In this document: positions 1-55,305 of the stretch, in pieces | Position numbering within the stretch: position 1 is the stretch's first letter | Layout of the letters: the number at the start of each line of letters is the position of its first letter | Assembly: GCF_000336755.1 (NCBI RefSeq) | Contig: NZ_AOLK01000005.1 | Span: 44,904 to 100,208 of the forward strand | Direction: 5' to 3' | DNA length: 55,305 nucleotides | From: Haloferax elongans ATCC BAA-1513 | GTDB taxonomy: Archaea > Halobacteriota > Halobacteria > Halobacteriales > Haloferacaceae | Translations under genes and position numbers: made by a program | Notes under the pieces: generated by a model | What the model was told of the DNA's origin: nothing | The model's input: the letters and a program-made list of their open reading frames with translations, nothing else | The model's database searches: none

Positions 1-66
1 TGTGACGTCCTCTCAACGGCTCTTGCCGAGATTGAAGACCGTCAGCGTGCATTCTGGGAGGAGTAA
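1..66 (+). CDS. C-terminal tail of a gene cut by the window edge
   Basis: Frame 1 is open from the first base to a TAA at 64-66 and encodes 21 residues ending DRQRAFWEE. The acidic composition fits a haloarchaeal protein. Too little is present to name the product, and a chance open frame of this length is possible. Confidence 0.4.
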   Translation, partial: CDVLSTALAEIEDRQRAFWEE

Positions 67-371
67 TTCTACATACCACGCCAATGGTGTGGCAGTGGGG
101 TCTGCCCGGATAACCCCGCTTAGGTGGAAAAGTGAGGGCATATAATGCTAGTGAATTTCCACTTCTGAATGCTAGGTCACACATCCTTCAACATAATGAG
201 TAGTACAACCTTTCCACATTCAATAATTCCTCTCCCTCGAAAGTTCGGTTGACGTGCTCGGCTCGCTTCTTATTATATCAAATCCCGACGTCCCTCTTCT
301 CACACTGACTTAACTAGGTTGGCGCCTGTCATCCAATAATGTCTTGTACCCGCTATTAACAGTTAAACCGA
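67..371. other. Intergenic region upstream of the DUF2254-like gene
   Basis: No credible gene is seen here. The stretch is A+T-richer than its surroundings and includes TATA-like runs at about 269-280 (TATTATATCA) and 331-341. The second lies roughly 30 bases before the downstream start and could serve a near-leaderless transcript. No repeat or clear operator was recognised. Confidence 0.3.
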
Positions 372-2108
372 ATGCGTAACGAAACTCTCTATGAATTTCG
401 CTATACTCTAGCTTTGCTATTACTAATCCCGCCTGCATATGCCTACTGTCTGGACATGGATCTCTCAGTGGTCGGGACATCGATTTTCTCGACCTTGTCT
501 GCGATTCAGGCTTCAATCTTTGCAATCGTCTTTTCGGTGGTTATTCTGGGTGTTCAGTTGTCTACCTCTCAATATTCTCCTCGTCTCCCTGACATTTTTC
601 GCTCGGATAAGGTCTACCAGCGAACAGTCGGAATATTCGCAGTTTCGATCGGCGTTAGTCTTCTCGGTTTGTTTCTTTCTGGGCATGTAGGTGATTTTTT
701 GATTGAGCTCTGGACGTACCTATCCGGTATTTTGGCCATCGTCGCATTCGTTTCGCTCTTCGACTTTGTCGACCGAACGCTTGAGCAGAGTACTCCAGAG
801 GGCATTCTGAATCGGCTTGATGATGATCTGAATGCACCCCAGATTATCGAACAGGCAGAAGCGGCAAGTGATGACCACAGTGAGCCGGACCCGTTTCTTG
901 TCCTAATGTCCGTCATCAATTCGCAAATCAATGAGCGCGACGCTGCAGCTGTCTATCTGGGATTGGATATCATCAGCCGACGCGTGAGCGAACTTCTAGA
1001 AGACTGCTCTGGAGATATGCTCAAAGAGGATACGCCTGTTGGCGACTCGTTTGAGGAACTCTGTACTAATCGACTCACGAACACTTGCGAGACCGCTGTT
1101 GCGGCTGAATTAGAGGAGGGGTCGAATGAGGTCATTAAAACACTGAAGACTATTGGCCAGGCAGGTGTTGATGAATCGTTGGATCGACCAGTTCTCCTCA
1201 CTGTGCAAGGGCTCTCGAATCTTGTTCTTGATTTGAACTTCGATGGTATTGATGAACGAGTGCGGGGGGAAGCGATTGAGTCATCGAAAGATGTGTTAGA
1301 AAGTGCTGCTGAGGCCGGTTTGTGGGAGGGAACTGGAAAAGCGACACGTTTCCTGGGGTGGCAGATGGCGAACTCAGTCCACGTTCGGGATGAGAATCAA
1401 AACTATGACCGTCGGTACACGAGCGCAGTCATCAACTACTTACCTGGGGTTTTGCGTGAACTCGTCGACTCAACGGCTGATGCGATTAACGACGATAGCA
1501 CGAATTGGGGATCACCCTACCCGGGGGGTGCTCATGATTCATATTCCGAGGCTCGATCTATTCAAGCAGTCTATATTTCGGTAGCCGAACTCACAGCTTC
1601 ATTTCTCCGCTATGAATTGAGAACTGGCGTGAATTTCCCTGACTGGGGACATGTCGGATACGGTTGGGTCAAGGCTGTTTCGGAGCTCGCTGATAGTGAA
1701 TTGGACTCGTTCAGACAGATGTGGATTGCCACCATTCTCTATCTCGAATACCTCTCGAACGAGACTCCGGATGGCATCATGGAGGATTTCAATCCAATGT
1801 TACGCAACGAGACTTCAGACAGTGAGGTCATCGCCGTGATTGAACAGCTCCTATCGCAGGAGATTGACCCCACTCAGTGGATCAATTTCAGACAGACAGT
1901 TGACCCGGTTGAGATACCCCAGACCGGATATCGATACGAATTTGATATTGATTCAGATGAGTCATTCGAGGACTGGCTCAGTCACCGTCAGGATGTTTTG
2001 GCAGCAGGTCTTGGTGGAGGATTTGTCGATAAGTCTGAGTTCGCAGAAATACTTGAGGAGGGAATTGATTCAAATAAGCAGGATACTACGGGGGATGAAG
2101 ATTCGTAA
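372..2108 (+). CDS. DUF2254-like predicted membrane protein, copy 1
   Basis: The 578-residue protein has hydrophobic segments at about residues 8-30, 32-62, 82-105 and 112-132, followed by a long acidic, mostly helical soluble region. The segment around residues 43-72 (AIQASIFAIVFSVVILGVQL then a TSQYSPRL-like motif) is typical of DUF2254-type integral membrane proteins, whose function is unknown. The gene facing it at 2182-3936 is a diverged paralogue with the same motif and the same ending (WL plus a charged helix). The C-terminal half probably lies in the cytoplasm. The ATG at 372 is the first in frame and precedes the first membrane segment. The family call rests on pattern memory. Confidence 0.6.
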   Translation: MRNETLYEFRYTLALLLLIPPAYAYCLDMDLSVVGTSIFSTLSAIQASIFAIVFSVVILGVQLSTSQYSPRLPDIFRSDKVYQRTVGIFAVSIGVSLLGLFLSGHVGDFLIELWTYLSGILAIVAFVSLFDFVDRTLEQSTPEGILNRLDDDLNAPQIIEQAEAASDDHSEPDPFLVLMSVINSQINERDAAAVYLGLDIISRRVSELLEDCSGDMLKEDTPVGDSFEELCTNRLTNTCETAVAAELEEGSNEVIKTLKTIGQAGVDESLDRPVLLTVQGLSNLVLDLNFDGIDERVRGEAIESSKDVLESAAEAGLWEGTGKATRFLGWQMANSVHVRDENQNYDRRYTSAVINYLPGVLRELVDSTADAINDDSTNWGSPYPGGAHDSYSEARSIQAVYISVAELTASFLRYELRTGVNFPDWGHVGYGWVKAVSELADSELDSFRQMWIATILYLEYLSNETPDGIMEDFNPMLRNETSDSEVIAVIEQLLSQEIDPTQWINFRQTVDPVEIPQTGYRYEFDIDSDESFEDWLSHRQDVLAAGLGGGFVDKSEFAEILEEGIDSNKQDTTGDEDS

Positions 2109-2114
2109 CTCTCT

Positions 2115-2175
2115 CATCGGTTCTGGGTTTCTGACCGATGGCTTACCAATCACTGAGTTAACCGTTTGAAACGGT
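2115..2175. terminator. Two dyads between convergent genes
   Basis: CATCGGT at 2115-2121 pairs with ACCGATG at 2134-2140, and ACCGTTT at 2161-2167 pairs with AAACGGT at 2169-2175. Both lie in the 73-base gap between convergent stop codons, where a bidirectional terminator is expected. The second has a one-base loop, so it may instead be a protein-binding dyad. Confidence 0.35.
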
Positions 2176-2181
2176 ATTGCG

Positions 2182-3936
2182 TTATTGTCGCTCCTGGAGA
2201 TACTCGGTCCGTTCGTGAACTTTCCGCTCGAAGTCGACGAGCCACTCCTCGAACGGCACATCCTCCTGATCACTGTTGAGGAACTGTGAAAAGAATCCCT
2301 TATCGGTGTCAGCCGAAGTAGGGTCAATGGTCCGAACAGAGATATTTTGTCCCTCTGGTCGTTCGTCTGTTTTCAAGAGTTCGAAGGCCCTATCAACGAT
2401 GGCCGGATCGTAGTCCAGTCTGAGACGACCAAGGTTGTTCGTCCACATACCTAGGCGACCATTTTCGAGCTTGTCGACATGATAGGCAAGCTGGAGCGTC
2501 GTAATACAGCACAGCGTGGCAAGGCCATCGATGCCAGCGTCAGCAGCATTTTCTGTAATCCGCTTCCAACCATCGTCGATCGAGCCTCCATCAAACGGAT
2601 ATTCCTCTTCTGAGACACGGTACTGCAGAACCGTCTCTGTGAAGCTGGCATATTCCCGCCAGAAGTGTCGAAGTGGCTCCGCTTCATCGGGAAGCGTCCA
2701 CTTCCGCCCCTCTGTCGGCGAGATCCAATTGATATCCTGATCTTGTACGTCGTCGGCGTATCTGTCAACGAGGACTTCGAATATCTCTGCAGTCTCCCGG
2801 CTATAATAGTCCCCGACGAGTCGATGCGTGACGTTCGCGTCCGGCCGCCGTCGGAGGAGTACTGTCAGTTGATGATCCAGATGATGCGAGACCAGCAAGA
2901 ACGTCGTATACTCAACATCGGCGGCTGTGGCCTTTGTCAGCTCGAGTAGCGACTCTTTGACTGGGCTGCGAAGTCGGTTCCCCTCCCACGTTAAGGGGGC
3001 TGCATCAAACGCGTCTCCAAGTCCCTCAGCGGCGTCTTCGGTGACGTTCGTAAAGCCCCGACCGAGTCCATCGAGAGCGATTGCCTCGACGTCGCCAATC
3101 GCATCCGAAATTAAATCGTACTGCTCGTGTGTGTATGCTTGCTCCAGAATCGGTGAGACATACTCCGTGAGTATCTCGGTCGAAACGACCGTTGCATACT
3201 GGGCGGCATCCTCAGCAGACGTAGAGTCGGGCTCAGACGCAGGCTCAGCGTACTTGTCTTCAAGATACTCGAAGCTCCGAATGAGTACTGTCCGAAGCCC
3301 GTTGATCCCCTGTTCTGCTGTTTGATATTCGCCCAGTTCGAGCGCTCGAGCAATAGTTCGATAAAGTGGGCGAATTGGATGTACTTCGATCGCTTGGAAC
3401 TCCGCGACGGTCGCTGGAAGGTATTCGTCGGGTGCGAGTTCTCGTTCGACCATCACGGCGATGAGTTCATCAGGTGAGCTGCGCTGAATCATCAACCGAA
3501 TAAATCGATAGAGCGCGAGTGTTGAGACAGCAGCAAGCGCAAATGCGACTCCGACGGCGGCGTTCGTCAGGCGGGCGTTCTGGACTGGGAGCAGATAGAC
3601 GACGAGCAAGTTGAACGCGATTGCGCCGACAAACAGAGCGAATGTCGTCCGGAACAGTGGTTCCTTGACGAAGAGCGAAGTGAGGCGGGCTGAATACCGC
3701 GTCACAACAAGCTGCAAGGCGACAACCGTAACGGAGAAGACGATTGCCAAGACCGAAGCTTCGGCCGTCGCCAACGTCGTCAGCAGCGCCCTAACATTCT
3801 CAGTCTCGACAGGTAGGTTGAGGAGCACCGCCAGCGTCGCACACACCGCAGCGGTAGTAATTGTGAGGGCCGTATATCGAACGATTAGATTACGGGGGCG
3901 CCCTCGGACTGACCCCCTCAAATTCCGGTTACTCAT
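2182..3936 (-). CDS. DUF2254-like predicted membrane protein, copy 2
   Basis: The 584-residue protein has hydrophobic segments at about residues 22-44, 55-80, 95-115 and 122-142, then a long acidic soluble domain. The motif ATAEASVLAIVFSVTVVALQ followed by TRYSARL matches the equivalent part of copy 1 at 372-2108, with convergent orientation and similar length. Both end in a tryptophan-leucine motif and a charged helix (FEEWLVDFERKV here). The pair looks like an old duplication with inversion, or two independently acquired members of one family. The start at 3936 precedes a basic stretch and then the first membrane helix. Function is unknown. Confidence 0.6.
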   Translation of the reverse strand: MSNRNLRGSVRGRPRNLIVRYTALTITTAAVCATLAVLLNLPVETENVRALLTTLATAEASVLAIVFSVTVVALQLVVTRYSARLTSLFVKEPLFRTTFALFVGAIAFNLLVVYLLPVQNARLTNAAVGVAFALAAVSTLALYRFIRLMIQRSSPDELIAVMVERELAPDEYLPATVAEFQAIEVHPIRPLYRTIARALELGEYQTAEQGINGLRTVLIRSFEYLEDKYAEPASEPDSTSAEDAAQYATVVSTEILTEYVSPILEQAYTHEQYDLISDAIGDVEAIALDGLGRGFTNVTEDAAEGLGDAFDAAPLTWEGNRLRSPVKESLLELTKATAADVEYTTFLLVSHHLDHQLTVLLRRRPDANVTHRLVGDYYSRETAEIFEVLVDRYADDVQDQDINWISPTEGRKWTLPDEAEPLRHFWREYASFTETVLQYRVSEEEYPFDGGSIDDGWKRITENAADAGIDGLATLCCITTLQLAYHVDKLENGRLGMWTNNLGRLRLDYDPAIVDRAFELLKTDERPEGQNISVRTIDPTSADTDKGFFSQFLNSDQEDVPFEEWLVDFERKVHERTEYLQERQ

Positions 3937-4070
3937 ACAGTTGTACTCATAGAGGCTTCCTCACTGCTATTACATAAGTAATGAATTTTGTTCGCTTCTT
4001 ACCAAACAGACCGCGAAAAATTCCACAGACGTCTTGGTCGTGAAGGAGAGCTGCGCCCCGGTCAGCGAGC

Positions 4071-4390
4071 GTGAGCCCGTGGGCGGATCCGAAACGAGGT
4101 GATCCTCGTGCAGAATGCACGCAGGAGCAGTTGGCGGCGGTGAACACACAGTCGATGCGGCTGGCCGAGAAGCTGGATGGTTGGTCGCGAGCGGCGATTG
4201 GTCGGCGGCTGGGTGAAGCCGTCGTCGGTGGGAAAGACCTGATGAGTGCGGTCGTCGGGGTGTTTGAGGAGTTGCAGACGGCGCCCGGGACGGTAGTTCC
4301 CATTGGAAAGCTCAAGGACGTCAATCGCAAAGGGATGACGAGACGGACGTGCTACAAGAACGACTGGGTCGGATTAGCAGGACGGCCGAA
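4071..4390 (+). pseudogene. Fragment of a haloarchaeal OB-fold (RPA-like) DNA-binding gene
   Basis: The reading frame resembles the middle of haloarchaeal plasmid proteins with a replication protein A-like OB fold: SPWADPKRGDPRAECTQEQL, a helical GWSRAAIGRRLGEAVV segment, then APGTVVPIGKLKDVNRK, which normally leads into the first OB strand. After about 4330 the expected OB-fold sequence is absent and the frame runs into unrelated DNA. No N-terminal start region was recognised upstream. I read it as an internal remnant left by rearrangement. Similarity is judged from memory of the family. Confidence 0.5.
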
Positions 4391-4607
4391 GAGATTCTCT
4401 CGACACTCGACGCAGATTGAGATCTCTCATCTGTGGTTCGACTGTCGCGGCTCTGTTGAATCCTCCTTGTCAGGTGTATTTTCGTCTACAACAATTGGTC
4501 GATGAAGGGTCTGTTGAGCGCGCTGTACAACCAGAGTTATTTGATACGCAAGCCCACTTATTAGTATATCAACAGGTATTCAATCTCAGAGAGATTCCCT
4601 CGGAACA

Positions 4608-5255
4608 ATGCAACGTCGCACGCTTCTCGGATTGGTCGGCAGCATCGGGGTCGCTGGCGTTCTCGGAGCAAAAGCCGGGATTGACGGCAAGCCCTCCATT
4701 CCAGCAGCCACATACGCCGAGGAGCCAGTACCCTCGACAGGTCAACGGACCAGCCCTATCGTGGCTACTGACACGACAACGGCGGGAAGCAAGACGTACG
4801 GTACCGTTCGACAGTCCGCGTCGATTCACGACCTCGAATCAACTGGTCGCTACGCCCTCGTCACCAAGTATCAACTTATCCCAGGATCGAACTATAATGC
4901 GAGGAGCGGGTGGAAAACTGCTTCCCTGACGGTCGAACACGGTTGGACCTCAGGGTCTCTCGTCTCTCACTCTGGAGACATTGTTCCGGCTGACAATGGC
5001 AACGCTGACTCGAACCTTTACTTGGGCACTACCGACTTGACGAGACAGTACCGATGGCATCTGATGTTTGACGGCGCGACAGGAAATTCCCACACCTTTC
5101 GCTTCGCTACTGTCGTAGACCGTGAGGAAGTCCCCGAGAGAGGTGATGCTCTCGTCGACTTGAGATTCGGTGCGGGCTTCACGAAGGGATTCCTCGGGGC
5201 CTCAGAACGGGACCTTGTGACGGCACGACTCATAATGCAGGGAACGAACAAGTAG
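4608..5255 (+). CDS. Secreted protein with twin-arginine-type signal
   Basis: The 215-residue protein starts MQRRTLLGLVGSIGVAGVLG, a short twin-arginine-like N region followed by a hydrophobic core, so export by the Tat pathway, dominant in haloarchaea, is likely. The mature part is rich in Ser, Thr and Gly and looks like a beta-rich extracellular domain; no catalytic motif was found. A TATA-like run near 4559-4568 and the dyad after the stop at 5288-5306 suggest a single-gene transcription unit. The product was not recognised and may be a small surface or secreted protein specific to haloarchaea. Confidence 0.6.
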   Translation: MQRRTLLGLVGSIGVAGVLGAKAGIDGKPSIPAATYAEEPVPSTGQRTSPIVATDTTTAGSKTYGTVRQSASIHDLESTGRYALVTKYQLIPGSNYNARSGWKTASLTVEHGWTSGSLVSHSGDIVPADNGNADSNLYLGTTDLTRQYRWHLMFDGATGNSHTFRFATVVDREEVPERGDALVDLRFGAGFTKGFLGASERDLVTARLIMQGTNK

Positions 5256-5287
5256 AGTAGATGTTGTCCACATGACCACATCGAAAA

Positions 5288-5306
5288 AAGACACTATCTG
5301 TGTCTT
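5288..5306 (+). terminator. Short hairpin after the secreted-protein gene
   Basis: AAGACAC at 5288-5294 pairs with GTGTCTT at 5300-5306 across a five-base loop, 33 bases beyond the stop codon at 5255. The A-rich run comes before it and there is no T tract after it, so its role as a terminator is uncertain. Confidence 0.3.
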
Positions 5307-5365
5307 CACTCTCTGGCCTGCGTTTGGATTACCAAGTATGAGATATCAGACAATATTGGGGCTAA

Positions 5366-5490
5366 GGCACTGTCTAGTTAAGCCAGTTTGAGGAACGAGC
5401 AGGTCGTTGAGTGTGTTTGGGATGAAGCTCGCAGCCCTGCTCTGTTCCGCGCGTGCAGTGCGACGGATTGAGCAGAAACGTGAGCCTTGT
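5366..5490 (+). mobile_element. Left-end relic of an IS6-family element
   Basis: The segment begins with GGCACTGTCTAGTTAAGCCA and continues for about 120 bases parallel to the left end of the fuller IS6-family copy at 13450, including the start of the transposase (ATGAAGCTCGCAGCCCTGCT here, MSLAALL there). It then diverges, and no right end follows. It lies directly beside the decayed CRISPR-like repeat at 5501. Confidence 0.65.
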
Positions 5491-5500
5491 TCGATCCCCA

Positions 5501-5530
5501 GCTACAACCCAACGAGGGTACGTCTGTAAC
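5501..5530 (-). repeat. Solitary decayed CRISPR-like repeat
   Basis: This 30-base stretch matches the repeat of the array at 6882-7041 at 24 of 30 positions in the same orientation, with 14 of 16 matching in the half containing CGTCTG. It lies 1.35 kb beyond the trailer end of the array, so it may be a stranded remnant separated by insertion of two genes, or a chance match strengthened by selection for the best hit. Confidence 0.4.
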
Positions 5531-5591
5531 GCTCGTTCTACTTTGAACGTTTAGGGGACGGGTCAACAAGGGAATCGGCACACCTTGGACA

Positions 5592-5939
5592 CTATGACGG
5601 ACGGTCAGGGTTCGCTAAGTGATAGAGCGGTTCGATGTCTTCGTCCGGTTGCTCTTCGGCAACCACTTCGCTCAACAGTTGTTTAAATTGGTGGTCAATA
5701 TCGTGTGTAGACGCCTCGAACGCTGCTGCTGCCGCCTCCAAAGCCTCGGCTTCCATGTAGAAACTCACGTATTCTCCGTCGGGCCTCGATTCGAGAAACG
5801 CTGCTTCTGAGTACACGGTCTCGTCTTGTAGCGTGGCAAGGGCCTCGTCTCGTCGTGAGGTGACCGTGTCCATCCACTCGTAGAGTCGGTCTCGCTGGCC
5901 GTCTTTGAGTCGGTACCGAAGGAGTTGTATTTCAGACAT
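5592..5939 (-). CDS. DUF6176-like small protein
   Basis: The 115-residue protein MSEIQLLRYRLKDGQRDRLY... has the pattern of the haloarchaeal DUF6176 family: a basic helix ending SRRDEALATL, a strand with VYSEAAFLESR, then YVSFYMEAE, a helix with FEASTHDIDHQF and an ending LLYHL-like motif (EPLYHLANPDRP). These proteins look like ferredoxin-fold single-domain proteins related to antibiotic-monooxygenase-like folds, without an assigned reaction. No signal peptide or membrane segment is present. It lies 122 bases after the nuclease-fold gene at 6062-6763 on the same strand and may share its transcript. Confidence 0.6.
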   Translation of the reverse strand: MSEIQLLRYRLKDGQRDRLYEWMDTVTSRRDEALATLQDETVYSEAAFLESRPDGEYVSFYMEAEALEAAAAAFEASTHDIDHQFKQLLSEVVAEEQPDEDIEPLYHLANPDRPS

Positions 5940-6061
5940 CTACCGTGAGTTTTGGTTCCAACTGGGAAAGGGCCGGGGCCTGACACACACCTGTGTCTGG
6001 TCGAGTCGCACTCCTCCCGAACGGCTGGTTCAGCGGGATGGGTGTCGAACCAATAGGGATT

Positions 6062-6763
6062 TCAACAGGACCCTGTCTCCACAACCAGCGGCATATGATC
6101 GCTCGCGTCGATCCACTCTCTGTACTCACCGACGGTCACCTCAACATCCGACTCCATCAACCCTTGTGGGACGAACGCGTAGTCAATGTGGTAGGGTCGC
6201 TCTTCCTTCTTGTGCATGTAGAACGTTGCCTCCGTCTCCTCGCCGAACTCGTCACCACACACCGCGTGGTATGCGCTGTACAGTCCGTTCTGGTTCAACA
6301 TCCCTCGCACGTCACCGAAGTCGCCGCAGAGCTGGCTCTTCGGTGACTCGTCCCATATCACGTTCCAGTTGAAGTCGCCGGCGACGACCGTGTCCGCACC
6401 GACCAGTTCGGGATGGTTTTCGAGGACGGTGTGAACTTGCCCGATGTAGCGTTGCCGCGGGTTGTCCTTGTCGTTCATTGCCCACACCGCGAGCACATCC
6501 ACGACACTGGTTTCAATGTGGAGAACGTGGTCGGCCTCGGTGATCTCCGTGGTGCTGGAGATTGTGATACCATTTCGGGTGAACACGCCGAGGCCCTTGT
6601 GCGGATCGTCACCCGTCCACCGCCAATCCGTGAATTCAGCCCAGTTACCTTTCTTCGCTGGGTTCTCGCACTCAGGTACGACTGCGAGATCCGGCTCAAG
6701 CTTGAGGAGTTGCTGCTGTTTCTTTCGGAATGCCTGATTGCAGTTCCACGTAGCCAGTTTCAT
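6062..6763 (-). CDS. Endonuclease/exonuclease/phosphatase-fold protein
   Basis: The 233-residue protein carries the metal-dependent EEP-fold motifs in order: LATWNCN at residues 3-9 (metal-binding Asn), VVPECE near residue 30 (catalytic Glu), VVAGDFNWN near 125 (Asp and Asn), HIDYAFVP near 190 and ASDHMPLVVE near 222 (general-base Asp-His pair). The full set implies a soluble phosphodiesterase acting on nucleic acid, phosphoinositide-like or nucleotide substrates; the substrate cannot be told from sequence. There is no signal peptide, so it acts in the cytoplasm. It sits between the CRISPR array and the DUF6176-like gene. Length is slightly short for the family but no motif is missing. Confidence 0.75.
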   Translation of the reverse strand: MKLATWNCNQAFRKKQQQLLKLEPDLAVVPECENPAKKGNWAEFTDWRWTGDDPHKGLGVFTRNGITISSTTEITEADHVLHIETSVVDVLAVWAMNDKDNPRQRYIGQVHTVLENHPELVGADTVVAGDFNWNVIWDESPKSQLCGDFGDVRGMLNQNGLYSAYHAVCGDEFGEETEATFYMHKKEERPYHIDYAFVPQGLMESDVEVTVGEYREWIDASDHMPLVVETGSC

Positions 6764-6881
6764 ACTCGTGTTTTGTCGGCCAGCTAATTCAAACTGCGAG
6801 TACCCAGATTCACCACACTATCTCTGTATTGCTTGTTCGTCTATACTTGGTCGATGGTGCTGACATCACTTGGAGGTCGAA

Positions 6882-7041
6882 GCTTCAAACCCACAAGGGT
6901 TCGTCTGAAACTGTTCCGCAGCTTGCCCACAACGTAAGCCACGTCACGCTTCAAACCCACAAGGGTTCGTCTGAAACGCGACGGCGAGAACTCGATCGCG
7001 TCGTTCTCGACGCTTCAAACCCACAAGGGTTCGTCTGAAAC
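6882..7041 (-). CRISPR. Three-repeat CRISPR array, Haloferax repeat type
   Basis: Three identical 30-base repeats lie at 6882-6911, 6948-6977 and 7012-7041, with spacers of 36 bases (6912-6947) and 34 bases (6978-7011). On the minus strand the repeat begins GTTTCAGACGAACCC and ends GTGGGTTTGAAGC, the form known from Haloferax type I-B arrays, so transcription should run right to left with the leader to the right. A possible degenerate final repeat ends near 6846 (GTTCGTCTATAC) and would bound a third, 35-base spacer at 6847-6881. No cas gene occurs in the window; Cas proteins must come from elsewhere in the genome if the array is active. Confidence 0.93.
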
Positions 7042-7170
7042 ACGTGTCAAAACACGGGGCTGGAGGCTTGTACACGCTGAATTCTGATCAATGTTTCCGT
7101 CGACCCCCAATTACCCCTCAACCCCCGGAGGTCGACGGGAACTTCCCAGACTCTCCGCCCACCAGTCCCT
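7042..7170 (-). promoter_or_regulatory. Candidate CRISPR leader
   Basis: This non-coding stretch adjoins the first repeat on the side where the leader should be, given the repeat direction. It contains a C-rich block at about 7103-7130 bounded by GTCGACC and GGTCGAC inverted copies. Such a dyad close to the first repeat could serve adaptation or transcription. The assignment rests on position and orientation only. Confidence 0.45.
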
Positions 7171-7404
7171 GCCACCAATCAGTCGTCCACGCCCAGACCA
7201 TCGATTCCGACCACAGACACGGTGGTCGGTGTACCTTCTCTGGGAGGGTGTCCGCAATCGCCGACGACAGCCGAGCGAGCAGCCGCACCCACGGCTATCC
7301 GACCCCGCTCGGGGTCGGGTGGGCGTGCTTGGGAGTTAGACAGGAAGTTTTCGCAAAAAATCTAAACAGGTAATTGAGAGTATCGATGGGGGAGGATACC
7401 GATA
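7171..7404. other. Intergenic DNA with a strong hairpin
   Basis: No credible gene is seen; open frames here have no start signal and unusual composition. CCGACCCC at 7299-7306 pairs with GGGGTCGG at 7311-7318 across four bases, a stable dyad downstream of the minus-strand gene ending at 7405. It may end that gene's transcript or insulate it from the leader. Confidence 0.4.
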
Positions 7405-7836
7405 TTATTCAAGAACTTTTTGCCGGGTCAACTCGTCCTGGTCTAACTCCTGCACGAAAGGGAAGGCATCTTCATGAATAATGTTCTGCAGCTCCTCAGG
7501 GTCTGCTGCAGCTACCTCAATTGTTTCGTGGCGCCATAGACGAAGCTCAAAGTCTTCTGGAAGATCGGAATTAACCTCCATCTCGGTTTTTTCCCTGTCT
7601 AAGTCTTTCCATGCATTTACTTGCACCTCTACCCTGAGGTCGTCATCCGGTCTAAGTAGGGCCTTGATGTTCCTCCCGATACCGTCTTCTTCGGTCCAGG
7701 ATAGACGTGTACTCTGCTCGCCCCACCTCCACCGCTCCAGTAAATTGTTATCCAAGTCGTGTTCATCAATAAGTTTGGAGAAGATCTGATCGATATCGTC
7801 AAGAACATCCTCGGCCGTTCGATACTCAATGCCCAT
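7405..7836 (-). CDS. Unknown acidic protein, 143 residues
   Basis: I chose ATG at 7836 (MGIEYRTAEDVLDDI) over the TTG three codons upstream. The protein is soluble and acidic, with an N-terminal helix rich in Asp and Leu (DIDQIFSKLIDEHDLDNNLL), a Trp-rich turn (ERWRWGEQSTRLSW), alternating strands and a C-terminal helical tail. It lacks recognisable catalytic motifs, signal peptide or membrane segments. It follows the unknown gene at 7892-8467 by 55 bases on the same strand and probably belongs to that transcript. The product was not recognised. Confidence 0.6.
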   Translation of the reverse strand: MGIEYRTAEDVLDDIDQIFSKLIDEHDLDNNLLERWRWGEQSTRLSWTEEDGIGRNIKALLRPDDDLRVEVQVNAWKDLDREKTEMEVNSDLPEDFELRLWRHETIEVAAADPEELQNIIHEDAFPFVQELDQDELTRQKVLE

Positions 7837-7891
7837 AGGTAACAATACTCATTGTTGAGCATGACTCTTTCCCCTACAGTTAGCCTGACAA

Positions 7892-8467
7892 TCATATGTC
7901 GGGGTTCCAATCTCCGAGCGTGGACAGATCCGCTACCCCGAATACGTATGCGGGCCCATCAACCGCAATCTCCTCTCCACCCCCTGGTTCGCCATTGTCG
8001 GGTTGGACCCTTCGAGGCCCGATAACTGGAGTCGGCAGCTGATCTGGTAGTATCGGTCCTACTCTGCAATCATGGAGACGCGGAAGAGCTAGTTCTTCCT
8101 TGGCTTCTTCTCTGGTTTCGTATCTCTCGGTGGAATAATACGTCAAGGGAGAGGGGCTGGTTGACTCAACCTTCCGCTCCTCAACGATCTGGTCAATCTC
8201 TTCCCTATGTGAAGGATGACGGTAATATGTATCTCCCACGTCGCCCCACCATGTTATTAGATACCATTGATCACTAAATAAGCGTTGCGACAGAGGAGAA
8301 CCGAGAACCAGATAATCAGCAGTACTTCCTTGGGAACGTCGGCAGAGGATACTCCCCGGAGCAGAGTTCTGCTCATGCGCGTTCAGCAGCGACCGCCTCT
8401 TATTTACAGACTCGAACAACAACTCCGACGTCGTCAACGTGAAATCCGTGACCGTGCCCCGGACCAT
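7892..8467 (-). CDS. Unknown protein, 191 residues
   Basis: The frame extends to a TTG at 8473, but ATG at 8467 (MVRGTVTDFTLTTSELL) is a more likely start. The product is soluble, with a central WYLITWWGDVGDTYYRH segment rich in aromatic residues and a Pro/Gly-rich C-terminal third. No known family was recognised. The gene begins 14 bases after the stop of a small cysteine-rich frame (8482-8670) and precedes the 7405-7836 gene, giving a possible three-gene unit on the minus strand in what looks like accessory DNA. Confidence 0.55.
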   Translation of the reverse strand: MVRGTVTDFTLTTSELLFESVNKRRSLLNAHEQNSAPGSILCRRSQGSTADYLVLGSPLSQRLFSDQWYLITWWGDVGDTYYRHPSHREEIDQIVEERKVESTSPSPLTYYSTERYETREEAKEELALPRLHDCRVGPILPDQLPTPVIGPRRVQPDNGEPGGGEEIAVDGPAYVFGVADLSTLGDWNPDI

Positions 8468-8481
8468 AGTCAACTCATCTT

Positions 8482-8670
8482 CTACATCTTCCAGGGATGA
8501 CTCAACTTGTGTCGCTCGCTCTCATCATCCATTGTGTACCTGTACTCTCCGAACCCGGACGGAATCTGGAAATCACAGGAGTCGCAATAGAAGTCACAGA
8601 TCCTCAGATCCCAGTGGTGACAGCCTCCGACCGGTTTAAACGTGTTATCTGTCTCCCACCTCCAGTCCGT
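8482..8670 (-). pseudogene. Small zinc-ribbon-like frame, start unclear
   Basis: This frame runs 62 codons from a TAA at 8671-8673 to a TAG at 8482-8484. Its middle, CHHWDLRICDFYCDSC, has four cysteines and two histidines spaced like a small metal-binding ribbon, and the flanking residues are strongly protein-like. The only ATG comes after this region (YTMDD), so the gene either starts at a non-standard codon or has lost its beginning. The stop is 14 bases before the start of the 7892-8467 gene, which supports an operon. I list it as a probable broken or misread small gene. Confidence 0.4.
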
Positions 8671-8700
8671 TTATTTTTCCGGAGACAGTAACCCAAATCA

Positions 8701-9633
8701 GTGATCCCCTCTGCCCTCGAAATCCAGCGTTTGACCAGCACTCTCGAGGAGAGGGGAGTCCAGATCTCCGAACAAGGACAGGGCCTGATCAACCACGCAG
8801 TTGAATACGGCGACACAGGGAACAAGATAGGGTTCGAGTCCCAACTACGGACAGCGAAAGCTATCGTTGACCAAGGAGTCGTCGACCCAGAAGACATCAA
8901 GATCGAACCAGACGTCGACTGCGGTGACGTCGATATCCTGGTAGAATACGAGAACAAGAGCTACCAGCTCCAAGTCAAGGCGAAGAATTTCTACGACTCA
9001 AACGGGTTCTTCCCGGCAGCCCACAACAAGGTCAAGGAGTTCTACGAGTCCATCAAGGACAGTTCCCACAACGCCACCTACGACATCCTCTACGAATCTC
9101 CCGAAGACATTCGGGCAGAGGCCACCCGTCTACCTTCTGCTCCGGGAAGCGCAGCCCGCATCCAATTCAGCTCTGGCTTCTACGGACAGGACCGGATCCA
9201 GAACAAGATACGCAGCACTCTGCGCTCAGCGTCCAGCCAACTCAGGACAAGGGAAGGCCCGCTTCAGTACAACGTAGCCGTCGTCGGAACCCATAGCTTC
9301 CCGGCCGCAGGCGACAACACATACTACCGTTTGACGTTGAAAGAACTGCAGGAAAATCCCGGCGACTACGTGAACCTGGATCTAATACTGATTCAAAGTC
9401 TCACCCTCAACGTAACAAGAGGAACGGCGAACGTTCGGCTACTACCGGTTCGGAACCCGCTTATCAAGCCTGAACTCGACGCCCACATCTTCGGCGATAC
9501 CAAGGACGTCCAGCTCTACAGGATCCGGTTTGCTGTCTTCCCGTACCATATCTCCGAACCAGGTGCACACACCATCGGCATCAAGGATGGACGGCTCCAT
9601 GTCGATGGACATACCGGGACGAAAATAATCTAA
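8701..9633 (+). CDS. PD-(D/E)xK-like nuclease candidate
   Basis: The 310-residue protein starts at GTG 8701; a TATA-like run (TTTATTTTT, 8669-8677) lies about 25-30 bases upstream, which fits a leaderless haloarchaeal transcript. Residues 45-95 read like a restriction-endonuclease-like core: a helix with GFESQLRTAKAIV, then CGDVDILVEYENKSYQLQVK, with Asp in a strand and Gln-x-Lys in the next, the pattern E-D-QxK of PD-(D/E)xK enzymes. The remainder is unassigned. Soluble, no membrane segments. It stands alone between unknown genes, so it may be an orphan nuclease or a part of a defence island. The fold call is an inference from the motif. Confidence 0.5.
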   Translation: MIPSALEIQRLTSTLEERGVQISEQGQGLINHAVEYGDTGNKIGFESQLRTAKAIVDQGVVDPEDIKIEPDVDCGDVDILVEYENKSYQLQVKAKNFYDSNGFFPAAHNKVKEFYESIKDSSHNATYDILYESPEDIRAEATRLPSAPGSAARIQFSSGFYGQDRIQNKIRSTLRSASSQLRTREGPLQYNVAVVGTHSFPAAGDNTYYRLTLKELQENPGDYVNLDLILIQSLTLNVTRGTANVRLLPVRNPLIKPELDAHIFGDTKDVQLYRIRFAVFPYHISEPGAHTIGIKDGRLHVDGHTGTKII

Positions 9634-9770
9634 CCATCTGCTCCACTGAGAAGGAAGGTAGAGAGTTAGTTGATAGTTGTTCTTCCCGCAGCTCACGCTC
9701 GTGGATCGCCTCAACCGAGCGATCTGAGGTACCCAAACGTCAATAATCGATCGAGAGGTCGATCTGAGGA

Positions 9771-10199
9771 CTATGTTTGTTCATCGATTGGGTCGTGGTC
9801 TGCGGGTGAAGGCGGTTCCTCGCCCTTTAGTGCTGGTTCTAGATTGAATCGATATGGTCCGAGAAGATTCGCGACAGCGTCTTTAGCATCGATATCAGCT
9901 GACACCCGTTTTCCGACACTCCAATTTTCTTTGCCGTATCCGGGAGATGGCTCTTCGATGTTTCCAAGGAGGACGTCTAAGCCCTCATATGAGGCAACCC
10001 AGGTGAGAATATTGAGGATCTCCCAAGCCTTCCGCTGATCTTCGACAGTGAGTAGCGGCCCTTCTGGAGGAAGTGGTAAAGTACTGCCAGCTGCCTCAAT
10101 GGCGAAGGAATTTCGACGACTCTCGCGCAGATATAATCGCCAAGACCCATTCTCATAGCCGTTCTCTGTATCTTCCCAATCAGGGTGTGGCGAGACCAT
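9771..10199 (-). CDS. Unknown soluble protein, 142 residues
   Basis: The protein begins MVSPHPDWEDTENGYENGSW, then has strand-like segments (WRLYLRESRRNSFAIEAAGS), a helix around RKAWEILNILTWVASYEGL and a disordered, proline- and acid-rich C terminus. No signal peptide, membrane segment or catalytic motif is seen and the family was not recognised. It is the last of three minus-strand genes after the AAA+ ATPase and the DUF6414-like gene, separated from the latter by 81 bases, so co-transcription is possible but not shown. Confidence 0.55.
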   Translation of the reverse strand: MVSPHPDWEDTENGYENGSWRLYLRESRRNSFAIEAAGSTLPLPPEGPLLTVEDQRKAWEILNILTWVASYEGLDVLLGNIEEPSPGYGKENWSVGKRVSADIDAKDAVANLLGPYRFNLEPALKGEEPPSPADHDPIDEQT

Positions 10200-10280
10200 A
10201 TGGGGAAGTGTGAAGCTAGGTTGATAAGGGCTGGTGCCTAGAACTTTCCCCTCTCAAAACACACTCCAAGCAAAGTGGAA

Positions 10281-11531
10281 TTACCAGTATACTCCAATCA
10301 CGTTGACCTCTAAGTGGGCTGTAAAGTCGCGTTCGGAGTCATTAGATTGTGACGGTGATTCTTGTTGATGGAACTCTGACCGTAACGTGGCTGAATCCTC
10401 TGAAAACTCGTCCTCAGACAGTATCTGGTTGAACGAATCGTACGCTTGCTTCTGGAGTTCTACCTCCTGTTCGAATTCAACTGATGCTTCCGATGAATAT
10501 GCATCCGCTGCGTGGCCTACGATATCGTCTATTCGGTCATCCCCAATCGAACGCTCGGCTCTTTCAGCAAGGAATTCTGTGAATTCCCGGAGCTTCTGTT
10601 CGTCAGCGCCCGTATTCTCATTCGAAGTTTCAACTTGCGCTTCAAACCGATCCATCGCTGCTTGTAATCCCGATTCCAAATCCTCGTTAAACGTTTCCGC
10701 AAGATCCGACGAAATACTCTCAAGGACCCGTACCAACTTCATCGGATACCAATCTGGCCGAATGGACTCCACACGACAGAAAATCCGATACTGCTTGCTT
10801 GAGGCCAACGTCTGAATTGGTTCGGTCCAGAGTTCTGATTCGTCAAGTAAGGCTACGATATTGAGTGAGTCCCCTTGAGAATCTCCAGAGATACTTCCGT
10901 TCCCATCTATGGAGAGTCCATTTACCCCAATCTCTATTGGGATCTTATTCCCTAGACTTTCCTCAATGAGCCGCATATCGCCTTCCGATATATCCGTCTC
11001 ATCCGGAACGGCCGTGTTGATGTACTCTATCGCCCGGTATACTCTGTATAATGGATGAAGCTGGATAGTTCCCCGAAATTCCAGAACATCACCCCGCTCT
11101 AATTTGGATGATTTTATATCCTCTTCAAGCTCATATCCTCCATCAGGATTTAATGATATTTCAGGAGTGATTTCTTCGTGCTCGTAAAGTCGCGTGAACT
11201 TCGACTGGATTAGGTCGAATGAATAGACATTCTCCGTCTCATTACCCTGTTGGGAAGTCTGGTTCGTTCCGGCACCAACATTAACTGGTCCCGCACCAGC
11301 ACCAAGGTTCGCAGAATGCTGTGTTGTATTGATGTTGCTCTCACGATTCGTTTGTTCAGCTGCCACTCGACCAGAGTCGGTCGAGGCCAGAAGACTCCGT
11401 ACACTCCGCTGATCAATGTAGACGAATTCGCGGAGCTGCGGGAACTGTTTCCCCTCATCATTAGATGATTCACCAGATGCCCGCCCGAAACGCCAGTACC
11501 GCCAGTAGTTTCGAACCCTGGAAAATCTCAT
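10281..11531 (-). CDS. DUF6414-like protein coupled to an AAA+ ATPase
   Basis: The 416-residue protein has a basic aromatic N terminus, then FVYIDQRSVRSLLAS near residue 37, the signature start of DUF6414-type proteins, followed by a low-complexity Gly/Ala/Asn/Thr/Gln stretch (residues 60-95) that may be flexible, a central alpha/beta domain, and an acidic coiled-coil-prone C-terminal half from residue 270. Its ATG overlaps the TGA of the ATPase gene upstream by four bases (ATGA, 11528-11531), which indicates translational coupling and probably a physical partnership. There is no membrane segment. Function of the family is not known to me; a sensor, substrate or effector for the ATPase is plausible. 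Family name is from memory. Confidence 0.55.
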   Translation of the reverse strand: MRFSRVRNYWRYWRFGRASGESSNDEGKQFPQLREFVYIDQRSVRSLLASTDSGRVAAEQTNRESNINTTQHSANLGAGAGPVNVGAGTNQTSQQGNETENVYSFDLIQSKFTRLYEHEEITPEISLNPDGGYELEEDIKSSKLERGDVLEFRGTIQLHPLYRVYRAIEYINTAVPDETDISEGDMRLIEESLGNKIPIEIGVNGLSIDGNGSISGDSQGDSLNIVALLDESELWTEPIQTLASSKQYRIFCRVESIRPDWYPMKLVRVLESISSDLAETFNEDLESGLQAAMDRFEAQVETSNENTGADEQKLREFTEFLAERAERSIGDDRIDDIVGHAADAYSSEASVEFEQEVELQKQAYDSFNQILSEDEFSEDSATLRSEFHQQESPSQSNDSERDFTAHLEVNVIGVYW

Positions 11532-12748
11532 CCTTGTGCCTCCTGCCGTCGTGCTGCACTAATTCGTAAATGTTCCATGCGAACGGACTCCTCACCGTCT
11601 TGAAGCGCGAGGTACTTCGCCTGCTCCACTACTGCAGCCAAATCTGCCCCGGTGAAATCTCCCGTCTGCTCAGCGACGGTTGTGAGGTCTACATCTTCTG
11701 CGATAGGAGTGTCTCCAAGACTAATCTGAAGAATCGCTTCCCGTGCCTCAGGTTCAGGCTTAGAGAACTCAAGTTGGGTGTCAAACCGACCAGGTCGGAG
11801 AATTGCCTGATCGATCTCATCGATGAGGTTCGTTGCTCCGATGACGATAATATCTCCTCGCTCGTCAAATCCGTCCAGTTCTGAGAGGAGCTGAGCGACG
11901 ATCCGGCGCTCTGTCTCATCCGCTTGACCACGCGATGGGGCCATACTATCGAGTTCGTCAAAGAAGACGATACTTGGATTCCCTGAGGTCTCAGCTGCCT
12001 GCTCTGCTTCTTGGAAGACATCTCGGATCTGACGCTCAGTTTCACCGTAGTACTTGCTGACGAGCTCCGGGCCGTCTACGATGAAGAGATCACCGTCAAC
12101 GTGATTTGTGACAGCCTTCGCGGTTCGAGTCTTTCCCGTCCCTGCGGGTCCATAGAAAAGCAGCCCTTGAGAAAGTGTCACACTCAGAGTCTCACGCAAT
12201 TCTTCATTCTCCGCATCAAGTGGTTGGATGATCTGTTCTCGGATGGCTCGTTTGACGTGGCCCAAGCCTCCGATATCCTCAAGCGTGACGGAAATGTCAT
12301 CGTCGTAACGCCACTCGTAACCGTCACCGCTCGTTTCTGACTCGGGAAGAAGATCGTCAACATCTGGTGGACTATCTGAAAGATGACCGTGGTAGGTCAT
12401 AGCTGCTGTAACTTGTATCGTTTCGCCAGCATTGACATGGTCAGGGACTCGGGTGACTGTAGAAAGTCCACTATCAGTACGCACGATGGCTGTCCTATCA
12501 AAGACGTCTTCAACTACAGCAGGGATATTTCCCGAGGAGAAACCGTGGCGAGAGTAGATATCAACTGCCCGATCCTCGTAAGGAGGTCGTTCCTCGATTT
12601 TCACGAGGTCCCCTAACTCGACGGAGTCATAATCTGTTTCGTGCAGAACTGCGTTTTCTACCAGTACCTCATTTCCGTTACGCCGCATTACGACAAGTTT
12701 GGTTTCGGAGAGACACTCAGTTACACACCCAGCATAGAAGTCCGGCAT
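11528..12748 (-). CDS. Cdc48/PAN-like AAA+ ATPase, single ATPase domain
   Basis: The 406-residue protein has two small beta-barrel-like N-terminal segments (residues 1-60 and 75-115), a linker, and one AAA+ module: Walker A GPAGTGKT near residue 200, pore-loop-like KYYGE near 230, Walker B IVFFDELDS near 258, sensor 1 in GATN near 300 and arginine finger region RPGRFD near 315. These features are those of classic AAA unfoldases of the Cdc48 and proteasome-activating-nucleotidase group. It lacks the second ATPase ring of Cdc48 and ends RRQEAQG, without the hydrophobic-Tyr-X tail used to dock to the 20S proteasome, so it is not an ordinary PAN. It is translationally coupled to the DUF6414-like gene and probably works with it. 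Confidence 0.8.
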   Translation of the reverse strand: MPDFYAGCVTECLSETKLVVMRRNGNEVLVENAVLHETDYDSVELGDLVKIEERPPYEDRAVDIYSRHGFSSGNIPAVVEDVFDRTAIVRTDSGLSTVTRVPDHVNAGETIQVTAAMTYHGHLSDSPPDVDDLLPESETSGDGYEWRYDDDISVTLEDIGGLGHVKRAIREQIIQPLDAENEELRETLSVTLSQGLLFYGPAGTGKTRTAKAVTNHVDGDLFIVDGPELVSKYYGETERQIRDVFQEAEQAAETSGNPSIVFFDELDSMAPSRGQADETERRIVAQLLSELDGFDERGDIIVIGATNLIDEIDQAILRPGRFDTQLEFSKPEPEAREAILQISLGDTPIAEDVDLTTVAEQTGDFTGADLAAVVEQAKYLALQDGEESVRMEHLRISAARRQEAQG

Positions 12749-12855
12749 TTGTGACTTAGTTACTCATTAATCGTCGCTCTGCTAAATCTTGCTGTCGTGT
12801 ACTCAAATGGAATCGACTTCGTTGAGTGCTTCCGTAGAGAGGCACTGTCTAGTTA

Positions 12856-13303
12856 GTGGCCTCCTCGGCGAGCGTTCGTCCGTCAAGTGCTTGATACGGT
12901 CTCTGGAACCATAGTATTGCACAAATTGTATGAACCATTCGCGGACACTTCCGTGACTGCCCACCCACGAATTATGAAAGTGGTCGATTCGCATTGTGAG
13001 GGTGTGAAACCACTTTTCGATGCGGGTTCGCTCGACGTAGTCAAGCCGACCGCCCAATCCTACTCGAGAAGGCAGTCTGATAGACGTCGCCATCAACGAG
13101 AGACACAGCGTCTGAGAGATCGTGGTTCTCCGAGAGTCGATGGAGAAACGCAGCAGCCGGATCGGTACCATGTCGTCCAAACAACTTGACGTCAACAATC
13201 AGTTTTGTCTCGAGGTCTATTGCAGCGTCCAACCAAGACCACTCGCCGTTGATTTTGACAGCAGTCTCGTCGACCGCAACCCGCTTCGGCTTCGCCTTTA
13301 CCG
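12856..13303 (-). pseudogene. Truncated IS6-family element, minus strand
   Basis: From the terminal sequence GGCACTGTCTAGTTAGTG at 12856 this segment parallels, in reverse orientation, the right half of the IS6 copy at 13450-14413. On the minus strand it still reads through pieces of a DDE transposase, including VDETAVKINGEWSWLDAAID, LFGRHGTDPAAAFLHRLSEN and RIEKWFHTLTMR, but with frame damage. Similarity ends near 13303, where the duplicated antitoxin region begins. The N-terminal half and left end are missing, so the copy cannot move by itself. Confidence 0.75.
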
Positions 13304-13324
13304 CTGCTATTCAGACAAACACTG

Positions 13325-13450
13325 GCATTGCACGCCAATACATTCAATACAATTTAGTACATCTGATATACTATGCCCATCAGCGCGGACCGTTTCGAGA
13401 CAATTGACGACGGCAATGATAGCCCAAGTCCAGGCACAAACGCATACAAG
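13325..13450 (+). pseudogene. Duplicated antitoxin promoter and first 26 codons, cut by IS6
   Basis: This stretch is nearly identical to 16663-16789, the promoter and start of the intact antitoxin gene. It includes the conserved run ACAATTTAGTACATCTGATA and an ATG at 13373 followed by MPISADRFETIDDGND and ten more codons. The frame ends exactly at the left end of the IS6 element at 13450. The rest of this antitoxin copy is not found on the other side of the element. It shows that an earlier second toxin-antitoxin module, or a partial duplicate, was destroyed by the insertion. Confidence 0.8.
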
Positions 13451-13505
13451 ACACTGTCTAGTTAAGCCAGTTTGAGAAGCGAGCAGGTCATTGAGTGAAT
13501 TGGCT

Positions 13506-14405
13506 ATGTCGCTCGCAGCCCTGCTCAGCGAGTGCGTTGCGACGGATTTAGAAGAAACGTAGGAGCGTGAGCGGACAGCGACGTGACGAGACGCGAAGCG
13601 TCTCGTTCGCATCTCGCAGAATCAGCGATTCTGCGGACTCATCGGAAACCAGTGGTTTCCGAGACACCAGAAATCGAAGATTTCTGGGGACGTCCCAAAC
13701 TCGCGGAGCGAGTTTGTGGGCTCGAAAGACGCAAGCCTTTCGAACGTTCACGAGAGCAGAGCTCTCGTGCAGCCCATCAGAACGCGAAGCGTTCTGAGGA
13801 CGCCCGTCAGGGCGTTCGCTGTCCAGCTCCACGCAACCGGATGTTCACTCAGAGAAACAAAACAGATTCTTCGATATCTCGGCGTTGAACGCTCTCACCA
13901 AGCTGTTTGGCAGTGGGTACATCGGCTTGCTGACAGCGGTCACAACCCGCCTGAGGCAACGCCGAAGCGGGTTGCGGTCGACGAGACCGCTGTCAAAATC
14001 AATGGCGAATGGTCTTGGTTGGACGCTGCAATAGACATCGAGACAAAGCTGATTCGTGACGTCGGATTGTTTGGACGACATGGTACCGACCCGGCTGCTG
14101 CGTTTCTCCATCGACTCTCGGAGAACCACGATCTCTCAGACGCAGTGGATCTCGGTGATGGCGACGGCTCTCAAACTGCCCGCTCTCGAGTAGGATTGGG
14201 CGGTCGGCTTGACTACGTCGGGCGAACCCGCATCGAAACGTAGGTTCATACTCTCACAATGCGAGTTGATCGCGTCTATCATTCGTGGGTCGGCAGTCAC
14301 GGGAGTGTCCGCGAGTGGTTCATACAATTTGTGCACTACTACAATTTTCAGAGACCGCATCAAGCGCTCGACGGACGAACACCGGTTGAGGGGGTCACTA
14401 ACTAG
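13506..14405 (+). pseudogene. IS6-family DDE transposase with in-frame stops and hairpin insert
   Basis: Read from ATG 13506 (MSLAALLSECVATDLEET) to TAG 14403, the gene stays in one frame for 300 codons, of which 73 belong to the inserted hairpin array (13584-13802). The remaining 226 codons match the usual transposase length, with GVERSHQAVWQWVHRLAD, VAVDETAVKINGEWSWLDAA (first Asp), LFGRHGTDPAAAFLH, and the end REWFIQFVHYYNFQRPHQAL. Stops interrupt it at 13560-13562 and 14241-14243, both TAG where relatives have Trp (TGG), and at 13584-13586 (TGA, first codon of the insert). It is therefore inactive unless stops are read through. Confidence 0.8.
13584..13802. repeat. Array of eight short hairpins inserted in a transposase gene
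   Basis: Seven near-perfect 21-base hairpins, each with 9-base arms and a 3-base loop, start at 13586, 13615, 13642, 13667, 13696, 13749 and 13777; an imperfect eighth lies at 13722-13743. Start-to-start spacing is 25-29 bases. Arms differ from hairpin to hairpin (ACGAGACGC, CGCAGAATC, TCGGAAACC, CCAGAAATC, CAAACTCGC, CACGAGAGC, TCAGAACGC), so structure rather than sequence repeats; loops are GAA, AGC, AGT, GAA, GGA, AGA and GAA. The insert is 219 bases, exactly 73 codons, and is flanked by GACG on both sides, compatible with a short target duplication. Confidence 0.85.
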
Positions 14406-14492
14406 ACAGTGCCCTGATAACTGTTGCACACCAGTCTAATGTGTGCTAACTAGACTCCTTCGCTTGAGGGTGATTTTATCACTTGGAATTGC

Positions 14493-16292
14493 ATGTACTC
14501 GATAATGGCTCCGACTCCTTCTAAACAGGAACTTGTTGATGAACTCCAGTTGTTTGCAGAGGAAGTTGGTGGTGTACCGACTGTCAGGAGCATGCGAGAC
14601 GATGGTCCGTACTCGCCTTACTACTACAAGAAAGAGTTTGGCACTTGGCATGAGGCACTCCAAGCCGCTAATATTCAACCAACTCACGGTGTCACGGCCG
14701 ATGTTAATCGGACTGAACTGATTGATGCGCTTAAAGAAGTTGACAAACAGATCGATCAGTCCCCACGGCGATCAGATGTTGAGGAATATGGAGAATATCC
14801 CTACGAACTCTACACCAAGGAGTTCGGCTCGTTCGTGATTGCGCTTGAAGAAGCAGGTATCACGCCAGCGGAGATTCAATATCGCTTTAGCAATGTAGAG
14901 GTTCCACCGGAGATGCGTGGGTCTGAAAACATAGAGAAACTCCGCAATGAGGGGCCAACGCTCTCAACTGAACTCCCACAAGATGTGAGCATGAAAGACC
15001 GGCAGCGTGGTGTCTGGGACTTCAAAATCAGCTCCGGAATGACGAAGCCGGCGCACGCGATCCACTACCTGCGAGATGAGCATGCTCCAGAGCTCGTTAT
15101 CCGACGGTTCTTTTCAGAGAATCCCCACATTTTGAAACAACGTGATCCACATGGCATCAAATTAGAGATCGGAGAACATCAACCCTCTTGGAAATCTATC
15201 GGGCAGGACATCACGGACGAACTGGTAGAGCATGGTGGAGTGGAAGGACCGTCGTTAGAGAATCTTGTACTCGTTGATATCTACGATGATGAGGATCTCC
15301 AATACTGCTTCTCGAAATCTGTTTCACAGCAGGTAAATACGTCAACACTTGTCGATGAGGAGGAATCGATCCCTAATGCGGCACGAGTATGGGGGTTCAG
15401 ACGGGAGAATCAAGAGATCTACGAGGCTCTTTCGAAAAACGATGGCCTACTATTCAGTACGGACTCCAATTCCTATACACACTACGTACCGGTGGAGGCA
15501 ACCGTCGAGAGCAGTAATTTAATGGCCGATTTGTGGGTTGAGTATGAGGACGGGACGAGAACTGGGGGAATCGATAGCCCGCGACCTAATCTAGTAGTTG
15601 GAACAGACATCCAGAGGATCGATATCCCTCGGAAGATGATCGAAAAAGAATTTACTGCAGTCCCGGATCAGGGCCCAACGAGATTGCTGACCGGCGACAC
15701 GATAGAGCCATTCGTCAATAAATACGGTACAGTAGATGCCTTTTTACGAGACCGCAAGCGATCAGAAGATCCGTTTCCTGCACACGTCGATGGCTTATGT
15801 GACACGTCAACTGTTGAAGATATTCTGGCTGTACTTCGGAAACTTTCCCACGAAGAGATCCCACAAGAGGAGATCGAGTCAGAACTCGAGTCAATCGAGC
15901 GCGAGAAACGCGAAGCAGCCTTCAGAGAAGGAGTCTACGAACTTTATGAAGGCTGTGCGGTTTGTGGATCTCGGATTGAGGGTCCTGATGGATCGCATAA
16001 CCTTGAGGCTGCACATATCCTCCCCAAGAACCAGGGGGGACCGGACGTGCTACAAAATGGAGTTGCATTGTGCAGACGCCATCACTGGGCGTTTGATAGT
16101 GGATGGTTTGATATTACGACAGAGTACAGTATTATCGTACGTGACAGACCTGACCTGGCAGGATATGATAAAATCAAATCATACGATGGTTCGTCTCTTC
16201 GTCTTCCTGAATCCAGTTCGCTACGTCCACACCCGACTTATCTTGGACAACGAAACACATTGAACGAGGTGTTTGATGAGTCCAGTACGTAG
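14493..16292 (+). CDS. HNH endonuclease with homing-endonuclease-associated repeats
   Basis: The 599-residue protein begins with two similar repeats of about 55 residues (6-60 and 66-120), each a helix, a PxxRxxxE-like turn and a Y...EFGSW/F...AL..A motif, the form associated with homing and HNH nucleases. A middle part (about 255-400) contains VWGFRRENQEIYEAL and DGLLFSTDSNSYTHYVPVEA, which resembles an EVE/PUA-like modified-base reader. The C terminus is an HNH nuclease: zinc-binding CAVCG near 488, NLEAAHILP near 505, CRRHHWAFDSG near 528. Together this suggests DNA cleavage guided by sequence or base modification, hence a restriction-type role. An alternative start is the ATG at 14505. 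Confidence 0.75.
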   Translation: MYSIMAPTPSKQELVDELQLFAEEVGGVPTVRSMRDDGPYSPYYYKKEFGTWHEALQAANIQPTHGVTADVNRTELIDALKEVDKQIDQSPRRSDVEEYGEYPYELYTKEFGSFVIALEEAGITPAEIQYRFSNVEVPPEMRGSENIEKLRNEGPTLSTELPQDVSMKDRQRGVWDFKISSGMTKPAHAIHYLRDEHAPELVIRRFFSENPHILKQRDPHGIKLEIGEHQPSWKSIGQDITDELVEHGGVEGPSLENLVLVDIYDDEDLQYCFSKSVSQQVNTSTLVDEEESIPNAARVWGFRRENQEIYEALSKNDGLLFSTDSNSYTHYVPVEATVESSNLMADLWVEYEDGTRTGGIDSPRPNLVVGTDIQRIDIPRKMIEKEFTAVPDQGPTRLLTGDTIEPFVNKYGTVDAFLRDRKRSEDPFPAHVDGLCDTSTVEDILAVLRKLSHEEIPQEEIESELESIEREKREAAFREGVYELYEGCAVCGSRIEGPDGSHNLEAAHILPKNQGGPDVLQNGVALCRRHHWAFDSGWFDITTEYSIIVRDRPDLAGYDKIKSYDGSSLRLPESSSLRPHPTYLGQRNTLNEVFDESST

Positions 16293-16479
16293 GGTTTCGT
16301 GAGCTCTACTCGCCCCTATACAATCTATATAGCTCATATCGCTATACTATTTTCTTAAATTCGTGCTGCAACACCGTGCTCTCGTTCGTGGTTCCGGTGT
16401 CCTCTGTGTAACACGCGTCGAAGAGGGCTGTACCTTCGACTGAGTGGTGGGCGGTTTTCTTGGGGGGTGTCACAAGCTT
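16293..16479. other. Intergenic spacer after the HNH gene
   Basis: No credible gene is seen. A short A+T-rich dyad-like stretch (TATATAGCTCATATCGCTATA, split around 16325-16347) follows the HNH gene and may hold its transcript end. Confidence 0.25.
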
Positions 16480-16639
16480 AGGTAGTCTTCGCGAGCGTTC
16501 AGGGGCGCATCGTGGGACGTTCGAACGCCCTCCCGACGACATCGACGTGGCGGCCGAACAGTACAACCGGTGGGTCCAGATCGGGTTGCGTGAATACGCC
16601 CAGAAAACAGATTGGTTCCTCTCTGAGACAGACGACTAA
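16480..16639 (+). pseudogene. C-terminal remnant of an unknown gene
   Basis: The frame ending at TAA 16637-16639 encodes a convincing protein tail, with GTFERPPDDIDVAAEQYNRW and IGLREYAQKTDWFLSETDD as its recognisable parts. The acidic ending and codon use look native, but no start or N-terminal domain precedes it: the upstream sequence quickly stops being protein-like. It is probably the 3' end of a gene whose front was removed by rearrangement near the toxin-antitoxin locus. The family was not recognised. Confidence 0.4.
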
Positions 16640-16662
16640 TAGCAGTTTTCAGAATAAGCGCT

Positions 16663-16711
16663 GGGACTGCATTCCAATATATTCAATACAATTTAGTACA
16701 TCTGATATACT
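16663..16711 (+). promoter_or_regulatory. Toxin-antitoxin promoter/operator
   Basis: The 49 bases before the antitoxin start are nearly identical to those at 13325-13372, although the flanks differ. Conserved elements are ATTCAATACAATTTAGTACA and TCTGATATACT; AGTA and TACT form an imperfect dyad around the start region. Antitoxins of such modules usually repress their own promoter, so this is the likely operator. Confidence 0.5.
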
Positions 16712-17074
16712 ATGCCCATCAGCGCGGATCGCTTCGAGACAATTGACGACGGCAACGATGGTCCAAGTCCGGGGACAAACGCCTACAAAATCCTCTCATT
16801 CTTAGCGCAGCATGCTGATCAAGCGTTCACACAAAGCGAGATCGCCGAGCGGACGGCCGTCAAATCCGGGTCAGTTGGTCCAACGCTCGTCAGGCTCAGA
16901 GAACGAGGTCGCGTCGAACATCGCGGCACGTACTGGCGTGTTAGTGATCACGTCTTGAGCCTCGACGCTGCAGCCAACCATGCTGCTGCTGTTGCAGCGA
17001 GTCGCGAAGAGGAACCATTTGAGTACGACGACTGGCAAGAACACGCCGTTGACCCACGCAAACAACGTGACTGA
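16712..17074 (+). CDS. HTH (MarR/winged-helix-like) antitoxin
   Basis: The 120-residue protein starts MPISADRFETIDDGNDGPS and then has a winged-helix DNA-binding domain at residues 25-80: AYKILSFLAQH, the recognition-helix part TQSEIAERTAVKSGSVGPTL, VRLRERGRVEHRGTYWRVS. The C-terminal tail (FEYDDWQEHAVDPRKQRD) is short and acidic, as expected for a toxin-binding segment. The toxin gene begins at 17067 inside the end of this gene, an 8-base overlap, so the two proteins are made together. The protein probably neutralises the toxin and represses the operon. A damaged duplicate of its first 26 codons lies at 13373. Confidence 0.8.
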   Translation: MPISADRFETIDDGNDGPSPGTNAYKILSFLAQHADQAFTQSEIAERTAVKSGSVGPTLVRLRERGRVEHRGTYWRVSDHVLSLDAAANHAAAVAASREEEPFEYDDWQEHAVDPRKQRD

Positions 17075-17411
17075 CACCGCTCGCTTCAAGAAAAGCGACG
17101 TATTCTGGGCACCGGATCCATTCCGACGTGGGTCAAACCCACGCCTCTGGTTAGTTCTCGCCGCTAGCTCACTCCCGTACCCTGGGGAAGAGTATATCTG
17201 TGCAGCTCTGACGACAAGCGACCTTCCGCGAAACTACGAGCTTGGAGCTGCCTGGGTGAGTGGCAAAAACCCAAGCAAGACCTCATATTGCTCACCATGG
17301 GTCGTTGCGATAATCAAACATGACGCAGTCGTCAACCCACAGGGACAAGTGACTGAGTCATTCGTCAACGAGATGATCGCAGAGTGCAAGCGGTATCTCG
17401 GTCGCCAGTAG
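17067..17411 (+). CDS. PemK/MazF-like toxin
   Basis: From GTG 17067 the gene encodes 114 residues beginning MTDTARFKKSDVFWAPDPF. The pattern of a PemK/MazF-type ribonuclease is visible: an early VFWAPDPFRRGSNPRLWLVL strand region where the substrate loop and conserved Arg/Pro lie, EYICAALTTSD in the second strand group, and SKTSYCSPWVVAIIKHDAVV with the Ser/Trp-Val. Such toxins cut mRNA or other RNA when not bound by their antitoxin. The longer frame upstream lies inside the antitoxin gene in another frame and is not used. Start is set by the overlap with the antitoxin. The family is given with moderate certainty. Confidence 0.72.
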   Translation: MTDTARFKKSDVFWAPDPFRRGSNPRLWLVLAASSLPYPGEEYICAALTTSDLPRNYELGAAWVSGKNPSKTSYCSPWVVAIIKHDAVVNPQGQVTESFVNEMIAECKRYLGRQ

Positions 17412-17452
17412 AGTGCGTCCCTGAGTGCCCGTACTACCTACAGGTAATCGAG
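17412..17452. other. Spacer after the toxin gene
   Basis: Forty-one bases between the toxin stop and the palindromic element; nothing further is seen. Confidence 0.3.
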
Positions 17453-17542
17453 GTGAGTGCCTCGGGGTCGTACGGAAATCTTCGATTTCCGTGATGACGA
17501 GACGCTTCGCGTCTCGAACCACTTGACCCCGAGGCGGTTCAC
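17453..17542. repeat. IS605-end footprint (PATE-like) with two hairpins in its loop
   Basis: Outer arms GCCTCGGGGTC (17459-17469) and GACCCCGAGGC (17525-17535) form a long palindrome. Its left flank GAGTGCCTCGGGG equals the TnpA-side end of the IS605 element at 43.6-45.5 kb, and its right flank CTTGACCCCGAGGCGGTTCAC equals the TnpB-side end (both in reverse complement). Instead of the 5-base loop it carries two hairpins: ACGGAAATC/GATTTCCGT (17472-17492, loop TTC) and CGAGACGC/GCGTCTCG (17498-17516, loop TTC). The latter is the reverse complement of the first hairpin in the array at 13586. Elements of this kind have been called palindrome-associated elements in haloarchaea. Confidence 0.75.
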
Positions 17543-17798
17543 ACGATTGGCGAATACATTCGAGGCCGTTGACTACGCGCTTTGAAAACCAACATACAGA
17601 GGCGGCACGTACCTTCTATTCAGCACGACCGCAGAACCCCCTAAGTCCTGTCAAGAGCGGCGTGACACAGACAGAGGGTGTGTTCAGCAGACCGGGCAAT
17701 ACCTCTCAGCAGATATAGCTCAGCTTGTTCCGGTCAGCAGACTGTAAAGACAAAAGACACTTTACACTGACTTGACTTCAAGTAAGCGTCATAACATT
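17543..17798. other. Intergenic region before a small membrane protein
   Basis: No gene is seen in these 256 bases. The last part is A+T-richer (around 17743-17798, including AAGACAAAAGACACTTTACA) and may hold the promoter for the gene at 17799. Repeated CAGCAG(A) triplets occur between 17680 and 17745 without clear meaning. Confidence 0.3.
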
Positions 17799-18008
17799 AT
17801 GGCAACGTTAGGATTGTGGACGAACGCGGTAGGGCTCCTCATTAGTATCGCAGGCACCCTGTTGCTGTTCCTACACACGACCAACCAATACCATTCGGCC
17901 ATTCAGGATATCGGGTCGATAGCTGTGGGGTACCTCGGTCTCATTCTCCTCGGGATGTCAGTATCAGTCACGGGCGTTGCACTGCTACTGAAGGCGAATC
18001 TTGATTGA
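17799..18008 (+). CDS. Small two-helix membrane protein
   Basis: From ATG 17799 (MATLGLWTNAVGLLISIAGT) the gene encodes 69 residues with two hydrophobic helices at about residues 7-25 and 40-62, joined by a short polar loop (HTTNQYHSAIQDIG). An upstream TTG at 17772 is open but precedes A+T-rich promoter-like sequence. Proteins of this shape are common and unassigned in haloarchaeal accessory regions. It heads a group of small frames with predicted membrane helices up to 18581, none of which was recognised by family. Confidence 0.5.
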   Translation: MATLGLWTNAVGLLISIAGTLLLFLHTTNQYHSAIQDIGSIAVGYLGLILLGMSVSVTGVALLLKANLD

Positions 18009-18097
18009 TATGCAAATCAGGCTGACACAGTAGTCGATTCGACGACTGTCGGCTGGCACTGCCAGCGGACTCTCCGTGCCAGCTCCAACGCCCACGG

Positions 18098-18202
18098 ATG
18101 ACATCAAATAACCCAACAAATCTGGATAATCCAAAGAATGTGAATACGGTACCGGCAGCGGCCTCAGACGAACAGGTCACCTACACATCACAACGGACAT
18201 GA
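18098..18202 (+). CDS. Possible 34-residue polar peptide
   Basis: ATG 18098 opens a frame for 34 residues, MTSNNPTNLDNPKNVNTVPA and 14 more, ending at TGA 18200. It is rich in Asn, Thr and Pro and has no hydrophobic segment. It lies between small membrane-protein frames and may be a chance frame. Confidence 0.22.
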   Translation: MTSNNPTNLDNPKNVNTVPAAASDEQVTYTSQRT

Positions 18203-18257
18203 ATACTGCCTAACAGCCACCACGTATGCGCAGCACCATCACCACAGACCTCCCCTG

Positions 18258-18395
18258 TTGATCGCAATCATCGCCCTCTACGAGATTGGAATCGGCATTC
18301 ACGGCACCACCGACCAGACAGCACTCTGGCTTTGTGTTTTCAGTGCAGGTGTAGTGGCAAGCTCCTCTCTCGTCACCCACATTCGAAGTGACTGA
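18258..18395 (+). CDS. Possible small membrane protein, start uncertain
   Basis: In frame with TGA 18393, a 45-residue product from TTG 18258 reads MIAIIALYEIGIGIHGTTDQ then TALWLCVFSAGVVASSSLV, giving two hydrophobic helices. The frame stays open farther upstream but without ATG or GTG. The ATG at 18226 is in another frame and soon stops. It resembles its neighbours at 17799 and 18405 in size and topology, which is the main support. Confidence 0.3.
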   Translation: MIAIIALYEIGIGIHGTTDQTALWLCVFSAGVVASSSLVTHIRSD

Positions 18396-18404
18396 AACCG
18401 AGGG

Positions 18405-18581
18405 TTACCTCACCAACCCAGAGACGACAGCCCCAGTTGCAAGTGTGACAATCGGGACGACAACAACGAACTTCGTATCAAATGAAGCAGGCAGCATGAT
18501 CCACCCGAATGCTGCAAGCAGTGTCAGTTGTATCCCGAGCACCTGTATCCCAAGGCCTGTCATCCGACGAGTATCTGCCAT
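18405..18581 (-). CDS. Small two-helix membrane protein, minus strand
   Basis: On the minus strand ATG 18581 opens a 58-residue frame starting MADTRRMTGLGIQVLGIQL. Hydrophobic segments at about residues 9-30 and 37-56 predict two membrane helices with a short loop (PASFDTK). The basic residues near the N terminus would favour an inside N terminus. It ends at TAA 18405, only nine bases from the convergent stop at 18395. The family was not recognised; similar small proteins often accompany ISs and plasmid genes in haloarchaea. Confidence 0.45.
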   Translation of the reverse strand: MADTRRMTGLGIQVLGIQLTLLAAFGWIMLPASFDTKFVVVVPIVTLATGAVVSGLVR

Positions 18582-18626
18582 GTGGTGAGGAACGACTCGA
18601 CAGTCAAAACACAGTCCCGACGTCGA

Positions 18627-19520
18627 TCAGCGAGTCGACCAGCGGACTGGCGTATCAAGCGTAGCGCTGGCGATCTTAGCCGTATTTGCCCGCCGGAATT
18701 CACCGTCGAGCGCAGTGGTGAGACTCATGTCAAGGCTGGCGTAGAACGCAGCAAGCCCCGCCATAACGACCGAGGCGCCCACCACCGGCACCACCACACA
18801 GAAACACGACCACCGCAGGCACCCGCAACATAGCCACCGACCCCCCGAGAACCCACACCGAAAGCCGTGGGCACTCCACCTTGCGTCGAGATGAGTGCAC
18901 TGCTCGTCGACAGCCGTCATCACCGCGTCCGCGAGCGCGTCAATCTCTGCAGGACGATGGATCGCAATCGCACACAGGTGCCGAACCAGTTCCAGAGCGG
19001 GCCCAGCGTACCGCCGGCGCCGAACCGTCATATCAGCGGCAACGGCCGCAACCAGATCCTGAAACAGGCGGTGCGACGGGACCAGCCGCACAGCGACGCC
19101 AAACCCCTGTGCCAGCTCGTTGGCGAACGCATCGAGACTCGCTTTTACACCGGTTCGACCCTGATCGGCCGCCGTCGCAAAGAATCCTTTAAACACGATC
19201 CAGACCGTATCAAACGCCGTCACATCCTCGAAACGCGGATCCAAAATCTGGCCACAATTCGTCGCGAGCGCAGCCACATACGTGCGCAGCTCACTGGTCC
19301 GTCGCGGTGTGTTCCAGTTCGGGTACGCAGTCGGCGCACCGAAGGCCTGACACTCCACAGCAAGTGTGTCCCCATCACGATGCAGCCCTAAGACATCGAT
19401 ATCCGCAGGACTCTTCGTCGTCCCGTCGGCCTTGAGATACGACACCCGAACAGCGGTGTGATAACCTCGGAGACGAACGAGGTCAGCAGCAATCCCCGCA
19501 CTCGCCACTGCGTCACTCAT
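18627..19520 (-). CDS. Unknown protein with nuclease-like N terminus and membrane segment
   Basis: I chose ATG 19520 (MSDAVASAGIAADLVRLRGY), which overlaps the TGA of the upstream gene (19513-19515) by eight bases, over an upstream start nine codons earlier. Residues about 35-65 (SPADIDVLGLHRDGDTLAVE then CQAF) look like the Asp and Glu-x-x strands of a PD-(D/E)xK-type domain, although the usual Lys is Gln/Phe here. Near residue 235 a hydrophobic stretch, CVVVPVVGASVVMAGLAAFY, predicts a membrane helix. The gene is G+C-rich with strong strand bias. The family was not recognised; coupling to the upstream gene implies joint function. Confidence 0.5.
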   Translation of the reverse strand: MSDAVASAGIAADLVRLRGYHTAVRVSYLKADGTTKSPADIDVLGLHRDGDTLAVECQAFGAPTAYPNWNTPRRTSELRTYVAALATNCGQILDPRFEDVTAFDTVWIVFKGFFATAADQGRTGVKASLDAFANELAQGFGVAVRLVPSHRLFQDLVAAVAADMTVRRRRYAGPALELVRHLCAIAIHRPAEIDALADAVMTAVDEQCTHLDARWSAHGFRCGFSGGRWLCCGCLRWSCFCVVVPVVGASVVMAGLAAFYASLDMSLTTALDGEFRRANTAKIASATLDTPVRWSTR

Positions 19521-19953
19521 TGCAGTTGTGTTGGTCACAGCCCACACTAGTTACGCCCTCACCCGCAGCGAGACAGCTCGACTCGGTCGACGACGCAGCA
19601 AGCGCAACAAACGCCTCCTCGATCGTCCCGTGAGCGACCGCAAACGACTGCACCGACGTGACGGCGACGGGACCCGCCAAGTCCGTCCACCACCGAGGAA
19701 CCCACTGCAGAAGCCACCAGACGAGCCGCCGGACGAATCCGAGAAGTCGGAGCACCACCGCTTCCAGACCCGAGAGCGCTGTCGGATCCGGAGACACCTG
19801 GGCAGTTCGTATCTTAGTGTGGATCGACCGGACTGACCGTTCGCCAGCCTCGCGAACGACGTGGGGGACACCGACTCGGTCGCCACCAACTGTCGTCTCG
19901 ACGAGACCGAGGACGTTGCTTCGGCGGCCCGCCGTTCGCATATAATCGACCAT
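19513..19953 (-). CDS. Unknown protein coupled to the downstream gene
   Basis: From ATG 19953 (MVDYMRTAGRRSNVLGLVET) the gene encodes 146 residues. A basic/aliphatic N-terminal half is followed by a tryptophan-rich segment, RRLVWWLLQWVPRWWTDLAG, which could associate with the membrane surface, and a small-residue C terminus. Its TGA lies within ATGAGTGA at the start of the next gene, a stop/start overlap also used at 34690-34697. The frame is open upstream to 20136 but that part overlaps a decayed repeat element, so the shorter start is preferred. Not recognised. Confidence 0.42.
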   Translation of the reverse strand: MVDYMRTAGRRSNVLGLVETTVGGDRVGVPHVVREAGERSVRSIHTKIRTAQVSPDPTALSGLEAVVLRLLGFVRRLVWWLLQWVPRWWTDLAGPVAVTSVQSFAVAHGTIEEAFVALAASSTESSCLAAGEGVTSVGCDQHNCNE

Positions 19954-20066
19954 CCCTCGACGGCGGGCGAGAACGACTCGATTCGATCGCCACGGTGACC
20001 CATACCGCTCATGACTCGAGAGGGACCATACCGCTTGGCCCGCAGCGTCGAATCGACAGAGCAGGC

Positions 20067-20149
20067 CGAGTGCCTCAGAGTCGTACGGAAATCTTTGAGT
20101 TCCGGGATGACGAGCCGCTTCCCCCTCCTGCCCCACTTGACCTCACGGC
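20067..20149. repeat. Decayed second copy of the 17.5-kb palindromic element
   Basis: The sequence follows the element at 17453-17542 from GAGTGCCTC through GTCGTACGGAAATCTT and GATGACGAG to CACTTGACC, but with many changes that break both inner hairpins and weaken the outer arms. It shows that the two-hairpin form was mobile or duplicated before decay. Confidence 0.65.
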
Positions 20150-20455
20150 AATTTACCCAGCCCTCGGCCTGCCCACCAGACCGTCTCGGAGCCCGTGGTT
20201 GGGACTGCGGACATGGGACACACCCAAGTTCAAGAGCCGTGTCGCGCCGCCCGGCGGCTGGTCGGCACCACGTCGCCCGTGGGCACTTCAGGAGCCAATG
20301 CCCGGCCGGAATCCCACCGCCACGCACCACCAAAACAGCAGTGAAACGCGAGCCTGGAGTGCGAGTCTGTCGTCGCATTGTGGGGGCCGTTGTGGAGAGG
20401 AGCGCCCACCGTTGTGGAGAACCCACTACTCGACTTACTCGGCTTACTCAACCCA

Positions 20456-20539
20456 CTCGACGACTCACCCAATCCACTCGACGACTCACCCAATCCACTC
20501 GACGACTCACCCAATCCACTCGACGACTCACCCAATCCA
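20456..20539. repeat. Four exact tandem copies of a 21-base unit
   Basis: Units start at 20456, 20477, 20498 and 20519. Each begins CTCGACGACTC and ends ACCCAATCCA. A 21-base period would add seven residues per unit if translated (Leu-Asp-Asp-Ser-Pro-Asn-Pro on the plus strand). A degenerate related stretch lies just upstream (about 20426-20455). The lack of any sequence change between copies implies recent expansion. Confidence 0.9.
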
Positions 20540-21405
20540 CGAGAAGACTGCAGCACATCGCTCCCGGTGCGGGGCAGTCGCCACGCGGCCACTGTCACAC
20601 GAGCGGCCAGTGTTGGAGCCACCGGGCTGAGACACAGAGCGCGGTCCTATCGAAAGCGGCAGTGACGCCACCGACACCAGTGTCGAAGTCAAGCCTGAGG
20701 ACCCAAGCCGCGCCGCACCACACCCGGCCAGCGCTCACACCAGCCCCAAGTCGGGACAGCACACACCACCATGGCACCACATTATACGGGTAATGCAGTC
20801 TCGACCCGACGCAGTCCAGTGTCAAACCGCACCCGGCCCACCGAGAGACCGTGATCGAAATCGACGTCGACACTGGAAAGAAAACACGGCGGACGCACTC
20901 TCCACACTCGCACCCAATCTTATCTCACCACACTACACTTCTCCCGCCCCGGTCGACACCAGTAGGTGCCGCGCCCGTCGCGCGGAGCGTGAGTCGTGAG
21001 CGACACGTGCAGGGGGGATTCCCACAGTCGACGCCAGTCGAAGTGCCCAAAGAGCGCACTCACACCTGACCAGCCCCAGACACGCACACACACATGGACA
21101 GTGCTGTCTCGGTGCGACACCGCTGAGTCGCCCCACGAGTTGGGGGTTCCCGCGAGCGCACCACTGTTGGGATTCAGGCAGTCGCAAGACTGCGCTGCCC
21201 GGCGTCGACAACGCAACACGCGGGAGTCACCTCCACGTCGACACACACGAGCCCACTCATCGACACACACGAGCCCACGCGACACGCGACACGCGCAGCC
21301 AGGAAAGTACGACGCGCCCCCGGACCCACACTGTAGTGCACCCTGAGGGTGACTGTCGTCGAGCCAGACGACACGAGTTGGAGTCGCCGCTGCTGCGACA
21401 AGGCG

Positions 21406-21429
21406 AGACCAGACCAGACCAGACCAGAC
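21406..21429. repeat. Short AGACC tandem repeat
   Basis: Four full AGACC units and a partial fifth run from 21406. It is a simple-sequence repeat at the edge of the C/A-rich stretch. Confidence 0.8.
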
Positions 21430-22132
21430 AAGCACACCTGTACTTGACACGCTCACTCAACTGTGTCAAAATGCTGTAACTGAGAGCTGAGGCTGCCTCA
21501 GAAGGTCGCCCGGAACTGATGTGTGGACGGTCTTGAGACACTACTTGAGGTCGTGTTTCAGTGCGACGATGCTGGGACTCTGACCGCCAATATGTCAGAT
21601 ACCAGATCATATATCTCCATGATGGAGGTCCCCCTTGCTGTCGCGCCACGAGAAGCGAGATACTGCCGCGGTACTCCTGACTCGCGATGCGACACTGTCG
21701 GCCCCCGCGATGCGATGCACAGCCCACTCCTCGATGGTCGCGCCACACGCGATGGTGCCCACTGCTCTGCACTGTGTTCTGGTGTCGTCGATACGGGGGT
21801 CTCCCCCCCTGCTGTCGAGATTGGACTCCCCCGCTGTCGGTGCCCGTGGACTCCCTGCTGTCGTCGCTCCGGTGCTTCTCGTGGTGTCGCTATTCCGCTC
21901 AATCATATCTGGTTGCTGATAGTGTTTGCAGTGAGTTTCGCTCGGCAGAATCCCCACTGTCGTTGCTTCCGCGGAACCCCACTGGGTAGCGGGTATTAGA
22001 GACGGTGCGCTCAGCAGGGTTCTGAAAATGACTAAATGGGACTCGTAATACAGTCTCTGAAATTCAGTATCTCACTCTTGGTGTCTTGTTTTAGTGCCAA
22101 ACATTCTTAGTTCGCTAGAAATGACAATTTGT

Positions 22133-22786
22133 ATGGACAAGATTCTGCAAGAACTGGATTGGAAATCGCAGGAAGTGCTGCTCGCGCTTTACGAGCAAGA
22201 CGGAGAGGGAAACACCACCGAGATTCGGAAACTGACCGGGCTCGAGAGCAACGATACAATCCTGTATCGGCTACGGAATGTGTTAGAGCCAGCTGACTTG
22301 ATCAAAACAGAGCAGCCACCCTCGGAAACGGCCCGCCCGGAGCCGAAGATTGCCCGGTTAACTGAGCGCGGCTGGGAGGCGACAGAGCGCCTTGTGGACA
22401 CCCGTGAACGGACCTATGACCTTGGCGAAAAGGTCGAAAAGTTGACGGCTGATCTCAGGAGTGTTACCGAGACTGTTCGCGACCTCGAATCAGCAGTTGA
22501 GGAAGATGCATCGGGTGGCGATGAACAGTCTGTAAGTCACGAGATAGAGAGTTCAAAACTTAGAGAAATAACGACTCGACTCGACTCCCTCACCGAGGAT
22601 GTCAGCGCTATTGAGGCGCGGGTGGATCACATCGAGAACGGCAGGTTCGGGGGATGGTCGGACACCAAGCAACAAGAGTTCGAATCACTTTGGGACGGCT
22701 ACGTGGTGTTCAAACACTTCCTCGAAAATGAGGTTGAGCCAGTCGTCGACGGCGAGTTAGCTGACTATCAGACCGATTCAGAATAA
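22133..22786 (+). CDS. Winged-helix regulator with coiled coil
   Basis: From ATG 22133 (MDKILQELDWKSQEVLLALY) the 217-residue protein has a winged-helix domain at about residues 1-80: an N-terminal helix, NTTEIRKLTGLESNDTILYR as the helix-turn-helix, and a wing region ending ARLTERGWEATERL. Residues 85-175 form a long heptad-rich coiled coil (LGEKVEKLTADLRSVTETV, then ITTRLDSLTEDVSAIEARV), suggesting a dimer or oligomer. GTG 22094 and ATG 22121 are alternative starts. The 3' end overlaps the convergent coupling-protein gene by nine bases. It may regulate the conjugation-like genes it borders. Confidence 0.65.
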   Translation: MDKILQELDWKSQEVLLALYEQDGEGNTTEIRKLTGLESNDTILYRLRNVLEPADLIKTEQPPSETARPEPKIARLTERGWEATERLVDTRERTYDLGEKVEKLTADLRSVTETVRDLESAVEEDASGGDEQSVSHEIESSKLREITTRLDSLTEDVSAIEARVDHIENGRFGGWSDTKQQEFESLWDGYVVFKHFLENEVEPVVDGELADYQTDSE

Positions 22787-25700
22787 CGTCCGAGGCTCTT
22801 CGTCGTCGGTCCTGTCTGTAGAGTCGTCTTCAGTCGAGTGCTGTGCTCCGGCGTCGGTTGGCTTGCCGTCACGACTGGAGGTCTCTGCTGGCGCGTTGTG
22901 ATCGGGAGGAGAAGACGATGAGTGCCCGGACGCCGCGCGATCGTCCTGTGGGCGTGCTGGCTCGTGCTCTTCGACGTCGGAACTGCTGCCGTCGGTGGCT
23001 GGGTGCAGCGGTCGAAGGGTGCCCTGTTCGTAAATTTGTGGCTCGTCGAACTCGGAGTTGTCTCCGTCGGGGAAGACGACAAAGACGAAGTCGTCGTCGG
23101 TCGGCACGCGATCGAACTCGTGGTCGGGAATGAATGGTGCGTACACACGCTTCCAGTCGGCTTCGAGGTCAGCTGTGGATGCATACCGGTGTTTCTCGCC
23201 GTCAGCACACACAACGAATTCCTGTTCGGAGCGGTCGTACTCGTAATACGCGGGGAAGGCATTGGTCGATGGGTCTTTGATTTCGTCCAGGGCACTGAAT
23301 CGTGCGTGTACTCCCCCAGTACTATCTCGGCAGACCACTCCATCGTCGGTTTCAACCCACTGAACCGACACCGAGCGCTCGGTGTCGGCGTCGTAGGCCG
23401 GGCGAAGCGCGTACACACCATCGTCAAACTCGAAGAAGCTGGCGAGGTTGTAGAACTGGCGATGGCCAGCATCGTCGACGCTGCGCGCGAACGTCAGCCG
23501 GTCATAATCGATGGCGGTGTTGTTACCCTCACGCCACGAGTCATACAGCACCTGCTCGCCACGGCGACCCCAGTAGCCAAACTCACCTTTCGTTGCACTC
23601 TCGTCTTTGAGTGTGAAGACACAGAGGCGATCGTTGTTGACGGCCTTTTTCAGGTTCGAGAGTGTCTGCTTCGGTTTCTCGATGGTGGACGTTTCGGCTT
23701 CGATGTTCACGTGCCGGCCCTCGCTCAACGCCCAGACGGCCGGATATTCCTCGCGGAGTTCGTCGCGCAGCGATTCGATCTCGTTGAGGCTGTTGCCATC
23801 CATCGGGTCAATCGGGAGGTCGGCAATCCCGTCTGCGAGTTCGTCACCCACCTGAGTCGGGAGTGACGTGACGTACCCGAGTCTCGTGAACGCTTCGTAG
23901 GACTTCTGGAGGATGAGCCGATGATCGTCGCTCCCACCGCTGGCGCTGCTGCCGGTGTCCTGGCCGAACAGTTCGGCACGGCCCGCTGCAGTAAGCTTCA
24001 CAACTGACTGCCCACTGCGGCGGTCCACCTCGGCATACTGGCCATCATACAGTGTTTGCTCGATAACGTTCGACAGCTGGGACGTGTAGCCAGTGTCGCC
24101 CAACCGTCGCTCGATTTCGCGTTTGGCGTCTGCAATAGCGACATAGCCCTCGTCGTCAGTCTCAATTTCAGGACGGATCTGCGCTGCGAAGACGCCTTCG
24201 AGGATGCGGTCGGTCGGAATGCTGGTGGCGTCGGCCTCAATGCTCCCGTCACCGTCGATGGTGTCGGGGGTAACGACCTCATTGAACTCACCGTATTTGA
24301 GTTCACGTTGAATTTCGTCGTCAGTGAGTGGCTCTGCCCCGAATCGGTGGAGACTCCGCTGTATAGCGTCTGTAGCGTCGTCCTCGTCTCGAAGTGGTGG
24401 GTAGGGCGCGAAGGTCTGAATCTTCACGGGCTCGGACTCGCGCCCGCCTGCCAGCGGTATTTTGGTCCATGCTCGATAGAGGTTCGTCGATTGCAAGTCC
24501 TCGCCAGAATACCCTTTGAACCGCTTCATCAGGAGCCGGGCGTCCTGTTCTCCGGGGGTTCGCATCGCGAGGAGGGTGTTGCAGTTGTTTTCCATCGCCC
24601 GCAGCGTGTCGGGGAACTCGTCGCCGATTTGGCCGGGGTACTGCGTACCGAGGGTGACGCTCATGTACATCGACCGCGCCCGTGCAAGCATCCCCTCGAT
24701 GTCGAGATTGTCGTTGGCGACTTTCTCGAACTCGTCCAACTGGACAAAGAAGGGATTACTTTCGCGAGTGGGGTCCCGGTCCTGCCGCTTCTTCGCCGAC
24801 CACAAATTTCGAAGGACGGTCAGCGTCACCATCTGGTGGATGTCCTCGTTGTCGACGGGGATACGGATGAGCAGAATGCGGTCGTTGTCTAAGATATTGT
24901 CCCAATCGACGGTCGACTCTCGCCGGGCGATGATCTTCCTGATGACGGCGTTTTCGACCCAACTTTTGATCCGCTTCGTGAGTGGTCGAATCTCGTCGTC
25001 TTCCATCTTCGCGATTTCATGCAGGAATTCGCTCAGGTAGGGGTCGTCGACCTGTTCGGCGAACACCTCACGGCGCTCGGCGTTCAGGAGAATGAAGTAC
25101 ATATCGATGATGGAATATTTGTCTGCGGGGTCGTCAGCCTCGGCGTTAGCCCGCAACATTGCTCGCCCCATCGACTCGGTGACCGCTTGCATGTTGACGC
25201 CCCAGTACTCGTCGTTGTCGAAAATCGCAATCAGGTTCTCAAGCCGACTTTCGATTTCGCGTTCGAGTTCAGCGTCGTTCTCCGTCTCGGGCACATCGAG
25301 CATGTTAATCCCGATGGTGCGACCCCACTGCGCCGACCCCGGTTCGAGGAAGATAACATCGTCCAGACGGTCCTTCGGGAGTTGTTGGAGGAGTTCGAGC
25401 GTGTCGCCGGATGCTTTCGGGTCGATATTACAGAAACCGTGGCCGGCGTAGGCGTGCTGGACGGCTTTGTTCTGCAGGGCGGTCGTCTTCCCCGCGCCAG
25501 TCGTTCCGCTAATCCAGAGGTGGCGGAACTGCGATTCGAACCGGATGGGTGCCTCACGGAAGCCCGTCTGTGCGCCATCGTCGTAGCCAATCCAGAGCGG
25601 CTTTTCGGGGTTGGTGACGCCGCTTTCGAACATTTCGCGGACGTACGGCCCGGCGACCAACCCCTCGGACTTGGTGTCGGTCGCGACGGCTTTCCCACCG

Positions 25701-25885
25701 ACGCGGGTGTGCTTTGCGTCGGTAATTTGGTAGGGATCACCTGTTATCGACGTCGGCCCAGACTCCTGTGTGCTGTCTTGGGCGGTGTCTCTGGGACCGT
25801 CACTTTCGAGTTCGGTTCGCTCGTCGGTGCCGTCGGCGTCGTCGGGGCTGTCGTTCGAGTTTGAATTTGTGAATCGGTCGAACAT
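22778..25885 (-). CDS. VirD4/TraG-like coupling ATPase
   Basis: The 1035-residue protein has a long acidic, disordered N-terminal tail (1-55), an ATPase core with Walker A in ISGTTGAGKTTA near residue 130 and Walker B FFVQLDEFEKV near 383, then an LGTQYPGQIG motif near 415 typical of the TraD/VirD4/HerA group. From about 520 the C-terminal half contains a winged-helix-like region and a final disordered acidic stretch. The family feeds DNA-protein substrates into a type IV secretion channel. No N-terminal membrane helices are present, so anchoring must come from a partner, perhaps the unknown protein at 25909 or the VirB4-like ATPase. It is the last gene of the minus-strand operon, 23 bases after its neighbour. 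Confidence 0.75.
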   Translation of the reverse strand: MFDRFTNSNSNDSPDDADGTDERTELESDGPRDTAQDSTQESGPTSITGDPYQITDAKHTRVGGKAVATDTKSEGLVAGPYVREMFESGVTNPEKPLWIGYDDGAQTGFREAPIRFESQFRHLWISGTTGAGKTTALQNKAVQHAYAGHGFCNIDPKASGDTLELLQQLPKDRLDDVIFLEPGSAQWGRTIGINMLDVPETENDAELEREIESRLENLIAIFDNDEYWGVNMQAVTESMGRAMLRANAEADDPADKYSIIDMYFILLNAERREVFAEQVDDPYLSEFLHEIAKMEDDEIRPLTKRIKSWVENAVIRKIIARRESTVDWDNILDNDRILLIRIPVDNEDIHQMVTLTVLRNLWSAKKRQDRDPTRESNPFFVQLDEFEKVANDNLDIEGMLARARSMYMSVTLGTQYPGQIGDEFPDTLRAMENNCNTLLAMRTPGEQDARLLMKRFKGYSGEDLQSTNLYRAWTKIPLAGGRESEPVKIQTFAPYPPLRDEDDATDAIQRSLHRFGAEPLTDDEIQRELKYGEFNEVVTPDTIDGDGSIEADATSIPTDRILEGVFAAQIRPEIETDDEGYVAIADAKREIERRLGDTGYTSQLSNVIEQTLYDGQYAEVDRRSGQSVVKLTAAGRAELFGQDTGSSASGGSDDHRLILQKSYEAFTRLGYVTSLPTQVGDELADGIADLPIDPMDGNSLNEIESLRDELREEYPAVWALSEGRHVNIEAETSTIEKPKQTLSNLKKAVNNDRLCVFTLKDESATKGEFGYWGRRGEQVLYDSWREGNNTAIDYDRLTFARSVDDAGHRQFYNLASFFEFDDGVYALRPAYDADTERSVSVQWVETDDGVVCRDSTGGVHARFSALDEIKDPSTNAFPAYYEYDRSEQEFVVCADGEKHRYASTADLEADWKRVYAPFIPDHEFDRVPTDDDFVFVVFPDGDNSEFDEPQIYEQGTLRPLHPATDGSSSDVEEHEPARPQDDRAASGHSSSSPPDHNAPAETSSRDGKPTDAGAQHSTEDDSTDRTDDEEPRTLF

Positions 25886-25908
25886 TGGTTTGAGGGGGGA
25901 GAAGAGAG

Positions 25909-27102
25909 TTAGTTGTCGTGCGTGTCCCAGCCGTCTGTGTCGGTCTCGGTCTCGGTCTCAGTCTCAGTCTCAGTGGCGGTTGCTCGGGGCGGTGTGTCGT
26001 CGGCTGCGAAGCGGTCGGCGTCGGCGGGAATGCGGTCGCCGCGTTGGGTGTACCGCCAGTCGATTTTCGGTGTCTCAATCTCGTCCGATGGAATATGTGC
26101 AACCCCGGCGAGTTCGTCGACGGTCATAATCATCTCGCGGTCGACCCACTCGCGGGCGGTCATCTGCTGGATGAACGCACGCAGGTCCTCGGCCCGCTGT
26201 GGTTCTTCGTGGTGCCACACCGGGTTGTCGGTCAGTCCTTGCTCGGTGATGGCGTTGTAGTATTTCCGGTACATCCCTGCCACCCCACGTGCTCGGGATT
26301 CGGCTTCGTCTGGGTTCGAGGAGATGGCGAGGATACGAAGATTAACGTGGAACGCCTGTTGGCCGCGCTGCTGTTCGATCGTCTTGGCGGCCTGCTTGTC
26401 CTTCGCGCTGGCGGGGCGTGTCCGGGGATTGAGCCACCCAACGGAGGTCCCTTGCCGGAGGGCGTGGGCGAGGTCGTCGACACTGTTGTGGCGGAACAGG
26501 TCGCCGTCTGTCCAGGACTGTTTGGCCGGGCGGAAGACAACCTGCGTGACGACCTTGCTGTCGTCCAGCGACAACATCTCGCTGGTGATTTCGCCGTAGG
26601 GGTCGGTCTCCCAGTCCTCACTGTTGTGGTGGCGAATCGGGTAGTACGGAATCTTCTCCATCTCCATCCACGCCCCAGCAACGTACTCGTCGGGGTCGAT
26701 GACGGGGAATGCGGAGCCGTCCTCGACGGGGAAGACTTCCGAGTTCGCGTAGTTGTTCCCGACACGGCGGCGGAACTTGTCGGCAGCAGCCTCGCTCGCC
26801 GCGTGCATGTAGAACTTGATTGTCCCTTCGTCGAACCACACTTCGAACGAGTGGTGGTCACTCGTGTTCCTCCCCATGAAGTCTGTCGTCACGTCATGGA
26901 CTGATTGGAGGAGGCCCGCGCCGTCGACGACGCCCTGATTTTTCTTGTACGGCCGGATGCGAAGGAGGGTTCCGGGCGCACTCTCGGGGTGCTGGAGGTA
27001 CGGCTCGTCAATATCGAGTTGCGTTGCGACGTACTGTGGAGACCCATAGCGGTACTCAGTGATGACGTCTTTGGCTTTTTGAATGAATTCAGGTCCTGAC
27101 AT
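25909..27102 (-). CDS. Conjugation-module protein of unknown fold
   Basis: The 397-residue protein lies between the VirB4-like and VirD4-like ATPases with short gaps (30 and 23 bases), a fixed arrangement in haloarchaeal conjugation-like clusters as I know them. It has alpha/beta content with repeated charged strands, for example HSFEVWFDEGTIKFYMHAAS near residue 88 and AFHVNLRILAIS near 250, resembling the N-terminal non-ATPase half that precedes HerA/VirB4 domains, but no Walker motif of its own. The C terminus is a simple TETETETETETD run encoded by hexamer-like repeats at 25940-25980. It may be a partner or adaptor of the coupling ATPase. Confidence 0.6.
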   Translation of the reverse strand: MSGPEFIQKAKDVITEYRYGSPQYVATQLDIDEPYLQHPESAPGTLLRIRPYKKNQGVVDGAGLLQSVHDVTTDFMGRNTSDHHSFEVWFDEGTIKFYMHAASEAAADKFRRRVGNNYANSEVFPVEDGSAFPVIDPDEYVAGAWMEMEKIPYYPIRHHNSEDWETDPYGEITSEMLSLDDSKVVTQVVFRPAKQSWTDGDLFRHNSVDDLAHALRQGTSVGWLNPRTRPASAKDKQAAKTIEQQRGQQAFHVNLRILAISSNPDEAESRARGVAGMYRKYYNAITEQGLTDNPVWHHEEPQRAEDLRAFIQQMTAREWVDREMIMTVDELAGVAHIPSDEIETPKIDWRYTQRGDRIPADADRFAADDTPPRATATETETETETETDTDGWDTHDN

Positions 27103-27132
27103 TGCTCTCGTGTTGTGAGGTTGGTCGGCTGG

Positions 27133-30100
27133 CTAGTCGTCCGTCGTCTCACCACCGTCCGCACGTGCGCGGTCGGCGCCGTTTCTGAGCGTCGACACTG
27201 CAGCGTCGAGGAGGTCCTGCGTCGAAAGCCCGCTGTCGAGAAGCCGGTCGACCTCGTCGTCGCTCAATCCGTAGCGGTTTGTGAGGGCGTTCTGGTGGGC
27301 CTGTTCTTCGACAAACGTTTGGAAGTCGACGAACGCCTCTGGCGCGCCGTGAATCGCCTGTTCGATGACCCGCCGGTCGTCGGGTTCGTACTCGATGATG
27401 CGCTTTTCGAACTCGTCGGCTTCGATGTGGAGCGGGTACGTGCCGTGTTCTTCGACGTGGACGAGTGCTTGCGAGTAGCCGCGTTCTTCTTCGCCCGAGT
27501 CGGCTCGACGAACGTAATCGCGCTGCTCGCTGGAGAGGCCAACTTTGTCTGCAATCTCGTCGCTGAGGTCGGGGAGTTTGTGGAAGACTTTGATAGGACA
27601 CATGCCGATAATCTTCTCGGCCTGTTCGGTCTCGTAGAACTCCTGGGCGGTCTGCGAAAGGAGGATGATTCGCAGGCCAGCGTGACGCTGGTGGCGGAAC
27701 GCGGTTTCGAGGAAGTCGAGGTTCGCTTGGTCTTCGAACAGGTAGTGCGCTTCGTCGATTGCGAGTTCGACGTTCCGGTCGGTGCGCTTGGCCTGCTGGT
27801 AGATTGTGCTCAAAAGCAGCTGCATCATGAACTGCTGGCGGTCAATCCCAGAGGCAGTGCCCTCAATCTGTCCGAGGTCGATGTAGACGACCTTGTTGTC
27901 GCCTTCGAGGATGTCGATATCGGACTGCTTCGAGAGGTTCTGATAAGCTCCCGACTCCCGGAATGGTTGGAGGGCAATGGCGAGTTTGTCGGCGTACTCG
28001 GCGACGAGGTCGTTTGCTGAGTCGGAGTCTGCAATGTCGTAGTCGCCGGGAGACTCCGAGATGTCACTCAGGAGACGGTGGATTTCCAGCATCGTCGGGG
28101 AGTTCTCCGGCGTGTGCGTGGAGATGTCACCTTCGATGGCCCCTGCTTGTCGGTACCCCTCGTCGAGGACGTAAGAAAGCACGCCAGATTCGGCCCCGAT
28201 TTCAATCCCCCGTGCGCTCAGGAAGTTCTCGATAATCGCGTATGATTCGTCTTTCTTCGCGGAGAGGGGTGACACGTCGCCACTCTGTTCGAGGACTTCG
28301 GCGGGGGTCTTGCGGATTTCGAGGGGATTGAGGTTCGTGTCCCCGCCGACAGTAATCGTCTTAGCGTTGAGGGCGTCAGCGACCCCACGGAAGTCCCCAA
28401 CCGGGTCGATAAGGACGAGCATTGTGTCGTCGTGCCGCTTCATCATCCCCAAGTTGCGCATGAGTTCACCGAACGTCTTTCCAGCCCCAGTCGTCCCGAC
28501 GACAAGCTCGCTGTGGCCGACATCGAGGTCCCACGGGTTGATTCGAACTGGCGAGCCATTGTGACCGTGGTAGCCGTATTTGATGCCCTCGTCCATCAGC
28601 AGGTAGTTCGACGAGAACGGGAACATCGCGCCGATGGCCTGATTGGTCATCGTCGACATGCGGTCGTGGCCGAGTTCGTTTGCGCCGAGCGGTGAGACCG
28701 TCGCCAGCCCCTTTTCTTGCCAGCGGTTCGCGGTTTTCAGCGTACAGTTCGCGGGGGCTTCTTTGACAATCGACCGCAGGCGCGTCGTCTTGTTCTTCAG
28801 TGCCTGCTTGCTGTCGGCCGTCAGGCGAATGAACACACCGGCCCTGAAGAACGACGCTTTGTTCGCACGCACGAGCGAGCGCAGGAACTTCGCGTGGTCG
28901 ATGTCCTCCTGGAGGTCCTCAGACCTGAGGCTGTTCGAGTCGTGCTGGTCGACCTTCAGGTCCGAAATCCAGTCGGCCATCATGTCCGACGCAGACTGGC
29001 TATCGAACGGTTCGAGATGGATTGAAATGTCCGTCTGGAGGTCAGTTTCCAACAGCAGGCGTTCCAACATCCCGTTGGCCGGTTCTTCGGGGAACTGCTC
29101 GATCCAGAACGTCCGCGTGTAGGTCTCGCCGTTGATGACCGTGTAGGTCGTTTCGCGGTCGATATCTGATGGTGCGACGACTGACTTGTGCATGTCGCCC
29201 GGGCGGTCGAGTCGCGGCGTCTCAGAGCGCTCGTCGTCGCTGTCGTCCTCTGATGAGTCAGGGGCAGACGAGTCGGTGTCGGCATCCAGCGTCTCGACAA
29301 CATCGTCTGGGTCCGGCGTCGACGGCACATCATCGCTAATGCCGTGATTGACGACCGGGAACGTGCCGATAGCGTTCGTGATGTCGCCGTACTCTTCAGT
29401 CCGGTTCGTCCAGTATTCTTTCGTCGCTCTCGCGAGGTCGTAGGAGTCGACCGGCGAGACAGCACAGCGGTACAGCGACGACCCACCGCGACGAATCTGT
29501 TCGAGACGGGATTCTAACTTCTCTTCTTTGAGTCGTTCTCGTTCGGCATCGCTGAGGCCGTCGGACTGGAAGCGGTCGAAGAACCGCCCAACAACGGGTA
29601 CGTCTGCGAGGTATGCCAAGACGCTGTCGCCGGTCTCGTCGTACTGTTCGACATCCTCGTCGCGAACCGCGGTCACGATGTAGTAGTCCCGGACGAGCGT
29701 TCGCTCCGAGTCAATCGCGCCGTCTGCGTCGGTATGCCAGTCGATGAACTCCTCGATGAGTCGTTTGAGAACCGGCCGAGAGCGAACGTCGGCGTCACCA
29801 AGACGGGCCTGGAGGTCACGAACAACCTCGTCTTGGTCCATCTCACGGGACGTGATGTAGATTTTCGCCGGGAAGTCGATGCTTGCGTTGACGAACTCAG
29901 ACAGCGAGTGGACGGCCCGCTCCCACGCATCCTCGTCTTCGAGGGCCATGTTCGCTGGCGTGACTCGCATCGCTCCCACGAGGGCACCGTCTGTCCGCTC
30001 GATCGCGTGCGGGTAGATGCGCTCTAGCCGGGGGAGGTACAGGAGTTCGTCGTCCCCGTGGCTGAGCTCCTTGTTTTTGATCGCCCACGTGATGCGAGCG

Positions 30101-30363
30101 GCCAACCACTCAGTGAGCCACAGATGCGCGGGCTTGACCTTGTGCAACAAAAGCAGCACAAGGCAGAGCATCACCCCAAGTCCGATAATCGGGAGTGTAA
30201 ACGTGCTTGGGACGACCGTCGCCCCGATGAGTGTTCCAAATGCGAGACATGCGAATAACAGGAGTTCTCCGATGGAGAACCCCCGGAAGAAGGGGGTTGT
30301 CCCACCAAGGTTCCGGTGAATTCGTCGTGCGCTGTGCTCGTCTTCGTGCGTGTCTGTTACCAT
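27133..30363 (-). CDS. PrgI-VirB4-like secretion ATPase
   Basis: The 1076-residue protein has an N-terminal PrgI/VirB3-like part with two membrane helices (residues 28-66) after GTTPFFRGFSIGELLLFA, then a VirB4/CagE-like N domain (about 85-560, interrupted by an acidic disordered insert near 345-395), and a HerA/VirB4 ATPase domain. Walker A VVGTTGAGKT lies near residue 626 and Walker B LAIDEAHYLF near 868; LSQTAQEF near 905 is a sensor-like motif. It should power pilus assembly or DNA transfer at the membrane. It starts six bases after the VirB6-like gene. Fusion of the VirB3-like and VirB4-like parts is known in Gram-positive and archaeal systems. Confidence 0.8.
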   Translation of the reverse strand: MVTDTHEDEHSARRIHRNLGGTTPFFRGFSIGELLLFACLAFGTLIGATVVPSTFTLPIIGLGVMLCLVLLLLHKVKPAHLWLTEWLAARITWAIKNKELSHGDDELLYLPRLERIYPHAIERTDGALVGAMRVTPANMALEDEDAWERAVHSLSEFVNASIDFPAKIYITSREMDQDEVVRDLQARLGDADVRSRPVLKRLIEEFIDWHTDADGAIDSERTLVRDYYIVTAVRDEDVEQYDETGDSVLAYLADVPVVGRFFDRFQSDGLSDAERERLKEEKLESRLEQIRRGGSSLYRCAVSPVDSYDLARATKEYWTNRTEEYGDITNAIGTFPVVNHGISDDVPSTPDPDDVVETLDADTDSSAPDSSEDDSDDERSETPRLDRPGDMHKSVVAPSDIDRETTYTVINGETYTRTFWIEQFPEEPANGMLERLLLETDLQTDISIHLEPFDSQSASDMMADWISDLKVDQHDSNSLRSEDLQEDIDHAKFLRSLVRANKASFFRAGVFIRLTADSKQALKNKTTRLRSIVKEAPANCTLKTANRWQEKGLATVSPLGANELGHDRMSTMTNQAIGAMFPFSSNYLLMDEGIKYGYHGHNGSPVRINPWDLDVGHSELVVGTTGAGKTFGELMRNLGMMKRHDDTMLVLIDPVGDFRGVADALNAKTITVGGDTNLNPLEIRKTPAEVLEQSGDVSPLSAKKDESYAIIENFLSARGIEIGAESGVLSYVLDEGYRQAGAIEGDISTHTPENSPTMLEIHRLLSDISESPGDYDIADSDSANDLVAEYADKLAIALQPFRESGAYQNLSKQSDIDILEGDNKVVYIDLGQIEGTASGIDRQQFMMQLLLSTIYQQAKRTDRNVELAIDEAHYLFEDQANLDFLETAFRHQRHAGLRIILLSQTAQEFYETEQAEKIIGMCPIKVFHKLPDLSDEIADKVGLSSEQRDYVRRADSGEEERGYSQALVHVEEHGTYPLHIEADEFEKRIIEYEPDDRRVIEQAIHGAPEAFVDFQTFVEEQAHQNALTNRYGLSDDEVDRLLDSGLSTQDLLDAAVSTLRNGADRARADGGETTDD

Positions 30364-30369
30364 CAGTAC

Positions 30370-31566
30370 TCACCAGCGTGAAACTTTCTGCTTCGTGTTC
30401 TTGAGCGACTGCTTCGACCGTTTTTTCGCGAGCTCTTTCGCTCGACGGGCGTCCGATTTTGCCTTGTCGCGCATGCGACCGGACCCTGATTTACGGAGGG
30501 TGTTGTACCGCTTTGCGTGGGTCTTCGCCGACCGCGCTGACGACCCGAGCTTGTAGGCTTTCGACTGACCACCGCCGAGCTTCGCCTGACCGCCCTTTCC
30601 AAGCGAGCCACGGCCGTTCTGTGCGAACCCACGATGCACGTTGCGGGCACCGCGAACCGACTTGCCGACACCCGTCTTTGCTGTGGCCGCTGCAGCGGCG
30701 GGGTTCGATCTCCGCGCCGTCTGGTGAGCAAGTGACCGCATCGTTGGCGATGACCAGTAGATAGTCAGGAGCGACGAAATGCAGGCTGCGGGGATGAGTG
30801 CCAACCCCATGAACAGCATGAACAGCCCATCAGGGTCCGCTGTTAAATCCATCTGCCAGCCGATACGGAAGAGGACTGCAGCTGGAAGGCCTGCGAGAAC
30901 TAACCCAGGGTATACTCCGGCCAGCCGCTTTGCCATGTTCGACGCGGGCGTGAACGGCCAGACCTCGAACGCCCAGATGGCTCCAAGAATTGGTATCAAC
31001 GGCGTCAGAACGGCGATAGCCAACCACCGGAATGCGTAGATGAGGGCTGCAATGAGGAGCAGGACGTTCGAGACCAGTGCCATGATAAGAACTGCAAACA
31101 GCCCTCCGATGGAGGCCTCAGCCAGGCTCCCAAAGCCAGACGACATGTCGTTTATTGGGGCAATAGTGTGCCCAATCGCATCGACAAACTGGAGTGGAAC
31201 CGATACGAGCGGGAACCACACGAAGGTTCCAATCCCGACGAGTGCAACCCGCCGAAGTAATCGCTTCTGTCGGTAGCGGCTGATTGACCCCGAACTAATG
31301 CCGATGTACGCCAGCCCAATCATGAGCGAGACGAACGTCAGGGGCATGATGTACTTGAGATAGAGGTCCGAATAGAGGCTCTGCCAAGGGGTGTTGTCGG
31401 GCGCTCCAACGACGATGTAGCGTGCGTTTGACTTGGGCGTTGGAACACCGACAATCGGACTCAGAAGGGCGTCGAAAATGTCCTTCGCGAGCCCTAAGAG
31501 AGCGTCCTTGATGTCCGTGAGAACGTCGTTGATGGCGTTCTCAACTTGGTGTTCCAGCCAGCCCAT
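30370..31566 (-). CDS. VirB6/TrbL-like polytopic membrane protein
   Basis: The 398-residue protein has an amphipathic N-terminal helix (EHQVENAINDVLTDIKDALL), hydrophobic helices at about residues 70-93, 106-125, 150-175, 178-205, 222-242 and 252-275, and a strongly basic tail from 285 rich in Lys, Arg, Gly and Ser. This topology and the place directly upstream of the VirB4-like gene match VirB6/TrbL-type channel components of type IV secretion. The basic tail is unusual in an acidic haloarchaeal proteome and may contact DNA. Its ATG overlaps the TGA of the lipoprotein gene by one base (31566). Confidence 0.65.
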   Translation of the reverse strand: MGWLEHQVENAINDVLTDIKDALLGLAKDIFDALLSPIVGVPTPKSNARYIVVGAPDNTPWQSLYSDLYLKYIMPLTFVSLMIGLAYIGISSGSISRYRQKRLLRRVALVGIGTFVWFPLVSVPLQFVDAIGHTIAPINDMSSGFGSLAEASIGGLFAVLIMALVSNVLLLIAALIYAFRWLAIAVLTPLIPILGAIWAFEVWPFTPASNMAKRLAGVYPGLVLAGLPAAVLFRIGWQMDLTADPDGLFMLFMGLALIPAACISSLLTIYWSSPTMRSLAHQTARRSNPAAAAATAKTGVGKSVRGARNVHRGFAQNGRGSLGKGGQAKLGGGQSKAYKLGSSARSAKTHAKRYNTLRKSGSGRMRDKAKSDARRAKELAKKRSKQSLKNTKQKVSRW

Positions 31567-32477
31567 CAGGACTCACTCTCCGTCGACGTTGATGCAGACG
31601 TGTCCTTGGAGGTGACTGGTCCTTCTTCACCAATCGACAGGTCGCACTCATACTTTTTCCCCCCGTACTCAATCATCTGCTTGTACTTGGGGTTCTCACC
31701 AGCCTGGACAGCTGCCTCAACAATCATCGCCTCCGTACCCAGTTCACCACACGGAACCGGAGTACCAACCCCTGTCCGGCTTTCCGTCTGGTAAACCTCA
31801 GACTTCGAAAAGACAGTCGCCGTTTCACCTGCTGAAAGTACACGTTCATACCCATGGTCTACCAATTCCCTCGGATACACCCGTGAGAGCGGCGCACCTT
31901 TCCATTTAACCGCACTCAGATACGTCGGTGCGTTGCCCGAGTTCTCGATGGTGAGCGCTGCGTATTTTTTCCATCCACGACGGTCCTTATCCCAGTCCAT
32001 CTCTGGGTTGTTCTTCGCCCACTTCACGTCTCGAATCGTCAGCTCTGGACGAATCGAAATCGACGTTTCACCAACCGTCGAGTCGCCACTAACCGCGAGG
32101 ACGCGGTATTCCCCCGGCGTGTAGCCGTCTTCTGCTTCGCCGAGGAGTTCGAAGGTGACTCGCGTCACGCCCTCTCGAACTCGCCCTTGGTCTTTCATCT
32201 CACCACTTGGGCCGATGAGGTTCACAAACTCGGCGTCCACGTCGGGTTCGAGGTCGACCACAAGGTCGGTCTGTTCCATCGCGACACGCGAGAAGACTGC
32301 ACTCCCGTCGGCGGGGTCAGACGTGTGGGTGTCGCCTGCAGTTTCGTTTGCTGTGCCGTCTGGGAGGGTCGAGTCGGATGACACGCACCCAGAGAGCGCG
32401 AGAAGTGCGCCCGAAAGGCTACTCAGGACTGTTCGGCGAGCGATACGACTCTCGGTACTGGTATTGTCGTCTGTCAT
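31566..32477 (-). CDS. Tat-exported lipoprotein of the conjugation module
   Basis: The 303-residue protein carries RIARRTVLSSLSGALLALSGC at residues 10 to 30: twin arginine, hydrophobic core and a lipobox ending in Cys, so it is exported folded and anchored by lipid. The mature part starts with a Thr/Asp-rich linker and continues as beta-rich domains (VTRVTFELLGEAEDG; ALTIENSGNAPTYLSAVKWK) like extracellular immunoglobulin-type folds. It overlaps the genes on both sides (one base at 31566 and four at 32474-32477), tying it to the operon. It may form the outer, cell-surface part of the transfer apparatus. The signal sequence is clear; the role is inferred. Confidence 0.65.
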   Translation of the reverse strand: MTDDNTSTESRIARRTVLSSLSGALLALSGCVSSDSTLPDGTANETAGDTHTSDPADGSAVFSRVAMEQTDLVVDLEPDVDAEFVNLIGPSGEMKDQGRVREGVTRVTFELLGEAEDGYTPGEYRVLAVSGDSTVGETSISIRPELTIRDVKWAKNNPEMDWDKDRRGWKKYAALTIENSGNAPTYLSAVKWKGAPLSRVYPRELVDHGYERVLSAGETATVFSKSEVYQTESRTGVGTPVPCGELGTEAMIVEAAVQAGENPKYKQMIEYGGKKYECDLSIGEEGPVTSKDTSASTSTESES

Positions 32478-34192
32478 GGGTCGATAAATCCGAGCAGGTC
32501 ACCACCAGTGATGTAGTCAAAGCCAACGACGGCGAGGCCAGCCGGAAGGAACCAGAGCAGCGTCACGACTGTGAGGTCGATGAGCGTCTCTGGTTCGGGG
32601 TAGTTCCCCGGGACCTTCGTCACGTCGACCGCTGCGGCGTGTGGTTCTGTCGTTCGCCACCACTCGGTTGGGTCGTACTGGCCTCGAACGAGGGCCGGTG
32701 GGTTCGTGAGGGTAACGACGCCCTCACCACTGCTGTTGAGTGTTGTTGTCTGCGATTCAATCTCGACACGGCCGGTCGTTACCGGGTCGCCAGTCGCGTT
32801 GTTCGCCACGCTCGCGAGCACCGTCGCGTGAGTGGCGTTGGACTCGACGACAGCAAGCGTCAGGTTCGTTTCCCGGACGGTGCGGTGCGAGGACAGCGAA
32901 ACCGTTCGGGACTGTCCCCGAACGATTCCATGGACCTCAACCTCGCGGAAGTCCTCACCATCCAGCGTTTCCGAACTCACCGCGACGGACTCGGCGTGCG
33001 TGTAGGGGTCAGCAGTATCGAGGTCAACGTTCGGCGGTAGCGACGGTCCTGCCTGTTCTGGACCCCACGTTTTCTCGATGGTGAGGTGGCGGTCGGTTTC
33101 CGACTCTGATGGGACGGAGGGTGCCATTTTACTCGGGTACGCATGGACCTGGAGTGGTCGGACTGACGACGCAGCACGGCTGCTGCCGGTTGCAGTATCC
33201 GATTCCATCGTCCGCCAGCCGGGCGTGCCCGCGCTGTAGAACCACCAGTTGCTCCGAATCCGCGTGTCGTCGGCGACCGCAATGGTCGTCCACGGCGTAG
33301 CAGGGGAGACGACCGCGCCGGTTCGGGACGGTGCTGTGTCGAACCCGACACGGCTCCCTGAGACGCCATCCAGTCGGTTGACGACGACGTCTCGCGACGT
33401 ACTGACCGTCTTCGAGAAACTTGGGTGGTGCGTCTCTGTTTCCCATCCACCCCTGCACGTATCGAGTGTTCGGTTCCAGTCCTCGCACTCGCGAATGTGG
33501 TGGTCGAACTCAGCGGTGATCTCCGCTGTCACCGTCACCTCAGGCGACCCCGAAAGACCTGCGTAGTCGAGCGTCGCCGTATGACCACGACCTGTGTCGT
33601 GGGTCCGGTCCCCAGCCGACAGCGTGATGTCGGTGCTGGTACGCTTTAGCGACCACTTCTCTCTGCGGAGCCCAGTGTCGTCACCCTCGGGGATAACAAC
33701 TCGATAATCGCTGAGTGCAAGCACGTCTCCATCGGGTGCGACGTGCTGTGTCGTTCCGGTCCGGTGGTGAAGCACCGTCGAGGGCTGGACAGCAAAGATG
33801 CTGACAAACGCATCCTTGATGACCGTCCCGTCGCTCAGTGACGCACTCGCAGGATGGACTGAGGTTGTTCGGTCGCCAGGGGAGTAATCATCGAAGTCAC
33901 CGCGATTCCATTGTTCAACAGCCCGCGGTGGCTGTTCGAACGGCGTGTCGGTCGACCGCGTGAGTCGACGAATGAACTCCGATTTTGATTCCGCATCTCC
34001 GTCGAAATCATCGAGTGAGAGGTTCTCGGAGTCAGCATCGTCCGACCACAACCGCTGGAACGTCTCGTTTTCGATGTCGTACGCCGGACCATCAGCCGGG
34101 ATAACGGGGGCGAGACCACCACTCGCCATGACAGTCGAACAGCTCATCGCGAGCACCACAACGACAGCGACTGGCTGACGAATCGTGGTCAT
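32474..34192 (-). CDS. Large secreted, membrane-anchored surface protein
   Basis: The 572-residue protein starts MTTIRQPVAVVVVLAMSCST, a Sec-type signal, and ends with a hydrophobic helix near residue 540-560 (LTVVTLLWFLPAGLAVVGF), giving a large extracellular part held at the membrane. The exterior is beta-rich and Ser/Thr-rich with several N-glycosylation sequons (for example NLS, NRT, NLT, NAT, NNAT, NSS). Four cysteines occur in the DHHIRECEDWNRTLDTCRGG region, two of which could form a disulfide. The gene overlaps the lipoprotein gene by four bases. An adhesin-like or mating-pair role on the cell surface is plausible from context. Family not recognised. Confidence 0.6.
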   Translation of the reverse strand: MTTIRQPVAVVVVLAMSCSTVMASGGLAPVIPADGPAYDIENETFQRLWSDDADSENLSLDDFDGDAESKSEFIRRLTRSTDTPFEQPPRAVEQWNRGDFDDYSPGDRTTSVHPASASLSDGTVIKDAFVSIFAVQPSTVLHHRTGTTQHVAPDGDVLALSDYRVVIPEGDDTGLRREKWSLKRTSTDITLSAGDRTHDTGRGHTATLDYAGLSGSPEVTVTAEITAEFDHHIRECEDWNRTLDTCRGGWETETHHPSFSKTVSTSRDVVVNRLDGVSGSRVGFDTAPSRTGAVVSPATPWTTIAVADDTRIRSNWWFYSAGTPGWRTMESDTATGSSRAASSVRPLQVHAYPSKMAPSVPSESETDRHLTIEKTWGPEQAGPSLPPNVDLDTADPYTHAESVAVSSETLDGEDFREVEVHGIVRGQSRTVSLSSHRTVRETNLTLAVVESNATHATVLASVANNATGDPVTTGRVEIESQTTTLNSSGEGVVTLTNPPALVRGQYDPTEWWRTTEPHAAAVDVTKVPGNYPEPETLIDLTVVTLLWFLPAGLAVVGFDYITGGDLLGFIDP

Positions 34193-34220
34193 AAAAATGG
34201 ATTCTGGGAGGTGAGCTACC

Positions 34221-34697
34221 TCAGAACGGTTTCACGCACTGCGAGAAGCCGAAGCCCATCTGGCTACCGACTTTGTCGACCAGTTCTGGAGACGTGAGTG
34301 CGAGGACGACGATTCCAAAGCCGATGCCGGACATGACGAGCTTTTCTTTGGCGTTGTTCTTCCGTTCAGGGTTCCCGCCGGCGCGCATGTACGCCAGGCC
34401 GGACTTCCCCATGTAGTAGCCAGTCGCCGGAAGACCGAGACCAGCAACAGCTCCGAAAATCATCGTAATCCCAGTCTCGACGTTTGTGTCACAGTAGACA
34501 CTCCCGAGCTCCGACTGGGCCGCGGCTGGAGCGACTGCGACCATGAGGAAGGCAAGCCCCATGGCAAGTGACACGCAGTGTGTCGGCACTTGGGACGAGA
34601 GAGACGGGAGCCACGCCGTGAGGAGCGAGGGGATACTGTTGGAAGTGGACTGCTTGCGGGGCGAGTCGTCTGTGTCGAACGGTGGTTGGTTACTCAT
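34221..34697 (-). CDS. VirB2/TrbC-like pilin candidate
   Basis: ATG 34697 (MSNQPPFDTDDSPRKQ) is chosen because its ATGAGTAA overlaps the TAA of the upstream gene. The 158-residue product has a long leader ending in a hydrophobic segment and AAAQ cleavage-like site near residue 62, then two hydrophobic helices at about 75-98 and 120-140 separated by a basic loop (RAGGNPERKNNAKEK). One Cys lies near the start of the mature protein and one in the tail. Small size, two helices and long signal are the form of TrbC/VirB2 major pilins, and the position in the operon agrees. Confidence 0.6.
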   Translation of the reverse strand: MSNQPPFDTDDSPRKQSTSNSIPSLLTAWLPSLSSQVPTHCVSLAMGLAFLMVAVAPAAAQSELGSVYCDTNVETGITMIFGAVAGLGLPATGYYMGKSGLAYMRAGGNPERKNNAKEKLVMSGIGFGIVVLALTSPELVDKVGSQMGFGFSQCVKPF

Positions 34698-34971
34698 TGG
34701 TGTGTTCGTGTCGATGTGAGGTGGGTTCGAGCAGTGCGTCGAGGTCTTCCATGCTCGATGTCTGGGCAACCAAGTCGTCAAGGTCGTACCCAGCGCGGAG
34801 AGCAGCGTCGACCTGCCTGATGAGCTGACTCCGCTCGATCTCGCGAAAGGTCATCTGCTCGGTCAGTGCTTCGCGGAACATGCCTGACGCATTGACTCCG
34901 GCCGCCCAACTGAGGAAGAGAACATCAGCGGGTGTGACCGAAACAGTTGTTGTGACAGTTTTTTGCGCCAT
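34690..34971 (-). CDS. Small ribbon-helix-helix-like protein heading the operon
   Basis: The 93-residue protein starts MAQKTVTTTVSVTPADVLFL, a beta strand followed by two helices (WAAGVNASGMFREALTEQM; RSQLIRQVDAALRAGYDLDD), a layout like ribbon-helix-helix DNA-binding proteins, although the strand is longer and more Thr/Val-rich than usual. Its TAA overlaps the pilin start (34690-34697). As first gene of the conjugation-like operon it could regulate it or bind the transfer origin. It could equally be a structural peptide, so the role is an inference. Confidence 0.5.
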   Translation of the reverse strand: MAQKTVTTTVSVTPADVLFLSWAAGVNASGMFREALTEQMTFREIERSQLIRQVDAALRAGYDLDDLVAQTSSMEDLDALLEPTSHRHEHTNE

Positions 34972-35231
34972 TGTTCACGTGGGTGAATGTGGCCAATTCA
35001 TTGTCGGTCTGCGATTGTTGTAGTTTTGTTATTAGGTTTTCTATTCAGCTATTGGTGTGATAACTTGATTGTCTATATTTTTGGAATGTAGTTCATTGTA
35101 ATTCGTCTACACTTTCTCATTCACAGCATCCCCATATAAAATTGCATGTCTAGATATGCATCACGCAGATTGTAATATGGAGCAATGCATGCTTCGGTGT
35201 CATTATGTACTGTTGGCTTCCTTTGAACGTT
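34972..35231. promoter_or_regulatory. Divergent promoter region of the conjugation operon
   Basis: The 260 bases between divergent starts are A+T-rich in a G+C-rich module. TATA-like stretches occur at about 35020-35047 (GTTTTGTTATTAGGTTTTCT), 35074-35084 (CTATATTTTTG) and 35131-35141 (CCATATAAAAT). The first faces the minus-strand operon and the last faces the regulator gene at 35232. No perfect palindromic operator was noticed. Confidence 0.45.
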
Positions 35232-35519
35232 ATGCGACCACTCGTCCCGTGGATGAGCAAAGTTGACGATACGCTGCTGGAGTGGCTCGATGACCACGAT
35301 ATCGCTGCAACTCCGAAGGTAATCTGTGTCAACCTCGAGACGGCCGTGTCGTACTCACAGGTGAATCGACGCCTCTGGCGTCTTGAGGAAAATGACATGG
35401 TGTTCCGAGACCCGGATCGAAACGACTACTATGCAATTACCGACCTCGGGCGACGATATCTACATGACTCCGATGCCTCTGCAGCAGATTTTCCCGATAA
35501 GGCTAACGAACAGCAGTGA
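35232..35519 (+). CDS. PhiH1-repressor-like winged-helix protein
   Basis: From ATG 35232 (MRPLVPWMSKVDDTLLEWLD) the protein has 95 residues, all one winged-helix domain: helix DDTLLEWLDDHDIAATPKVI, recognition region TAVSYSQVNRRLWRLEENDM, wing VFRDPDRNDYYAITDLGRRYL, and a short acidic tail. The beginning and wing are like those of the halophage PhiH1-repressor group widespread in haloarchaeal mobile elements. It is transcribed away from the conjugation-like operon and is the obvious candidate to repress it. Nine upstream codons (from 35205) are open but belong to the promoter region. Confidence 0.7.
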   Translation: MRPLVPWMSKVDDTLLEWLDDHDIAATPKVICVNLETAVSYSQVNRRLWRLEENDMVFRDPDRNDYYAITDLGRRYLHDSDASAADFPDKANEQQ

Positions 35520-35653
35520 GCAGACCGCACAGCATACTTGAGAAAAATATTGTTTTATTTTTAACAGTTACACAAGTACCAGTGTAACTGTGGATAGATT
35601 GTCATTAGAGTGGTTTGGAACTCTTGCTTGTTGGTTCACTGGAGACGTTTGCC
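35520..35653. other. Spacer before a MITE-like repeat
   Basis: No gene is seen. A+T-rich sequence at 35541-35592 includes TATTGTTTTATTTTTAAC and GTTACAC...GTGTAAC arms (35568-35574, 35582-35588), a seven-base inverted repeat that could be an operator or transcript end. Confidence 0.35.
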
Positions 35654-35879
35654 ACCACAGTTTCGGAGGGTGGGAATTTTGCTCAGTTTTGTCGAGGACT
35701 ACAACTACACCTCATTTCTCCACAACTGCATCCGAGACATCCTGCGAATAATTGGATTGGCTTCTGACAATCACAGAGAATTAACCGATTTGGACAGGAT
35801 TTCTAGCTCACATTTCCCGTAATCTAGACTAATTCAGTGGCGAATCAACGCTAAACTGCCCATCCTCCGAAACTGTGGT
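35654..35879. mobile_element. MITE-like element, 226 bases
   Basis: Left end ACCACAGTTTCGGAGGGTGGG and right end CCCATCCTCCGAAACTGTGGT form a terminal inverted repeat with one mismatch, both written outward-in from 35654 and 35879. The interior has no credible frame. Size and ends fit a non-autonomous IS derivative. The parent IS is not in the window. Confidence 0.6.
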
Positions 35880-35881
35880 CT

Positions 35882-36046
35882 TCAGAGGGTGGACTGATTC
35901 CAACGAAGTAGCTGATTATCGCTAGGATTGTCGAGCGCCGTAAGGACATCACTCGTCTCTGCGATCTCTCGCTCGGGTTTCTCCGCGCTCTTGATGGCTG
36001 CGAGTAGATCGGCTTCCGTCAGCTCTGGATTCCGTCCACGGCCCAT
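35882..36046 (-). pseudogene. Truncated HTH gene cut by an IS end
   Basis: From ATG 36046 the minus strand reads MGRGRNPELTEADLLAAIKS, the start common to small haloarchaeal helix-turn-helix regulators. After about residue 35 the sequence passes into DNA matching an IS end (CTGATTCCAACGAAGTAG at 35894-35911, shared with 37954, 40451 and 40881). The expected recognition helix is missing, so the gene is broken. The frame then closes near 35882. Confidence 0.5.
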
Positions 36047-36056
36047 CTGTGCTGTC

Positions 36057-36193
36057 CGTCCACTACCCGAACACGCACCGACGGGAGCTGAAGAAGTTCT
36101 CCGTCGAAGAGATACGCGAACCACCAATCGGTCACCACCACCTCATCAAAGAGGCTCGTCGAGAAGGCGAACTCGTGGGGAAAATGAAGGTCA
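36057..36193 (+). pseudogene. Internal fragment of the IS4-like transposase
   Basis: This stretch parallels 39113-39248 inside the IS4-like transposase, including HRRELKKFSVEEIREP and REGELVGKMKV, with an internal deletion. Neither end of the IS is attached. It is an isolated relic, joined directly to an IS6 end on its right. Confidence 0.7.
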
Positions 36194-36209
36194 CTAACTA
36201 GACAGTGCC
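36191..36209. mobile_element. Solo IS6-family right end
   Basis: TCACTAACTAGACAGTGCC equals the last 19 bases of the IS6 element ending at 14413. No transposase sequence remains to its left, where an IS4-like fragment begins. It marks a deletion or recombination scar 48 bases before the protease gene. Confidence 0.75.
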
Positions 36210-36256
36210 AATCTGCCGAAGATTTTAAGTGATATTGGTTAGTTGATCTGAATGTA

Positions 36257-37465
36257 ATGTCGAGTGACATTTCGGACGAAATTGGTAGTATGGGTCGACG
36301 AAGGTTTATTCAATCAATGTCTGCGCTAGGAATTAGTGCTACTACACTTAATTTCTTAACTCAAGATGCTCTTGCAGAGGTTTCTGATAATCCTAAAGAT
36401 ATGGTTCCACGACTCAAGGCACTGCGGCATAAAAACCACGACGAAGTTAAAAAGGGTGCAAAGCCAGAGCGTGAGCCAGTCTTTTATTCAATTCCAAGAG
36501 ATCAGTGGGTTCAAACGGAGGCTCCATATGACGCTGCGAAAAAATTGGAAAGCCAACTTCCAAATGATCCCCAAATCCAAGTTATGATTCGGAAGAGTGG
36601 ACCTCGAAAGAAATCGAACTCTCACATTGAGGTCGTTCACGAAACAGTTGAAATGAACGGTGCTGAGATAAAGCCAGAAAGTTCACTTAATAGTCTTAAG
36701 GAGCAAACACCCGATACCATCTCTGGTTCTGTAGGAAAGGGGAAAAACCTAGTCGAGGTGAGTGGTATTCCAGTCCGCGTTAAAGAATCACGGGCCACAC
36801 TTGACGACAGAAATGAGTTCGAGGGAGAATATCATCCAACACCAGCAGGTTGCTGTATAACTAATCCTGTCCCCGACCCAGATGATGAAAATGTTACAGT
36901 TGGCTGTCCCGCTTATAACTCTGGCACGAGTACTGGTGGTTGGCTGACCTCTGGTCACCAATATGCCGGCGAAACAGATGTGAAAACGTGGCAGCCAGTC
37001 AATAAACTTACTGGCACTGATGTCTTGGGATATAATTCCGTATTACATGATCCTAATGAGGGAGATACTGGTGATTTTAGCTTTGTTGCAACAGATGGAA
37101 ACTTCGACAGGAAATATGATATCGCGGCAAGCTCAAATAATACCTATGAGGGCTGGTACCTTTACGGTACCTTAGGAATGGATAAGATAAAGGACTTAAA
37201 AGAAGACGGAACCCCAGTTTATAAACAAGGGATTCACACAGGTCGGAACCAAGGTGAAATTCTGAGTATTTCTAGTGATGACGTATATGTCGTCATTGAC
37301 TGTGATCGATACGAGGGGGACTCCGGTGGGCCATATTATTGGGTTGACGAATACGGAGAGTCTTATATGATTGGCATTCACCGGGGCAATTCCGCCGATA
37401 GTTATTCTGAGTCAAAGGGAACTCTTCTCCCCTGGATCGAGGCTAACACCGATATTTACGTCTGA
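36257..37465 (+). CDS. Tat-exported chymotrypsin-like serine protease
   Basis: The 402-residue protein has a Tat signal at residues 13-38 (GRRRFIQSMSALGISATTL), a propeptide-like region to about 190, and a trypsin-like domain: catalytic His in GGWLTSGHQY near 233, probable Asp in DTGDFSFVATD near 275, and Ser in YEGDSGGPYYW near 355. Two adjacent cysteines (GCC near 197) and C216 could form disulfides. These motifs are those of S1-type peptidases exported in the folded state, unlike subtilisin-type halolysins. The gene is much richer in A and T than the conjugation genes and lies among IS scars, so recent acquisition is likely. It may degrade extracellular protein or process surface proteins. 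Confidence 0.75.
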   Translation: MSSDISDEIGSMGRRRFIQSMSALGISATTLNFLTQDALAEVSDNPKDMVPRLKALRHKNHDEVKKGAKPEREPVFYSIPRDQWVQTEAPYDAAKKLESQLPNDPQIQVMIRKSGPRKKSNSHIEVVHETVEMNGAEIKPESSLNSLKEQTPDTISGSVGKGKNLVEVSGIPVRVKESRATLDDRNEFEGEYHPTPAGCCITNPVPDPDDENVTVGCPAYNSGTSTGGWLTSGHQYAGETDVKTWQPVNKLTGTDVLGYNSVLHDPNEGDTGDFSFVATDGNFDRKYDIAASSNNTYEGWYLYGTLGMDKIKDLKEDGTPVYKQGIHTGRNQGEILSISSDDVYVVIDCDRYEGDSGGPYYWVDEYGESYMIGIHRGNSADSYSESKGTLLPWIEANTDIYV

Positions 37466-37541
37466 GATAGTTTCATCTACTATACTTATTTGATTTTATA
37501 AGTACAAAAAACATTTACACATACAAAAGAATGTATTTGAC

Positions 37542-37949
37542 ATGTCCCCAAGCAAGAAACGCAGGTCGTTTATAATAACTTCCGCTTCAATCAGTAGCGT
37601 TCTACTCTCAGGATGCTCTGGTAGAATACCCAATTTCAATTGGGATGGAGAACGCTATAGTAATATGGAGTTAGTTGGCCGGAAAGTAACGCAGATTCCA
37701 GACGAAGCTGAATCCACTCCATTGTCAAGTTCTGCAATTCCAAACGAATCTCCAATTCGAGAAGCAGTGAGTATGGCAATGGAAGAATCCCCAGCATATC
37801 TCCGAGTCAGAGGGGAGGAGAAACAGAAGGTATTGTCCACACTGGATTCATTGCCCAAGTATTCTGATACGGATTCTAGAAAATTGATTGGTTGGTATAT
37901 CCAATCAGAAGACATATTTGTTAAATTGCATTATGAGATATTAGATTAA
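37542..37949 (+). CDS. Small Tat-type lipoprotein
   Basis: The 135-residue protein begins MSPSKKRRSFIITSASISSV and has LLSGC at residues 21-25, a lipobox, so it is probably a lipid-anchored outer-surface protein. The mature part includes a helical segment with SPAYLRVRGEEKQKVLSTLD and ends RKLIGWYIQSEDIFVKLHYE plus three residues. No family was recognised. It shares the low G+C content of the protease gene 76 bases upstream and could be its companion, for instance an inhibitor or cofactor. The stop lies three bases before an IS end, so the natural C terminus may have been lost. Confidence 0.55.
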   Translation: MSPSKKRRSFIITSASISSVLLSGCSGRIPNFNWDGERYSNMELVGRKVTQIPDEAESTPLSSSAIPNESPIREAVSMAMEESPAYLRVRGEEKQKVLSTLDSLPKYSDTDSRKLIGWYIQSEDIFVKLHYEILD

Positions 37950-37952
37950 CTC

Positions 37953-40470
37953 CCTGATTTCAACGAAGTAGCAGATTATCACTTGGAATATAACGATTCT
38001 TCAGACGGTGAACGGGAGGGCGGCTACCCGTCGGCCACCAGTATCAGAAACAAGACAGAAAAGCTATACCAGCTTGGCTTTCGTCTTCGAGATATTCTCG
38101 CTCACGCTCGGCTGCCCGCGTTCTGTCTTTCTCGCCCATTCACTCTGAGACAGTCCCTCGACTTCGACGATGGTGGTAGTCGATAGCTTCGGCGCGTTCG
38201 AGGGCCACACGTACGGCGAGATCGCCTCAAAACTCGGGTTCGGGAGAAACAACGACGACCGCTCTCAGGTGAAATACCATCTGGACGAATACCGAGAACA
38301 GCGGAAAAAGTCAAGTTGCTGCTCCAGAACGGGCCAGAAGTTTAGCCCCACCCGTCGGTACTGTTATAAGTCTCGTTCGATTAGAAATCGAGCGATAACG
38401 TGTCGGGGACGGGAGTAGACGACTTCGGAGCGCAACGACTTGAGTTAAATTTCTCCGAAACCGTCTATATCGACGGCCCGGTGACCGCGTCCATCGACAC
38501 GTGGCTACCGGGAACAGTGAATCCGCACATCACCCTCATCGCCGGTCTTCTGACCTTTGACGGCGAGATTCCCGACGACCGCGCAGAGTGGCACCACAAC
38601 TACATCCCCATCGAATCGTGGATGGCCGCCCACGTCGTCCGAGAAGTCAACGACTGGTCGATCAAGAAGTGCGCCGACCGCCTCGCCGCCGAGCGAGACC
38701 TGCCCGAGATGCTCGGGTTCTGGGCGAACAGCCCGGAAGAGGACGTTCACGCCATTCCTCCGAGCTACACGCAACTCCGCGACATCTGGGAGGAGACGTT
38801 CACCGCCCGCCACCGGGGTGCGGTCACGGTCATCGCGGAGCGTCTCGTTCCTGCCAAAGGAAGGCGTCGAGGTCGAAGAACCGACCGAAGACCACCCGAC
38901 AGTACAGGAACTGACCATCGAGAAGACGGCGGACGTGTGGGAACACGCCCGCCCGATGGTTCTCCGACACTGGCACCTGAAACGGTATCACAACTGGCAG
39001 GTGCCGGAAGCGACGTTCTACGACGCGCACGCGTATCTCGCCACGAGTTCAGACGACGTGTTCCCCGAATCAGGTCTCGGGAACATGATGGCGAAGTCCA
39101 ACCACGACCGCGTTCACTTCCCGAGTACGCACCGACGGGAGCTGAAGAAGTTCACCATCGAGGAGATACGCGAGCTGCACCAGGACGTGACCCGCGACCT
39201 CATCGCCGAGGCCCGGCGGGAGGGCGAACTCGTCGGGAAGATGAAGGTCGCCATCGACCAGACGAAGGGGCACCCGTGGACGGGTCACGTGGAACGGGAC
39301 GCCGACGGGAACAACCTTGAGCCGTGGGTTCTCGGCTACAAGAACGACAACGACACCCGCCCGCAACACTACTTCCAGTGGGCCAGCGTCCAGGTCGTCG
39401 GCCTCGACGTGCCGCTCATCCTCGACGCGATCCCCGTGAAGCGCGGCATGACGAAGGGCGAAATCGTGGACGAACTGATGGCGACCGCGAACGACCTGCT
39501 CCACGACCCGGAGATCGTCATGATGGACGCCGGGTTCGACTCGGCAGCAGCGAAGAACTCCGCTGAGAAACACGTGTCGTACTACCTGAATCGGGGTCTC
39601 GGGACGCTGACGACAAGCGGCGGATGCGCGAGATGTGGAAGAACCGCGAGACGGTTCGAATCGTCGAAGAGGAAGATCGGCCCGGTATGCCGACGCGCAA
39701 GACCATCTACGTCCCGCACATCCTCGCAAACGAAGAGGACGATGAAGACAGCGAGGGCGGGAGCGAACTGCGTCAGCAGCTACTCTCGGACTTCGAGGAG
39801 GCGGGCGGTGACGACGACCTCCCGGAGAAGTCGCCGTTCGACTCGCTCCTCGACGACATCCGCGAGGAGGAAGAAGAGGACGAAGACGAAATCGACGGCG
39901 CGGAGCAGTACGTCGTCTTCGAGACGAACCACCCACTCGCCAACAAGCGCGGCGGTCGGAACCGCGACACCATCCCCGAGCGCGAGCAGATACAGGCCGC
40001 TGCTCGGCTGGTTCGCAACTACGGGAACAGATGGGGTATCGAGAACGGCTACAAGAAGGTCGGCCACTTCTTGCCGCGTTCGGGGAGTAAAGACCCGGTA
40101 CTGCGGTTCTTCGGGTTCGCGTTCGCGGCGACGTTGTACAACTGCTGGCGACTGGTTGACCTGCTCGTGAAGCACTCCGTGGAGGACGATCCCGACTACA
40201 CGCCACTCGTGACGGCGTCGCGGTTCCTCGCTGTCGCGGAGGGCATGTTCGGTCTCGGGTCGAAACCACCGCCGGACTAACGCCGTGCCTTCCTCTGGTT
40301 TGCTGAATCGTGAGCGGCAGCGCTGTCCGGCGTTCGCCTGAATCAGCTTTCCGTTACTGCGTTCTGGTAAGTTACGATATCCGATAGAAGTTCAACTGGC
40401 TATTTTGCCGTCTGTGTCTCGAAACCGAGTGGGAACCAACCGATATCTACCCTACTTCGTTGGAATCAGG
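37953..40470 (+). mobile_element. IS4-like element, about 2.5 kb, degenerate
   Basis: The ends read CTGATTTCAACGAAGTAG at the left and CTACTTCGTTGGAATCAG at the right, inverted copies. Inside lies one frameshifted DDE transposase gene (38400-40280). The 450 bases before it are long for such an IS and include a short unrelated helix-turn-helix-like frame (38170-38330), so another fragment may be nested there. Related solo ends occur at 35894 and 40881. The element directly follows the lipoprotein gene. Confidence 0.65.
38400..40280 (+). pseudogene. IS4-like DDE transposase broken by two frameshifts
   Basis: Three successive frames together make one protein: GTG 38400 to about 38855 (VDDFGAQRLELNFSETVYID..., ending VTVIAERLV), about 38870 to 39600 (LPKEGVEVEEPTEDHPTVQE..., with KVAIDQTKG and IVMMDAGFDSA), and about 39605 to 40280 (DDKRRMREMWKNRETVRIVE..., with NRWGIENGYKK and LYNCWRLVDLL). 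The Asp of AIDQT, the Asp of MMDAGFD and the Glu of GIEN form the expected DDE triad, and the Y-x2-R-x3-E signature points to an IS4-like family. Two frameshifts near 38860 and 39600 inactivate it. Confidence 0.75.
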
Positions 40471-40617
40471 GTGGACAGATGGTATATCGATATACAGTGT
40501 ATAGATAGCCGCTACTCTCGAGCTCTTGGGAAGTCAAATGGGTAATTGTCGAGGGAGATGTGTGAGAATTTCTTGGGGACAGTGGTGTCGAACGCGTTGT
40601 CGCGCCCCTAGATCGTT
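40471..40617. other. Spacer of IS-derived or unknown origin
   Basis: No credible gene. TATCGATATACAGTGTATAG near 40482-40501 contains a GATATA/TATC-type dyad of unknown meaning. A minus-strand frame covering 40466-40819 runs through the IS605 footprint and is not considered a gene. Confidence 0.3.
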
Positions 40618-40665
40618 CATAGTGCGAGTGCATACCCCACGTCTCCAGGCGCGGGAGGAGGTCAA
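40618..40665. repeat. Footprint of the second IS605-type element
   Basis: The left part CATAGTGCGAGTGCATACC matches the left end of the IS605 element at 47.9 kb (CATAGTGCGAGCGCATACC), and the right part GGCGCGGGAGGAGGTCAA matches its right end at 49695-49710. The two half-hairpins are joined with nothing between, giving a single imperfect stem. It is a fused or internally deleted copy. Confidence 0.7.
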
Positions 40666-40880
40666 CTAGCTGTGGTTCGTGGAAGTACGCAGACTGAAGA
40701 GCTGTGGCTTCGGGCTGAGATGCGCTGAGAGTCGCATTTTCCCTTATTCTGCGAAAATAGTCAGTGATTTCACTATTTTCATTATTCAGTTGTCCGCGAG
40801 GGACAACAGAATTTAGCAAAAAATTGGCCAGAGACGTAGTAACATGAATAAATCGTATATCGCTATACCAAATTATTAGA

Positions 40881-40911
40881 CTGATTCCGATGAAGTATCG
40901 GGTTATCGCTT
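40881..40911. repeat. Solo end of the IS4-like element
   Basis: CTGATTCCGATGAAGTATCG followed by GGTTATCGCTTG matches, with changes, the outer end seen at 35894 and 37954. No transposase remains beside it. Confidence 0.55.
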
Positions 40912-40949
40912 GAATCTACAGTTCCCAAACTCATGTCTCTCAATCCACT

Positions 40950-41003
40950 ATTTGCATCATTCAATGCAAATTTATAAGTTATTTGCACTCCACAATGCAA
41001 ATA
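40950..41003. promoter_or_regulatory. Two palindromic operators around a TATA box
   Basis: ATTTGCAT at 40950-40957 pairs with ATGCAAAT at 40964-40971 (6-base spacer), and TATTTGCA at 40980-40987 pairs with TGCAAATA at 40996-41003 (8-base spacer). Both share the half site TTTGCA. The TATA-like TTTATAAGTT lies between them at 40971-40980, and the start codon at 41008 follows within five bases, so the transcript is probably leaderless or nearly so. A regulator bound here would block TBP and RNA polymerase. The HTH protein encoded just downstream is the best candidate. Confidence 0.75.
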
Positions 41004-41007
41004 GAGC

Positions 41008-41940
41008 ATGAGCCAAAACATGAAAATCAGGGCCGAAAGCAACGACGAGCGGATAGCGGACGCGGAACCAACCCGAGTCGTGGCTGACGGCGGTGCCGAC
41101 GTTGAGGACTACGATATTGACCCAACCAAACTCGACTACGATGTCGAGAACCGCACAAAGGACTCGCAGAACAATCGGACAAACTACGTCTCGCGTATCA
41201 GGGGAACCGACCTCTGGGTTGCCTACCGAACGTGGCAGATGGGGTCAAGCGAGTACGACTATGCCATCAAGGGTATAGGCCGCGTCTCGTTCGAGAGTGT
41301 TGACCTCGATACCGACCACATTGCGGAGACGATCTGTGACGAGGCCGAGCGCATGCTCAGTAGTGCGCCGGACGATGATGAGGAAGCCGCCGCCCTCGCC
41401 GATGAGCTCACGATGAGGGCTGACGAACTCGCTGAGGCGCTTGAAAGGGGGTGGCAATACACGTCAACCGAATACACGCCCCGTGACCACCTCTACGAAG
41501 GCATGGCGCAGGTCGACGAAACGACCGTGTGGGTCTCGCACGTCGAGGAGGCCATCAGCCACGAGGCCGTGGACGCGCTCGAAGAAGTCGGAATCGAGCA
41601 GGACGACCATGGTTCCGTGATAGACGTTGTCCGTCAGGCACTCTATGAAGGCGTCCAGCAACGTCGCGACCACTGGATTCGCCCTCATCTCGACTACGAA
41701 GCCTGCCTCACGTTCGACGCCGAACCATGGGAACTCCGTGCACTCGAGCTACACCAGAACGGCGTCTTCCGGGGAATGATGGAGACGGCACGAGTGCAGG
41801 CCCTTCGAGAGACGGGAAAACGACCTTCCGAAATCGCCGACACTCTCGATGTCAATCCGAGCACCATCACCCGGCATAAAAACCGGGCCGACGAGTGGCT
41901 CGGCCGCGCTGAGTGGACGGCTGAGAACGTCGAACGATGA
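41008..41940 (+). CDS. HTH protein coupled to a LAGLIDADG-like gene
   Basis: The 310-residue acidic protein begins MSQNMKIRAESNDERIADAE, with a disordered first 35 residues, an alpha/beta region (YVSRIRGTDLWVAYRTWQMG near 60-80), a helical middle (AAALADELTMRADELAEALE), and a C-terminal helix-turn-helix, RETGKRPSEIADTLDVNPST followed by ITRHKNRADEWL (about 270-300), of the sigma-like or resolvase-like type used in haloarchaeal regulators. The gene overlaps the next by four bases (ATGA, 41937-41940). Two palindromes lie immediately upstream. It probably binds them and controls its own operon. The rest of the protein was not recognised. Confidence 0.6.
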   Translation: MSQNMKIRAESNDERIADAEPTRVVADGGADVEDYDIDPTKLDYDVENRTKDSQNNRTNYVSRIRGTDLWVAYRTWQMGSSEYDYAIKGIGRVSFESVDLDTDHIAETICDEAERMLSSAPDDDEEAAALADELTMRADELAEALERGWQYTSTEYTPRDHLYEGMAQVDETTVWVSHVEEAISHEAVDALEEVGIEQDDHGSVIDVVRQALYEGVQQRRDHWIRPHLDYEACLTFDAEPWELRALELHQNGVFRGMMETARVQALRETGKRPSEIADTLDVNPSTITRHKNRADEWLGRAEWTAENVER

Positions 41941-43391
41941 CAGATAGGCATAAACTCGCGGAGGGGATTTCGACCTGCTTCGAGTGCGACGAGCACTACA
42001 AGTCCATCTCCCGACATTGGGCACATAAACCCAACCACCGACCTGAGATGACCCAGCACCAGCATGAAATCATCTTCGGGTTGATTCTTGGCGGCGCATC
42101 GGTTGACACCCGTAACAAGACACCAGCATTCAAGTTTCGGACGCAGTACCGTGATTTTGCTCTGTACGTCGCTGAACAACTCGGCTGGCTGTTCGGAAGC
42201 CTCCATCGAGTCCCGCCAATGGCCGGCAGGGGCACCCATCACGCCTACACTGTACGGACACGCCCCCATCCTGAGATTGAGCGGTATGTGCCGTGGTGGG
42301 ACGAGGGAACGCTGTACGTACCTGAGGGACGTGCTATCCGACGCTGGACGGCACGCATCTGGTACGCAAAGGCTGCTCAGGTCGGTTGGAGTGGAAATCA
42401 CAATTCACGCGAATCGCGGTTCTCCGCCGCCAACGAACCCCGACGCTCGTGGATGCAGTACTACCTCCGCGAACTCGGATATGAGCCGACATATCGAGAG
42501 GGAGAGTGGTTCATCACATCAACTGCGACACGCGATCTCTTCGGATACATCGGTGGGCCTGTTCCGGGGATGGAGCACAAGTGGGCTCTCGACCGTGAGA
42601 CGTACGATGCTATCCGAGACGAACACCGAGAGGAATTGGAAAGGCTGTCGCACTGGACGGACGAACCAAAGGTGGAACTCTCGCTTTATCGCCCTGGCAC
42701 GCACCAGCCAGAAATTCCGTCTGCAGAGCCGTTGTTAGCACAGTCTGACCCGGGGAAGCAGTTCTCTCGTGTAGACTGTTTAAGAGCAATTCGGAAAGCA
42801 GGAGAGTTAGTTAGTGAACCATTGACAACAACGGTCTATGAGCGCGTCCGGCCATTGATGGTTGACGCTCCGTCGACGAGTCTCATTTCGGAGCGCTTCG
42901 GCTGGCGGGAACTCCTATTCGAAGCAGCAGGTCGGCCAGAGGGCAACAAAGCCAAATGGTCAGAATGGGAGTGTGCAGCGGCTATTGCCCAGTTTGCGGC
43001 GCAAACTGAACAACCGTGGACCATAGTAAAATACAATGCGTTCATTTCAGATTGTGAACAGAGATACCCTGCGGCACACACGATAGTACAGCGGTATGGG
43101 GGGTGGATTGCCGCTCTAAAACACTTAGCGGCCGCAGGTATATTGCACGAGGAGTTAGATCAAGTCCGTCGTCACCAGCAGAAGTGGCCAGATACCGAAA
43201 TCAAAGCGGCGATACGGGAAGCTCTTGAGGACCAGGAGGACAACACGCTTGTTGGAGAAGACTACGACGAATGGCGAAGTCGCCAACCGTCGCCCCGTCC
43301 GAGTAGGAGAACGATTATACGGCGCTACGGGCGGTGGAGCGACGCCGTTCGTCTAGTAGGTGGAAACCCCGGACGACAGGACGATGAGTAG
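41937..43391 (+). CDS. LAGLIDADG-like protein lacking the motif acid, with three repeats
   Basis: The 484-residue protein has an N-terminal Cys/His cluster (CFECDEHYKSISRHWAH, residues 14-30), then HEIIFGLILGGASVD near 43-57, which aligns with the LAGLIDADG helix (usually GLLLGDGS), followed by strands typical of the fold (PAFKFRTQYRDFALYVAEQL). The acidic residue of the motif is replaced by Gly-Gly-Ala. The C-terminal part has three repeats of 55-60 residues (about 275-335, 340-400, 410-475), each ending in RFGWRELLFEA, RYGGWIAALKHLA or RYGRWSDAVRLVG, the homing-endonuclease-associated repeat also seen at 14493-16292. It may bind DNA without cutting it. Start overlaps the HTH gene. Confidence 0.65.
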   Translation: MTDRHKLAEGISTCFECDEHYKSISRHWAHKPNHRPEMTQHQHEIIFGLILGGASVDTRNKTPAFKFRTQYRDFALYVAEQLGWLFGSLHRVPPMAGRGTHHAYTVRTRPHPEIERYVPWWDEGTLYVPEGRAIRRWTARIWYAKAAQVGWSGNHNSRESRFSAANEPRRSWMQYYLRELGYEPTYREGEWFITSTATRDLFGYIGGPVPGMEHKWALDRETYDAIRDEHREELERLSHWTDEPKVELSLYRPGTHQPEIPSAEPLLAQSDPGKQFSRVDCLRAIRKAGELVSEPLTTTVYERVRPLMVDAPSTSLISERFGWRELLFEAAGRPEGNKAKWSEWECAAAIAQFAAQTEQPWTIVKYNAFISDCEQRYPAAHTIVQRYGGWIAALKHLAAAGILHEELDQVRRHQQKWPDTEIKAAIREALEDQEDNTLVGEDYDEWRSRQPSPRPSRRTIIRRYGRWSDAVRLVGGNPGRQDDE

Positions 43392-43429
43392 CTGCGTGTG
43401 TTGGTCGTTCTTCTATTTCCCGTCGATGC
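43392..43429. other. Spacer after the LAGLIDADG-like gene
   Basis: Thirty-eight bases between the stop codon and an IS4-like relic; nothing else is seen. Confidence 0.3.
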
Positions 43430-43578
43430 TTTTATAACTCCATTTCGATTAGAAGTCGAGCGATAACGTATCGGAGACTGGAACGGACGATTTTGGGGCA
43501 CAACGACTTGAGACATCGACGGCCCGGTGACGGCGTCTATCGACACCTGGCTTCCGGGAACGGTGAAACCGCACGTGA
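43430..43578 (+). pseudogene. 5' relic of the IS4-like transposase, split by IS605
   Basis: The segment parallels 38365-38530: the upstream run TCGATTAGAAGTCGAGCGAT, the start region with DFGAQRLE-like codons, a deletion of about 24 bases, then DGPVTASIDTWLPGTVKPH. It ends where the IS605 element begins, so this relic was the insertion target of that element. The remaining transposase is missing on the other side. Confidence 0.75.
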
Positions 43579-43760
43579 ACCGCCTCGGGGTCAAGCCCCG
43601 AGGCTTCTTCCCGTGGTTTAATCAGATACTCCCACCTGACCATCGGCCTGATAGCCTCGGGCGGTCGGGTGGGTCACGGTCGGGCTGTCCACAAGCCCCG
43701 ATGCCTGCCGTCGCACCTTCCGAACAACGGGAAGGCTGTTGAGAGCAGGCACATTCCAAT
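43579..43760 (-). ncRNA. Candidate TnpB guide RNA (omega RNA) region
   Basis: In IS605-type elements the TnpB guide RNA comes from the 3' end of tnpB and the adjoining element end. Here that is the minus-strand region covering the last TnpB codons and the hairpin at 43583-43603. The guide would be read from the flanking DNA, beginning near 43576 and running into the IS4-like relic. This is expected from the family; no transcript can be seen in sequence alone. Confidence 0.4.
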
Positions 43761-44892
43761 CGAGTTTCTTCACGCCTTTCACGGCGATGTTGACGCTTGC
43801 ACCACGGTCGCTGTGGTCTTGATGCCCACAGGACTTGCACTTGAACCGCTTCTTGTTGCGGTTCGCACGCTCGGCGTGTCCGCACATCGGACACCGCTGG
43901 CTAGTGTATTCGGGGTTAATCCACGCAGTCGGGATACCCTCGAACGACGCCTTGTACGATGTATAGAACTGGAGGGCGCGGAAGGGAAGGTGGTGCAACC
44001 GTCGGTTCATCCGCGTGCCGTAGTCGATACTGTCGCGCATCTCTTTGAGGTCTTCAAAGACGATGCACGGCTTCTCGAACTGACGGCTCCACTCCACGAT
44101 GTGACGGCTTACCTTGTGGAGTCGGTCGCGGACAAACCGTTCTTCACGCCCTTCGAGTGTGTCGTGGATGCTGTCTTTCCCCGCGTTCTGAACACGCTTT
44201 CGCATCGTGAAGTAGCGGTGGCGCTCGAACTTGATTTCGGGAAAGTCGATAACCAACGTGTCTTCGACACCATCCTCTGAGAGAGCGGTGAGAGCCACGT
44301 TGTCCTCGTTCACATCCACGCCGACGACCGTCCGCGAGTCGTGCTTGTCTCGCACGGTCTGCTCGGTGTTGGTAACGTTAACGTGTAGTTCGGCGTTGTC
44401 GTTGTGGAACAGGGCTTCCGCCGTCCCAATCTTCCACTCGTCGTTTTCGAGCGCGATCTTGAGAATGTCGAGGTGAGCGTCACTCCCTTTGAGGACGCCC
44501 TTGACGTGCTTGTACGGTTTCGCGCTGATTCGGAACGCCACGTCGCCATCGTCGGTGAGCGACAGGTTGTACCCCTCCTCGTAGTTCGCACGAAGCGGGT
44601 ACGAACCACCCTTGGTGTGACTGGGGAGTCCGAAGTCGTCGTACTCGTAGTAGTTCTCCATCGCTCCGAGAGCCTTGGCGACAACGCGCTGAGTCGTGTT
44701 TTTCACGAGGTTGGCGTCGTCGGCTACGCGGTCGGGAATCGCGTTCCAGTCCACACCTTCTTTGGCGAGACGGGTGGTTTCGTTGTACACCGAGCGGGCT
44801 TCAAGCGTGGCGTCGTACAACAGGCTCTCGTTGTCACTCTGGATGTTGAGTTGGAAGTCCAGAGTCTTGACGAGAGCCTGTGAGTCGGTCAT
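43618..44892 (-). CDS. tnpB: TnpB RNA-guided nuclease of IS605
   Basis: The 424-residue protein has an N-terminal helical domain (MTDSQALVKTLDFQLNIQSD...) and a split RuvC-like nuclease: VVGVDVNEDNVALTAL near 190 (first Asp), CIVFEDLKEMRDS near 276 (Glu), and HSDRGASVNIA near 365 (last Asp). Between the last two lies a four-cysteine zinc finger, CPMCGH...CKSCGH, near 336-358. The set is complete, so it should be active as an RNA-guided DNA nuclease that helps the element persist. The C-terminal 50 residues are an acidic/basic tail usual in haloarchaeal TnpB. Its ATG overlaps the TGA of the DUF2080-like gene. Confidence 0.9.
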   Translation of the reverse strand: MTDSQALVKTLDFQLNIQSDNESLLYDATLEARSVYNETTRLAKEGVDWNAIPDRVADDANLVKNTTQRVVAKALGAMENYYEYDDFGLPSHTKGGSYPLRANYEEGYNLSLTDDGDVAFRISAKPYKHVKGVLKGSDAHLDILKIALENDEWKIGTAEALFHNDNAELHVNVTNTEQTVRDKHDSRTVVGVDVNEDNVALTALSEDGVEDTLVIDFPEIKFERHRYFTMRKRVQNAGKDSIHDTLEGREERFVRDRLHKVSRHIVEWSRQFEKPCIVFEDLKEMRDSIDYGTRMNRRLHHLPFRALQFYTSYKASFEGIPTAWINPEYTSQRCPMCGHAERANRNKKRFKCKSCGHQDHSDRGASVNIAVKGVKKLDWNVPALNSLPVVRKVRRQASGLVDSPTVTHPTARGYQADGQVGVSD

Positions 44893-45044
44893 TCTTCGTC
44901 TTGTTCGGTGGGTTCTGAGGTTCGGACGACTTTCACGTCGGCCCCACGCCAGCGTTTAGGGACGGTGACGTGGGCACTATTCCCGAACGGTTTGACTTCA
45001 CCGTCGAGAACTTCCTCGCCGTCGATTTCAAAGCGATTCGCCAT
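44889..45044 (-). CDS. DUF2080-like transposon-associated protein
   Basis: From ATG 45044 the minus strand encodes 51 residues, MANRFEIDGEEVLDGEVKPF then GNSAHVTVPKRWRGADVKVV. The GNSAHVTVPK segment is the AbrB/SpoVT-like strand motif that characterises the short DUF2080 proteins found next to tnpB in haloarchaeal IS605 elements. TGA at 44889-44891 overlaps the tnpB start at 44892 by four bases (ATGA), so the two are translated together. It may bind the element's own promoter or ends. The gene is below the usual size threshold and easily missed. Confidence 0.82.
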   Translation of the reverse strand: MANRFEIDGEEVLDGEVKPFGNSAHVTVPKRWRGADVKVVRTSEPTEQDEE

Positions 45045-45097
45045 ACTTTCGTATATCCTTTGTATATACTTAACTGTGTTGGTGGAGTGGGTTCGAT

Positions 45098-45496
45098 ATG
45101 GGTGAGAAGCAGTCGAATCACACAGTGTACAACGTCAACTACCACTTCGTGTGGTGTCCGAAGTACCGTCACGCGATTCTCGAACCCATCGAGGATTCGT
45201 TGGAAACGAGTTTCCGCGACGTGTGTGACGAGTATGATTACGAGATACTGTCGCTCCACATCTCTCCCGACCACGTACATTTGTTCCTCTCCGCCCACCC
45301 GAAACACGCGCCGAGCGAGATTGCACGGACTGTCAAGAGCATCACGGCGCGGGAGATGTGGGAACAGCACGAGTCGTTCTTAGAGGAGTATTTGTGGGGT
45401 GGTGGATTCTGGGAACGGTCGTACTACATTGGAACGGCAGGAACAGTCTCAACGGGAACGATTGAGCGGTACATCGAGCGGACAGAACACGTCTAA
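45098..45496 (+). CDS. tnpA: TnpA Y1 HUH transposase of IS605
   Basis: The 132-residue protein has the Y1-transposase motifs: YHFVWCPKYRH near residue 16, the HUH pair in PDHVHLFLSAHPK near 58-70, and the catalytic Tyr region ERSYYIGTAGTVSTGTIERY near 106-126. Such enzymes cut and rejoin single-stranded DNA at hairpin ends, moving the element through replication forks. Length is normal for the family and no motif is missing. It is divergent from the DUF2080-like/TnpB pair, with 53 bases between the starts, so promoters overlap. Confidence 0.9.
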   Translation: MGEKQSNHTVYNVNYHFVWCPKYRHAILEPIEDSLETSFRDVCDEYDYEILSLHISPDHVHLFLSAHPKHAPSEIARTVKSITAREMWEQHESFLEEYLWGGGFWERSYYIGTAGTVSTGTIERYIERTEHV

Positions 45497-45620
45497 GTGT
45501 CGGCTTCACCCTCGGGGTCAAGCCCCGAGGCACTCGCCTTGTTTCCTCTGTAGACGTCCATATTGGTCAAGTCACCACGCTCAGTGTCAAACGAGAAGCA
45601 GCAGAACCCACAAGAGAATG

Positions 45621-46859
45621 TCACATCGGCGCGAACTCTTCACCGGAGTCGGGGAGATACTCGATGATACTGCGGTGGGCGCCGAAGTCACTGATAATCG
45701 TCTGGAGTGCGTCGACGACGGTTGCGATGTCGCGATTGAGTTGGTGTTCGCGATACGTACCGCCGTCCTGTCCGCGGTGTTCCATCGCCGAGAGCGTCAG
45801 GTTGAGAATCTCGAAGTCAGAAAGGAAACTTCGCATGCGGCGTGCCGTCCGTGGGTCTCGATTCTGGAACTCGCAGAGTTCTTTGTACCGTTGATACACC
45901 ACGCGTGAGCGCGCAGGCGTTGCGTTTTCAGCCGCGAGGGTGGTCAGCGCATAGAGGGTGAGTTGCTCGTGTTCGGTGAGGTCCCGCATGATATCCATGC
46001 TCTGTTGGGCCTCGAGTTTCTCCTGGGCGCGTTCGACGTGGTCGGTCGTCACTGCTTCGGCATTCTCGGTGCGAGCGAGGTCACCGGCTTTCCGGAGAAG
46101 AGTGATCGCTCGTCGTGCATCCCCACCATCTTGGCGCCCGAGGGCCGCACAAAGTGGAATTACCCCATCCTCGAGCGCGCTCTGGTGGAACGCGATGTCG
46201 GCCCGTTGGTCGAGGACCTTCTGGAGTTCTTCAGTTCCGTATGGGGGAAACGAGATCTCGGTTTCACAGAGAGACGACTGCACCTTTGCGTCGAGCTGTT
46301 CACGGAACGTCGAATCATTACTGATCCCGATCAACCCGAGTTGGATATTCTCGATGTACCCATTGTTGTCCGCGCGCGTGATCTGATAGAGGAAAGTGTC
46401 GTCAGTAATGTGGTCGATCTCGTCGAGGACGATGATCACGGTCCCCGAGAGTTTGTTCAATTCGTTCCATAGGAGACGGTAGACCTTCGACTGGGGGTGA
46501 CCAGTTTCGGCGATATGGTGTTCAGGATCACGGAGCGTATTCACGAGACTGATCGCCGCCTGGTAACTCGTGCTCAGTCCATCACAATTCAACGAGATTA
46601 CAGACAGGTCAACGTCGAAGTGTGCTGCCGAGTCCTGCAATTCATTCAATAAAAAGTTCGTGACGGCCGTCTTCCCAACACCCGTCTTCCCATAAATGAA
46701 GATATTGTCGGGGTACTCACCGTTGATGATCGGCTGCAACGCCGCCTCGTACTCCTCGATTTCGTTGTCTCGACCAACGATATCGTCTGGGACGTACTCC
46801 ACTTTGAGCGTATTTCGTCGTTTGTAGAGCGTATCGTCCGGCTGAAAGCGAGGAGTCAT
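45621..46859 (-). CDS. orc1/cdc6: Orc1/Cdc6 replication initiator
   Basis: The 412-residue protein starts MTPRFQPDDTLYKRRNTLKV and has the AAA+ core of archaeal Orc1/Cdc6: IVGRDNEIEEYEAAL near 28, Walker A IYGKTGVGKT near 54-63, Walker B TVIIVLDEIDHI near 140, sensor 1 in GISNDSTF near 178, an arginine-containing sensor 2 stretch GDARRAITLLRKAGD near 245, and a C-terminal winged helix from about 290 (ALTTLAAENATPARSRVVYQ; ILNLTLSAMEHRGQDGGTYR). It binds origin boxes, which lie immediately upstream at 46914-47570 and 47743. The gene is transcribed away from the origin, the usual arrangement. Confidence 0.92.
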   Translation of the reverse strand: MTPRFQPDDTLYKRRNTLKVEYVPDDIVGRDNEIEEYEAALQPIINGEYPDNIFIYGKTGVGKTAVTNFLLNELQDSAAHFDVDLSVISLNCDGLSTSYQAAISLVNTLRDPEHHIAETGHPQSKVYRLLWNELNKLSGTVIIVLDEIDHITDDTFLYQITRADNNGYIENIQLGLIGISNDSTFREQLDAKVQSSLCETEISFPPYGTEELQKVLDQRADIAFHQSALEDGVIPLCAALGRQDGGDARRAITLLRKAGDLARTENAEAVTTDHVERAQEKLEAQQSMDIMRDLTEHEQLTLYALTTLAAENATPARSRVVYQRYKELCEFQNRDPRTARRMRSFLSDFEILNLTLSAMEHRGQDGGTYREHQLNRDIATVVDALQTIISDFGAHRSIIEYLPDSGEEFAPM

Positions 46860-46904
46860 ATGTACGCGAGTGAGTCACCAAGGAATCATAATTGTTTCGA
46901 CCAC

Positions 46905-47760
46905 CATTTCCGCTATTTCCAGTATAACCACCACGTAGTGGCTGTTCCACTATACAGTTCAGACCCCACCATTTCCAGTATAGTGCGAACCAGCCGATTT
47001 AGCTATCTCGTGGTCACAACACGGCGGATTCGAGAGACAATACACCTCTCACACCCCACCGTTTCCAGTAATGGTGGGATCACTCCCTTGCGATACAGCA
47101 CCCCACTATTTCCAGTAAACGAGGGAAATCTCGTCTCGAGTTGTCACGAGAATCACACACCACCCGGTTCCAGTATTTCCAGTATACGGTTCTTTATAAA
47201 TAGAACCCGTACCATCGTTTCCAGTATAAATCCGGCGCGACAAAATCGACAGCCGTCGTCGGGGGAGTGGTCACAGACGGGTCGGAACACCCCCTCCCCA
47301 TTATTTCCAGTAAAGAACCGCGCAAGGGTAGGCACCTTCACAGAGAGAACTATAAATAACGGGAAAGTTTATATTGATGGCGGGAAAGCTAGTCCGTAGG
47401 AGACCTAGGCGAAAGTTTGTGTGGTGCTGTTTTGGTATGGAAATATGTTCAGCGGTAGCTGCGGAGTGCTTCGGCGCCTGTTTTACTGGAAATAGTGGGG
47501 GGAGAGGGGTGCGATCAACACCGCCTCCGTGAAACATGTACGTGTATTAGTGGAAATGGTGGGGTCTGACGCTCGTCAGACGTCTGCACTCAACTGTTGT
47601 TAACCAACACAAACCTCCCGCCCGTGTTGTGTTGGTTAATCCTTTTTCGAGTACACCTGTGTTTCTGTCCACTCCTTGTTGCCGTCAGTGAGTTTCTCAG
47701 GGAAGGCTTGGACCCCGCCACGTTGAACGAGGGCCGCCAACACCACTGTTTCCAGTAATA
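46905..47760. other. Replication origin with about ten origin-recognition boxes
   Basis: Boxes with core TTTCCAGTA preceded by CCAC/CCAT-type sequence occur at about 46914, 46964, 47054, 47101, 47165 (double), 47212 and 47296 on the plus strand, and in the opposite direction at 47481 (TACTGGAAATAGTGGGG) and 47545 (AGTGGAAATGGTGGGG). A further plus-strand copy lies at 47743. The opposing groups flank 47316-47480, which includes A+T-rich ACTATAAATAAC and GTTTATATTGATGG and is the likely unwinding site. Placement next to orc1/cdc6 fits haloarchaeal origins. Box identity is by eye. Confidence 0.85.
47600..47639. terminator. Perfect 13-base inverted repeat beside the origin
   Basis: TTAACCAACACAA at 47600-47612 pairs with TTGTGTTGGTTAA at 47627-47639 across 14 bases and is followed by TCCTTTTTCG. 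The T run suggests transcription termination for a rightward transcript, but a protein-binding dyad at the origin edge, for example a partition or fork-control site, is equally possible. Confidence 0.5.
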
Positions 47761-47879
47761 CGGCTGCCTCTGTCGGGGTTGTTGTAGGAAGTCGTCCACA
47801 GCGCCAAAGCGGACAGCCACAACTGCGTCGTAGGTCACTGACTTTCGTCAGCTGGACCTTTGTATTTCGACTTGATACA
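47761..47879. other. Spacer between the origin and an IS605-type element
   Basis: No credible gene is seen in this stretch. Frames here overlap origin repeats and are not protein-like. Confidence 0.35.
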
Positions 47880-48017
47880 TAGTGCGAGCGCATACCCGCG
47901 TCTTCAGGCGCGGGTCAAGCGGACAATAGCGTACACAACCACCGACGATAGCACGGCTGGATTTCCCACCGTGTACGATGGTTTTTAGACACCACAAAGA
48001 CATAGTGTGTAGTTCGG

Positions 48018-48407
48018 ATGAAGACCACACGGCACGCAACGTACAACCTCAACTACCACATAGTGTGGATACCGAAGTACCGTCGGTCGGTACTCGTCGG
48101 TGACGTTGCGACTCGTGTGCGAGACATCCTCCACGAAATAGCCGACGAGAAAGGGTTGGAGATTATCGACCTCACCGTCCAACCAGACCACATTCACCTG
48201 TTCGTCAGTAGCCCGCCGAAACACGCCCCGTCACTTCTCGCCAACTGGTTCAAAGGCATCAGTTCGCGGAAATACAACCATCGCCACGCCGACCACGACG
48301 GCGAGAAAATCAAGTGGACGCGAGGCTACTACGCAGGCACGGCGGGCCACGTTTCGAGTGAGACTGTCGAGAAGTACATCCAGCGTCACGAGGAGGACGA
48401 ACAGTGA
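48018..48407 (+). CDS. tnpA: TnpA Y1 HUH transposase, second element
   Basis: The 129-residue protein has YHIVWIPKYRRSVL near residue 14, the HUH motif in QPDHIHLFVSSPP near 57, and the tyrosine region GYYAGTAGHVSSETVEKYIQ near 104-123. These are the complete catalytic features of IS200/IS605 TnpA. Its last codons overlap the start of tnpB (48404-48407, GTGA). Sequence differs clearly from the TnpA at 45098, and the hairpin ends differ too, which agrees with end-specific recognition. Confidence 0.9.
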   Translation: MKTTRHATYNLNYHIVWIPKYRRSVLVGDVATRVRDILHEIADEKGLEIIDLTVQPDHIHLFVSSPPKHAPSLLANWFKGISSRKYNHRHADHDGEKIKWTRGYYAGTAGHVSSETVEKYIQRHEEDEQ

Positions 48408-49639
48408 CCGAACTCACCGAGACGCTGGAACTGAAGCTCGTGGAACCGAACGCCCACAAGCATCGGAAACTCTGTGAGACGAAACAGGCGTACCAAGACG
48501 CCCTTGAAGCCGCGTTCAACGCTAACTGTACCACACAGTCGGCGGCGAACGACGTGGTTGTCAACTACGACCTGAGTGGGTACGCGAAGAACGCGCTCAA
48601 GAAGTACGTCCCACAACTCTGTGGTGGAAGCTACGACGCGAAGGAGCTTCACGACGACCACCCCGTTCGGTTCACGAACGAAGGCCCGAAGCTCGACCAC
48701 AAGCCACAGAACGCCATCGAGTGGTACGTCAAAATCCCGCACCACGACGACTACCACCTCTGGTTGCCCGCGCAACCGAATCCCGAACAGCGGGAGTGGT
48801 TGGAAGCGTTGCACGCGGGGGACGCGAAGATGGGCAAATGTCGGTTGTTCGACCGTGACGGCGAATGGTACTTCCACATCGTCGCCACGCGAGACGTGGA
48901 GGAGCGAGAAACCAGTTCGGCGGAGACGCCGATTGGGGTAGACATCGGGGAAGCCTCTTTGTTAACGGTGTGTCACCGTGACGAGCGCGGCTCCCCGACT
49001 GCTCCCAACCTCTGGAACGACGAAGGCAAGGCGGTTCGACAACTCCGTGAGACGTACTTCACGGCGACCCGACGCCTTCAGCAACGCGGAAGCGAACGTA
49101 TCGCTGAATCCTACGGTGACGAGCTGTGGCGGCACATTGACCACATCCTTCACACGGTCACGTCAGAGGTCGTCGCCTACGCCGACCAATTCGAGAACCC
49201 CGTGTTGGTACTCGAAGACTTGACTCACATCCGTGAGAACATGGATTACGGCGCGTTCATGAACCGTCGCCTTCACGGATGGGGATTTGCGAAGATGCAC
49301 GCTCAGATTCGCTACAAGGCGGCTGAGAAAGGGATTCGTGTGGAGACAGTGAACCCCTCGTATACCTCGAAGACGTGCCACTGTTGCGGAGAGACGGGCT
49401 ACCGTCCGAAGCAGGCGACGTTCAAGTGTTCCAACTCGGCGTGTTGGGTTTCGGAGTACCAAGCAGACGTTAACGCCGCGCTCAATATTGCAGACCGCTA
49501 CCTCAGCGGAGAGAGCCATTCAAGAGAACACACGAGTGGCGATGACTCGGCTGAGGAAGGGGGACGTTTGACCGTCCCACAAGACAGCCAAGCCGATGCT
49601 GACACCCAGCAAGAGACGCTTGGAACGTACGCGTCTTGA
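48404..49639 (+). CDS. tnpB: TnpB RNA-guided nuclease, second element
   Basis: Starting at GTG 48404 (MTELTETLELKLVEPNAHKH) the 411-residue protein has the RuvC-like triad: IGVDIGEASLLTVCHRD near 174 (Asp), VLVLEDLTHIREN near 268 (Glu), and SEYQADVNAALNIADRY near 352 (Asp), with zinc-finger cysteines CHCCGE and CSNSACW near 326-345. It belongs to a different TnpB branch from the one at 43618, judged from its N terminus and zinc finger spacing. The element's right-end hairpin follows the stop by about 40 bases, so a guide RNA should span that region. Confidence 0.88.
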   Translation: MTELTETLELKLVEPNAHKHRKLCETKQAYQDALEAAFNANCTTQSAANDVVVNYDLSGYAKNALKKYVPQLCGGSYDAKELHDDHPVRFTNEGPKLDHKPQNAIEWYVKIPHHDDYHLWLPAQPNPEQREWLEALHAGDAKMGKCRLFDRDGEWYFHIVATRDVEERETSSAETPIGVDIGEASLLTVCHRDERGSPTAPNLWNDEGKAVRQLRETYFTATRRLQQRGSERIAESYGDELWRHIDHILHTVTSEVVAYADQFENPVLVLEDLTHIRENMDYGAFMNRRLHGWGFAKMHAQIRYKAAEKGIRVETVNPSYTSKTCHCCGETGYRPKQATFKCSNSACWVSEYQADVNAALNIADRYLSGESHSREHTSGDDSAEEGGRLTVPQDSQADADTQQETLGTYAS

Positions 49640-49712
49640 AACCTTAGGGCCGCGCTCGGCCTGAAATTCCATGGTGGGATTCCCGCGACTTTAGGCGCGG
49701 GAGGAGGTCAAA
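49560..49712 (+). ncRNA. Candidate guide RNA region of the second TnpB
   Basis: By analogy with known TnpB systems the guide scaffold spans the 3' part of tnpB and the right-end hairpin (49682-49701), with the guide copied from the DNA after about 49712. A second hairpin-like stretch, GGGCCGCGCTCGGCC at 49647-49661, lies between. This rests on family knowledge and position only. Confidence 0.4.
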
Positions 49713-49753
49713 CAGAACTAGGCTCGGGAGGGGGTCAGGCGCTAGGTATCTTG

Positions 49754-51151
49754 TCAGTCTCGTTCAGGCGATAGCAATTTGTCAATCTCCGTGAGGTCTA
49801 ACAGAGACCACTTTTCGGAGAGATCATCTTCGAGACCATCGACGAATCCACTCTTCGAGAAGAGCGCGAAGCGCTCCTCTCGGTCGCCTAGCCCCCACCG
49901 AACGTTCGCTGCCTTCGCCCGGAGGCTTTCAACGAGTGCTTCGCCGACGGGTTCTGACGTCCACTTACACTCCGCGAGTAGGAGCCGGTCGTCGTCCGGT
50001 GCGAGACCGACGATATCGATTTCATCTTCGCCGTACCACCAGCGGCCGACCGCCGAGTATGGGTCGAAAGTCCCCCGCCGAATACCTTCCCAGACGGCTT
50101 CTTGGCACACGTCTTCGAATGTAGTAGCGACGTGAGTCGGCAGGTCAGGCGCAATTGTCCCGTCGTATACGACTTCCGGTGCCTCTTCGATACTGGAGCG
50201 ATTCGGCTCGACGTACCGGAACCAGAATCGAAGAAACTCATCCGCAACATGGTACCGTGACCGCTTCGACTTCTTTCCTGACGCGGTCACAGGGACTTCC
50301 CGGTCGATCAGTCGGAGGCGTCGAAGTGTCTGCAGATACTTCGATAGTGGGCCCGAATCGATTCCCGTCGCACCGGAGATCTCGTTCGGCGTCGTGTGTC
50401 CCAGTGCTACTGCTTCGAGGATACTCATGTACCGGGCTGGCGTCCGGAGTTCCGTCCGAAGCAAGAACTCTGGCTCGTTGTACAATACCGCTGTCGGCGA
50501 CAGGATTTGAGACTGGACGTTCTCCGAGAGAGAGGATTCGTAGTCGAACAGGGTGAGGTACAGTGGTGTGCCACCGGTAATCGCGTACGAACGAATCGCG
50601 TCTGTAGTATCGTACCCGATGGCCTCACGCGCCTGTTTGAAGGAGAATGGCTGTACATCGAGTTGTGCCGTACGCCGTCCGTACAACGGACTCTCGTGTC
50701 CAAGAACCTCTGACTCCATCGTGCTCACACTTGACCCACAGAGCACCAGCATCGACTCTGTCTCTTGGAGTTGTTCATCGACGAACCCCTGCAGGTAGGA
50801 GGGAACAGAGCCGTTTTCTTCAACGAGATACGGGAACTCGTCGATGACAACTACCAGATCTTCGGCGTGAAGCTTCTCTCCAAGGTACGCAAAGGCCTCG
50901 TCCCAGTCGTCAATCCGTGGGACGCGTTCGTCGAAATAGGCTGCGAGCTTCTCGACGAATTTCTCACGCTGCCGATGCTCGGCTTCTTGAGCCGCAAGAA
51001 AGTAGATGTGTGGTCGGTCAGCACAGAACTCCTTCAGTAGCGCCGTTTTTCCGACACGGCGGCGACCGTAAACGACGGCGAAATCAGATCCCGGAGACTC
51101 GAACGCAGAAGCAAGCGCGTCCAACTCATCTACCCGGTTATAGAAGGTCAT
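49754..51151 (-). CDS. Archaeal ATPase with DUF234 nuclease-like C terminus
   Basis: The 465-residue protein has an AAA-like ATPase domain (FYNRVDELDALASAF at the start, Walker A GRRRVGKTALL near 29-38, Walker B DLVVVIDEFPYL near 98-109, and LVLCGSSVSTME near 135), then a winged helix (EISGATGIDSGPLSKYLQTL near 258), and a DUF234-type PD-(D/E)xK domain: GEDEIDIVGLAPDDDRLLLA near 385-405 followed by ECKW. This architecture is common in archaea and often near mobile elements; its role is unclear, with transposon- or defence-related functions suggested. The core motifs are complete. It lies between an IS605-type element and the partition locus. Confidence 0.85.
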   Translation of the reverse strand: MTFYNRVDELDALASAFESPGSDFAVVYGRRRVGKTALLKEFCADRPHIYFLAAQEAEHRQREKFVEKLAAYFDERVPRIDDWDEAFAYLGEKLHAEDLVVVIDEFPYLVEENGSVPSYLQGFVDEQLQETESMLVLCGSSVSTMESEVLGHESPLYGRRTAQLDVQPFSFKQAREAIGYDTTDAIRSYAITGGTPLYLTLFDYESSLSENVQSQILSPTAVLYNEPEFLLRTELRTPARYMSILEAVALGHTTPNEISGATGIDSGPLSKYLQTLRRLRLIDREVPVTASGKKSKRSRYHVADEFLRFWFRYVEPNRSSIEEAPEVVYDGTIAPDLPTHVATTFEDVCQEAVWEGIRRGTFDPYSAVGRWWYGEDEIDIVGLAPDDDRLLLAECKWTSEPVGEALVESLRAKAANVRWGLGDREERFALFSKSGFVDGLEDDLSEKWSLLDLTEIDKLLSPERD

Positions 51152-51316
51152 ACTCTAAATAATGATTACTACGATAATGACTTATCTGTTTCGGGAACCC
51201 CTCAGACAGGATTTCTGAGCTTGCTCGATTTCTTCGCCACAGTCTGGGCATCATCCAAGCGCTGCCGGATCGGTTGTCACAGCCGAGCTGTTTGACTGAA
51301 CGACACTCATTACGTG

Positions 51317-51580
51317 TGTTCATGAATGTTGTTCATCGATATTGTTCACTCCAAATGTTCATTGGGATGGGGGGGGAAGGACGTCAGATCAGAGTTCACA
51401 GAAGACGTTAAGATTGCAGTTGTGGCTACTCTGATGTGCATCATCACCCGTTTATGCATTTGTTCATTGACTATGTTCATTCCAGATGTTCATTGACTGT
51501 GTCTACAGAAAATGTTCATTGGCTATGTTCACAGCAAATGTTCATTGGTTGTGTTCATTAGAACAATTCATGAATGAACA
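51317..51580. repeat. TGTTCATTG iterons upstream of parA
   Basis: Eleven direct copies of TGTTCA(T/C) begin at 51317, 51330, 51343, 51356, 51461, 51474, 51487, 51513, 51526, 51539 and 51552, with one inverted copy (ATGAACA) at 51574. Within each group the step is exactly 13 bases, or 26 where one unit has decayed (51487 to 51513). A 13-base period places copies on changing faces of the helix, as expected for a partition centromere or a regulatory iteron array. A separate 90-base stretch divides the two groups. Confidence 0.85.
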
Positions 51581-51645
51581 AAATTGATGAATGGGGTGAG
51601 CACACTCACAGAAGATTCAAGGTGAATGTAATTCATGAACACAGT

Positions 51646-52521
51646 ATGCTCACGTATTCGACCTACAGTGAGGCGGGTGGGGTCGGTAAAACGACCACCG
51701 CGGCAAACCTCGCTGTCGCACACGCCCGTGCAGGACTAAAACCGCTCGTCGTCCCACTCGACCCACAGGACGGAGACCTCTCGCGACTCTTTGGTGTCGA
51801 TGACCAGCGAACAGAGTCAGTCGATAACGTGGTTCGCCACATGATTCGCCGCCCGAATGGGGATTTCAATGATCTCATTCAGACTGTAGAGGGCGTCGAT
51901 ATCGTCCCCGAGCACAATATGCTCTCAGATCTGGCCGAGTTTTTGCAGCGTGAGAAGGACCAAGCAGAGGCCATGGGTGAGGCATTCGGAATGCATGCCC
52001 AGTTGCTCCGTGTGCTCCGTGAGGCGGGCGTCCCGGACGAATACGATGTCCTCATCTGTGACCCCCCAGCAACTGAGGGACCACATCTCTACAATGCGAT
52101 TCACGCGACTCGGTCACTCGTGATCCCTGTCGAGCCGAGTGCAAAAGGCCGTGCAGCGGTCGAAGGCCTCGAAGCACTTGTCGCAGGGTTCGAAGACCAA
52201 CTCGGGATCGACGTTGGCGTCCTTGCTGCAGTCCCAACAGGCTTCAAAAATACTCGCGACCAGCGAACAATCTTAGACGAGATCAATTACCCAATCCCGG
52301 AGATAATCAGCGAACGGGCGTCTCTCATGGAGGGCTGTTGGATGGAGCAATGCTCGGCGTTTAGCTACGTTCGCGACCACCGCTCTCGTCGACGCGACTA
52401 CGAGATTGAGACGCTCGCACAGTTCGACCGACTCGCGAGATATCTCGAAAAACAGGTTGGCCTCGAAGCACCCAATCCACCAGAACCCGGCGACGTAGAC
52501 CACGAGGTGCTAACTGTATGA
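51646..52521 (+). CDS. parA: ParA-type partition ATPase
   Basis: ATG 51646 (MLTYSTYSEAGGVGKTTTAA) is chosen because the ATPase fold begins here; upstream codons to 51574 belong to the iteron region. The 291-residue product has the deviant Walker A AGGVGKTTTAANLAVAHARA, Walker A' region VVPLDPQDGDLSRLFGVDD near 35-53, Walker B YDVLICDPPATEGPHLYNA near 134, and VIPVEPSAKGRAAVEGL near 160. These are features of ParA/Soj ATPases that move plasmids or chromosomes to daughter cells. It overlaps the next gene by four bases (ATGA, 52518-52521). The iterons upstream probably serve as its operator and/or centromere. Confidence 0.9.
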   Translation: MLTYSTYSEAGGVGKTTTAANLAVAHARAGLKPLVVPLDPQDGDLSRLFGVDDQRTESVDNVVRHMIRRPNGDFNDLIQTVEGVDIVPEHNMLSDLAEFLQREKDQAEAMGEAFGMHAQLLRVLREAGVPDEYDVLICDPPATEGPHLYNAIHATRSLVIPVEPSAKGRAAVEGLEALVAGFEDQLGIDVGVLAAVPTGFKNTRDQRTILDEINYPIPEIISERASLMEGCWMEQCSAFSYVRDHRSRRRDYEIETLAQFDRLARYLEKQVGLEAPNPPEPGDVDHEVLTV

Positions 52522-52925
52522 CGGGGATGAAGAAGGGAGCTGGTGAAGACCCATTCGCAGACGACTCGCCTGCCGAGTCGACATCCACGACGCCCCAACC
52601 GGTGCAGGAACACCCGGCTGAGAATGACGATCCTGCACCACCACAAGATGATGAGCGTGATTCGCAACAGTCTCAGCAGCAATTCCAGATCCCATACAAA
52701 TTCCGTCGTGACGGCGTCCAAGATGGCCGTGACCGAGTCCCGCTGTTCTTGCAGAAGGACACAAAAGTCGCAGAGCGGGACGCACTCCACGAACTCGAAG
52801 ACAAGTTCGAAGAAAATGTCTCACTGACCGACCTTCGTGAAGCGTTAGTGAAAGTGGGGTTACAGCATCTCGACGAAGCGGAAGTGTGTCTCGAGGAGTG
52901 GGGCTACGGGATGACGTTTGACTAG
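52518..52925 (+). CDS. Small ParA partner (ParB-like role)
   Basis: The 135-residue protein has a disordered acidic, Pro/Gln-rich N-terminal half (EDPFADDSPAESTSTTPQPV, then runs of Asp and Gln) and a structured C-terminal half: QIPYKFRRDGVQDGRDRVPL near 55-75, two helices with ERDALHELEDKFEENVSLTD and LREALVKVGLQHLDEAEVC. Small proteins of this shape commonly follow parA on haloarchaeal replicons. By analogy with other systems it should bind the iterons and stimulate ParA. It has no classical ParB domain or CTPase motif. Translational coupling by ATGA supports stoichiometric production with ParA. Confidence 0.65.
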   Translation: MTGMKKGAGEDPFADDSPAESTSTTPQPVQEHPAENDDPAPPQDDERDSQQSQQQFQIPYKFRRDGVQDGRDRVPLFLQKDTKVAERDALHELEDKFEENVSLTDLREALVKVGLQHLDEAEVCLEEWGYGMTFD

Positions 52926-52939
52926 CGGCCCAATCGATC

Positions 52940-53596
52940 TCACGACTCTTCGTCCGTTACACTGGAAGCCGTTTTCACAAGGGAGAGCGTCCCGGTGTCT
53001 GATTTAACGAGTGTGCATTCAGACGGGAACGCTTCGGCGAAGAACGTCATCAATTGAGTGGGGTCGCCATGTATTCGCTCGTCGTTCAATGCCTGTCTTG
53101 CTATCGTTCCAGTCGGGAGCGATTCAAAGAGTTCTCGGAGGCCAACCCCTGCCGGCACTTTTGCGCGACCTGTGCGAGTTGAATACCGTCGGTCAGGTGT
53201 GTTTTCATACACGTCGCGGGAGAGAATCCAGGTTGTCCCATCGGAGCGCTCTTCGACCACTACAGACTCAAACACCGTCGCAACCCGCTCACCTAACTCG
53301 TGGAGTATCAGATCGAGTATTGACCGATCTAGCGATGTCTGCAAGCGGTTCTTCTTTGAGAAGTCCATCTCGGAGAGGATGGCTCGATTTTCCTCGATAA
53401 AGAGACGGGCAGCAGCGACTTCATCACCAGCAATGTATGTTACGCGCGTGAACTTCCCCTTGGATGTTTTCGCAGCGTGTCCCTGCGTCCCTTGCACGTC
53501 AATCTGGCGAACAGTCATTCGCTCTTCGTAGTTGAGGTTGCTTAGGTCAATCCCGGTTTGAGGGCCCTCAAGAAGCTTATCGTACCATTTGGTCAC
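52940..53596 (-). CDS. Unknown protein convergent with the partition genes
   Basis: The 218-residue soluble protein starts MTKWYDKLLEGPQTGIDLSN. It has alternating helices and strands, for example VTYIAGDEVAAARLFIEENR near 52 and RSILDLILHELGERVATVFE near 92, and an N-terminal beta-like segment with RQIDVQGTQGHAAKTSKGKF. No Walker, HTH, or nuclease motif was found and no family was recognised. It converges with the ParA partner gene, with 14 bases between stops. A helical, basic-acidic make-up without membrane segments suggests a cytoplasmic role, perhaps with DNA. Confidence 0.55.
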   Translation of the reverse strand: MTKWYDKLLEGPQTGIDLSNLNYEERMTVRQIDVQGTQGHAAKTSKGKFTRVTYIAGDEVAAARLFIEENRAILSEMDFSKKNRLQTSLDRSILDLILHELGERVATVFESVVVEERSDGTTWILSRDVYENTPDRRYSTRTGRAKVPAGVGLRELFESLPTGTIARQALNDERIHGDPTQLMTFFAEAFPSECTLVKSDTGTLSLVKTASSVTDEES

Positions 53597-53853
53597 ACCG
53601 TGTCTTAACCAATGACTGACTCAAATGACTATCGCACTCTGGTGTCATACCAAAAACATTTTTCGTGTGATTATATTGCTAATATTACATTCCAAATCCG
53701 AAGTAATTACACAAAGTATTTACCACCGACCTACTGTTTCCGACATGTACCCCTACCCAAGGTGAAATCAGCGAGTAACCCCACGCCCTGACCTACCCCT
53801 GGGCGTATTCGGGACGAAAGCTGCTTCGCCGCTTGCAGAAACATCTCTAAACA
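53597..53853. promoter_or_regulatory. Promoter region of the surface glycoprotein gene
   Basis: A+T-rich sequence at 53649-53700 (ACATTTTTCG, then TGATTATATTGCTAATATTA) and AAGTATTTA at 53715-53723 offer TATA-like elements. About 130 bases of leader precede the start at 53854, long for a haloarchaeal gene but seen for strongly expressed surface-protein genes. A CCCCTACCC...CTACCCCTGGGCG block at 53750-53806 contains short dyads. Confidence 0.45.
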
Positions 53854-55305
53854 ATGACACGTAATAAACAGATTCGCGCAGTCCTGCTCGCTGCGCTGAT
53901 GGTCTTCTCGGTCTTTGCCGGGTCCATCGCGTTCACGGGCAGTGCCGCTGCTGCGAGCTCTGACCTTACCTACCAGACCGGTAGCGCCGTTCACTTCTAT
54001 AACGGCTCTAACGCGGTCATTGAAGTATCGTTTAACGACAAAGTCAACGCCTCGAGCCTGACCACGGGTAACTTCTCGGTCGCCGACGACGGGTCGGACC
54101 TGAGCGGTTACTCGGTCTACCAGACCTCCGACGGTCGTGTCCTTCTCGACCTCGGCGCTGGTGAAGACTCCATTGTCAAGTCCAACGACCTCGAGCTGAC
54201 GCTCTCGGAGAACATCGAGAACTCCACGGGCAGCAGCATCTCGAACGCTGGCACGTACGACATCACGTACGCTGCAGCCACGCTCGACGAGGGCGACTCT
54301 GACTTCTCGGTCTACAAGGGTTCGACGGTCGCTGTCAACGCGACGAAGGTTAACGCCGACGTGGTTGTTGAAGACAACGACGACGACGTCAACTACTTCA
54401 AGGACGGTTCCACCGGCACGAACAGCACGGTCTACCTCCTTGACACGTCCGACCTCGAGACTGTTGACTACTCGGTCGACGTCAACGGTTCCACCACGAA
54501 CATCACGGTCCGCGACCTCGGTCTCGAGGCATCCCTCGACGACCTCGACGTCACGGACGAAGACTCGATTGACGGCTCGGTCTCGGCAAACGCCGACAGC
54601 CGCGACGTCAAAGTCAAGCTCCTCGACGCTGGCGACGACGAAGTCGCCAACCAGTCCCTGACCCTCGACGGCCAGGGTGACGCTGACTTCTCGTTCAGCT
54701 CCCAGGACGCCGGTAACTACTCCGTTGAAGTGACGGACCTCGACACGGGTGCAGTCGTCTCGACTGACACCGTTGTGGTCTCGAAGGCAAAGGACTCCAC
54801 GTCCAACTTCGGTACCTCCGTCGTCACCGAACAGGTTGGCGACATCGCTGAGATCACCGTGACCATGGAAGGCACGGACGAAGTCGACGTCATGATCGGC
54901 GGCGACAGCCTCGGTTACACCGCGAACGCAACCGTCGAAGACGGTAACGACGACGGCGAGGTTATCCTCCTGTTCAACACGTACGCACCGAACAAGACGA
55001 GCTCCTTCGATGTTGACGACAGCGACGACGACGTCATCATCAAGCAGTCCAACATCACGACGGACATCCCAGCTGGTGAAGTCCTCGACGCTGGTGACTA
55101 CGACCTCGAAGTCTCGACGAGCGACGACAGCGCCGACAACGTCGGCACGCTCGTCCTCGAAGAACGCAGCACGACGTCTCAGAAGATCTGGACGGCCCCG
55201 ACGGGCGCAGACCTCACTGAGACCGAAGACGTCTACGACGCCATCGACAACGGCAACCTGACGGAATCCGACGCTGTCGCCAACGGCGACTTCGTCGTCC
55301 AGCAG
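53854..55305 (+). CDS. Surface (S-layer type) glycoprotein, 3' end outside window
   Basis: From ATG 53854 the frame stays open to the last base (484 codons). It starts MTRNKQIRAVLLAALMVFSV, followed by FAGSIAFTGSAAAASS, the surface-glycoprotein type signal peptide of haloarchaea with cleavage after an Ala run. The mature part is very acidic, with many Asp/Ser/Thr/Val strands and repeated Ig-like domains, and frequent N-glycosylation sequons (for example NGS, NAS, NFS, NST, NAT, NIT). It looks like an S-layer or S-layer-like protein anchored at the C terminus, which is not in view. The sequence differs from the well-known Haloferax volcanii S-layer protein outside the signal. High expression is suggested by codon use biased to GAC, TCG and CTC. 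Confidence 0.8.
   Translation, partial: MTRNKQIRAVLLAALMVFSVFAGSIAFTGSAAAASSDLTYQTGSAVHFYNGSNAVIEVSFNDKVNASSLTTGNFSVADDGSDLSGYSVYQTSDGRVLLDLGAGEDSIVKSNDLELTLSENIENSTGSSISNAGTYDITYAAATLDEGDSDFSVYKGSTVAVNATKVNADVVVEDNDDDVNYFKDGSTGTNSTVYLLDTSDLETVDYSVDVNGSTTNITVRDLGLEASLDDLDVTDEDSIDGSVSANADSRDVKVKLLDAGDDEVANQSLTLDGQGDADFSFSSQDAGNYSVEVTDLDTGAVVSTDTVVVSKAKDSTSNFGTSVVTEQVGDIAEITVTMEGTDEVDVMIGGDSLGYTANATVEDGNDDGEVILLFNTYAPNKTSSFDVDDSDDDVIIKQSNITTDIPAGEVLDAGDYDLEVSTSDDSADNVGTLVLEERSTTSQKIWTAPTGADLTETEDVYDAIDNGNLTESDAVANGDFVVQQ

Follow-up and report, generated by a model that had tools for sequence, protein, structure and literature searches.

Introduction

Among the REPs of bacteria, a GTAG and a CGTC superfamily have been defined by Di Nocera et al. 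2013 (PMC3733652). GTAG REPs are cleaved as single-stranded DNA by RAYT. CGTC REPs, whose hairpins end on one side in an unpaired CGTC (or TGTC/CCTC) tag, occur as dimers with the tags outside, have stems of 8-9 bp, are found inside genes and have no known transposase, and the literature leaves open how these palindromic repeats move (PMC3733652). Haloquadratum carries PATEs as well as possibly mobile terminal-only forms of 52 bp, and for the haloarchaeal short mobile repeats (SMR-A) the mover is likewise an open question (PMC3119063). No archaeal description of hairpin pairs such as those reported here was found in the open-licence literature.

In this study, we analysed a stretch of 55,305 nucleotides from Haloferax elongans ATCC BAA-1513, referred to as the window. 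Its initial annotation had pointed out an array of short hairpins inside an IS6 transposase gene and hinted that it was without parallel. We found that the array is not unique, and that hairpin pairs of this kind are spread class-wide in Halobacteria.

Results

An array of four hairpin pairs in an IS6-type transposase gene

The array is an in-frame insert of 219 bp in an IS6-type transposase gene, lying between GCGACG and CCCGTC. It contains seven perfect hairpins with 9-base arms and 3-base loops (starts at 13586, 13615, 13642, 13667, 13696, 13749 and 13777) and an imperfect eighth at about 13720-13741. All eight span 13586-13797 with a start-to-start spacing of about 24-29 bases, in agreement with the run of seven near-perfect and one imperfect hairpins first described. 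The 55-kb window holds 8 perfect hairpins of this kind, with a longest run of 7. When the whole window was shuffled 60 times with dinucleotides preserved, the mean was 0.25 and the maximum 3, with a longest run of 1; the concern that random sequence might give similar runs was thus not confirmed, since two in a row were never seen.

The 73-codon in-frame insertion was also confirmed, and relatives have an empty site at this position. An unbroken relative reads EETWERERTAT-PVRVFAVQ across it. As such relatives lack the array, its arms are not ordinary coding sequence of an unbroken ancestral gene, another possibility that had been raised. However, the TGA with which the array begins (13584) is not the only disruption, as had been claimed, because an in-frame TAG lies upstream at 13560-13562, where relatives have TGG (W); the transposase was already broken. 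The features of the locus, in window positions, are as follows.

13450-14413, plus strand: host IS6-type element with terminal repeats (left GACACTGTCTAGTTAA, right CTAACTAGACAGTGCC) and a degraded transposase; the uninterrupted relatives L021 and L022 match DDE_Tnp_IS240
13584-13802, plus strand: hairpin array of four hairpin pairs, one nested in another, placed after GCGACG in the IS6 transposase gene
13582-13692, plus strand: pair beta (H1 13586-13606, H4 13667-13687), bounded by CG on either side and with delta nested within its linker; locus L011 has H1-TCGCACA-H4 without the nested pair
13612-13664, plus strand: nested pair delta, 53 bp (H2 13615-13635, linker GACTCA, H3 13642-13662), from comparison of the window, L002, L003, L010 and L012 with L011 and L013
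13691-13746, minus strand: pair gamma, in opposite orientation (H5 13696-13716, imperfect H6 at about 13720-13741); 33.3 bits on the minus strand
13745-13802, plus strand: pair alpha, the class-wide type (H7 13749-13769, linker CAGCCCA, H8 13777-13797); 86.6 bits

The CG at 13691-13692 and that at 13745-13746 belong both to gamma and to its neighbours. Along the array, palindromic outer linkers (GGACGTCC, GAACGTTC) alternate with asymmetric inner ones (CAGCCCA, TGGGC, TCGCA..). The nesting of delta was read from relatives such as L011. At the same place in the beta linker, L153 and L170 (minus strand about 172-290, plus strand about 7803-7920) have a nested pair with other arms and another linker (TCTTGGAAATC..GGTC..CGA), and the beta linker looks like an additional insertion site.

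Just upstream of the host element lies a degraded, inverted second IS6-type transposase (12803-13400). A near-exact repeat of about 110 bp occurs at 13339-13449 and 16678-16788; the first of the two resembles a 5' portion of the small gene that starts near 16713, truncated by the IS6 element (13450).

The hairpin pair as a conserved unit

Aligned array-like hairpins gave the unit consensus CGTTCACGAGAGC-nnn-GCTCTCGTG-CAGCCCA-TCAGAACGC-nnn-GCGTTCTGA-GGACG. When the array DNA was compared with 59 relatives, 43 matched, mostly in sub-blocks and chiefly in the last two hairpins or the IS6 flanks. A covariance model of the hairpin pair, R1, was built from 17 seed units. R1 scored the array as four consecutive pairs and found a fifth pair in the window at 17469-17520. 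Standard pairs filled 99% of the pair cells of the seed units, and 33 cells were changed on both sides, whereas shuffles gave 9.4 and sliding of the partner gave no more than 4. In 57 distinct 58-base units, the variable arm positions swapped as pairs (GC/AT, GC/AT/CG, TA/CG, CG/AT and GC/TA), while the left tag CGTT (50/57), the right GGACG (52/57) and the linker CAGCCCA (49/57) were nearly fixed and the three loop bases varied.

Since most arm changes affect both partners of a pair, it is the folded hairpin that is conserved. The constant layout that was first noted therefore stands, but the arm sequence is not free: in these alignments, it has few variable positions, which change together and mainly in a compensatory manner within each unit type. 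Isolated half-units were not found in about 2 Mb of loci; apparent singles were variant pairs, and a strict pattern gave 123 dimers. At the sequence level, we have shown the hairpin pair to be the unit.

Strong paired conservation of the arms would also be expected if the hairpins were kept for a host or RNA function, as a structured transcript, a terminator or a nucleoid mark, and had spread by selection and not as selfish mobile DNA. Roles of this kind have been credited to bacterial REPs (PMC3733652). However, an Rfam search with the unit gave no match, copies disrupt TnpB or transposase genes out of frame, and copy number differs from none to tens between related genomes. We consider such a function very unlikely as the explanation of these units.

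We compared the pairs with the CGTC REPs feature by feature. Like the head-head dimers of that superfamily (PMC3733652), the units are mostly dimers with CGTC or CGTT tags outside: besides the CGTT that prevails in the left hairpin, a one-base variant, CGTC is present in 4/57, and the right hairpin has CGTCC in 52/57. Stems are typically 9 bp (8-10 seen). Copies within genes, insertion within palindromes in some species and the lack of a linked transposase are further likenesses to CGTC REPs (PMC3733652). In contrast, loops are of 3 bases nearly throughout, compared with 4-5; the spacer is 4-8 bases, compared with mostly 20-100; and the CCA tail is absent, with CAGCCCA, GCCA or TCGCACA as inner linker and CAGC or TGGG as tag-strand tails. 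CGTC REPs have moreover been described only in bacteria (PMC3733652), whereas the present pairs are class-wide in Halobacteria and often lie in other mobile elements. The CGTC families dRS3 of Neisseria and RPE-4 and RPE-6 of Rickettsia (PMC3733652) are similar as CGTC-tagged short palindromes that are clustered (dRS3) or within genes (RPE), though these are bacterial and the likeness is one of description, not of sequence.

The array also resembles BIMEs and REPINs in its clusters of regularly spaced hairpins of alternating orientation, its tiling units and its very short target, here the dinucleotide CG. Unlike REPINs with RAYT (GTAG REPs), it has neither a GTAG tag nor a dedicated RAYT gene. 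By analogy, the haloarchaeal pair would work like a REP dimer or BIME; because of the 3-base loops, the missing CCA tail and the very short spacers, we do not call it a proven member of a CGTC family.

Occupied and empty insertion sites

We joined the flanks of units across one CG and matched the resulting sequences to all sampled loci, with one genome sampled per species. This gave 15 independent contexts with an unoccupied relative, which showed 81-97% identity over at least 90 bp and an ungapped junction; two of these contexts are junctions within arrays. The junction was CG in 13 of the 15 empty sites (CA and TG in the other two) against a CG background of about 12%, and was preceded by a purine in 14 of the 15 contexts. 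The GACG that had been reported on both flanks of the array is thereby reduced to a shared CG once many insertions are compared. An occupied site has the unit and one CG more than its empty counterpart, so that a CG is left on either side. This is insertion beside a short fixed target without other duplication, as for IS200/IS605-type elements, and a 2-bp target duplication would look the same. A single unit adds 55-56 bp and shifts the frame; the in-frame length of 73 codons in the window is therefore a coincidence.

The targets included several TnpB genes and the IS6 transposase at two sites, both kinds confirmed with Pfam, and IS605-end palindromes. Two of the TnpB insertions lie at VLG-VDLG and GIDLG-V, positions that we take to be near the first RuvC catalytic motif of TnpB. 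These comparisons argue strongly that the units are non-autonomous mobile elements of about 56 bases, hairpin pairs that insert at CG. At the outset it had been suggested, as one option, that an enzyme or a replication process creates or collects small palindromes, which comes close to this reading of mobile units inserted serially at CG. The IS6, IS605-end and Halorubrum contexts hinted at hairpins as preferred targets; the rejoined flanks of 41 context clusters were no more hairpin-like than random CG sites, and this candidate was rejected.

The fifth pair of the window interrupts, at about 17458-17537, a palindrome of which two intact copies lie elsewhere in the window near Y1 transposase genes.

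17469-17520, minus strand: fifth hairpin pair (R1 match), within palindrome GCCTCGGGGTCAAGCCCCGAGGC of an IS605-type end
43582-43604, strand not assigned: uninterrupted copy of palindrome GCCTCGGGGTCAAGCCCCGAGGC
45510-45530, strand not assigned: second uninterrupted copy of palindrome GCCTCGGGGTCAAGCCCCGAGGC, adjoining the Y1 transposase gene 45122-45481

The reversed recurrence of one array hairpin at 17498 was reproduced: the core of the first array hairpin stands in reverse complement at 17498-17516, as part of the pair 17472-17516. A similar pair type (linker TCATC) recurs beside repeats of Halorubrum. In that genus, alpha pairs occupy the centre of a larger inverted repeat with arms of about 27 bp (L093, L125, L126, L133 and others). 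The arms of this larger repeat also change as pairs between copies, and L250, L256, L258 and L283 carry it without a hairpin pair. Hairpin pairs were also seen at tnpA/tnpB junctions (L123:1452-1503 and L108:1446-1506).

Many pairs lie in or beside IS605 elements, and together with the PATEs and terminal-only forms of Haloquadratum this would agree with an origin as end-fusions of IS605-type transposons, in which the left and right end hairpins were joined after loss of the core and moved by the TnpA of the parent. However, no element with the hairpins split to its ends was seen among 30 Y1 loci or across loci totalling about 2 Mb, in which IS605 ends were annotated in part, and the pairs are inserts inside IS605 genes that have intact empty counterparts. 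Such an origin therefore seems improbable. The mobile pairs do resemble the PATEs and SMR-A of Haloquadratum walsbyi (PMC3119063), as very short haloarchaeal mobile DNA with no obvious target duplication and a strong preference for IS605-type elements and palindromes. Unlike the pairs, SMR-A measure about 110 bp and bear terminal inverted repeats, and PATEs have IS605-like ends (PMC3119063), a distinction drawn by description only.

Growth of the arrays

At the IS6 site, relatives have no unit (L014, L021, L024), a single alpha (L068, L069, L075) or several units: beta-alpha in L011, gamma-beta in L010, and beta-gamma-alpha in L009 and the window, with the nested delta present or absent. In the window and genome G044, neighbouring units overlapped by exactly 2 nt, the shared CG, in 14 of 18 cases and in all relative orientations. 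Since neighbours mostly share exactly the target CG, arrays most likely grow by serial insertion, and repeated insertion at the CG on unit ends is the simplest account of these sequences. Each inserted unit would bring a CG at both ends and thus a fresh target. Recombination between units may add or remove array copies too.

Replication template switching can turn quasi-palindromes perfect. Local tandem duplication with such hairpin correction, without any transposition, would account for the paired arm changes and for array content that varies at one fixed IS6 site, but it does not explain why the same units recur at numerous unrelated positions, with exact CG junctions and with relatives that are empty there, nor why they occur across the class and its plasmids. 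Template switching is largely refuted as the source of the spread, and this route to the array is extremely unlikely; it could still act on arm divergence.

Distribution of the units

Matches to R1 (E<=1e-5) were found in 267 of 292 Halobacteria genomes and 75 of 77 genera, with 0 to 60 units per genome. A pattern scan of named genomes gave units in Haloarcula, Halorubrum, Natrinema, Halorientalis, Haloferax, Halococcus, Natronorubrum and others. Matches were also present in 63 plasmid records from about 25 haloarchaeal genera; the plasmid matches listed are haloarchaeal by name, with almost no annotation at the match. No unit was found in phage records, and viral contigs gave 2 matches to a 19-base pattern and none to the long pattern. 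Bacterial matches to the 19-base pattern were left out of the counts, because so short a pattern matches by chance in 257 billion bases.

Outside Halobacteria, weak matches were seen in only 3 sampled members of the phylum. These are hairpin arrays whose layout is the same but whose arms and tags differ. Loci L288-L297, from two non-Halobacteria families of the phylum, have 9-3-9 type hairpin arrays with A-rich arms and the tags GTCTT/GAGAC.

Discussion

The array is probably best explained as four copies of a mobile hairpin-pair element inserted at CG by a putative Y1/HUH mover. Each element consists of two 21-base hairpins whose CGTYC tags point outwards and whose short inner linker is conserved, and it would move as a single strand in which both hairpins are folded. 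A hairpin-recognising Y1/HUH transposase acting in trans (IS200/IS605 TnpA or RAYT-like) would cut and join next to CG, and the tag would guide it to this target, as in RAYT cleavage of GTAG-tagged REPs.

A Y1 gene was present in 17 of 20 unit-rich genomes, compared with 7 of 20 unit-free genomes, an association that agrees with a Y1 mover but may reflect only genomes rich in mobile DNA and is confounded by relatedness as well. None of 30 Y1 (PF01797) loci was flanked by split half-sites, and an autonomous parent with split hairpins was not seen in these or in about 2 Mb of loci. A dedicated Y1 gene flanked by repeats, as in REPINs, was thus not found, and six genomes with 5-22 units (G027, G064, G216, G030, G020 and G083) had no detected Y1 gene. 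Homogeneous unit copies in a Y1-less genome do not decide against Y1, because some share their flanks and are part of a larger repeat. An orientation bias along the replichores, the expectation for lagging-strand transposition, was suggested in one genome (G082) and not in two others; GC skew was weak, and the result was not convincing. Given the lack of split half-sites, the confounded Y1 counts, the unit-bearing genomes without Y1 and the unconvincing bias, the Y1 step is one that we infer by analogy, as a tentative best guess. It is also possible, though doubtful, that the units form an archaeal class of minimal mobile DNA in its own right, in which two-hairpin units of about 56 bases go as folded single strands to CG with a mover other than a resident Y1 transposase, form arrays by targeting their own ends and live as parasites of TnpB and IS elements, the related arrays in other Halobacteriota included.

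The repeated insertions in TnpB genes form a pattern of parasites of transposons. With defined ends, a CG target and 15 pairs of occupied and empty sites, the family makes the question of the mover directly testable in a tractable host such as Haloferax volcanii.

Follow-up and report, generated by a model that had tools for sequence, protein, structure and literature searches.

The 484-aa protein encoded at 41937-43391 (+) of the window, by which we mean the whole 55,305-nucleotide stretch of Haloferax elongans DNA that was analysed, is predicted from profile matches and a modelled structure to be a zinc-finger LAGLIDADG protein that is catalytically dead and bears homing-endonuclease-associated repeats at its C-terminus. 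The best explanation of its origin is that the gene goes back to an I-SceI-like homing endonuclease of haloarchaea, one that was encoded free-standing and had a zinc finger at its N-terminus. As to what it has become, we propose, with belief and doubt about evenly balanced, that an I-SceI-like enzyme became a co-regulator that binds DNA without cutting it and accompanies an autoregulated helix-turn-helix (HTH) protein, in effect 'WhiA in two genes'.

The homing-endonuclease ancestry that the initial annotation had proposed is supported by both a profile match and the predicted fold. Residues 36-218 match the PHROG 11023 profile 'homing endonuclease with LAGLIDADG motif' (E 4.6e-20), and Pfam LAGLIDADG_2 is matched slightly below its cut-off (E 5.6e-5; 23.6 bits against 25). 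In an AlphaFold2 model for which the input was 26 family sequences, pLDDT exceeds 90 across most of residues 10-230 and the order of elements is that of two LAGLIDADG repeats (alpha-beta-beta-alpha-beta-beta-alpha); the I-SceI-like two-repeat domain is placed at residues 39-232 (42051-42632, +) by the PHROG profile and the predicted fold. The fold that had been expected from structure prediction is also what comparison with known structures returned: I-SceI ranks at the top in Foldseek (E 4.9e-7), and VIA-align gives Z 17.2 both for I-SceI (201 residues) and for I-WcaI. The family sequence profile matches I-SceI as well (E 0.0028), and in the profile alignment the family's LGDG and W-x-x-x-DG fall on GLILGDAYI and WFMDDGG of I-SceI, which we take to carry its catalytic Asp44 and Asp145. 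The N-terminal Cys/His cluster seen at the outset, a putative zinc site at residues 14-34 (C14, C17, H27, H34; 41976-42038, +), recurs in the alignments of most relatives, where C14, C17 and H27 are followed by a fourth His or Cys. Three C-terminal repeats had also been claimed (approximately residues 276-476; 42762-43364, +); two of them are recovered as stretches matching Pfam HNH_repeat PF18780 above its cut-off (30.3 against 26 bits), and the third is seen by eye and agrees with three four-helix groups in a partly low-confidence region of the model.

Both catalytic acids are missing from the aligned motifs. In the first, FGLILGGASVD (residues 47-57; 42075-42107, +), Gly53 (codon 42093-42095) occupies the column that holds the Asp of LGDG in relatives, in an 18-row alignment and in the profile-aligned relatives alike, which bears out the acid loss that the initial annotation had read in this motif; the dead second motif had been missed. 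In that second motif the family alignment sets ARIWYAKAAQV (42351-42383, +) against ARVWYACDGTL in relatives, with Asp replaced by Ala146 (codon 42372-42374). Relatives were scored where 130 or more columns could be aligned. Of these 53, 38 keep Asp at both motifs, 13 have lost both and two are fragments without the first motif; loss of a single acid is seen in none of the fully covered rows, both being gone together in all 13 scored dead rows. Rows below 130 columns, and hence outside this count, include L084, L075, L077, L021 (dead and frame-broken) and L049, a two-piece match that keeps the Asp of motif 1 and has Ala in motif 2. The Asp of SVD had been named as a residue that might serve as catalytic acid instead. 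This residue, Asp57, lies four positions from the site of the lost acid, and in acid-bearing L002 (LGDGSVD) and L026 its counterpart in the alignment is present beside the catalytic Asp; because acid-bearing relatives such as L002 have the SVD Asp in addition to the catalytic one, it is not a replacement acid. That the protein still cuts through other residues is extremely improbable: we found no support for it, and at the second site WYAKAAQV holds no acid at or adjoining the position. As far as sequence and fold can tell, the predicted loss of cutting is secure.

The LAGLIDADG family is present in 20 of the 170 genomes of the window's taxonomic family and in 49 of the 392 of its order; five further family searches, whose samples overlap the order sample of 392 genomes, found it in 23/146, 6/28, 4/26, 2/18 and 3/125 genomes, and members also occur in 14 phage records and five plasmids. 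Two scans of viral_contigs returned no relative. The haloarchaeal viral proteins HVTV-1 gp143, HRTV-7 gp85 and VOLN27B belong to the same zinc-finger LAGLIDADG family but, unlike the 484-aa protein, keep both Asp and are encoded free-standing among viral genes. A gene with PCNA C-terminal sequence lies directly upstream of 11 of the 38 acid-bearing rows (L004, L005, L006, L008-L012, L014, L067, L086), as confirmed by Pfam for L004, the one tested, and the 3' end of this sliding-clamp gene is a probable homing site of acid-bearing relatives; some others are free-standing homing genes behind thymidylate synthase. Dead members of the window's type comprise the window protein, L071 (= L094), L022, L047 (= L129) and the frame-broken L021; in L071 a C-terminal extension contains a sub-threshold HNH_repeat, and the protein gives a likewise sub-threshold match to Pfam WhiA (E 0.013; 16 of 23.2 bits). 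Another dead type carries LWLAGATV (L078, L079, L080), and L081, L085 and L087 are single dead ones. A solo dead type with a LILRGATV-like motif 1 (L083, L082, L084, L074, L076, L075, L077, L118) and an unrecognisable second motif is spread over several haloarchaeal families, and is perhaps a second domestication with another role.

The coupling to an HTH protein that had been claimed takes the form of an ATGA overlap (41937-41940, +), in which the ATG at 41937 overlaps the TGA at 41938-41940 that ends a 310-aa partner gene (41008-41940, +). The partner has an acidic N-terminal part, with a net charge of -37 over residues 1-245, and an HTH-bearing C-terminus (residues 258-307; 41779-41928, +), which is matched by Pfam HTH_23 below the cut-off (E 7.5e-4) and modelled as helices at pLDDT of about 84; the remainder of the model is poor (mean pLDDT 59.7) and too weak for a fold search. 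In a scan of ORFs of at least 60 aa ending no more than 30 nt from a start, the same 4-nt ATGA overlap with an upstream gene was found in the window, in L071 (Haloarcula amylovorans), in L022 (Natrinema pallidum pNPA70) and in L047 (G248); all 38 acid-bearing relatives lacked it. A Sigma70_r4_2 HTH (E 1.1e-8) is present in the protein encoded ahead of L047, those ahead of L071 and L022 have ends that look HTH-like by eye and are without a Pfam match, and 39 nt ahead of the frame-broken L021 lies a gene for a 101-aa protein of winged-HTH-like type (CggR_N, sub-threshold). No homologue of the window partner was found beside the other three coupled loci, and the link is therefore one of kind (HTH), not of ancestry. 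The acid-bearing relative L002/L069 follows an HTH-like gene at a distance of 9 nt, and the product of that gene is a homologue of the pNPA70 partner (30.5% across 91% of its length); HTH neighbourhood alone therefore does not amount to conversion. Matches to the partner itself occur in 7 of the 167 genomes of the window's family, its own among them; five are to the N-terminal part without the HTH and one is to the HTH alone, and a search of plasmids found no homologue.

The palindromes that had been described at the operon promoter proved to be two dyads that flank a TATA-like box and are unique in the genome. The operator-like dyad 1, ATTTGCATcattcaATGCAAAT (40950-40971), lies upstream of the box TTTATAAG (40971-40978, +), which was picked out by eye about 34 nt before the start codon and is presumably TATA-like, judging from haloarchaeal promoters; dyad 2, TATTTGCActccacaaTGCAAATA (40980-41003), lies between the box and the start codon, and the two are 31 bp apart from centre to centre. 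The dyad count at this promoter was matched by 3 of 500 dinucleotide shuffles, and the pattern TTTGCA-N6-12-TGCAAA occurs in the 3.95-Mb genome at these two sites only, a reversed control pattern giving 0 matches. Across seven promoters an inverted pair is present in five, being strong in three (L022, L069 and L156, where 0 of 300 shuffles reached the statistic in each case) and weak taken alone in the window and L071 (13 and 12 of 300); L047 and L021, at 143 and 293 of 300, have no significant pair. On a Natronorubrum daqingense plasmid (L156), a partner that shares 51% identity with the pNPA70 one keeps the L022 operator half-sites TTGGTAGTAAT...ATTACTACC, while the gene that follows encodes a 353-aa protein rather than a LAGLIDADG protein and the plasmid is absent from the LAGLIDADG matches. 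Because L156 keeps the operator without a LAGLIDADG gene, it is apparently the HTH protein, and not the LAGLIDADG protein, to which the operators belong. Binding of the window dyads by the HTH protein may be supposed, with indirect support from the conservation of the operator between L022 and L156. Two consecutive HTH-like genes are seen at L156:2101-4223, with GGTAGTA/TACTACC-like inverted half-sites at each promoter (the second by eye), and perhaps represent a family of self-regulated plasmid regulators.

Conversion into a co-regulator would have begun with copies of the lineage settling directly behind HTH regulator genes on plasmid-type replicons, where both catalytic Asp would have been lost and the fold, the zinc finger and the basic DNA-facing sheet retained. 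The HTH protein would repress its own promoter through the two dyads flanking the TATA box, and the LAGLIDADG protein, produced from the same mRNA by way of the start/stop overlap, would bind DNA without cutting it and act as co-regulator of the HTH protein, with the C-terminal repeats as possible extra DNA-binding modules. We infer DNA binding, the partnership of the two proteins, repression and the choice of controlled genes; regulation by the 484-aa protein is suggested by the coupling to an HTH gene, the paired dyads, the retained basic sheet and, by analogy, the precedent of WhiA.

Compared with I-SceI and I-WcaI-type enzymes (LAGLIDADG_2, PHROG 11023), the 484-aa protein is alike in the two-repeat fold of its N-terminal half and in the aligned motifs, but it is without both catalytic Asp, it has the N-terminal Cys/His cluster and the C-terminal repeats, and its gene follows an HTH gene rather than being intron-encoded. 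I-TevI is a homing endonuclease of the GIY-YIG type. It is described as acting as a promoter-binding transcriptional autorepressor that has kept its nuclease (PMC3943268), whereas the 484-aa protein has lost its cutting residues and the operators go with the HTH protein. WhiA, the precedent for our proposal, is described as a transcription factor that combines a degenerate LAGLIDADG domain with an HTH (PMC3781837; PMC7282813), and the role of the degenerate homing-endonuclease domain was described in 2013 as unknown (PMC3781837). DUF199/WhiA resembles the 484-aa protein in having a LAGLIDADG domain without catalytic residues and an association with an HTH, and VIA-align of our model against WhiA in the RNA polymerase complex (8dy7) gives Z 10.7. 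However, WhiA is a bacterial protein that carries its HTH on the same chain, whereas here the HTH is encoded by a separate upstream gene and the setting is haloarchaeal; the LAGLIDADG domain of the 484-aa protein is nearer to I-SceI, and its C-terminus is of the HNH_repeat type, not an HTH. The Pfam WhiA models gave no match to it at E 1. The kind of protein is already known from WhiA, and the lineage and layout are new as far as searched: the titles and abstract beginnings seen in the open-licence literature describe no such haloarchaeal case of a dead LAGLIDADG protein with an HTH protein. We raise, as a tentative possibility that leans towards doubt, a separate archaeal origin of LAGLIDADG-based regulators, independent of bacterial WhiA, in which dead zinc-finger LAGLIDADG proteins on haloarchaeal plasmids, some of them with homing-endonuclease-associated repeats, would act in trans with interchangeable autoregulating HTH repressors, which would control the shared operon through paired dyads on either side of the TATA box. 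If our proposal is true, the HTH protein and the dead LAGLIDADG protein, being separate genes in an order where acid-bearing sisters still live, could be tested for their contributions one by one, and the case would show stages by which a selfish nuclease turns into a regulator.

A further check named in the initial annotation was whether the acid is lost throughout a coupled clade. The loss is indeed present in the three other ATGA-overlapped relatives; a single dead clade is neither shown nor rejected. Two fragments (L013, L093) were removed before both sets of trees. The 51-row tree suffers from long-branch distortion and requires the dead label to change four times; for the 36-row trees, 15 of the 51 rows were removed, both dead (L081, L085, L087, L078, L079, L015, L082, L074, L076) and acid-bearing (L031, L030, L017, L029, L016, L028). 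With all columns, the four coupled dead proteins fall on one branch (94/81). The claim of a single dead clade based on this branch fell away once the motif columns were omitted: L071, L022 and L047 then group together (96/97), the window is placed weakly with acid-bearing L072 (54/68), and the tree test does not reject a single dead clade (p-AU 0.277), so that either one loss or two would fit.

The main rival to conversion is that the 484-aa protein is a homing endonuclease in its degenerative phase, which landed behind an HTH gene and was inactivated by point mutations, its ORF being open by chance. The ordinary free-standing homing genes behind PCNA or thymidylate synthase would fit such a history, as would L002/L069, which keeps both acids behind an HTH-like gene, the dead and frame-broken L021, and several relatives that are interrupted by stops. 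We nevertheless consider it unlikely. The coupled dead proteins have open reading frames despite differing at 54-69% of residues, both acids are lost together in every scored dead row, and extra C-terminal repeats are found at two loci, the second sub-threshold. A net basic sheet is kept in all four coupled dead proteins (window +4, L071 +7, L022 +5, L047 +2, at sheet positions taken from secondary structure rather than from a solvent or DNA-facing calculation), against a mean of +2.9 in the 38 acid-bearing rows and -3, -2, 0 and -1 in four solo LILRGATV-type rows, where the basic charge is lost. For a clean dN/dS the 484-aa protein has no close relatives, the best being 33% identical (intact) and 37% (frame-broken L021), and five coupled dead pairs gave 0.33-0.61, a range that, with dS saturated, favours neither side. 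Three pairs of solo dead relatives gave 0.21, 0.17 and 0.22 (the two LILRGATV-type pairs 0.17-0.21), values that count against the rival; another solo pair gave 0.36, one more was without a dS estimate, and two acid-bearing pairs gave 0.13 and 0.05.

Two other roles can be imagined for a protein of this anatomy and setting. If it were not a transcription regulator but an accessory factor that helps to maintain the replicon, through origin recognition, copy control or partition, it would be in keeping with the Orc1/Cdc6-like genes close to the coupled pair in three of the four settings (window, pNPA70 and the G248 locus), with the ParA of the window and pNPA70, and with the apparent gene row of G248 (L152:7600-10394), which reads Cdc6-like, 154-aa protein, sigma-70 region 4-like HTH protein and dead LAGLIDADG. 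Such a role is improbable in our view, as no Orc1/Cdc6-like gene similar to that of the window was found in the 35 kb taken around the H. amylovorans-type locus, and Orc1/Cdc6-like and ParA-type genes are common on haloarchaeal plasmids. An anti-homing shield, in which a non-cutting protein covers the site targeted by active relatives and thereby guards its own replicon against invasion, would agree with an anatomy that predicts specific binding without cutting and with the presence of family members of any kind in the 49 genomes of the order noted above; but the genomes of the window, L094 and L047 hold one family match each and no acid-bearing relative, and the link to HTH genes is left unexplained, which makes a shield quite improbable.

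In its wider setting the window also encodes TraG/TrwB-like ATPases, Orc1/Cdc6 (45621-46859), ParA, two TnpB-like proteins and an HNH endonuclease with HNH_repeats, a content that fits a plasmid or an integrated conjugative-type element. Defence-system models gave no match. The HNH endonuclease (14493-16292, +) is a 599-aa protein with N-terminal homing-endonuclease-associated repeats and Pfam HNH_2, and comparison with the C-terminal repeats of the 484-aa protein gave no meaningful similarity. The two TnpB-like (Cas12f1-like TNB) proteins are encoded near the operon at 43618-44892 (-) and 48404-49639 (+), and an apparent frame-broken transposase can be seen by eye at 38400-40280.
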